34,250 nucleotides of DNA, taken from assembly GCA_018053845.1 (NCBI GenBank), contig JAGPKU010000022.1:1-34250 (forward strand). The letters are read 5' to 3'. Position 1 is the first letter of the stretch. The number at the start of each line of letters is the position of its first letter. This document shows positions 1 through 34,250 of the stretch, piece by piece. The notes under the pieces are model-generated. The model made no database searches. It worked only from the letters and a program-made list of their open reading frames with translations, and was not told the origin of the DNA. Origin of the DNA: Syntrophobacterales bacterium. GTDB lineage: Bacteria; Desulfobacterota; Syntrophia; Syntrophales; UBA2192. The position numbers and the translations under genes are program-made.

Positions 1-52
1 CCCGGATGTTCGTCTCCGCCGTCTTTCGCTCGATCCTGGCCTTCCTCGCCAT
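1..52 (-). CDS. hisB: Imidazoleglycerol-phosphate dehydratase, N-terminal fragment (runs off the window)
   Basis: Only the first 17 codons are present, reading MARKARIERKTAETNIR from an ATG at 52. This matches the usual HisB opening (RKAxIxRKTxETxI), an enzyme of the histidine pathway that dehydrates imidazoleglycerol phosphate. A G-run just before the ATG (minus strand) serves as ribosome binding site. The fragment lies 115 bp downstream of hisG in the same direction, which supports a his operon continuing leftward. The short length limits certainty, but position and sequence agree. Confidence 0.75.
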   Translation of the reverse strand, partial: MARKARIERKTAETNIR

Positions 53-167
53 ACCCCCCCCTTTGCGCCTGATCCTGCAGATGCTCCGCAGGGTTCAATC
101 CGAGCCGTCACAGGGTGTCCGTGAAGTTCCTACCTTCCGATCTTCACAAGCATGACGTCACCGCCAA

Positions 168-1040
168 TCAGACCACTTTATTGAGGGCATACTCGATAAT
201 GCCTTCGGCCCCCGCCTCCTGCAGCAGGGGGATGAGGTCCCGGATGATGTTGCCGTCCACGACCGTCTCGACGGCGAACCACTCCTCGTTGTAGAGATTC
301 GAGATGGTGGGCGCCTTGAGGGAAGGCAGCAGCAGGATCACCCGTCCCAGGTTCTCCTTGGCGACGTTCATCTTGATGACCACCTTGCCCATGCCGAGCA
401 GCGAGCCCTTGAGCATCGTCCGGATCTGCTCGATCTTGCGGCGCTTCCAGGGGTCGTCCCAGGCCTCCCGGTTGGCGATCAGCTGCGTGTTGGTCCGCAT
501 CAGCTCGTGCACGATCCGCAGGCGGTTGGCCTTGATCGTGCTGCCCGTCTCGGTGACCTCCACGATGGCGTCGACGAGCCCCTCGACGACCTTCGCCTCG
601 GTGGCGCCCCAGGAAAACTCGACCTTGACGTCGATGTTGCGCTCCCGGAACCAGCGCTTCGTGAAATTGACGAGTTCCGTCGAGATCTTCTTCCCCTGCA
701 GGTCCTCGACGTTCGTGACCGGCGAATCCTCCCGCACGACGAGGACCCAGCGGGCGGGCTTTGCCAGCACCTTCGAGTAGACGAGGTCCTCGACGACGAT
801 CACGTCCGACTCGTTCTCGATCACCCAGTCATGGCCCGTGAGGCCCAAATCGAGCGTTCCCGCCTCGATGTACTTGGACATCTCCTGGGCCCGCACGAGG
901 GCGCAGGAGATCTCCTCGTCGTCGATGTCCGGGAAATAGCTGCGGCTGTCGTAGCTGATCCGCCAGCCCGCCCGCTTGAACAGGTCCACCGTGTTGGCCT
1001 CGAGGCTCCCCTTCGGGATCCCCAGCTTGAGTTTCTTCAT
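168..1040 (-). CDS. hisG: ATP phosphoribosyltransferase, long form
   Basis: First enzyme of histidine synthesis; it condenses ATP and PRPP in the cytoplasm. The 290-residue length and the C-terminal block (from about [13 protein letters not shown] to the end) fit the long HisG form, whose C-terminal PII/ACT-like domain binds histidine for feedback inhibition. No HisZ partner is therefore needed. The N-terminal catalytic part shows the [10 protein letters not shown] opening and the PRPP-loop region [16 protein letters not shown]. The open frame extends farther upstream, but the ATG at 1040 overlaps the hisI stop as ATGA and gives the normal HisG N-terminus, so it was chosen. Translational coupling to hisI is likely. 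Confidence 0.95.
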
Positions 1041-1411
1041 TTGTAGACATCCTTCGGGTCGAAGATGAGCTCGCCGACGATCTCCTCCTCGCCGCCGGAG
1101 ATCTTCCGGTAGAAGCAGGACCGGTACCCCGTGTGGCAGGCCGCCCTGCCGACCTGATCCACCATCAGGAGAATCGTGTCGTTGTCGCAGTCGATCCGGA
1201 TCTCCCGGACCCGCTGCACGTTCCCGGAGGTTTCCCCCTTGACCCAGAGCTCGTTGCGCGACCGGCTCCAGTAGGTGGCCTTCCCCGTCTGCAGGGTGTG
1301 CTGCCACGAACGCTCGTTCATGTAGGCGAGCATGAGGACCTCTTTCGTCTCGAAGTCCTGGACGACGGCGGGGACGAGGCCTCCGCTCTTCTTGAAATCC
1401 GGCTGTGCCAT
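1037..1411 (-). CDS. hisI: Phosphoribosyl-AMP cyclohydrolase
   Basis: Opens the adenine ring of phosphoribosyl-AMP in histidine synthesis. The 124-residue protein carries the family motifs: [19 protein letters not shown], the metal-binding DCDND, and the conserved Cys motif [12 protein letters not shown] near the C-terminus. It is a stand-alone HisI without the HisE pyrophosphohydrolase domain, so HisE must be encoded elsewhere. It is the first gene of the leftward unit and overlaps hisG by 4 bp. A promoter lies 76 bp upstream. The ribosome binding site is weak (GGAACGAG-like). Confidence 0.95.
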
Positions 1412-1486
1412 GATGACTCGTTCCAGTTCCTTTTTTCCTCGGGCCCTGCGCCGGGAACCCCGATCCCGCTGCGCATGGAGGCGAGC

Positions 1487-1515
1487 ATGTTAGATAAACA
1501 TCCTGATTTTATCAA
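1487..1515 (-). promoter_or_regulatory. Promoter of the hisIGB unit
   Basis: On the minus strand TTGATA (1510-1515) and TAACAT (1487-1492) are separated by 17 bp, a good sigma70-type match. Transcription would start near 1480, leaving a leader of about 70 nt before hisI. No leader-peptide His run or attenuator was recognised in that leader. Confidence 0.6.
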
Positions 1516-1533
1516 GAACTTTTTCTTTTCGCC

Positions 1534-1562
1534 TTGCCTGCGCACCGTTTTTGTGCTAGGAA
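1534..1562 (+). promoter_or_regulatory. Promoter of the small membrane-protein gene
   Basis: TTGCCT (1534-1539) and TAGGAA (1557-1562) are 17 bp apart, about 60 bp upstream of the ATG at 1625. The -10 is a partial match. It lies back to back with the his promoter, so both units would start from this short intergenic space. Confidence 0.4.
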
Positions 1563-1624
1563 ATTGTCCGTTATTTCTCCGGGTTGCGCCACCGGTCAAA
1601 CGCCCGGCACGGAGGTCGAGAGTC

Positions 1625-1912
1625 ATGTCAGTTCTCATCGGCGGCGGCATATCGGTCCTGTTGGGCCTCGTTCTGCTGATCTTCTGGTACAAGCACTTCC
1701 TGGTCCTGCTCATGGGGGCCGTGCCGATCCTGCTCATCATGGGAGGGGCCCTGGCCGTTTACGTGGGCCTCGACGAACTGAAGGACAAGATCCGCGAGAC
1801 CCAGGAAAAGGAGAAGGAGGAGCTCAACAAGGCGCGCTCCGAGCTGGAGCGGGCCAAAGCGGAGGCCGAAAAGTACCGGGAGGAGCTGGAGAAGCTCAAG
1901 GAGACCAAGTAA
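1625..1912 (+). CDS. Small membrane protein with C-terminal coiled coil, function unknown
   Basis: A 95-residue protein. The N-terminal half is hydrophobic with two likely transmembrane helices (about residues 5-20 and 25-48), and the C-terminal half (from about DELKDKIRETQEK) is a highly charged Glu/Lys-rich heptad-like helix. The open frame continues upstream through hisI, but the ATG at 1625 has an AGGAGGT-like site (ggaggt at 1611-1616), and hydrophobic sequence begins there. Topology suggests an inner-membrane anchor with a cytoplasmic coiled coil. I do not recognise a named family. The gene stands alone between the his unit and the TRAP operon. Confidence 0.7.
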   Translation: MSVLIGGGISVLLGLVLLIFWYKHFLVLLMGAVPILLIMGGALAVYVGLDELKDKIRETQEKEKEELNKARSELERAKAEAEKYREELEKLKETK

Positions 1913-1929
1913 GACCGGCGAAAAAACCC

Positions 1930-1958
1930 TTGACAGCGAGAGGAAAATCCAATAACGG
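1930..1958 (+). promoter_or_regulatory. Candidate promoter of the TRAP operon
   Basis: A perfect TTGACA (1930-1935) is followed at 17 bp by TAACGG (1953-1958), a weak -10; AATAAC at 1951 is an alternative. The -10 region overlaps the palindrome at 1952-1972, the expected arrangement for a repressible promoter. Confidence 0.4.
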
Positions 1959-1972
1959 GTTAACCCTGTTAT
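1952..1972. promoter_or_regulatory. Palindromic operator candidate
   Basis: The core GGGTTAACCC (1957-1966) is a perfect 10-bp palindrome, extended outward by ATAAC on the left and GTTAT on the right with one extra base. It overlaps the candidate -10 of the TRAP operon. The regulator that would bind it is not in the window. It could instead form an RNA hairpin. Confidence 0.45.
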
Positions 1973-2230
1973 CAAAACGGGAAGCGAGCCTCATGAACCT
2001 CGGCATATCCGGCACTCCAACCGTTTCCTCCTGCCTGCTTCGATACCCCTACATGTATTGATGCCTGCTGTTCACCTCTCCGGGTGGGCATGCAGGCTTT
2101 CCGGAACACCCCGCGTATGCTCAGGACCCGCGTGAATCGACATCAGCCCCATCGCTTTCCTTTCCGGGCTGAGAGCGGGATCCGCAGTTGATCGAAACGG
2201 ACGCAGCATCATCCCAAGGAGGACAGGGCC

Positions 2231-3262
2231 ATGCAAAAGACGAGGACAGGGACGCGATCCATCATCCTTCTGGTTGCAGCGGCGGTCACGCTCGTTTCCT
2301 GGACGGCCGCCGAGGCCGCCACGAACCTGACCTACAGCATCTTCTTCCCCCCCACGCACGCGCAGGCGAAGGCCGCGGAGGCATGGGCGAAGGAGATCGA
2401 GAAGCGAAGCGCCGGCCGCGTCAAGATCTCCCTCTTCCCCGGTGGCACGCTGACCCCGGCGGACCAGTGTTACGACGGCGTCGTCAAGGGCATCTCGGAC
2501 ATCGGCATGTCCGCCTTCGCTTACACCCGCGGCCGCTTCCCCCAGATGGAGGCGCTCGACCTGCCCCTGGGCTACCCGAACGGGCTGGTGGCCACGCGGG
2601 TGGCCAATGCCTTCCACCAGGCCCTGAAGCCCAAGGCGCTGGAGAACGTCAAGGTTCTCTACCTTCACGCCCACGGGCCGGGGCTGCTGCACACGAAGAA
2701 ACCCGTCACGACGCTGGAAGACTTCAAGGGGATGAAGATCCGCTCCACGGGCTTCAGCGCCAAGGTCGTCAGCGCCCTGGGCGCCGTCCCCGTGGCCATG
2801 CCGCAGGGCGAGACCTACGAGGCCCTGAGCAAGGGGATCGCCGACGGCACGATCGGCCCCATCGAGGTCCTCAAGGGATGGAAGCAGGCCGAGGTGATCA
2901 AATCCACCACGGACTGCTTCGACGTGGGCTACACGACGGTGTTCTTCGTCGTGATGAACCTCAAGAAGTGGAATGCCCTTCCCCCCGATGTCCGCAAGGC
3001 CTTCGAGGACGTGAGCCGCGAGTGGATCGACGTGCACGGCAAGGCCTGGGACGACGCGGACAAGGAAGGCCGCGCCTTCACGAAGAGCCTGGGCAACCGG
3101 ATCATCACCCTGTCGGCCCAGGAGAGCGCCCGCTGGAAGAAGGCGGTGAGGCCGACGATCGAGGAGTACATCCGAGACGCGGAGAAAAAGGGGGTCCCGG
3201 GCCGCAAGTCCGTGAAGGAGGCCGAGGGCCTGATCGTCAAGTACCGCAAGCAGGTCAAGTGA
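2231..3262 (+). CDS. dctP: TRAP transporter substrate-binding protein, DctP type
   Basis: Periplasmic receptor of a tripartite ATP-independent (TRAP) importer for organic acids or related solutes. The 343-residue protein begins with a Sec signal peptide (charged MQKTRTGTR, a hydrophobic stretch, and cleavage near AAEAA). The mature part has the DctP pattern: KISLFPGGTLTP, the ligand-binding segment MKIRSTGFSAKVVSALGA, and MPQGETYEALSKGIADG. The ATG at 2231 has a strong AAGGAGG site. dctQ and dctM follow directly. The substrate cannot be named from sequence; carboxylates such as C4-dicarboxylates or keto acids are typical. Confidence 0.93.
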   Translation: MQKTRTGTRSIILLVAAAVTLVSWTAAEAATNLTYSIFFPPTHAQAKAAEAWAKEIEKRSAGRVKISLFPGGTLTPADQCYDGVVKGISDIGMSAFAYTRGRFPQMEALDLPLGYPNGLVATRVANAFHQALKPKALENVKVLYLHAHGPGLLHTKKPVTTLEDFKGMKIRSTGFSAKVVSALGAVPVAMPQGETYEALSKGIADGTIGPIEVLKGWKQAEVIKSTTDCFDVGYTTVFFVVMNLKKWNALPPDVRKAFEDVSREWIDVHGKAWDDADKEGRAFTKSLGNRIITLSAQESARWKKAVRPTIEEYIRDAEKKGVPGRKSVKEAEGLIVKYRKQVK

Positions 3263-3283
3263 GACCCCGTCGGGAGCTCGTCG

Positions 3284-3772
3284 GTGATTCGTTCCATCGG
3301 GAAGACCCTGGATTGGGCGGCGTCCATGTTCAACGGCCTCTCCGCGGCCGCGGTCGTGTTCATCATGCTGCTGACCTGCGCCGACGTCGTGCTGCGTTTT
3401 TTCGGGCGCCCCGTCCCGGGCGCCTATGAGCTGGTCGGGTACTCCGGCGCCGTCATCGTCGCCTTCGCCCTGGCCAGGACCTCCGTCGAACGCGGTCACA
3501 TCGCCGTGGAGCTCCTCGTCGACCGGCTTCCGGGACGACCCCGGAGCCTCGTGGAGGCCGTGGGGTCGCTCGCCGGCGCCGTGCTGTTCGGCCTCCTGAC
3601 GTGGCAGAGCCGGGTCTATGCCTCCGACCTGATGGAAAGCGGCGACGTGTCGCTGACGCTCGGGATGCCGACGTGGCCCTTCGTCTACGCCGTCGGTGCG
3701 GGGACGGCCCTGCTGACCGCTGTCCTTCTGCTCGACGCCCTGCGGCACCTCAAGAGGGGCTTTCCATCATGA
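3284..3772 (+). CDS. dctQ: TRAP transporter small membrane subunit, DctQ type
   Basis: The 162-residue small integral membrane subunit pairs with DctM in the inner membrane. Four hydrophobic helices are visible (starting around ASMFNGLSAAAVVFIML, YELVGYSGAVIVAFAL, LVEAVGSLAGAVLFGL and WPFVYAVGAGTALLTAV). The family sequence DVVLRFFGRPVPGAYELVGY is present. The start is GTG at 3284 with a GGAG site about 8 nt upstream, 21 bp after dctP. The gene end overlaps the dctM start as ATGA, so the two are probably translated in fixed ratio. Confidence 0.9.
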   Translation: MIRSIGKTLDWAASMFNGLSAAAVVFIMLLTCADVVLRFFGRPVPGAYELVGYSGAVIVAFALARTSVERGHIAVELLVDRLPGRPRSLVEAVGSLAGAVLFGLLTWQSRVYASDLMESGDVSLTLGMPTWPFVYAVGAGTALLTAVLLLDALRHLKRGFPS

Positions 3773-5070
3773 CGCCGACGGAAGCCGGAATCTGCGGGTT
3801 CGCTGCCCTCGTCGCCCTGATGTTCCTCAAGATCCCCGTGGGGTTCGTCATGGCCCTCGTGGGGCTGATCGGGTTCGCCCATCTCGTCTCCTGGGACGCC
3901 TCCCTGCATCTGATGGCCCAGGACTTCTTCTCCGTCTTCGGGTCCTACAACCTCACGGTCATCCCCCTGTTCGTCCTCATGGGGCAGCTGGCCCACCACT
4001 CGGGGATGAGCAGCCGGCTGTTCCATGCCGCCTACCGCTTTTTCGGCAATCTGCCGGGCGGGCTGGCCGTCGCGACGATCGGCGCCTGTGCGGGCTTTTC
4101 CGCCATCTGCGGCTCCACGAGCGCCACGGCCGCCACGATGGCCGCCGTGGCCCTGCCGGAGATGAAGAAATACAACTACGACCCGTCGCTGGCGACGGGC
4201 GTCGTCGCCGCGGGCGGCAGCCTCGGCATCCTGATCCCGCCCAGCACGATCTTCATCGTTTACGGGATCATGACGGAGCAATCCGTCGGCAAGCTCTTCC
4301 TGGCGGGCGTCGTGCCGGGAATCCTCATGACCCTCCTCTTCATCGCGACGGTCTTCGTCTGGACCTGGAAGCGGCCCGATCTGGCCATGCCGGGGGCGCG
4401 TTTCACCCTGCGCGAGAAGATCGCCTCGCTGGCGGGGGTCATTGAGACGCTCATCCTCTTTCTGGCCGTCATGGGGGGGCTTTTCGCCGGGCTGTTCACC
4501 CCGACGGAGGCTGCGGCCGTCGGCGCCTTCGGCACCCTGCTGATCGCCGTCGCCGGCCGGCACCTGTCCTGGAAGGGGTGTGCCCAGGCCCTCGTCGAGA
4601 CGACGCGGGTGACCTGCATGATCCTCGTCATCGTGGCGGGGGCCACCGTCTTCGGCCACTTCCTGGCCGTGACGCGCATCCCCTTCGACGTGGGCGCCTG
4701 GGTCCTGGGGCTCGCCATGCCGCCCTGGGCCGTCATGGCCATGATCATTCTGATCTACCTCGTCCTGGGCTGCCTCATGGACTCGCTGGCCATGATCATG
4801 CTGACGATCCCCATCTTCTTCCCCGTCATCACCTCGCTCGGCTTCGACGCGATCTGGTTCGGCGTGATCATCGTGCTCGTCACCGGGATGGGCGTCATCA
4901 CGCCGCCCATCGGGATCAACGCCTACGTCGTCGCCGGGGTGGCCCGGGACGTGCCCCTGCACGTCATCTTCCGGGGCGCGGTCAGGCTGCTGGCCGCGCA
5001 GGTCGTCACGGCCGCCCTCCTCATCCTCTTCCCGCAGATCGCCCTGTGGCTGCCGCAGCTCATGCGCTGA
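3769..5070 (+). CDS. dctM: TRAP transporter large permease subunit, DctM type
   Basis: The 433-residue large membrane subunit forms the sodium-coupled transport path. It has about a dozen hydrophobic helices and typical DctM motifs such as IPLFVLMGQLAHHSGMS, GSTSATAATMAAVALPEM, GGSLGILIPPS and, near the C-terminus, GMGVITPPIGINAYVVAG. The frame is open farther upstream inside dctQ, but the ATG at 3769 overlaps the dctQ stop by 4 bp and gives the usual N-terminus. It is the last gene of the dctPQM operon. A 160-bp gap with a new promoter follows. Confidence 0.93.
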   Translation: MTPTEAGICGFAALVALMFLKIPVGFVMALVGLIGFAHLVSWDASLHLMAQDFFSVFGSYNLTVIPLFVLMGQLAHHSGMSSRLFHAAYRFFGNLPGGLAVATIGACAGFSAICGSTSATAATMAAVALPEMKKYNYDPSLATGVVAAGGSLGILIPPSTIFIVYGIMTEQSVGKLFLAGVVPGILMTLLFIATVFVWTWKRPDLAMPGARFTLREKIASLAGVIETLILFLAVMGGLFAGLFTPTEAAAVGAFGTLLIAVAGRHLSWKGCAQALVETTRVTCMILVIVAGATVFGHFLAVTRIPFDVGAWVLGLAMPPWAVMAMIILIYLVLGCLMDSLAMIMLTIPIFFPVITSLGFDAIWFGVIIVLVTGMGVITPPIGINAYVVAGVARDVPLHVIFRGAVRLLAAQVVTAALLILFPQIALWLPQLMR

Positions 5071-5157
5071 GACCGGCTGCGGCGGCCTTTTTCCCGGCCG
5101 ATGGGGATCCGGGAATCGCAGCAGGCTTCACGTGCCGTTGCACCGGTGCATTGCGGC

Positions 5158-5186
5158 TTGAAAAAATTCAGGGCGGACCCTAGACT
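5158..5186 (+). promoter_or_regulatory. Promoter of antiporter 1
   Basis: TTGAAA (5158-5163) and TAGACT (5181-5186) are separated by exactly 17 bp. Transcription would begin about 40 nt before the ATG at 5232. The site separates the antiporter genes from the TRAP operon. Confidence 0.6.
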
Positions 5187-5231
5187 ACACGGGAATGCCG
5201 CCGACCATCCGCATCCGGGACGACATCCGCC

Positions 5232-7388
5232 ATGCTGCAGGGAAGCCCCTTTCACGAAATCGCCGCCATTCTCTTTCTCGCCGCAGCCGCGGGTGCCGCG
5301 GGGCTGATGCTTCGCCAGCCCCTGATCATCACCTTCCTGTTCACGGGGATCGTGGCGGGGCCCGCGGGGTTCGGGATCATCGCGAGCTACGAGCAGATCG
5401 AGCTCTTCGCCCACATCGGCATCGCGCTGCTGCTGTTCATCGTCGGCCTGCGGCTCGATCTGAACCTGATCCGCACCACCGGTCCCGTGGCCCTGGCGAC
5501 AGGGCTCGGGCAGATCGTCTTCACGTCGATCATCGGGTTCTTCATCGCACTGGCCCTCGGCCTGTCCTCCCTGAGCGCCGCCTACGTGGCCGTTGCCCTC
5601 ACCTTCTCGAGCACGATCATCATCGTGAAGCTGCTGTCGGACAAGCAGGAACTCGATTCGCTCCACGGCCGGATCGCCATCGGTTTTCTCATCGTGCAGG
5701 ACATCGCGGCCATTGTCGCCCTGGTGGGGCTCACGACCCTGGGCAGAGGCCTGAGCGCGGGCGAGTCGGCCCTGCTCGTCATCGCCGAGATCCTGGTCAA
5801 GGCGGCAGGCCTGCTCGCGGCAACGGGGCTGCTCATGCGCTACGTTCTGCCCCCCGCGATGCAACGGCTGGCGCGTCACCAGGAGCTGATGATCCTTTTC
5901 GCCGTCAGCTGGGCCGTCCTCATGGGCACGGTCGGCGAACGCCTCGGGCTCAGCAAGGAGGTGGGCGCCTTCCTGGCCGGCGTTTCTCTGGCCTCCACCG
6001 CCTACCGAGACGCGATCGGGGCCCGCCTGGTCAGTTTGCGCGACTTCCTGCTGCTGTTCTTTTTCATCGATCTCGGGGCGCGCCTCGACTGGTCCGCCGT
6101 GGGGGCTCAGGCCGGCCCCTCCGTCGTGTTCTCGCTGTTCGTCCTGATCGGCAACCCCCTCATCGTCATGGCGATCATGGGTGCCATGGGGTACCGGCGC
6201 CGCACGGGGTTCCTGGCCGGGCTGACGGTGGCGCAGATCAGCGAGTTCTCTCTGATCGTCGCGGCGCTGGGCGTGAGCCTCGGACACCTTACGCGCGAGA
6301 TCATGGGCCTGATCACCCTCGTGGGAGTGGTCACGATCTTTGCCTCCACCTACATGATCCTGTACTCGGGCATGCTGTACCGCAGCCTCTCCCGGTATCT
6401 GAAGGTCTTCGAGCGCCGGGTCCCCTTCCGCGAGGCCCCCTGCGACACGTCAGCCGAGCTGCCGCCCGGGGAGATCATCCTCGTCGGTCTCGGCAATTAC
6501 GGCGGCAGCGTCGCCGAGCACCTGCTGGAACGGCGCAAGCCGATCGTCGGCGTCGATTTCGACCCGCGGGCGCTACAGGCCTGGCAGGCACGGAACGTCC
6601 CCGTCCTGTACGGCGACATGGCCGACCCCGAGATGCATGAACAGCTGCCCCTCGGAAAGGCCCGCTGGGTGGTGAGCACGGTACGCGGCCCGGACCTGAA
6701 CCTTCCGTTGCTGCGCATGCTGCAGCAGAGGGGCTTCAAGGGGCACGTGGCCCTCACGGCCCGGAACGAGGAGGAGGCCGATCGGTATCGGGAGGCGGGG
6801 GCCCATCTCGTGCTCCGGCCCTTTGCCGATGCGGCCGAGCAGGCGGCGGACAACCTCACGGACGCGGGGCAGATGCTTCCCGAGAACGTCGACTGGCCCA
6901 TCGCCTTTCGCGACGTCCGTTTGAGGTCGGGCTCGGTGTTCGCCGGCTATCCGATCCGGGACATCCCGCTGCGATCCAGGACGGGCGTGTCGATTCTCGC
7001 CATCAGCCGGGCCGGGCACGTGCTTTTCAATCCCGCCCCGGACATGCAGGTCTTTCCCAACGACCGCTTGATGCTCATGGGCCCGGCCGACGATTTGCGG
7101 CACGCCGAAACGCTGCTCCAGGAGCGGCAGGGCCCCCCCGCCGACGGGGAACCGGGCCGATTCTCGGTCGCCGAGATCCGGGTGGGGCGGCACTCGCCGC
7201 TTGCGGGCCGGACGCTTGCCGAGAGCCGCATCCGCCAGGCGCACGGCGTGACGGTCATCGGCATCCGCCGAGCGTCGGATCGGCTCCTCACCCCCGGGCC
7301 GCTGGAGCGCATCGAAGCGGGGGACACCCTGATCGTCATCGGTCTCCACGGGGCCGTCGAAACGCTGAAACGTCTCGAACCGATCTGA
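5232..7388 (+). CDS. CPA2-family cation:proton antiporter with RCK domains (antiporter 1)
   Basis: A 718-residue monovalent cation:proton antiporter of the KefB/KefC type, probably exporting potassium or sodium. About residues 1-395 are a 12-13-helix Na/H-exchanger domain (for example IGIALLLFIVGLRLDL and SKEVGAFLAGVSLAS). A Rossmann RCK/TrkA-N domain follows with GLGNYGG at about 419-425 and GVDFD. Two RCK-C (TrkA-C) modules then follow, around 565-640 and 650-718. The second RCK-C sets it apart from the next two genes. The ribosome binding site is weak. It has its own promoter and is more divergent from its two neighbours than they are from each other. The ion and ligand cannot be told from sequence. 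Confidence 0.9.
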   Translation: MLQGSPFHEIAAILFLAAAAGAAGLMLRQPLIITFLFTGIVAGPAGFGIIASYEQIELFAHIGIALLLFIVGLRLDLNLIRTTGPVALATGLGQIVFTSIIGFFIALALGLSSLSAAYVAVALTFSSTIIIVKLLSDKQELDSLHGRIAIGFLIVQDIAAIVALVGLTTLGRGLSAGESALLVIAEILVKAAGLLAATGLLMRYVLPPAMQRLARHQELMILFAVSWAVLMGTVGERLGLSKEVGAFLAGVSLASTAYRDAIGARLVSLRDFLLLFFFIDLGARLDWSAVGAQAGPSVVFSLFVLIGNPLIVMAIMGAMGYRRRTGFLAGLTVAQISEFSLIVAALGVSLGHLTREIMGLITLVGVVTIFASTYMILYSGMLYRSLSRYLKVFERRVPFREAPCDTSAELPPGEIILVGLGNYGGSVAEHLLERRKPIVGVDFDPRALQAWQARNVPVLYGDMADPEMHEQLPLGKARWVVSTVRGPDLNLPLLRMLQQRGFKGHVALTARNEEEADRYREAGAHLVLRPFADAAEQAADNLTDAGQMLPENVDWPIAFRDVRLRSGSVFAGYPIRDIPLRSRTGVSILAISRAGHVLFNPAPDMQVFPNDRLMLMGPADDLRHAETLLQERQGPPADGEPGRFSVAEIRVGRHSPLAGRTLAESRIRQAHGVTVIGIRRASDRLLTPGPLERIEAGDTLIVIGLHGAVETLKRLEPI

Positions 7389-7432
7389 GCCGGTTCCCTC
7401 GCGGGACCTGCCCGGAGGACCCGGAAAATCGG

Positions 7433-7461
7433 TTGCCGTCACGGATCAAAGCGGTTAGAGT
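7433..7461 (+). promoter_or_regulatory. Promoter of antiporter 2
   Basis: TTGCCG (7433-7438) and TAGAGT (7456-7461) are 17 bp apart, about 110 bp upstream of the ATG at 7574. The -10 resembles TAGACT of antiporter 1. Antiporter 2 can therefore be transcribed separately. Confidence 0.5.
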
Positions 7462-7573
7462 GAATCCGGGGTCGGGGGCCTGGGCTCAAGGGGGGACGGG
7501 CCGCCGTCCGTCATTGGGACAGGCAGCTTCTTCTTGATTTTCCCCTGCATGCTGCGGGGAGAAACGGATCGAC

Positions 7574-9586
7574 ATGTTCTTCCTCGATGACATCGTCCTC
7601 ATCATCGGGCTTTCGGCCGTGGTGCTCTACCTGTGCCACCGCCTCGAGCTGCCCGCCATCGTGGGCTACCTGCTCACGGGGCTCCTGACGGGCCCCTACG
7701 GGTTCGGTCTCGTCGGCAACCTCGAGGCCGTCACGATGCTGGCCGAGATCGGGGTCGTGGCGCTGCTCTTCACGATCGGCCTGGAGTTCTCCTTCCGCAA
7801 CCTCGTGCAGCTGCGCCGCACGGCCCTCCTGGGAGGCACCCTGCAGGTGCTGCTGACGCTGCTCGTCGCCGCCGCGATCTCCCACGGCCTCGGGAGGCCC
7901 GCGGGGCAGTCCATCTTCATCGGCTTCCTGACGGCCCTGAGCAGCACGGCCATCGTCATGAAGCTCCTGCAGGACCGCGCCGAGGTGGAAACCCCGCACG
8001 GCGCCGGCGCGCTGGGCATCCTCATCTACCAGGATCTCATCGTCGTCCCCATGATGCTGCTGCTCCCCTTCCTCGGGGGAGGGGTCCAGGGGTCGACCGA
8101 CGACCTGCTTTTCCTGCTGGGCAAGGAGGTCGGGGTCATCCTGGCCCTCATCGTTGCGGCAAAGTGGCTGGTCCCCTGGACCCTGCGCGAGGTGACCCGG
8201 ACGGGCAGCCGCGAGCTCTTCCTGCTGACGATCGTCATGATCGGCCTGGCCGTGGCCTGGCTCACCCACGTCGCGGGGCTCTCGCTGGCCGTCGGGGCCT
8301 TCCTGGCGGGCCTCGTCATCTCCGAGTCCGAGTACAGCCACCAGGCCATGGGCAACGTCATCCCCTTCCGCGACATCTTCGCGAGCTTTTTCTTCGTCTC
8401 CATCGGGATGCTTCTGGATCTCCGCTTCCTCGCGGAGCACCCGGTGTACCTCTTCCTGCTGGCCGCCGGGATCATGCTCGTCAAGAGTCTCGCCGCAGCG
8501 GCGGCCGTCCTGTTCGTGGGTCTGCCGATCCGCGTGGCCGCGCTGGCCGGCCTCTGCCTCGGGCAGATCGGCGAGTTTTCCTTCATCCTGGCCGAGGCGG
8601 GCCGGAAGTACGGCCTGCTCACGCAGGCGATCAACCAGGAATTCCTGGCCTATTCCGTCCTGACGATGATGGCGACCCCCTTTCTGTTCCGTATCTCCCG
8701 CCCGGTGGCCGATGCGCTGGCCCGCCTGCCGCTGCCCGGGCGCCTCAGGCGCGGCAGCATCCCGACGGCGGGCGCGAAGCGGTCCCACGAGAAGGATCAC
8801 TTGATCATCGTCGGCTTCGGCGTCTACGGGCAGAACATCGCCAGGGCCGCCCGCGAGGCGAAGATCCCCTATGCCGTCCTGGACATGAACGCCGATCTCG
8901 TCCGCGAGCAGCGGCAGAAGGACGAGCCGATCTACTACGGCGACGCGACCCATGAGGCCATCCTGCAGCACGTCAACATCCGCCGGGCCCGGATCCTCGT
9001 GGTCGTCATCAGCGACGCGGCGGCCACCCGACGGATCACCGACCTCGCGCGCCGGCTCAATCCCAGGCTCTACATCGTCGTGCGGACGCGGTTCATCCAG
9101 GAGATCGGCCCCCTCATGGAGACGGGGGCCAACGAGGTCGTCTCCGAGGAGTTCGAGACCTCCGTGGAGATCTTCAGCAGGATCCTGTCGCGGTACCTCC
9201 TGCCCGAGGAGGAGATCCACCGTTTCGTGGAGGAGATCCGTTCGGACGGCTACGCCATGTTCCGCAACCTCTCGAAGCACGCCACGTCGTGCCCGCACAT
9301 CGGGGCCTGCCTGCCGGACATGGACCTTCGCTCGGTCCGCGTACACGGGGAATCGGCCCTGACGGGAAAAACCATCGCCGGGGCGGAACTGGGGAAGACC
9401 TTCGGGGTCACCGTCCTGGCCGTCAGGCGGGAGGGGGAGATCCTTTCCATCCCGCCGGCGGATCTGGCCCTCGAGCCGGAGGATATCCTCTTCATCGTCG
9501 GCCCGCCCGCAAAAATCGCGGAACTCGAGGCCGTGCTGCGCGTGCCAGCCGGGAGGGGAAACCCGCCCGGCGCGGAAACGGGTTGA
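7574..9586 (+). CDS. CPA2-family cation:proton antiporter with RCK domains (antiporter 2)
   Basis: A 670-residue KefB/KefC-like antiporter. Residues 1 to about 385 form the membrane exchanger domain (LPAIVGYLLTGLLTGPYGFG, LLFTIGLEFSFRNL, LAVGAFLAGLVISESEYSHQ). An RCK-N nucleotide-binding fold follows with GFGVYG at about 414-419, then one RCK-C domain near 590-660. The linker before RCK-C carries a Cys pair (C573 and C579, motif CPHIGAC) that antiporter 3 keeps at the same residue numbers. The ATG at 7574 gives an N-terminus matching antiporter 3. The likely role is potassium or sodium export under nucleotide, pH or redox control; the physiological signal is unknown. Confidence 0.9.
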   Translation: MFFLDDIVLIIGLSAVVLYLCHRLELPAIVGYLLTGLLTGPYGFGLVGNLEAVTMLAEIGVVALLFTIGLEFSFRNLVQLRRTALLGGTLQVLLTLLVAAAISHGLGRPAGQSIFIGFLTALSSTAIVMKLLQDRAEVETPHGAGALGILIYQDLIVVPMMLLLPFLGGGVQGSTDDLLFLLGKEVGVILALIVAAKWLVPWTLREVTRTGSRELFLLTIVMIGLAVAWLTHVAGLSLAVGAFLAGLVISESEYSHQAMGNVIPFRDIFASFFFVSIGMLLDLRFLAEHPVYLFLLAAGIMLVKSLAAAAAVLFVGLPIRVAALAGLCLGQIGEFSFILAEAGRKYGLLTQAINQEFLAYSVLTMMATPFLFRISRPVADALARLPLPGRLRRGSIPTAGAKRSHEKDHLIIVGFGVYGQNIARAAREAKIPYAVLDMNADLVREQRQKDEPIYYGDATHEAILQHVNIRRARILVVVISDAAATRRITDLARRLNPRLYIVVRTRFIQEIGPLMETGANEVVSEEFETSVEIFSRILSRYLLPEEEIHRFVEEIRSDGYAMFRNLSKHATSCPHIGACLPDMDLRSVRVHGESALTGKTIAGAELGKTFGVTVLAVRREGEILSIPPADLALEPEDILFIVGPPAKIAELEAVLRVPAGRGNPPGAETG

Positions 9587-9743
9587 AGTCCCTCGGAAAA
9601 GCCCCTGCACTGGGATCGGGTCCGGGCAAAACCCCGGAGGCAGCGCGAGGATGGTCGGGCCGCCATCCTTCGGCAGGACGGAGGCGGCTTTTTCATGCGC
9701 CACGCCGCCGGCCGACGGCGGTGCCCGGGAAAGGACAAGCGGC

Positions 9744-11726
9744 ATGCCGTTTCTCGGCGACATTCTCATCATCATCGGCCTGTCCGCCGTCGTGCTCTAT
9801 CTCTGTCACCGGGCGGGCATCCCCGTCATCGTCGGCTACCTGCTCACGGGCATCGTGGCCGGCCCCTATGGGTTCGGCCTCGTCCGGCAGATCGAGGCCG
9901 TCCGGGTCCTCGCCGAACTGGGCATCGTGGCCCTGCTGTTCACCATCGGCCTGGAGTTCTCGTTCCGCAACCTCCTGCAGCTGCGCCGCACGGCCCTCTT
10001 GGGAGGCACCCTCCAGGTCCTACTGACCGTCCTGACCGCAGCCGCCGCGGCCGAAGTCCTCGGCCGGCCGCTCGGGGAGGCGATCCTCATCGGCTTCCTG
10101 ACCGCCCTGAGCAGTACCGCCATCGTCATGAAGCTCCTGCAGGACCGCGCCGAGATCGACACCCCCCAGGGTGCAAGCACCCTGGGCATCCTCATCTTCC
10201 AGGATCTCGCCGTCGTGCCCATGATGCTCATCCTCCCGCTGCTGGGGGGCGCGGCCCGGGAGAGCCCGGAATCCATCCTGCGGCTCGTGGCCGGGGAGCT
10301 CGGGGTCGTCGTCTTCATCGTCATCGCCGCGAAGTGGGTCGTCCCCTGGGCCCTGCTCAAGGTGACCCAGACCCGCAGCCGGGAACTGTTCCTGCTGGCC
10401 GTCGTCATGATCGGCCTCGCCGTGGCCTGGCTGACCCAGGCGGCGGGGCTCTCGCTCGCCCTGGGGGCGTTCATGGCCGGGCTCGTCATCTCCGAGTCGG
10501 AGTACAGTCACCAGGCCCTCGGCAGCATCCTGCCCTTCCGGGATGTCTTCGCCGGCTTCTTCTTCGTCTCCATCGGCATGCTCCTCGATCTGAACCACCT
10601 TGCCGCGCACCCCGCCGAGACCGCGTGGATGACCTCCGCGGTCCTCCTCGTCAAGGCCGCCGTCGCGACGGCGGCCGCCCTGATCGTCGGTCTTCCCCTC
10701 CGCACCGCCCTGCTCGTCGGGCTCGCCCTGTGCCAGATCGGCGAGTTTTCCTTCATCCTGGCCGAGGCGGGCAGCCGCTACGCCGTCTTCACGGGAAACC
10801 GCTACCAGGAGTTCCTCGCCGTCTCGGTGCTCACCATTATGGCCACGCCCTTCATCTTCCGCGTCTCGCCGCGCCTCGTCGAGGCCCTCTTGCGCCTGCC
10901 CGTCCCCCAACGTCTGAAGAGGGGGAAATTCCACATGCGGGACTCGAGAAGAGTGCGCGCGACGGATCACCTCGTCATCGTCGGCTTCGGCTTCAACGGT
11001 CGCAACCTGGCGCGGGCGGCAAAGGCCATGGGAATCCCCTATGCCGTCGTCGAGATGAACCCCGACACGGTGCGCGATCAGCGGGAGAAGGGCGAGCCCA
11101 TCCACTGGGGCGACGCGACGCAGGAGGCCGTCCTGCAGCACGTCAACATCTGCCGTGCCCGTTCGATCGCCGTCGTGATCAACGACGCGGCGGCCACGCG
11201 CCGGATCACGGAACTTTCCCGGCGGCTCAACCCCAGGGCCTACATCATCGTCCGGACGCGGTTCATCCCGGAGATCCAGCCGCTCAAGGAACTCGGCGCC
11301 AACGAGGTGATTCCGGAAGAGTTCGAGACCTCCGTGGAGATCTTCAGCCGCCTGATGGCCACCTACCTGGTGCCGAAGGAGGAGATCGAGCGGTTCGCCG
11401 AGGAGATCCGCGCGGGCGGCTACGAGATGCTGCGCAGCCTGTCGCGGGAGGCGACGGCGTGCCCGAGCATCGAAACCTGCCTGCCCGATGTGGAGATCCG
11501 GTCCCTCCGCGTGCAGGACCGCTCCCCGGCCGTCGGGAAAACCCTGGCCCAGACGCAGATGCGCAAGAAGTACGGCGTCACCCTGCTGGCTGTCCGCAGG
11601 GGCGCCGAGGTCACGACGATCCCGGATCCCGACATCCGCTTCGAGGCACAGGACCTGCTCTTCGTCGTCGGCCAGCCCGCGCGGATCGCGCAGGTGGAAG
11701 AGCTCTTCCGGGCGAAAAGCCCGTGA
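9744..11726 (+). CDS. CPA2-family cation:proton antiporter with RCK domains (antiporter 3)
   Basis: A 660-residue close paralogue of antiporter 2, matching it through the exchanger domain (IPVIVGYLLTGIVAGPYGFG, LALGAFMAGLVISESEYSHQ), RCK-N (GFGFNG) and RCK-C. The Cys pair is CPSIETC at residues 573 and 579, the same numbering as in antiporter 2. The frame opens at 9651, but the ATG at 9744 aligns exactly with the start of antiporter 2 and has a GGAAAGGA site. No convincing promoter was found in the 157-bp gap, so it may be read through from antiporter 2. This is a tandem duplication. Confidence 0.9.
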   Translation: MPFLGDILIIIGLSAVVLYLCHRAGIPVIVGYLLTGIVAGPYGFGLVRQIEAVRVLAELGIVALLFTIGLEFSFRNLLQLRRTALLGGTLQVLLTVLTAAAAAEVLGRPLGEAILIGFLTALSSTAIVMKLLQDRAEIDTPQGASTLGILIFQDLAVVPMMLILPLLGGAARESPESILRLVAGELGVVVFIVIAAKWVVPWALLKVTQTRSRELFLLAVVMIGLAVAWLTQAAGLSLALGAFMAGLVISESEYSHQALGSILPFRDVFAGFFFVSIGMLLDLNHLAAHPAETAWMTSAVLLVKAAVATAAALIVGLPLRTALLVGLALCQIGEFSFILAEAGSRYAVFTGNRYQEFLAVSVLTIMATPFIFRVSPRLVEALLRLPVPQRLKRGKFHMRDSRRVRATDHLVIVGFGFNGRNLARAAKAMGIPYAVVEMNPDTVRDQREKGEPIHWGDATQEAVLQHVNICRARSIAVVINDAAATRRITELSRRLNPRAYIIVRTRFIPEIQPLKELGANEVIPEEFETSVEIFSRLMATYLVPKEEIERFAEEIRAGGYEMLRSLSREATACPSIETCLPDVEIRSLRVQDRSPAVGKTLAQTQMRKKYGVTLLAVRRGAEVTTIPDPDIRFEAQDLLFVVGQPARIAQVEELFRAKSP

Positions 11727-11749
11727 CTCCGGTTTTCTCGCCGCCGGAT

Positions 11750-11769
11750 CGCATCGCGCCGACGATGCG
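11750..11769. terminator. Hairpin at the convergent antiporter/glgB junction
   Basis: CGCATCG (11750-11756) pairs perfectly with CGATGCG (11763-11769) across a 6-nt loop. It lies 24 bp after the antiporter 3 stop and before the convergent glgB stop. No T-run follows on either strand, so a role in termination is only a position-based guess. Confidence 0.35.
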
Positions 11770-11854
11770 GGGAAAGGGACAGGGAGGCCGGGACGGCTGC
11801 GGCCCCGGACTCGAAGCCCTGAAGAAGCGGAGGGGACAATCCGCCGTGCGGGAG

Positions 11855-13912
11855 CTAATCGAGCCGCCGGAGCACGAGGGCCGTGCGCGTGGGGAGGTAG
11901 AGGCTCAACCGATGGCACGCGGCGGGCCCCTGTCCTTCGGGCTGCGTGAAGTGGATCTGGTCCGGCTCGAGGCGCCCGTGGCCGCCGTAGACGCCGGCAT
12001 CGGTGTCCAAGACGAGCCGGTAGCGGCCCGGCGGGGCGTCGATCCGGTAGCCGACGTGGGACAGGGAGGGATGGAAATTGAAGGCAAGCAGGTGCCCCGC
12101 CCGCTCGAAGGCGAGGACCTTCGTTTCGTTGTGCTCGTGCAGCAGGCGGGGCACGCCCGACCCCAGGAGGTTCGCCCGCCGCGCGAGCGCGATCATGTCG
12201 GCGTCGAAGCGGGCGAGCTGCCGGTATCGCAGGGTCTCGTCGTCCGCGAGGCTCCACTGGCGACGGGCGTACTTGTAGGACCAGCCGTTGCCGGCCCTCG
12301 GGAAGTCGATCCACTCGGGGTGCCCGAACTCGTTGCCCATGAAGTTCAGGTACCCGTGGCCCGCCGTGGCGAGCGTGACGAGGCGGATCATCTTGTGCAG
12401 CGCCACGCCCCGGTCGACGCGGAGGTTTTGCCGGAAGACGCTCATGTCCGTGTACATGTCGGCGTCGATCATCCGGAAGATGAGGGTCTTGTCCCCCACG
12501 AGGGCCTGGTCGTGCGACTCGCAGTAGCTGATCGTCTTCTCGTCCCGCCGGCGGTTGTTGAGCTCGTGCCACAGGTGCCCCAGGGGCCACGCCTCGTCGG
12601 GGCATTCCTTCAGCAGCCGGATCCAGGTGTCGGGCACGCCCATGGCGAAGCGGAAATCGAACCCCGTCCCCCCCTGCGCCGCGGGGACGGCCAGCCCCGG
12701 CATGCCGCTGACGTCCTCGGCGATCGTGACGGCGTCGGGCCGCACGTCGTGGATGACCCGGTTCGCCAGGGCCAGGTAGGCCAGGGCATCCTCGTCGACG
12801 CCCGCGTCGAAGTAGTCGCCGTAGGACAGAAAGGCCTTCCCCAGGCCGTGGTGCCGGTAGAGCATGCTCGTCACGCCGTCGAAGCGGAACCCGTCGAAGC
12901 GGAACTCGTCGAGCCAGTAGCGGCAGTTGGAGAGCAGGAAATGCAGGACCTGGGGCTTGCCGTAGTCGAAACAGCGTGAACCCCACGCCTCGTGCCGGCC
13001 CCGCGCGCCGCGGTGAAAGTACTGGTGCTCCGTGCCGTCGAACCGGCCGAGCCCTTCCACCTCGTTGGACGCCGCGTGCGAGTGGATGAGGTCCATGACG
13101 ACGCAGAGCCCCGCCTCGTGGGCCGCGTCGATGAGCGCCTTGAGGTCCTCGGGCGTGCCGAACCGCGACGAGGCGGCGAAGAAGCTGCTCACCTGGTAGC
13201 CGAAGGACCCGTAGTAGGGGTGCTCCTGGATCGCCATGAGCTGCAGGACGTCGTACCCCGCCCGCACGACTCGGGGCAGGACCTTCTCCGTGAACTCCCG
13301 GTAGGTGCCGATCCGTTCCTCCTCCTGGGCCATACCCACGTGGGCCTCGTAGACGAAGGGCGTCTGCACGGCGCAGCAAAACCCCTCGCGGCGCCATCGG
13401 TACGAGGAGGGCGGGTCCCAGACCTGGGCGTTGAAGATCAGCGTCTGCGGGTCCTGCACGACGCGCCGGGCCCAGGCGGGGATGCGATCGCCCTGCCCGC
13501 CGATCCAGTGAACCCGCAGGCGGTACAGATCACTGTGGGCCATGGCCGAGGCGGGAAGGCGGATCTCCCAGACGCCTTCGGCCCCGTCGAGCCTCTCCAG
13601 GGCGAACCGGTGCGTCTCCCGCCAGTCGGTCATCCGCCCCACGAGGCTGATGCGCGTGGCGTTCGGGGCCCACTCGCGCAGGACCCACTCGCCGCCCCGG
13701 CGGTGCAGGCCGAAATACTCGTGCCCGCTGGCGAAATCGGCGAGGCGCATCCGGCCCTCCGTGAGCCGCGCCTCCAGCTCGGCCGCGCGGCGCAGGCGCC
13801 TCTCGAGCGCCTCGCGCCACGGCCCCAGCAGCGGGTCCGCGGCAACGAGCCTCTCCGCAAGCTTCTCGATGCGGCCGGGGGTCGAGTGTCCCGGTTCCGG
13901 TTTTCCCGCCAT
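11855..13912 (-). CDS. glgB: 1,4-alpha-glucan branching enzyme, eukaryote-like GH13_8 type
   Basis: Forms alpha-1,6 branches in glycogen. With the chosen ATG (13912) the protein has 685 residues: an N-terminal CBM48/isoamylase-type domain, then a GH13 barrel with DGFRFDGVTSM (nucleophile D345), AEDVSGMP (acid/base E399) and ESHDQALVGDK (D468), and a C-terminal beta domain. HPYYGSFGYQVSSFF, VTSMLYRHHG and WIDFPRAGNGWSYKYARRQW are signatures of the eukaryotic GH13_8 branch rather than the usual bacterial GH13_9 GlgB. An ATG at 13972 is also in frame, but it overlaps a TATGAT -10 box; the ATG at 13912 has a GAAGGT site, so it is preferred. Divergent from the MarR gene. Confidence 0.9.
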   Translation of the reverse strand: MAGKPEPGHSTPGRIEKLAERLVAADPLLGPWREALERRLRRAAELEARLTEGRMRLADFASGHEYFGLHRRGGEWVLREWAPNATRISLVGRMTDWRETHRFALERLDGAEGVWEIRLPASAMAHSDLYRLRVHWIGGQGDRIPAWARRVVQDPQTLIFNAQVWDPPSSYRWRREGFCCAVQTPFVYEAHVGMAQEEERIGTYREFTEKVLPRVVRAGYDVLQLMAIQEHPYYGSFGYQVSSFFAASSRFGTPEDLKALIDAAHEAGLCVVMDLIHSHAASNEVEGLGRFDGTEHQYFHRGARGRHEAWGSRCFDYGKPQVLHFLLSNCRYWLDEFRFDGFRFDGVTSMLYRHHGLGKAFLSYGDYFDAGVDEDALAYLALANRVIHDVRPDAVTIAEDVSGMPGLAVPAAQGGTGFDFRFAMGVPDTWIRLLKECPDEAWPLGHLWHELNNRRRDEKTISYCESHDQALVGDKTLIFRMIDADMYTDMSVFRQNLRVDRGVALHKMIRLVTLATAGHGYLNFMGNEFGHPEWIDFPRAGNGWSYKYARRQWSLADDETLRYRQLARFDADMIALARRANLLGSGVPRLLHEHNETKVLAFERAGHLLAFNFHPSLSHVGYRIDAPPGRYRLVLDTDAGVYGGHGRLEPDQIHFTQPEGQGPAACHRLSLYLPTRTALVLRRLD

Positions 13913-13967
13913 CGCCTCTGCACCTTCGTGTTGCCGATGCGGCCGGCTGAAGATCCGGCCTGTCTGC

Positions 13968-13995
13968 ATCATACAGAAAACGCCCTTTTGTGCAA
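13968..13995 (-). promoter_or_regulatory. Promoter of glgB
   Basis: On the minus strand TTGCAC (13990-13995) and TATGAT (13968-13973) are 16 bp apart; the -10 matches five of six consensus bases. Transcription would start near 13961, inside the upstream in-frame extension of glgB, which argues for translation from the ATG at 13912. Confidence 0.6.
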
Positions 13996-14027
13996 GGGTC
14001 CGCTGAGGGCGGCCCGCGCATCCCGGG

Positions 14028-14056
14028 TTGACAGATGCCCCGATTATTTGTATACG
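14028..14056 (+). promoter_or_regulatory. Promoter of the MarR-family gene
   Basis: A perfect TTGACA (14028-14033) and TATACG (14051-14056) are 17 bp apart, about 36 bp before the ATG at 14092. An imperfect palindrome covers the -10. Confidence 0.7.
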
Positions 14057-14059
14057 AAT
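14046..14059. promoter_or_regulatory. Operator candidate over the marR -10 box
   Basis: ATTTGTATACGAAT is a 14-bp inverted repeat with one mismatched pair, centred on GTATAC and covering the -10. MarR proteins usually bind such palindromes and repress their own genes, so autoregulation is the simple reading. Confidence 0.5.
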
Positions 14060-14091
14060 TTCACAAACCCGGCAGTCGGAAAGGAGAGAAC

Positions 14092-14616
14092 ATGCCAGCG
14101 GACAGCCAACTGACCCTGGAGGTCAACGACTCCCTTCGGAAGCTCATGCAACTTGTCCAGACCCGCTCGAAGAAGATCCGCAAGGAAACGGGCATCACGG
14201 GACCCCAACTGCTCGCGATGAAGACCCTGGCCGACTCGCCCGGCCTCAGCATCTCGGAACTCGCACGCCGCATCTACCTGCACCCGGCCACGGTGGTGGG
14301 CATCGTCGACCGGCTCGAGGGACAGGGCCTCGTCGAGCGCTCCCCGTCGACCAAGGACCGCAGGCAGGTGCAGGTCAAGCTGACCCGGGGCGGCAAGGCC
14401 GCCCTCCGAAAGACCCCCCCGGCCGCCCGGGACTCCGTGCTCGCGGGGCTCGAGACCCTGCCGGACAAGAAGCTCAAGCGCCTCGCCGTCAGCCTCGCGC
14501 TGATCGTCCGGGTCCTGGAAGCCCACGCGAAAGGCCCCGCTCCCAAGCGCCGCCGCGGCAGGCCGCGCAAGGAGGAATCGGTGCCGAAAAAGCGGCGCGG
14601 CAGGAAACCGGCGTAA
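14092..14616 (+). CDS. MarR-family transcriptional regulator with AT-hook-like tail
   Basis: A 174-residue protein with a winged helix-turn-helix of the MarR type (about residues 35-100: GPQLLAMKTLADSPGLSISE, HPATVVGIVDRLEGQGLVER, wing KDRRQVQVKLT). After the C-terminal dimer helices it has a basic tail with a canonical AT-hook core (RRRGRPRK, residues 153-160) and a degenerate second copy (KKRRGRKPA, 166-174), unusual for MarR proteins. The ATG at 14092 has an AAAGGAGAG site; an upstream in-frame ATG at 14035 lies within the promoter and was rejected. It probably controls itself, and possibly the divergent glgB and the downstream TreZ-like gene. The ligand is unknown. Confidence 0.88.
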   Translation: MPADSQLTLEVNDSLRKLMQLVQTRSKKIRKETGITGPQLLAMKTLADSPGLSISELARRIYLHPATVVGIVDRLEGQGLVERSPSTKDRRQVQVKLTRGGKAALRKTPPAARDSVLAGLETLPDKKLKRLAVSLALIVRVLEAHAKGPAPKRRRGRPRKEESVPKKRRGRKPA

Positions 14617-14666
14617 TTTCCACACCGCGCCTGGCAACGACCCGGTAAACGTCCCCGACGACGAGC

Positions 14667-14695
14667 TTCGTTTTCCCCTGCCGGGGGAAAACGGA
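14667..14695 (+). other. Strong hairpin between marR and the TreZ-like gene
   Basis: CGTTTTCCCC (14669-14678) pairs with GGGGAAAACG (14684-14693) across a 5-nt loop, and two further outer pairs are possible. No T-run follows, and it ends about 16 nt before the GTG at 14711. It could slow polymerase after marR, stabilise an RNA end, or affect initiation of the next gene. Confidence 0.5.
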
Positions 14696-14710
14696 CCGCA
14701 GAGGCCGGCT

Positions 14711-16315
14711 GTGGATAGAAAACCGACGCTGGGTGCCGCACCCCGGGGAAAGGGGAAGACCTCTTTCCTGGTCTGGGCGCCGGCTGCAGAGAGAGTCGAC
14801 CTGCGCATTCTGCCCCCCAAGGGCCGTCGCGTCACGATGCAGAGGCGCGACGGAGGGTATCACGGCATCGAGGTCGAAGGGATCCGGCCGGGTGACCTGT
14901 ACGTGTACCGCCTTGACGGGCTCATCGAGCGGCCCGACCCCGCCTCGCGATCCCAGCCCCTCGGCCCCTGCGGGCCCTCCGCAGTCGTCGATGACGTCGC
15001 GGCCCGGGAAAAGAGCCCCTGGCGCGGTCTCGAGCTGCGGGACACCATCTTCGCCGAACCCGTCGGAAGCGACCTTTCCTTCGACGCGATCCGTTCCCGG
15101 ATTGACCAGTTGAGCGCCCTCGGGTTCAACGCCCTCCGGGTCCCGTTGGCGGCCGGCAGGGGTTTCCCGTTCTCCGTGCCCCCATCACAGGGAGGGCCGG
15201 ATGGTCTGAAACGGCTTGTCGAAGCCTGCCACCGGCGCGGTCTTGCCGTGTTGCTCGCCCTGGACCTGTTTGAAACCGGAATCGAAGGGGAGCCCCTCGT
15301 GTTCTTCGGGCCCTACTTCACCGGCCGCGATCGGTGCTTCAATCTCGGCGGCCCCCTCAGCGACGAGGTCCGGCGATATTTCACGGAATGCGTCCTTTCC
15401 CGGTTCCGGGAGACCGGCGTCGACGCTCTCGACATCGGCCCGGTGGACGGCCTCGCGGACCCTTCCCCCCTGACGCTCCTGGAAGAACTGTCCTGCGCTG
15501 TCCACGACGAGGCGAAACGCATCGGCCGGCCCCTGCACCTCGTTGCCCGAAGCGGGCAAAACGACCCGCGGTTGATCCGACGTCGGGAAGACGGCGGGAT
15601 CGGGCTTGACGCGGTCTGGAACCCCGATTTCGAAGAGGCGCTGCACACCCTGCTGCGAGGTGCCGCCGCGGGACCCGGCAGCGACTTCGGCAGGCTCGAA
15701 CACGTCCGGAAGGCGTTTTTGGAAGGGTTTGTCTGCTCCGGCGGCTACTCTCCGACCCGACTGCGCAGGCACGGCCGCTCGTCGAGGGCCCTGCCCGGGG
15801 AGCGCTTCCTGGTCCGCGCACGCCCGGTGGCCGCGGGGGAGCGGCGTCACGGCCCCGACGGGGCAGACGTCTTTCTTTGCGCCTGCCTGCTGCTGTCCCC
15901 CTTCCTGCCGCTTCTGGCCGCGGATGGGGGTGGCCCTGCCGGCGGCGCCTGCTGCGCCGAACTGATCCGGCTGCGGAAGGAGTTGCGCGCCATGGGGCTT
16001 CTGGACAAGCAGTGCATGGGGGCCCTCGGATACGAGAGGCAGGAGGTCCTGCTCGTGCGGCACTGGAAGGACGATGCGGACCTCATCATCCTCTTCCACT
16101 TCGGCCGCCGGCCGGTCAGGATTTCCGTTCCCATCCCGGCAGGCACATGGGCCCTGCGTTTCGATTCGGCGGACAGACGGTGGGACGGGCCTGGAAGCGC
16201 TCTCCCCGGACAACTGCAGGGCGACGGCGGCGATGTCTCGCTCCCCCTCGCCCCCCTGTCCTGCGCGGTGTACCTGAGGCAGCGCGGAGAACGGACAGCG
16301 GCGAAGAACCGATGA
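14711..16315 (+). CDS. Maltooligosyltrehalose trehalohydrolase-like protein lacking catalytic residues
   Basis: A 534-residue homologue of TreZ (GH13). Residues 18 to about 95 form a CBM48-like domain (FLVWAPAAERVDLRI, GDLYVYRLDG). Residues about 110-410 follow a TreZ barrel, with LVARSGQNDPRLIRRREDGG, GLDAVWNPDFEEALHTLLRG, EGFVCSGGYSP and LLLSPFLPLL matching conserved TreZ blocks; a C-terminal beta domain follows. The nucleophile motif DGLRLDAVHA reads DALDIGPVDG (Asp to Gly243), the acid/base Glu of AESDxND reads Arg280, and NHDQ reads PVAA. Hydrolase activity is therefore unlikely; a carbohydrate-binding or regulatory role is inferred. The start is GTG at 14711 with a GAGG site. The frame is intact. 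Confidence 0.8.
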   Translation: MDRKPTLGAAPRGKGKTSFLVWAPAAERVDLRILPPKGRRVTMQRRDGGYHGIEVEGIRPGDLYVYRLDGLIERPDPASRSQPLGPCGPSAVVDDVAAREKSPWRGLELRDTIFAEPVGSDLSFDAIRSRIDQLSALGFNALRVPLAAGRGFPFSVPPSQGGPDGLKRLVEACHRRGLAVLLALDLFETGIEGEPLVFFGPYFTGRDRCFNLGGPLSDEVRRYFTECVLSRFRETGVDALDIGPVDGLADPSPLTLLEELSCAVHDEAKRIGRPLHLVARSGQNDPRLIRRREDGGIGLDAVWNPDFEEALHTLLRGAAAGPGSDFGRLEHVRKAFLEGFVCSGGYSPTRLRRHGRSSRALPGERFLVRARPVAAGERRHGPDGADVFLCACLLLSPFLPLLAADGGGPAGGACCAELIRLRKELRAMGLLDKQCMGALGYERQEVLLVRHWKDDADLIILFHFGRRPVRISVPIPAGTWALRFDSADRRWDGPGSALPGQLQGDGGDVSLPLAPLSCAVYLRQRGERTAAKNR

Positions 16316-16400
16316 AGCCATGAAGTTCGGAAAAACCGGAAGCCTTCAGCCGGTCATCAGCCCATCCAAGCTTCTCAACGTCCCAACTTCTCGAGTTCTC
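16312..16400. repeat. Inverted pair of degenerate 8-bp tandem repeats
   Basis: The left arm reads ATGAAGCC, ATGAAGTT, CGGAAAAA, CCGGAAGCC from 16312. The right arm (16366-16400), read on the minus strand, gives GAGAACTC, GAGAAGTT, GGGACGTT, GAGAAGCTT. The period is about 8 bp and the arms are inverted, but pairing between them is weak. The layout resembles the clearer elements at 19812-19915 and 28363-28502. It lies between the convergent TreZ-like and lspA genes. Confidence 0.4.
16331..16354 (-). terminator. Possible terminator of the ileS-lspA unit
   Basis: On the minus strand ACCGG and CCGGT enclose a 10-nt loop and are followed by a run of five T, about 80 nt beyond the lspA stop. The stem is short, so termination is plausible but not certain. 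Confidence 0.4.
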
Positions 16401-16434
16401 TCGTGGCGCGGGATGCACCCCGGCCTCCGGCTTC

Positions 16435-16911
16435 CTAGACCCGGCCCCGGATGAGCTTGTAGAAGAGGATGACGGCGCCCACCGTCACGGCCGAGTCGGC
16501 CACGTTGAAGGCCGGCCAGTGGTAGGTGGAGATGTAGACGTCGAGGAAGTCGATCACCTCGCCGAGGCGGATGCGGTCGATCAGGTTGCCCACCGCGCCG
16601 CCCAGGATGAGCGACATGCCGTAGGTCAGCAGGATGTCCTCCGTCTTCATCTTCACGATGTAGTAGACGATGAGGCCCGAGGCGAGGATCGAAACCCCGA
16701 TGAGGAAGAGCGCCCGAACCGTCGGCGAGGCGTCGGCCAGGAAGCCGAAGGCCGCCCCCGGGTTCCGAACGTAGGTGATGTTGAAAAACCCCTGGACGAC
16801 GGGGATGGACTCGTGCAGGGTCATGTGCGTGTCGATGTAGATCTTCGTGACCTGGTCGAGCACGGCAATGACCAGCACCGTGATGACGAACAGCAGGTAA
16901 TTTCGTTTCAC
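16435..16911 (-). CDS. lspA: Lipoprotein signal peptidase (signal peptidase II)
   Basis: Inner-membrane aspartyl protease that removes signal peptides from prolipoproteins. The 158-residue length is normal for the family. Four helices are visible, along with the motifs VLDQVTK, FFNITYVRNPGAAFG, GAVGNLIDRIRLGEVIDFLD (catalytic D112) and FNVADS (catalytic D139). The start is GTG at 16911 after a GAGGTG site; another GTG at 16917 overlaps that site. It lies 98 bp downstream of ileS, a common bacterial order, and a hairpin sits just upstream of its ribosome binding site. Confidence 0.95.
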   Translation of the reverse strand: MKRNYLLFVITVLVIAVLDQVTKIYIDTHMTLHESIPVVQGFFNITYVRNPGAAFGFLADASPTVRALFLIGVSILASGLIVYYIVKMKTEDILLTYGMSLILGGAVGNLIDRIRLGEVIDFLDVYISTYHWPAFNVADSAVTVGAVILFYKLIRGRV

Positions 16912-16920
16912 AATCACCTC

Positions 16921-16964
16921 GAAAGGGAAGGCGAAAGGATGGATGCCCTTTCGCCCTTTCTTTC
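16921..16964 (-). promoter_or_regulatory. Hairpin next to the lspA ribosome binding site
   Basis: GGCGAAAGG (16930-16938) and CCTTTCGCC (16947-16955) form a perfect 9-bp stem with an 8-nt loop; GAAAG and CTTTC can extend it past an internal loop. On the lspA transcript its 3' side ends directly before the GAGGTG site. It may affect lspA translation or processing of the ileS-lspA RNA. Confidence 0.5.
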
Positions 16965-17009
16965 TGTTCCGCCTACCCCTCGTCCCGCAACCCTCGTCCC
17001 CCGAACCCG

Positions 17010-19802
17010 CTACTGCAGGTTCGCGAGGCACCTCGGACAGATCTTCGGGTGCGCGGTGTCGCGCCCCAGCTCCTTGCTGAAGACCCAGCAGCGCTGGCAC
17101 TTCTCGCCGCCGGCCTTCGCCACGGCGATCCGGAGACCCGGCATCTCGGCGCTCTCGAAGGCCTCCGGCAGCTCCCCGCCCGGCTGCACGCTCAGGCCGG
17201 AGACGATGCAGAGCGCCCGCAGGTCTTCCTCGTGCTTCGCCAGCAGAGCGGCGAGCTTCTCCGGGCCGGCCACCGTGACGGCCGCATCGAGCGGGTGGCC
17301 GATGACCTTGCTTTTCCGGGCCGCCTCCATGGCCCGGGAGATCTCTCCCCGCACCGCGATCAGGGTCTTCCAGGTCTCGCCCAGCTTCTCGTCGGCCCAG
17401 GCCGCATCGGCCTCGGGGAACTGCGTCAGGTGCACGCTCTCGGCCTTGCCGGGCCACGCGGGCAGGCTGAGCCAGACCTCTTCGGCCGTGAAGCTCAGGA
17501 TCGGGGCGAGCAGGCGGGTCATGGCCTCGAGGATGAGGAACATGGCGCTCTGGGCCGACCGCCGGCTCTTCGACGCCTTGCCGGCGGTGTAGAGACGGTC
17601 CTTGAGAACGTCGAGGTACAGGGCGCTGAGATCGACGGTGCAGAAGTTGTACAGCGTGGTGTAGACGATGTGGAACTGGAAGTTCTCGTAGGCCTTACGG
17701 GTCCGCTCGATGATCGCCTGCAGGCGGTACAGGGCCCACCGGTCGAACTCCTCCATGTCGGCGTAGGCGACCCTGTCCTTCGTCGGGTCGAAGTCGTAGA
17801 GGTTGCCCAGGATGTAGCGGCTCGTGTTGCGGATGCGTCGGTACGCCTCGACGAGCCGCTCCAGGATCTCGTCGGAGATCCGGATGTCGACGGTGTAGTC
17901 CTCGGCGGCCACCCACAGGCGCAGGATCTCGGCGCCGAACCGGTCGATGATGGGCTGCGGCTCGATGACGTTGCCCACGGATTTCGACATCTTCTTCCCT
18001 TCCCCGTCGACGACGAAGCCGTGGGTGAGCACCGTCCTGTAAGGGGCCCGGCCGCGGGTCCCCACGCACTCGAGCAGCGACGAGTGGAACCAGCCGCGGT
18101 GCTGGTCGCTGCCCTCGAGGTACATGTCGCAGGGGGAGCGGAGGTACTCCCTCGTCTCGAGGACGGCGGCGTGGCTCACCCCCGAGTCGAACCAGACGTC
18201 GAGGATGTTCGTCTCCTTGCGGAATGTCGTGCCCTTGCAGTTCGGGCAGGCCGAGCCCGCCGGCATCAGGTCCTTCGGCTCGCGCTCGAACCAGACGTCG
18301 GCGCCGTGCTCACGCATGAGCGAAACGACGTGATCGAGGATCTCCTTCGTGGCGACGACGGTGTCGCAGTCCTTGCAGTAGAACAGGATGATGGGCACGC
18401 CCCAGAGCCGCTGGCGCGAGATGCACCAGTCGGGCCGGTTCTCCACCATCCCGTAGATCCGGTCGCGGCCCCAGCCCGGGATCCACTGGACGCTGTTGAT
18501 GCTCTCGAGGGCCTTCTTCCGCAGGCCGTTCTTCTCCATGGAAATGAACCACTGCTCGGTGGAGCGGAAGATGATGGGCTCCTTGCAGCGCCAGCAGTGG
18601 GGGTAGGAGTGCTCGATGTCGCCCATCCCCAGCAGCGCCCCCGCCTCGCGGAGCTTCTCGTTGACGGGGCCGTTGGCGTCGAAGACGAACTGGCCCGCGA
18701 AGAACGCGACGTCCTTCGTGAACCGGCCGTCCTCGTCGACGGGGGCGTAATTGTCGAGGCCGTACTCCATGCCGATCTCGTAGTCCTCGGCGCCGTGGCC
18801 CGGGGCGATGTGGACCAGGCCCGTTCCGGCGTCAAGCGTCACGAAGGGCGCCAGGATGAAGACGCTCTCCCGGTCGATGAGGGGGTGTTTCGCCTTGAGC
18901 CCCTCCATCCTCTCGCCGGGGAACTCGTCGAGGATCTCGTAGTCCTTGAACCCGAAGGCCTCCATGCAATAGTCCACGAGGTCTTTGGCCACGATGAGGA
19001 CCTCGCCCGTCCGCCTGACCTTCACGGCGGCGTAGAGGAACTCCCGGTGGAAGGCGATGGCCAGGTTGGCCGGGATCGTCCAGGGGGTCGTCGTCCAGAT
19101 GACGGCAAAGACCTTTTCGCCGGCAAGCTTCGGCCGCACAGCCGAGATGTCGGAGATCATCGGGAACTTGACGTAGATGGCCGGCGTCACGTGGTCGCCG
19201 TACTCCACCTCCGCCTCGGCCAGGGCCGTCTTGCAGGTGGCGCACCAGTAGACGGGCTTCTTGCCCTTGTAGACGTCTCCGGAGAGCATCAGCTTGGCGA
19301 ACTCGGCCGCCGTGATCGCCTCGTACTCGTAGTGCATGGTGAGGTAGGGGTTGTCCCACTCGCCGAAGACCCCGAGCCGCTTGAACTCGCTGCGCTGGAT
19401 GTCGACGAACCGCTCGGCGTACTTCCTGCAGTAGCGGCGTTTCTCGGCCTGCGTGAGGCTGCCCTTGCGGTCGCCCAGCTCCTTGTCGACCTGGTGCTCG
19501 ATGGGCAGGCCGTGGCAGTCCCACCCCGGGACGTAGATGCTGTCGAAGCCCGCCATGTTCTTGGACTTGATGACGAGGTCCTTGATGATCTTGTTGAGGG
19601 CCGTGCCGAGGTGGATGTTGCCGTTGGCGTAGGGCGGACCGTCGTGCAGGATGTAGGTGGGCCGTCCCTTGGAGACCTCGCGGATCTTCTCGTAGATCCG
19701 GATCTGCTCCCACCACCGGAGCGTCTCGGGCTCTTTCCGGGAAAGGCTCGCCTTCATGGGGAAATCGGTCCTGGGCAGGTTGAGGGTACTCTTGTAATCC
19801 AT
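17010..19802 (-). CDS. ileS: Isoleucyl-tRNA synthetase
   Basis: Charges tRNA-Ile in the cytoplasm. The 930-residue class I enzyme has the HIGH-type motif HLGT (64-67), KMSKS (604-608), the CP1 editing region between them, and a C-terminal zinc-binding domain with Cys902, Cys905, Cys922 and Cys925. The frame opens at 19853, but the ATG at 19802 has a GGAGG site and gives the usual [16 protein letters not shown] start. lspA follows. The 240 bp upstream hold the groEL terminator, a candidate promoter and a repeat element. Confidence 0.97.
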
Positions 19803-19811
19803 GAGACCTCC

Positions 19812-19915
19812 AAGGCTAAGGGCTAAGGGCTTAGGTCCAACGGCAAAAGACAAGGAGACTATTTCTACCTCGTTCTTTGGCTTTACCCTTAGCCTTTAGC
19901 CTTATGCCCTAAGCC
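19812..19915. repeat. Inverted pair of degenerate 7-bp tandem repeats
   Basis: The left arm has GGCTAAG (19814-19820), GGCTAAG (19821-19827) and GGCTTAG (19828-19834). The right arm (19881-19915), read on the minus strand, gives GGCTTAG, GGCATAA, GGCTAAA, GGCTAAG, GGTAAAG in exact 7-bp register. About 46 bp separate the arms, so the RNA could fold into a long imperfect hairpin. The element lies in the ileS leader and ends 10 bp before its ATG. No heptamer array of this kind belongs to a riboswitch I recognise. Confidence 0.75.
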
Positions 19916-19939
19916 GTCGTTTCGCGTTTTAATTCTGTG

Positions 19940-19968
19940 CACTTATCACAATGTGCAGCGACTTTCAA
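19940..19968 (-). promoter_or_regulatory. Candidate promoter of ileS
   Basis: On the minus strand TTGAAA (19963-19968) and TAAGTG (19940-19945) are 17 bp apart. The -35 is good, the -10 poor. It lies just beyond the groEL terminator, where an ileS promoter is expected. Confidence 0.35.
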
Positions 19969-19977
19969 GGATGAAGC

Positions 19978-20012
19978 AAAAAAGGCCTCCCGCCGAAACG
20001 GGAGGCCTTTTT
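19978..20012. terminator. Rho-independent terminator after groEL
   Basis: AAAAAAGGCCTCCCG and CGGGAGGCCTTTTT form a long, perfectly paired stem around the loop CCGAAA, with a T-run on each strand. It begins 32 nt after the groEL stop and should end groESL transcription. Confidence 0.92.
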
Positions 20013-20043
20013 CAGGCACGTGGAACCGGCGAACGGCCTTCGC

Positions 20044-21991
<1,948 letters not shown>

Positions 21992-22079
21992 CCTCAAACC
22001 TCCCTTTTTATTATTGAAATCTTTAAGGATTTTTTGCTGACCCTGTCGGTAGCGGATTTTTCGCGGGAAAATCACTGGT

Positions 22080-22107
22080 ATGTTATGCATGGATAGCGGC
22101 GTGTCAA
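22080..22107 (-). promoter_or_regulatory. Promoter of groES-groEL
   Basis: On the minus strand a perfect TTGACA (22102-22107) and TAACAT (22080-22085) are 16 bp apart, which is sigma70-like. No CIRCE repeat (TTAGCACTC/GAGTGCTAA) was found, and no convincing sigma32 pattern. Confidence 0.65.
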
Positions 22108-22128
22108 GGGCACCCGTGCAAAATTTCG

Positions 22129-22153
22129 AAAAAAAAAGAGCGGAAATCCCCGC
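22129..22153 (-). terminator. Terminator candidate of the DUF47-pit unit
   Basis: On the minus strand GCGG and CCGC form a short stem followed by TC and a run of T residues. It lies about 210 nt beyond the pit stop and just upstream of the groES promoter. The stem is short, so efficiency is uncertain. Confidence 0.45.
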
Positions 22154-22360
22154 CGATGCCCGCCTCAGCCCGTCACGGGTTTCGGTTCCGCGTGAACCCC
22201 TCAATATTCATTGATTTTTCGAATCCGCGCCGAACCGGACGGCCGAGTGGCCGAGCCAGAGAATCTTCTCCGGCATCCGGGTGTCTTCCTCGGCGGATCG
22301 GGATCTGTCGTCGCCCCGTCCCGGTTGAGAAGGGACCTGAGAGGCCGGCTACGACCGCGA

Positions 22361-23359
22361 TCACTTCCAGTTCACGCAGACGAAATAGGAAAAGGCCGCG
22401 ATGAGGGCCGACATGGGGATGGTCAGGACCCAGGCCCAGATGATGGTGCCGGCGACACCCCAGCGGACCGCCGTCAGGCGCTTCGTGGCCCCCACGCCGA
22501 CGATCGCCCCGGCAATCGTGTGGGTCGTGCTGACGGGGATTCCGCCGATGGTGGCCCCGATGATGGACAGGGCCGCCGCCGTTTCTGCGCAGAACCCGCC
22601 CATGGGCGCGAGCTTCGTGATCTTCGTTCCCATCGTCTTCACGATCCTCCACCCGCCGGCCATGGTCCCCAGGGAAATGAACGCGTAGCTCGAGATAATC
22701 ACCCAGAGAGGCACATGGAAGGAACCCGTGATGTACCCCGAGCTGAAGAGGACCATGGTGATGATTCCCATGGTCTTCTGGGCGTCGTTCATGCCGTGGC
22801 TGAGGCTGTAGATGGCCGCCGAGAAGAGCTGCAGCCTCCGGAAGATCTCGTCGGCCCTCCGGACACTCTTGTCGTGGCTGAGGTTCAGCACGACGATCAT
22901 GATGAGAAACCCCAGGATCAAGCCGATCGTCGGGGAGATCACGATGAAAAGGGTCGTCTTGACGATCCCCCACCAGACGAGCACGTCGGTGCCGCCCTTC
23001 ACCAGCCCCGCCCCGATCAGTCCCCCGATCAGGGCGTGCGAGGAACTGCTGGGGAGACCCAGCCACCAGGTGATCAGATTCCACGTGATCGCGCCGATGA
23101 GCGCCGAGAGAATGAGAAAATTGTCCACGATCTGGACGTTGATGATCCCGGTGCCCACGGTCTTGGCCACCTGGACGCCGACGAAAAAGACGGCCGCAAA
23201 ATTGAAGAAGGCCGCCATGGCAACGGCCTGCTGCGGGGAGAGGACCCGGGTGGAGACCACCGTGGCGATCGAGTTGGCCGCATCGTGGAATCCGTTGATG
23301 AAGTCGAAGGCAAGCGCGGTGACGACGATGAAGATGACGAACAGAAGCGTGCTATCCAT
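22361..23359 (-). CDS. pit: Low-affinity inorganic phosphate transporter, PiT family
   Basis: A 332-residue inner-membrane phosphate carrier coupled to protons or sodium. The PiT signature FINGFHDAANSIATVVSTRV lies near the N-terminus, and its internal repeat SLSHGMNDAQKTMGIIT near residue 190. About ten hydrophobic helices are present; the length is at the short end for the family, as in many DUF47-paired carriers. The ATG at 23359 overlaps the end of the DUF47 gene by 8 bp. The pairing with a DUF47 protein is typical and suggests its activity is modulated by that partner. Confidence 0.93.
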   Translation of the reverse strand: MDSTLLFVIFIVVTALAFDFINGFHDAANSIATVVSTRVLSPQQAVAMAAFFNFAAVFFVGVQVAKTVGTGIINVQIVDNFLILSALIGAITWNLITWWLGLPSSSSHALIGGLIGAGLVKGGTDVLVWWGIVKTTLFIVISPTIGLILGFLIMIVVLNLSHDKSVRRADEIFRRLQLFSAAIYSLSHGMNDAQKTMGIITMVLFSSGYITGSFHVPLWVIISSYAFISLGTMAGGWRIVKTMGTKITKLAPMGGFCAETAAALSIIGATIGGIPVSTTHTIAGAIVGVGATKRLTAVRWGVAGTIIWAWVLTIPMSALIAAFSYFVCVNWK

Positions 23360-23972
23360 GCTTCAGGACAATGCCTTCGATGATGTTGGAGACATCCTCG
23401 CAGACGTCGATGGATTCCTCGATGCGCTCGAAGATCTCCTTCCACTTGATGAGCTCGAAGGGGTCCTTCTCGCGCTCGAAAAGGCGGGCCATGGCCGTGC
23501 GCAGAACGTAGTCCCCCTCGTTCTCCAGCGTGTTGATCTCGACGCAGCCCTCGAGGATCATCGTGAAGTTCTTCCTGTCCCGCAGGCCGTGAACGACGGC
23601 CTTGACCTTGGCGATGGCCTCCGTCAGGATCCGCATCAGGACGAAGAGCTCCTCGGCCGGCTTCTTGACCTTGTAGAGGTACATCCGCACCGCCGAGGCC
23701 TCGATCATGTCCAGAATGCTGTCCATCTTGTTGACGAGAGCATAGATGTCCTCGCGGTCCATGGGGGTCAGGAAGGTCTTGTGCATCCGCTCGTAGGCAC
23801 GGTGCGTGATGTCGTCGGCCTCGTGCTCGATCTCCTTGAGTTTCGCGAGCTTGGACTCACTGGACTCATAGTGCTCGATGATGTCGACGAAGAGCTTCCC
23901 GCCCTCCTCGATCTTGCAGGCAAGCTCCTCGAAGAGGTCGTAGAACTTCTCGTCCTTCGGGACGAACTTCAT
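23352..23972 (-). CDS. DUF47 (PhoU-like) phosphate transport regulator
   Basis: A 206-residue, all-helical cytoplasmic protein of the DUF47 family (KFYDLFEELACKIEEGGKLF, KLKEIEHEADDITHRAYERM, FLTPMDREDIYALVNKMDSI). Members resemble PhoU and usually sit beside a PiT carrier, controlling phosphate or polyphosphate balance. The ATG at 23972 has an AAGGAGG site; the frame extends 13 codons farther but without a better start. Its own promoter at 24002-24030 makes the DUF47-pit pair independent of the pst operon. Confidence 0.92.
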   Translation of the reverse strand: MKFVPKDEKFYDLFEELACKIEEGGKLFVDIIEHYESSESKLAKLKEIEHEADDITHRAYERMHKTFLTPMDREDIYALVNKMDSILDMIEASAVRMYLYKVKKPAEELFVLMRILTEAIAKVKAVVHGLRDRKNFTMILEGCVEINTLENEGDYVLRTAMARLFEREKDPFELIKWKEIFERIEESIDVCEDVSNIIEGIVLKHG

Positions 23973-24001
23973 GGCAGCCGCCTCCTTCGAGTTCGGAGCC
24001 C

Positions 24002-24030
24002 CTTGTAGCACAAAGAGACTGCCGCTTCAA
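24002..24030 (-). promoter_or_regulatory. Promoter of the DUF47-pit unit
   Basis: On the minus strand TTGAAG (24025-24030) and TACAAG (24002-24007) are 17 bp apart, about 30 bp upstream of the ATG at 23972. No Pho-box repeat is seen, so this unit seems not to be PhoB-activated. Confidence 0.55.
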
Positions 24031-24167
24031 GGCTCAATCGAAGGACGCCGGATCACGGGTATCGCCTCGATGTCGAAAGGGATTTTCGGCGGCGCGACGG
24101 GCGGTTCCACGCAGGGACGAAGCAACGCGGGAAGGGCGCCGCCCGGGAGGAAAGGTTCGGGGCGGGC

Positions 24168-24188
24168 GCGGCGGTGAAACGCCGCCGC
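24168..24188. terminator. GC-rich hairpin after phoR
   Basis: GCGGCGG (24168-24174) pairs with CCGCCGC (24182-24188) across a 7-nt loop, about 30 nt beyond the phoR stop. No T-run follows on the minus strand. It may end or protect the pst-phoU-phoR transcript. Confidence 0.35.
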
Positions 24189-24216
24189 TCGAAAACGGCG
24201 CGGGGCTGCGTATCCG

Positions 24217-25977
24217 TCAGCCCGCCGGATCCTTCGCAACGGGGAAATACAGGGAGACGGTCGTGCCGTGGCCGAGATGGCTCTCGATCTCGAGGCGTCC
24301 CCGATGGGCCGCCATGAGATGCTTGACGATGGAGAGACCCAGCCCTGTCCCGCCCAGCTCGCGGGAGCGCGTCTTGTCGACGCGGTAGAACCGCTCGCCC
24401 AGCCGCCCGATCTCATCCCGTGGAACGCCGATTCCCGTGTCCGAGATTCGAACGACCACTTCGCCCCCGGCAAAGGGCTCGGCTGCGAGGGTGACCTTCC
24501 CCCCCTCAGGGGTGAACTTGACGGCGTTGTCCAAGACGTTGAGCAGGATCTGGCTCAGGCGGTCGCGATCGGCCCGGATCGGGGACAATCCCTCGGGAAT
24601 CTGCGTCGCGATGTCAATCCGCTTCCCGGCGGCCTTCAGCTGAATGACATTCAGGACGCTTTCGGCGATCCCCGAAAGGGAAACGCTCTCGAAGCAGAAG
24701 CGCATCTCCCCGAGTTCGATGTTCGAGATGGTGAGCAGGTCCTCCACGAGACGGTTGAGCCGCTCGGCGTGCCGCGCGATTGTGGTCAGGAATTTCTTCG
24801 CCGTATCCCGGTCCTCAATGGCCCCCTCCTGGAGGGTCTCGACGAACCCGAGGATGGCCGTCAGCGGCGTCTTGATCTCGTGGGTCACGTTGGCCACGAA
24901 ATCGACCCGCATTCGCTCGAGTTTTTTCAGCCGCGTCACGTCGTGAAAGACGATCATGGTCTTGCCTTCGGCTGCGTCGATGCCCCGCACCGGCGTGATG
25001 CTCGCGTCGAGAACGAGGGGGTCTTCTTCCCCGAGCTCGATTTCCTGCGAAACGGGCATCCCGTGCGTGCGGTACTTGTCGAGGGCCTTCTGGAGGTCAA
25101 GGTTCCGGAAAGCCTCCAGGGGGGTTTTGCCGACGATGTCCCGGTATCGATTGCCGATCATGGTCCACAGCCCCTGGTTGACCGTCTCGATGCGTCCGCC
25201 GTGGTCCAATAGCAGGACGCCGTCGAGCGCGCTGGAGAAGGCCGCCTCGACCTTGGCCTTTTCCTCCTGGAGTGCCCCGATGCGCTTGCTGAGTTCCTCG
25301 ACGATGAAGTTGATGTTTTCCGCCAGCACGCCGATCTCGTCCGAGGTACGAATCAGCAGTGTGCCCGGTGCTTCCCCCATGCGCAGCCTCTCCGTGAACT
25401 GCTCCATGTCGCGGATCGGGGTGGTCAGCCTCCTGGAAAAAACATAGGCCACGAGAATCGACGAGATGAGGACGATGACGAAGGACTGCAGCAGAATTCC
25501 CGTGAACTCGTCAACGCTCTTCTTCACATCCCCGAGCGAACGCGACAGCCGGATGTAACCCGCGATCTCCTGCCCCTTCTGGATCGGCAGGGCCACGTAC
25601 ATCATGTCTTCCTTCATCGAGCGGCTGTACCGAATCGCCGAGCCCTTGCCCCGGACGCGGGCCTCCTGGATTTCCGGGCGCTCCAGGTGGCTTCCGAGGG
25701 TCGCCGCGTCCCGGTCCGTCTCGGCGATGACCGTTCCTTCACGGTCGATGACGGTGACGCGGGCACGGGCGATCCGAGCAATCTCCTCCGCGCGGGGCTG
25801 GATCTCCTTCATCGGGTAGAGATCGACGATCCCGGCGTAGGCCATCAGCTCGTTCTCGACCTGCCTCTCCAGCTTGGCCTTGATCTGGTTTCCCGCAAGA
25901 AACCCCACGATGCCGATGGCCAGCACGGCGATGGCCAGGTACGTCGCGAAGATCTTGAAGAACAGCCGCCCCTTCAT
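24217..25977 (-). CDS. phoR: Phosphate-regulon sensor histidine kinase, PhoR/PnpS type
   Basis: A 586-residue membrane kinase that should phosphorylate PhoB when phosphate is scarce. Domain order: TM1 (about 7-28), an extracytoplasmic sensor (30-160), TM2 (162-181), HAMP (182-235), PAS (240-350), HisKA with phospho-acceptor H366 in VANVTHEIKTP, and an ATPase domain with DNAVKFTP, DTGIGVP and GGTGLGLSIVKHL. The ATG at 25977 has an AGGAGG site and lies 2 nt after the phoU stop, so translation is coupled. No phoB is present in the window. Confidence 0.93.
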   Translation of the reverse strand: MKGRLFFKIFATYLAIAVLAIGIVGFLAGNQIKAKLERQVENELMAYAGIVDLYPMKEIQPRAEEIARIARARVTVIDREGTVIAETDRDAATLGSHLERPEIQEARVRGKGSAIRYSRSMKEDMMYVALPIQKGQEIAGYIRLSRSLGDVKKSVDEFTGILLQSFVIVLISSILVAYVFSRRLTTPIRDMEQFTERLRMGEAPGTLLIRTSDEIGVLAENINFIVEELSKRIGALQEEKAKVEAAFSSALDGVLLLDHGGRIETVNQGLWTMIGNRYRDIVGKTPLEAFRNLDLQKALDKYRTHGMPVSQEIELGEEDPLVLDASITPVRGIDAAEGKTMIVFHDVTRLKKLERMRVDFVANVTHEIKTPLTAILGFVETLQEGAIEDRDTAKKFLTTIARHAERLNRLVEDLLTISNIELGEMRFCFESVSLSGIAESVLNVIQLKAAGKRIDIATQIPEGLSPIRADRDRLSQILLNVLDNAVKFTPEGGKVTLAAEPFAGGEVVVRISDTGIGVPRDEIGRLGERFYRVDKTRSRELGGTGLGLSIVKHLMAAHRGRLEIESHLGHGTTVSLYFPVAKDPAG

Positions 25978-25979
25978 CC

Positions 25980-26696
25980 CTAATCCTTCCTCCTGAACGA
26001 ACAAACATCCTCAGCCTCGTCTCCCGGCCACTGGTGGCGCACGTTGATTCCCGTCACCATGTAGACGACCATGTCGGCAATGCCCTTGGCGTGATCGGCG
26101 ATCCGCTCCAGGTTCTTCGAGACCTGCATGATGAGCAGGGCCCGGTGGATGGTCCGGGCGTCCTCGAGCATGAACGTGAGCAGTTCCCGGAAGATCTGCT
26201 CGTTCAGGGTGTCGATCTCGGCGTCCATCCGCCGGATCCGGTTGGCCAGCTCGCACTCCTCCCGGATGAAGGCATCGAGGCTGCCTCGGATCATCTCACG
26301 GGCGATCTCGGCCATGCGCGGCAGGTCGATGTAAGGCTTGAGCTGGGGCACCTCGTTGAGGGCAAGCACCCGCTCTGCGATGTTCACGGCCATGTCGCCG
26401 ATCCGCTCCAGGTGCCCGTTGATCTTGATGGCCGTCGTGATGAACCGCAGATCCCTGGCGATGGGCTGCCGCAGGGCCAGCAGGCGGATGCACTGCTCCT
26501 CGATCTCCGTGTCGAGCTTGTCGATCTCGGCATCCCCCTCGATGACCTGCCGGGCCAGGTCCGAGTTGCGGTTCAGAAGAGACGCCGTCACGTTCGCGAT
26601 GGCCTTCTCCGTCAGCACCCCGCTGTACAGGAGGTTCTGCTTGATGTCCTGGAGCTCCCGCTCGTAGTGGGTGCTCGTCCTGCGCGTTTCATCCAT
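25980..26696 (-). CDS. phoU: Phosphate signalling protein PhoU
   Basis: A 238-residue cytoplasmic protein made of two three-helix bundles. The metal-binding PhoU repeat appears twice: INGHLERIGDMAVNIAE and NLERIADHAKGIADMVVYMV. It links the PstSCAB transporter to PhoR and represses the Pho response when phosphate is plentiful. It lies between pstB (21 bp upstream) and phoR (2 bp downstream), the expected order. Confidence 0.96.
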   Translation of the reverse strand: MDETRRTSTHYERELQDIKQNLLYSGVLTEKAIANVTASLLNRNSDLARQVIEGDAEIDKLDTEIEEQCIRLLALRQPIARDLRFITTAIKINGHLERIGDMAVNIAERVLALNEVPQLKPYIDLPRMAEIAREMIRGSLDAFIREECELANRIRRMDAEIDTLNEQIFRELLTFMLEDARTIHRALLIMQVSKNLERIADHAKGIADMVVYMVTGINVRHQWPGDEAEDVCSFRRKD

Positions 26697-26717
26697 ACGG
26701 TACCCCCTGATCGTCGA

Positions 26718-27479
26718 TTACCCGAATCGTCCCGTGATGTAGTCTTCGGTCTGCTTGATGTCCGGCCGCGTGAAGATTTTCTCCGTCGCGCTGTACTCGA
26801 TGAGCCGGCCCAGGTAGAAAAACCCCGTCATGTCCGAGATGCGGGCAGCCTGCTGCATGTTGTGCGTGACGATGATGATCGTGTAGTCCTTCTTCAGATC
26901 CTGGATCAGCTCCTCGATCTTGGCCGTCGAAATGGGATCCAGGGCCGACGTGGGCTCGTCCATGAGGAGCACGTCGGGCTTCATGGCCAGCGCCCGGGCA
27001 ATGCAGAGCCTCTGCTGCTGCCCGCCGGAGAGCATCATGGCCGACTGGCCCAGGATGTCCTTCACCTCGTCCCACAGGACGGCCTGCCGGAGGCTTTGCT
27101 CCACGAGCGCCTCGAGCTCCACCCGGTTGTCCAGGCCCGCCAGCCTCGGGCCATAGGTGATGTTGTTGTAGATCGATTTCGGGAACGGGTTCGGCTTCTG
27201 GAACACCATCCCGATGCGCCTGCGGATCTCGACGGGGTCCACGTCGGGGCCGTAGATGTTCTGCCCCTCGAAGAGAACCTCCCCCTCCACGCGGGTCCCG
27301 TCGATGAGGTCGTTCATTCGGTTGAGAAGCCTCAGCAGCGTCGACTTGCCGCACCCCGACGGCCCGATGAGCGCCGTCACGCGGCTCTTCTCGAAATCCA
27401 TCGAGATGTCCGTGAGCGCCCTGAACTTCCCGTAGAAGAAATTGACGTCCTTCGCTTTTATTACACGATTGTCTTCCAC
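26718..27479 (-). CDS. pstB: Phosphate ABC transporter ATP-binding protein
   Basis: A 253-residue ATPase of the high-affinity phosphate importer. Walker A is GPSGCGKST (39-47), the signature LSGGQQQR (150-157), and Walker B LLMDEP, followed by [26 protein letters not shown] is typical of PstB. The chosen start is GTG at 27479, 2 nt after the pstA stop, with a GGTGG site; the long upstream frame overlaps pstA and was rejected. Confidence 0.96.
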
Positions 27480-27481
27480 GC

Positions 27482-28354
27482 TTACCACCTTTTTCTCTTC
27501 CGGATTGTGCTGCGGATGACGATGGCGATGAGATCGATCCCCAGGACAAGGCCCACGAGGACGAGGACCGTTCCGTACTGGATGGGCCGGGTGGCCTCGA
27601 TGTGGGTCCCCGCCGTGGCGAGCACGTAGATGTGAAACGGCAGGGCCATCACCTCGTCGAAGATGGACGAGGGCAGCTTTGCCGTGTAGAAGGCCGCCGC
27701 CGTGAACATGACGGGCGCCGTCTCGCCGGCGGCCCGGCCGATGCCCAGGATCGAGCCCGTGAGAATGCCCGGCAGGGCATTGGGCAGGACGACCCGGCAG
27801 ATCGTCTGCCACTTCGACACGCCTAGCGCGAGCGATGCCTCCCGGAACGTCTGGGGCACGGCCTTAAGGGCCTCCTCGGAGGCCCCGATGATCGTGGGCA
27901 GGATCAGGATCCCCAGGGTGAGGGACCCCGACAGGATGCAGGACCCGAACTGCAGGAAGACGACGAAGAGCCCCAGACCGAAGAGGCCGAAGACGATGGA
28001 GGGCACCCCGGCGAGGCAGTTCACCCCGATCCGGATGACCCGCACGACGGGGCCCTGCTTTGCGTATTCCGTGAGGTAGACGGCTGATGTGATCCCCAGG
28101 GGAAGGGCGATGAGGATCGCGCCCGCCGTCAGGTACAGCGTCCCCAGGATGGCGGGCATGATGCCGCCCTTCGTCATGGAGTCCGTCGGCGGAAGGGTCA
28201 GGAAATTCCAGCTGAGGATGCCCAGGCCGTTGAAGAGGATGTAGGCGAGCAGCCCCCCCAGGGCCGCCGTGATGACGAAGGCCGAGAGCCGCACGAGCCA
28301 GAAGAAGACCCCTTCCTTGAAATAGCGCCATCGCATGGAGGATTGAAGAGCCAT
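27482..28354 (-). CDS. pstA: Phosphate ABC transporter permease PstA
   Basis: A 290-residue inner-membrane permease with about six helices. The EAA-loop region is [20 protein letters not shown], followed by [20 protein letters not shown], both typical of PstA. Neither possible ATG (28354 or 28336) has a clear ribosome binding site, which is unusual for this operon. The gene is preceded by a 153-bp spacer filled by an inverted 9-bp repeat element, so its translation could depend on RNA structure. It is tightly linked to pstB. Confidence 0.94.
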
Positions 28355-28362
28355 AGATACCA

Positions 28363-28502
28363 GTTCAAATTAGTTCAATTGGTTCTGTCGGTTCGATTGG
28401 TTCAAAAACGGCTACCCGCGTTAAATGCCCTGCCCGTGCATTCCGTCTTCAATTCTGTCCCAAAACGAATAGAACTAATGGTACCAATGGAACGAATTGA
28501 AC
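28363..28502. repeat. Inverted pair of degenerate 9-bp tandem repeats in the pstC-pstA spacer
   Basis: The left arm reads GTTCAATTG (28373-28381), GTTCTGTCG (28382-28390), GTTCGATTG (28391-28399) and GTTC, with a related unit just before. The right arm (28466-28502), read on the minus strand, gives GTTCAATTC, GTTCCATTG, GTACCATTA, GTTCTATTC in strict 9-bp register. The arms match each other at about 24 of 31 positions when one is reversed, and are about 60 bp apart. The AT content is higher than in the flanking genes. It fills the only large gap between the permease genes. Confidence 0.8.
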
Positions 28503-28507
28503 GTTGT

Positions 28508-29395
28508 CTAGAGGGTGCCCGATCCCGTTTCCCTGAACTTGTGAGACACGTAGTCGGCGACCAGGTTGAAGGCCAGCGTCAGCAGGAACAGCACGATGCC
28601 CGTAGCGAACAGGGCATGGTAGTGATCGCTGCGGAAGGGCGCCTCGCCCATCTCGGCGGCAATCGAGGCCGGCATGGGACGCACGGAGTCGAAGAGGCTT
28701 TCGGGGATCGCCGCCGCACCGCCCGCCACCATGAGGACCACCATGGTCTCCCCGATAGCCCGGGCCATCCCCAGGATGACGGCCGTGGAGATGCCGGAGA
28801 GGGCCGAGGGGACGATGACCCTGAGGATCGTCTCCGACTGGGTCGCACCCAGCGCGTAAGAGGCCTCCTTGAACTCCCGTGGCACCGCGTACAGGGCGTC
28901 CTCGGCGATGCTCGAAATCGTCGGGATCGCCATGAGCGCCAGCATCAGAGAGGCGTTCACGATGTTGAGGCCCGTGGGCAGATCGAACGTGTCCTGCAGC
29001 CAGGGGGCGAGCACGACCATGCCGAAGAAGCCCAGCACGACCGATGGGAGACCGGCCAGCAGTTCGATGACCGGCTTGGCGATCTCCTTGACCGGCGGGG
29101 GGGCGATCTCGGAGATGTAGATCGCCGAGAGCACCCCCAGCGGGACGGCGATCAGCGTGGAAAGAAAGGTCACGATGAAGGAGCCCACGATCAGCGGCCA
29201 GATGCCGAAAGCCGGGGGGTCGAAGGTGGGGTACCACTCGCTGCCCAGGAGGAAGTCCTTCACCGAAACGACGCGGAAGATGGGAACCCCCTCCCGGAAC
29301 AGGAAGGTGACGATAAGGCCGAGGATCAGAATCGACACGCAGGCGAAAAGGAAGAACATGCGCTTGATGATGTGTTCCTTGAGCTTGCGAGTCAT
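28508..29395 (-). CDS. pstC: Phosphate ABC transporter permease PstC
   Basis: A 295-residue inner-membrane permease paired with PstA. About six helices are visible, with the periplasmic segment FGIWPLIVGSFIVTFLSTLI, the EAA loop YAVPREFKEASYALGATQSE, and SGISTAVILGMARAIGETMV. The frame opens at 29449 inside a terminator-like hairpin, so the ATG at 29395 (MTRKLKEHIIKRMF) was chosen; its ribosome binding site is weak. It is separated from pstS by the hairpin at 29417-29460. Confidence 0.95.
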   Translation of the reverse strand: MTRKLKEHIIKRMFFLFACVSILILGLIVTFLFREGVPIFRVVSVKDFLLGSEWYPTFDPPAFGIWPLIVGSFIVTFLSTLIAVPLGVLSAIYISEIAPPPVKEIAKPVIELLAGLPSVVLGFFGMVVLAPWLQDTFDLPTGLNIVNASLMLALMAIPTISSIAEDALYAVPREFKEASYALGATQSETILRVIVPSALSGISTAVILGMARAIGETMVVLMVAGGAAAIPESLFDSVRPMPASIAAEMGEAPFRSDHYHALFATGIVLFLLTLAFNLVADYVSHKFRETGSGTL

Positions 29396-29416
29396 GAGCG
29401 TTCCCGGGAATGAAGG

Positions 29417-29460
29417 AAAACAGGGGCAATGATGCAGGAGTTCCTGCATCCCGCCCCTGT
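29417..29460 (-). terminator. Terminator-like attenuator between pstS and pstC
   Basis: CAGGGGC (29421-29427) pairs with GCCCCTG (29453-29459), and inside it GATGCAGG pairs with CCTGCATC around a 4-nt loop. On the minus strand the stem is followed by TTTT. Its place after pstS suggests partial termination, which would make much more PstS than permease. Confidence 0.7.
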
Positions 29461-29518
29461 GAGAGTGTTGTGTTACAAGGCTGCCCTGTTTTCCACCACA
29501 GCGGATCGAGTGGCGGTC

Positions 29519-30340
29519 TTACTTGAGGGGGACGAAGCCTTCCTTCTTCACGATCTTCTGTCCCTCAGGCCCCTTCACAAAGCTGAGGTAACTGCCGGCG
29601 CTCCCCTTGGGCTCGCCGTCGGTGTACATGTAGAGAGGGCGGGAGATCGGGTAGATCCCCTTGAGGGCGTTTACGTCGTTGGCGACGATGCCGTTCACCG
29701 TGACGGCCTTGACGCTCTTATTCACGTACCCGATGCCGATATAACCGATGGCGTAGCGGTTCTTCGAGACCGCCTGGACGACGGCGCCGTTCGAGGCCTG
29801 GAGCTGCGCCCTGGGGCTCACCTTCTCCTTGTGGAGGACCTTCTCCTGCCAGGACTCGTAGGTGCCGGAGCTCGTATCGCGGGAGATGACGACGATCTGC
29901 ATGTCCTTGCCACCCACATCCTTCCAGTTGCGGATCCTGCCCTGGTAGATGAGGGAGAGCTGCTCGATGGAGAGATCCTTCACGGGATTGCTGGGATGGA
30001 CAATCGGGGTGAGGGCATCGATAGCCACCTTGTGTTCCACGGGGTTCACACCCTTGGATTTCGCCAGCTCGATTTCCTCCTTCTTCATTTCGCGCGACGA
30101 CATGGCGATCTGGGTCGTCTTGTCAATGAGGGCCTTGATGCCGTTGCCGGAGCCGCCGCCGGAGATGGAGATGTTCACATTGGGGTTTTTCTTCATGTAC
30201 GCCTCGGCCGTTGCCTGCCCAATGGGCAGAACTGTCGTCGATCCGTTCACGACGAGGCTCTCCGCCGCAAAGGCGGACGAACCGCCGATCAGGCTGAATG
30301 CCAGCATGCCAGCCAGTAAGATCTTCAGTATCCGGGTCAT
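29519..30340 (-). CDS. pstS: Phosphate-binding periplasmic protein PstS
   Basis: A 273-residue high-affinity phosphate receptor. It starts with a Sec signal peptide (MTRILKILLAG, cleavage near SAFAA). Phosphate-binding segments are GSTTVLPI, the SGGGSGNGIKAL loop, and SRDTSSGTYESW. An AAGGAGG site precedes the ATG at 30340. A Pho box lies 60-90 bp upstream. It is the first gene of pstSCAB-phoU-phoR. Confidence 0.96.
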   Translation of the reverse strand: MTRILKILLAGMLAFSLIGGSSAFAAESLVVNGSTTVLPIGQATAEAYMKKNPNVNISISGGGSGNGIKALIDKTTQIAMSSREMKKEEIELAKSKGVNPVEHKVAIDALTPIVHPSNPVKDLSIEQLSLIYQGRIRNWKDVGGKDMQIVVISRDTSSGTYESWQEKVLHKEKVSPRAQLQASNGAVVQAVSKNRYAIGYIGIGYVNKSVKAVTVNGIVANDVNALKGIYPISRPLYMYTDGEPKGSAGSYLSFVKGPEGQKIVKKEGFVPLK

Positions 30341-30382
30341 TCTTTTGTACCTCCTTGAATCTCGGTTTGACCGTTCGGCAAC

Positions 30383-30427
30383 AATGTACGAGGGACTTGT
30401 TACAGTTTGATGACAATTCGATTACAG
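30383..30427 (-). promoter_or_regulatory. Pho box and promoter of pstS
   Basis: On the minus strand three heptamers recur every 11 bp: CTGTAAT (30421-30427), TTGTCAT (30410-30416) and CTGTAAC (30399-30405). Ten bp farther lies TACATT (30383-30388) as -10. This is the PhoB-activated layout in which the box replaces the -35. A weaker fourth unit (TCTTCAT, 30432-30438) keeps the register. Confidence 0.85.
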
Positions 30428-30491
30428 TTCGATGAAGATGACGAACGGCGCACCCGTCTCAGGGGCGGTCTTGATGACCCGAGGGCCCTGT

Positions 30492-31442
30492 TCAGTCTCT
30501 TCCGTTCAGGTGCTTCCGGATAACGGCCGCAATCTGTTTCCATGTGTCCCTGCCCGTGCTGACCTCGTCGATGAGCAGGTGGTGCGACAGTTCTTCCTTG
30601 CCGTCATGGCCTTTCTCGACCCGGTGAATCCGCCAGCGATCGAGGGCAAGTCGGTCAACGGCCTGCTGCAGCTTCGCCGCGGAGATGAACTCGTCCTTCT
30701 CATCGACGAAGACCGCTGTCGGAATGTTCAATCGTCGCCCGCCGTTACGTTCGAAATAGGCTACGGCCTCGAACACGGCCCGGTAAGCCGCCATCGGCGT
30801 GCCGTCGTTTGCCCGGTACGACACGGGCGCGAGGCTGTCGATGACGATGTTCGGAAAGGGCATCAGGGGCTTCAGCAGATAGCCCTTGGCCGTAATATTC
30901 AGCGCCGGTGAAAAGAGGATCATCCCGTCGAAGGCGACGACGGGATCCGCCAGCAGGAGATTGCAACCCAGAACGCCGCCCAGGGAATAGCCGATGAAGA
31001 AAAAGGGAACATTCCTGTCCGAGGCCCGCTGCTTCGCCCTGACGCACGCCCTGCGGACCTCATCCAACCACATGTCGTAGCTGACGTTCCGAAAGGACTC
31101 CAGCCTTGCCTCGTCCATGGGGAGATCCTGGTTCCAGGCGAAATTCCGGCCGTGCCCCTTCAGGGAAACATTCAGCACATCGAACCCCGCCCGGTTTAGC
31201 TCGTCGATGACGGATCCCATCCTCTCCGGCCGCAGGTTGAGGCCGTGGACCACGACGGCGACCCCCTTGAGCCTCGACATCCTGCCTTTGCGAAACCACT
31301 GGTAGATCCGTTCATCCTCGCCGGCAGCGGACCTCCATTCCGCCGGACTGTAGCGCGAGGGCCCGGTAAAGGAGACCGCCGTGACGTACAGGACCGGGCA
31401 GAGGAGCAGGAGGATGCAGGAGATGAGGATGCGCTTTGCCAT
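30492..31442 (-). CDS. Membrane-anchored alpha/beta hydrolase, substrate unknown
   Basis: A 316-residue alpha/beta-hydrolase-fold protein. An N-terminal hydrophobic helix (residues 4-24) would anchor or export it; the LLLLC stretch is not a good lipobox. The oxyanion segment VVVHGLNLRPERM, the nucleophile elbow GYSLGG (S153), an acid in VDEKDEF (D247 or D250), and a histidine near the C-terminus (H279 or HH287-288) form a plausible triad. It resembles serine lipases or lysophospholipases. It lies 35 bp after the sensor fragment and directly upstream of the pstS promoter. A role in releasing phosphate or remodelling lipids in phosphate stress is an inference from position only. No clear ribosome binding site. 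Confidence 0.85.
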   Translation of the reverse strand: MAKRILISCILLLLCPVLYVTAVSFTGPSRYSPAEWRSAAGEDERIYQWFRKGRMSRLKGVAVVVHGLNLRPERMGSVIDELNRAGFDVLNVSLKGHGRNFAWNQDLPMDEARLESFRNVSYDMWLDEVRRACVRAKQRASDRNVPFFFIGYSLGGVLGCNLLLADPVVAFDGMILFSPALNITAKGYLLKPLMPFPNIVIDSLAPVSYRANDGTPMAAYRAVFEAVAYFERNGGRRLNIPTAVFVDEKDEFISAAKLQQAVDRLALDRWRIHRVEKGHDGKEELSHHLLIDEVSTGRDTWKQIAAVIRKHLNGRD

Positions 31443-31477
31443 GACGTAACGGATTCCATCGGCCCCGTGTCGCGGAC

Positions 31478-32056
31478 TCAGGGTCGGTCCCCCATCTTTG
31501 ACGTCACCGCCCGGGTGAAGAAAAACGCGAGCAGGATGGAAGGGATCGCGATGATGTAGAGGGTCAGGTAGAAGACCCGGTAGACGTGGTCGAGCGACTC
31601 GCCGACCCGGACGAGGGACCGGGCCAGGCGGATGTAGCCCGTGACCTTTCCGCCATCCTTCCGGGCCAGGGCCACGTAAAGCATACTCTCGCGGATCGTG
31701 TTGCTGAACCGGGAGGCCTTGCCGCTTCCCTCCTGAGAGGCCTGTCGGATTTCGGGGCGGTCGAGGTGGTTGTCCATCTTCGCGATGTCGGCGTCCGAGT
31801 CCGCCGTCACGCGGCCTGTTTCGTCCACGAGGGTCACGCGCACGCCGAGAGACGCCGCAATGTTTGTTATCTTTCCCGCCAGTCTTTCTTCCGGTAACAG
31901 GGCCATCGTTTTCGCCATGGAGAGCATTTCCTCCTCGATGCCCTTCGTCATGATCTCCGTGATCCGGGGAGTGAGAAAGAAATCAAGGACGGCCAGCGAG
32001 AGGATGATCAGGACCAGGTAGGACGCGAACACCTTCAGAAAGAGCAAGCGCTTCAT
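31478..32056 (-). CDS. Stand-alone PhoR-like sensor domain without kinase
   Basis: A 192-residue protein: TM1 (about 6-27), an extracytoplasmic domain (30-155), TM2 (160-180) and a short tail ending MGDRP. It aligns without gaps with residues 1-192 of the PhoR in this window; shared points include HLxRPEI (97-103), YVAL (127-130), YIRL and SRSL/ARSL (141-148), and R182 and T185. It stops where HAMP would begin, so it lacks HAMP, PAS, HisKA and ATPase domains. The ATG at 32056 has an AGGAG site. It could be a relic of a duplicated kinase or a functional sensor subunit that modulates PhoR. It has its own promoter. Confidence 0.8.
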   Translation of the reverse strand: MKRLLFLKVFASYLVLIILSLAVLDFFLTPRITEIMTKGIEEEMLSMAKTMALLPEERLAGKITNIAASLGVRVTLVDETGRVTADSDADIAKMDNHLDRPEIRQASQEGSGKASRFSNTIRESMLYVALARKDGGKVTGYIRLARSLVRVGESLDHVYRVFYLTLYIIAIPSILLAFFFTRAVTSKMGDRP

Positions 32057-32092
32057 AGGCACACTCCTGCCGTCTCGTTGACAGTACGTACC

Positions 32093-32121
32093 ACATTAAT
32101 CGGAAGCGCAGACTTTTTCAA
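32093..32121 (-). promoter_or_regulatory. Promoter of the sensor-hydrolase unit
   Basis: On the minus strand TTGAAA (32116-32121) and TAATGT (32093-32098) are 17 bp apart, about 40 bp upstream of the ATG at 32056. No Pho-box repeat precedes it, so expression looks constitutive rather than PhoB-dependent. Confidence 0.6.
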
Positions 32122-32193
32122 ATAGAAAAGACCGTTCCCTTCCTGCCGGTGTGCAAATCCACAGCCGAAAGCGGGCGGGTGCCCGGCGGCGAC

Positions 32194-32249
32194 CTGTCAC
32201 GAAACTTTAACGCCCCCGTCATCGTCCCGTAACATTGCGGGTCTATAGC
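32194..32249 (+). promoter_or_regulatory. Four-repeat Pho box and promoter of phnC
   Basis: Four heptamers recur exactly every 11 bp: CTGTCAC (32194-32200), CTTTAAC (32205-32211), CCGTCAT (32216-32222) and CCGTAAC (32227-32233). TATAGC (32244-32249) follows 10 bp later as -10. This is the layout of two adjacent PhoB dimer sites. The leader to the phnC ATG is about 57 nt. Confidence 0.85.
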
Positions 32250-32313
32250 TTACCCCGTCACGCATCTGCCGGGCCGCCCCGGACGATCGAATCCAAGCCG
32301 AACGAGGTTCCCC

Positions 32314-33132
32314 ATGGTTCAAATCGAAGCGAGCGCCCTCGCACTGGGCTACGGCAAGCGTGTGGTTCTGCCGAACGTCAACCTCCGGATCCGCAAGGGC
32401 GAGTTCGTCAGCATCATCGGCCCCTCCGGTGCAGGCAAATCGACCCTGCTCATGTCGCTCAACGCCGGCGTCAGCATCTTCGGCGGAGAGCTTCACGTCC
32501 TGGGCGAGCCGGTTCACCGGATCTCCAACTCCGCCCTCAAGCAGCTCCGCTCCCGCATCGGGATCATCTTCCAGGGCTTCAACCTCGTCAAGCGCCTCAC
32601 CGTCCTCGACAACATCGCCAGCGGCATGCTCTGCCGGATGTACCTCCTGCCGACGATGATCAAGTACTACTCGTCGCGGCAGTACGACCGGATCTGGGAA
32701 TACATGCGCACCGTCGGCATCGAGGACGCGGCCCTGCAGCGCTGCGACCAGCTCTCGGGCGGCCAGATGCAGCGCGTGGCCATCGCCCGGGCCATGGCCC
32801 AGGAGCCCGAGATCATTCTGGCCGACGAGCCCATCTCGTCGCTCGACCCCGTGAGCGCCCGGCGGGTCATGGACACCCTCAAGGCGGTGAACGAGAAATA
32901 CCGCATCACCGTCGTCTCCAACCTCCACCAGCTCGACTACGCCCGGGACTACTGCACGCGAATCCTCGGGATGCGCGCCGGCGAGATCGTCTTCGACGGC
33001 GCCCCGGCGGAGTTGACCGAAGAAGCCGTGCGCGAGATCTACAACGGCTCCGCCGAGGAGATGTGCGTGGAGGCAGCCGCGAGAGGCTTTGTGCGCCGGC
33101 CCTCCGTCCCCGAGATCGCCCTGAACGCCTGA
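32314..33132 (+). CDS. phnC: Phosphonate/phosphite-type ABC transporter ATP-binding protein
   Basis: A 272-residue ABC ATPase of the PhnC type. Walker A is GPSGAGKST (36-44), the Q-loop [15 protein letters not shown], the signature LSGGQMQR (147-154), and Walker B IILADEP followed by [25 protein letters not shown] is characteristic of PhnC. A GAGGTT site precedes the ATG. It probably energises import of phosphonates, phosphite or related phosphorus compounds under PhoB control. The permease genes expected nearby are not in the window. Confidence 0.9.
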
Positions 33133-33250
33133 ACCGACGGCATAACAGGCGGCAGGGACAGAGCCTGAACAGTGAGGACCGGGTGCGACAGTCCCGGTGA
33201 AGAAGAGAATACGGAATCGTTACCGAAAGGAAAAGGAGGACCCCGTTGCC

Positions 33251-34180
33251 ATGTTGAAGAGAATTGTCGCCATCGCGGCTGTTGCGGCCATTGCCCTGCT
33301 CTGCCTCGGCGGTTCAGCACTTGCCGCCCCGCCCGCCGACTGGCCGAAGAAGATCGTCTTCGGGATCATCCCGACGGACTCGTCGGCCAACATCACCGAG
33401 CGCTTCGACAACCTCGTCAAGTACCTCGAGAAGAGGCTCGGCGTGCCCGTCGAGGTCAAGGTCGCCACGGATTACGCCGGCGTCATCACGGGCATGCAGT
33501 TCAAGCACATCGACCTGGCCTATTTCGGGCCCAAGTCCTACGTCGAGGCCGCCAAGCGGGCGAATGCCGAGGCCTTTGTCATCGAGGTGTCCAAGGACGG
33601 CTCGAAAGGCTACTACGGCCTCATCATCACAAAGAAGGGCTCGGGCCTCAAGTCCGTGGCCGACCTGAAGGGCAAGGTATGGGCCTTCGTGGACCCGAAC
33701 TCCACGAGCGGCACCCTCGTCCCCATGGTGCACTTCCTCAACGATCTGAAAATCGACCCCGAGACGTACTTCTCGAAGGTCATCTACTCGGGCAGCCACG
33801 AGGCCTCGATGATCTCGATCAAGACGGGAAAGATCGACGGCGCCTCGACCAACGACCTCGACATGGCCCGCGGCGAGGGCAAGCAGTGGAACTCCGAGAA
33901 GGATTTCGAGATCATCTGGAAGTCGCAGCTCATCCCCGGATCGCCCATGGCCTACCGCAAGGACCTGCCTGTTTCGCTGAAAAAGGCCCTGACCGACGCC
34001 TTCCTCGCCTACGACGACAAGGCGGGCCTCGAAATGCTGAAGATCAAGGGGTATGCCCCTGTGACGGACAAGACCTACGACGCCGTCCGCGACCTGATGG
34101 ACGTCCAGAAGAGAATGAAGAAGGGTTCCTCGCTGTTTCAAGTGGGTAACCTGAAGTCCAGTTTGCCGCTGATGAGATAG
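33251..34180 (+). CDS. phnD: PhnD-type phosphorus-oxyanion-binding protein with IS-derived C-terminus
   Basis: A periplasmic receptor of the PhnD family. A signal peptide covers about residues 1-25 (cleavage near SALA). Family segments are FGIIPTDSSANITERFDNLV, MQFKHIDLAYFGPKSYVEA, FVDPNSTSGTLVP and IYSGSHEASMISIKTGKID. The ATG at 33251 follows an AAGGAGG site; a far-upstream in-frame start was rejected. The last roughly 18 residues (from about GSSLFQ) are read from sequence that on the other strand encodes a transposase end, so the native C-terminus has probably been replaced after RMKK. Most of the fold is intact, so the protein may still work. The ligand may be phosphonate, phosphite or hypophosphite. 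Confidence 0.85.
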   Translation: MLKRIVAIAAVAAIALLCLGGSALAAPPADWPKKIVFGIIPTDSSANITERFDNLVKYLEKRLGVPVEVKVATDYAGVITGMQFKHIDLAYFGPKSYVEAAKRANAEAFVIEVSKDGSKGYYGLIITKKGSGLKSVADLKGKVWAFVDPNSTSGTLVPMVHFLNDLKIDPETYFSKVIYSGSHEASMISIKTGKIDGASTNDLDMARGEGKQWNSEKDFEIIWKSQLIPGSPMAYRKDLPVSLKKALTDAFLAYDDKAGLEMLKIKGYAPVTDKTYDAVRDLMDVQKRMKKGSSLFQVGNLKSSLPLMR

Positions 34181-34250
34181 ATCATCGTGATGAAGTACTT
34201 CATGGAGCGGTAACCACGTGCTCTGGCCTTGGCGGCCTGGATCATGCTGT
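34123..34250 (-). mobile_element. End of an ISL3-like insertion sequence (runs off the window)
   Basis: The right edge carries one end of an insertion sequence. The transposase C-terminus lies on the minus strand, with its stop at 34138-34140. GGGTTCCTCGCTG from 34123 is the likely terminal repeat, judged by position and by the GGxTxTTC-like ends common in ISL3 elements; the other end is outside the window, so this is not proven. The element interrupts the 3' end of the phnD-like gene. Confidence 0.65.
34138..34250 (-). CDS. ISL3-family transposase, C-terminal fragment
   Basis: The last 37 codons of a transposase read on the minus strand: IQAAKARARGYRSMKYF, then ITMIYLISGKLDF, then RLPT and a TGA stop at 34140-34138. 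The pattern QAAKxxARGYR...TMIYLIxGKLDF is typical of the end of ISL3-family DDE transposases. The rest lies beyond the window, so completeness cannot be judged. Confidence 0.75.
   Translation of the reverse strand, partial: SMIQAAKARARGYRSMKYFITMIYLISGKLDFRLPT

Follow-up and report, generated by a model that had tools for sequence, protein, structure and literature searches.

Can a gene whose protein has lost the catalytic acids of its enzyme family still serve the cell, and if so, how? The question arises at 14711-16315 on the forward strand of the window, the whole 34,250-nucleotide stretch analysed here, which comes from the UBA2192 lineage (Thermodesulfobacteriota, Syntrophia, Syntrophales). 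An open reading frame of 534 codons begins there at a GTG and contains no internal stop. Its product, which we call psTreZ, matches TIGR02402, the profile of the trehalose-releasing enzyme maltooligosyltrehalose trehalohydrolase (TreZ, GH13), over residues 18-402 (239 bits, E 7e-71) and does not reach the curated cut-off of 538.8 bits. Sulfolobus TreZ (3VGE/3VGG) matches it at E 2.6e-50 in a phmmer search against solved structures, and psTreZ is about 80 residues shorter than its relatives. An initial sequence-only reading had described an uninterrupted 534-codon frame encoding a TreZ-like GH13 protein with a CBM48-like start, a description that the frame and the PF02922 and TIGR02402 matches bear out. 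That reading had also named a structural model, dN/dS, and a search for orthologues with the same substitutions and the same marR/glgB neighbourhood as ways of checking it. A long antisense open reading frame at 15185-16321 is taken to be a shadow of the high-GC frame.

Five further species of the source genus, which consists of uncultured syntrophic Syntrophales bacteria, have orthologues of psTreZ that are 58-72% identical to it and dead at the same sites. Counting the window's genome, intact psTreZ is thus present in six of seven congeners; the seventh (G001, 77% complete) has neither psTreZ nor the glgB/marR locus, an absence that is uninformative. A scan of genome contigs with the single psTreZ protein as query returned no match, and the same scan with an alignment as query returned four named orthologues, whose records are MAGs assigned to Syntrophales, Syntrophaceae or Deltaproteobacteria. 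In-frame TGA codons in G002 and G003, considered as possible interruptions, are the normal stops at the gene end. At the thresholds used, a search of 155 class genomes and 395 phylum genomes revealed psTreZ nowhere outside these six. In the phylum search, catalytic residues were checked for the best loci, including the 28 canonical ones, and weaker matches were judged solely by match extent; matches outside the genus end near profile position 413-420, and psTreZ reaches 533.

The catalytic residues of Sulfolobus TreZ are D252 (nucleophile), E283 (acid/base) and D377 (PMC3716775). In an alignment to this enzyme, they correspond to Gly243, Arg280 and a stretch reading PVAA in psTreZ, and the beta-4 Arg is Asp241; the alignment agrees with the sequence-only reading on all of these substitutions. 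Among Thermodesulfobacteriota TreZ proteins, 33/33 (one being the active-type copy in sister species G005) have an intact QNHDQ motif, nucleophile, acid/base, beta-3 His and beta-4 Arg; 6/6 psTreZ have none of these. The losses go beyond those named in the sequence-only reading: they take in this His of the beta-3 NH pair, the His of Ala-Val-His (now Asp246) and the HH pair after WN-D, and two segments are missing altogether, WGYDGV and approximately 70 residues of the beta-7/beta-8 region. The trehalose-side subsite is stripped as well. Among its residues in KM1 numbering (W215, A256, Y325, F352 and R353; PMC3716775), the alignment places a gap at W215, G247 at A256, P322 at Y325 and T349 at F352, and R353 (R350 in psTreZ) is the only one kept. 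With the nucleophile, acid/base and transition-state Asp missing, along with most residues that hold the sugar, hydrolysis of the GH13 type would be impossible. We regard it as near certain that psTreZ is non-hydrolytic and as very probable that it has no TreZ activity.

Of the columns near-invariant in TreZ, 68/168 are lost throughout the six psTreZ proteins, 76 positions are still common to both groups, and 27 are newly invariant. The new positions at beta-strand ends include S155, L186, F187, D241, G243 and D246. L186 and F187 are the same in 6/6 psTreZ, followed at position 188 mostly by Glu and once by Gly, and D241, G243 and D246 are invariant in 6/6 species. The acid/base and NHDQ positions vary among the orthologues without pattern. 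An AlphaFold2 model built from an alignment of 11 sequences (pLDDT 82, pTM 0.85) has TreZ 3VGD as its best solved match (Z 33.4, 2.6 A over 469 residues), with branching enzymes ranking after TreZ. In this predicted structure, the TreZ fold of CBM48, (beta/alpha)8 barrel and C-terminal beta domain is kept and the active site, devoid of its acids, is not.

Table 1 Features of the psTreZ locus, in window coordinates.
Feature	Position	Strand	Remarks
glgB, branching enzyme	11855..13972	-	catalytic motifs FRFDG, AED, SHDQ intact
Candidate divergent glgB promoter	13968..13995	-	TTGCAC, 16 nt, TATGAT
Candidate marR-psTreZ promoter	14028..14056	+	TTGACA, 17 nt, TATACG; conserved in six genomes
Candidate MarR operator	14046..14059	.	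palindrome ATTTGTATACGAAT; overlaps -10 of marR-psTreZ promoter
marR	14092..14616	+	MarR-family regulator; PF01047, E 3e-18; start from orthologue comparison
psTreZ	14711..16315	+	TreZ-derived GH13 pseudoenzyme, 534 aa; start site common to all orthologues, GTG or ATG
CBM48 / isoamylase N-terminal domain	14729..14920	+	residues 7-70; PF02922, E 2.7e-7
Beta-3 motif	15266..15274	+	TreZ Tyr-Asn-His; here Leu186-Phe187-Glu188
Beta-4 catalytic motif	15431..15448	+	TreZ R-L-D-A-V-H; here D241-I-G243-P-V-D246
Acid/base position (Arg280)	15548..15550	+	R, P or H among orthologues
QNHDQ motif position (transition-state Asp)	15821..15835	+	reads R-P-V-A-A
C-terminal beta domain (DUF3459)	15956..16312	+	PF11941; most constrained part, omega 0.16

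The gene is nonetheless under purifying selection, somewhat looser than that on active-type TreZ. Codon models give psTreZ an omega of 0.24 (lnL -7832.4, versus at best -8119.7 for omega 1), in comparison with 0.14-0.17 for sets of active-type TreZ and, among its neighbours, 0.12 for glgB, 0.14 for marR, 0.07 for lspA and 0.05 for ileS. Constraint is unevenly distributed along the protein. The CBM48 part (residues 1-103) is its least constrained large part at 0.32; the first half of the barrel gives 0.25, residues 233-347 give 0.20 and the barrel end 0.30, and the C-domain is lowest. GC3 is 0.81, versus 0.90-0.95 in the neighbours. When neutral evolution was simulated at the observed divergences, 0-3 of 2000 frames stayed open per lineage. 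The sequence-only reading had thought simple decay unlikely, and we reject both decay and sequencing error on the strength of omega and the neutral simulations.

A tree of 39 sequences unites the psTreZ proteins in one clade (support 100/100) on a long stem of 0.82; their sister is the active-type TreZ of G005 (99/94). We infer that psTreZ arose by duplication of the lineage's own TreZ and lost catalysis before the genus radiated, and that TreY, the enzyme that partners TreZ, and TreZ itself would have disappeared afterwards from most of its species. Among the six psTreZ genomes (86-100% complete), TreY scores above cut-off in G005 only; the window's genome has no such TreY, nor an active-type TreZ. 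The G005 copies lie in a cluster of TreY, GH57, TreZ and GT5 genes (L020 259-16469, G005:C144), farther along which stand genes that look GH65-like and beta-phosphoglucomutase/trehalose-phosphatase-like.

All six genomes show the same order wherever contigs reveal it: glgB on the reverse strand, marR and psTreZ on the forward strand, then lspA and ileS, again in reverse. The glgB-marR-psTreZ part is seen in 6/6 genomes; lspA and ileS are seen wherever the contig or fetched stretch reaches (L016 did not show them). A sister genus (G007) has glgB without an adjoining marR or psTreZ. The AT-hook MarR gene and nearby branching enzyme noticed in the sequence-only reading are both real, and their association with psTreZ is kept. 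The MarR protein has the winged-helix domain (PF01047, 65.9 bits versus a cut-off of 24.6) and a conserved AT-hook-like tail, KRRRGRPRKEES.P.KRRGRK. Orthologue conservation places its start at 14092, not at 14035, the first ATG of the frame, which sits within the operator/promoter. The glgB start is probably 13912, the frame opening at 13972 inside its own -10.

The gap between glgB and marR holds two conserved blocks that we read as divergent promoters; both were proposed from conservation, and a consensus promoter scan listed neither. Six genomes each have one copy of the palindrome that overlaps the marR-psTreZ promoter, in G006 with one mismatch, and no copy elsewhere except for an extra one-mismatch site in G003; the palindrome was not found in G007. 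From its position, psTreZ is probably co-transcribed behind marR and presumably controlled by the AT-hook MarR. Side features of the locus include the GlgB itself, which scores well under bacterial GlgB cut-offs (272 versus 577 bits) and carries a motif, DGFRFDGVTSMLY, known from eukaryote-type branching enzymes. Upstream of glgB lie tandem Kef/CPA2-type antiporter genes (7574-9586 and 9651-11726, approximately 65% alike); the G006 orthologue of the first is split into three frames, perhaps by an assembly error.

Several explanations could account for a conserved protein without an active site. We consider it very improbable that psTreZ is a relic that lost its purpose with TreY and is only drifting. 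TreY is indeed absent from 5/6 genomes and psTreZ evolves faster than its neighbours, with lower GC3, but six frames have stayed intact at 22-37% nucleotide divergence, where the neutral simulation predicts 6-10 stops each; omega 1 is rejected by 287 log units, and the promoter block, start and gene order are conserved. Slimmer still is the chance that psTreZ retains GH13 activity through an unusual set of catalytic residues, in the manner of BmaN1 and its relatives. An aberrant triad does not preclude activity in GH13 amylases (PMC5347038), but BmaN1 still has its acid/base Glu as well as an Asp beside the nucleophile position; psTreZ is without the three acids, the beta-3 His, the beta-4 Arg and the NHDQ His in 6/6 species, and the WGYDGV and beta-7/8 segments are missing.

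A more serious candidate, though in our judgement an unlikely one, is neofunctionalisation, in which the pocket has been rebuilt around D241, D246 and Gly243 and the protein is now either a sensor that binds another ligand (a sugar phosphate or a metal) or the catalyst of another reaction. The beta-4 replacements are invariant across six species whose proteins share 58-72% identity, several of the 27 new invariant positions lie at beta-strand ends, and the region holding the beta-4 strand (residues 233-347) is well constrained. The acid/base (R/P/H) and NHDQ positions vary freely, however, the loops that build the pocket are deleted, and we recognised no new conserved set of Asp, Glu and His resembling a known active site. 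Quite improbable, in turn, is a ligand-sensing co-regulator that would bind maltodextrin or a glycogen end and act on the AT-hook MarR, the pair setting marR-psTreZ and glgB expression by glycogen state. The two genes do occur together in six genomes and are both missing beside glgB in the sister genus, and the operator palindrome is essentially confined to this locus. Nevertheless, there is no direct sign of contact between MarR and psTreZ, the maltooligosyltrehalose subsite residues are mostly lost, and a MarR protein is normally its own sensor of small ligands.

We lean towards the reading that psTreZ, taken as a whole, is a selectively maintained, lineage-specific, TreZ-derived pseudoenzyme linked to glycogen. 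Because its active site is lost and selection has kept it beside its own regulator and glgB, psTreZ probably has a non-enzymatic part in glycogen metabolism. The sequence-only reading had proposed a non-catalytic role of this kind: the pseudoenzyme part holds on every check which that reading had named, and the glycogen link holds in part, from the divergent glgB and from glycogen genes elsewhere in the window's genome, which include a glycogen synthase-type GT5, a glucan phosphorylase and GH57 genes. The glycan binding it envisaged was not borne out, given a substrate cleft stripped of subsite residues. As constraint is strongest away from CBM48 (omega 0.32, versus 0.16 in the C-domain), CBM48-based glycan binding is not favoured as the main function. 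Another GH13 protein of approximately 520 residues, seemingly intact, is encoded at L080 1786-3351 (G000:C121), and both the congeners and the sister genus have counterparts of it.

In the mechanism that we propose, psTreZ would have been duplicated from the lineage's own TreZ before the genus diversified, keeping the three-domain fold. It would share with marR a promoter that bears the putative palindromic MarR operator and diverges from glgB, and would be made upon release of MarR. The protein may then bind a glycogen enzyme, with the divergent GlgB as first candidate, or a glucan, through the constrained barrel face and C-domain, and this binding could tune branching or assembly in the way that ISA2 acts on ISA1 in plants. 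That the partner is specifically GlgB or a glucan, as this analogy would have it, we put forward tentatively. Counting against a partner role, GlgB needs no psTreZ in general, as it stands alone in G007, and the faster evolution of psTreZ relative to its neighbours (0.24 versus 0.05-0.14), together with its lower GC3, fits a looser or weaker role. The new invariant acids in the pocket may reflect a new ligand or activity. The most far-reaching version, a glycogen pathway with a dedicated non-catalytic subunit or sensor taken from a trehalose enzyme, its pocket rebuilt and its own MarR switch acting at one site, which would make psTreZ an independent bacterial counterpart of ISA2, is possible but on balance doubtful.

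Among known systems, TreZ (GH13_10; Sulfolobus 1EH9/3VGB, Deinococcus 2BHU) has the closest fold, with full-length homology and the same succession of CBM48, barrel and C-terminal beta domain. Unlike TreZ, psTreZ has lost its catalytic and most subsite residues, mostly has no TreY in the genome and sits beside marR and glgB; as a warning for annotation, TreZ homology here does not mean trehalose synthesis. Catalytic residues are also substituted in another set of bacterial GH13 proteins, the BmaN1-type alpha-amylases of Bacillus, and in one small subgroup of these all three are affected (PMC5347038), but BmaN1 keeps its acid/base, is reported active, belongs to a different subfamily and has no link to a MarR/glgB locus. 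Searches of an open-access library of papers gave no TreZ-derived pseudoenzyme. In the way it may work, psTreZ is best compared with plant ISA2, a GH13 protein of alpha-glucan metabolism whose catalytic residues are long gone and which selection has kept, for reasons that are an open question (PMC12510319). The ancestor of ISA2, in plants and algae, was a debranching enzyme, and ISA2 has a demonstrated partner in ISA1, whereas psTreZ derives from bacterial TreZ and its partner is putative. Since one species has an active-type sister copy, six orthologues are available and the compact locus includes a regulator, psTreZ offers a simple system for the function of dead alpha-glucan enzymes. Eukaryotes provide the best-known non-catalytic GH13 proteins; psTreZ adds one from bacteria whose origin can be traced.
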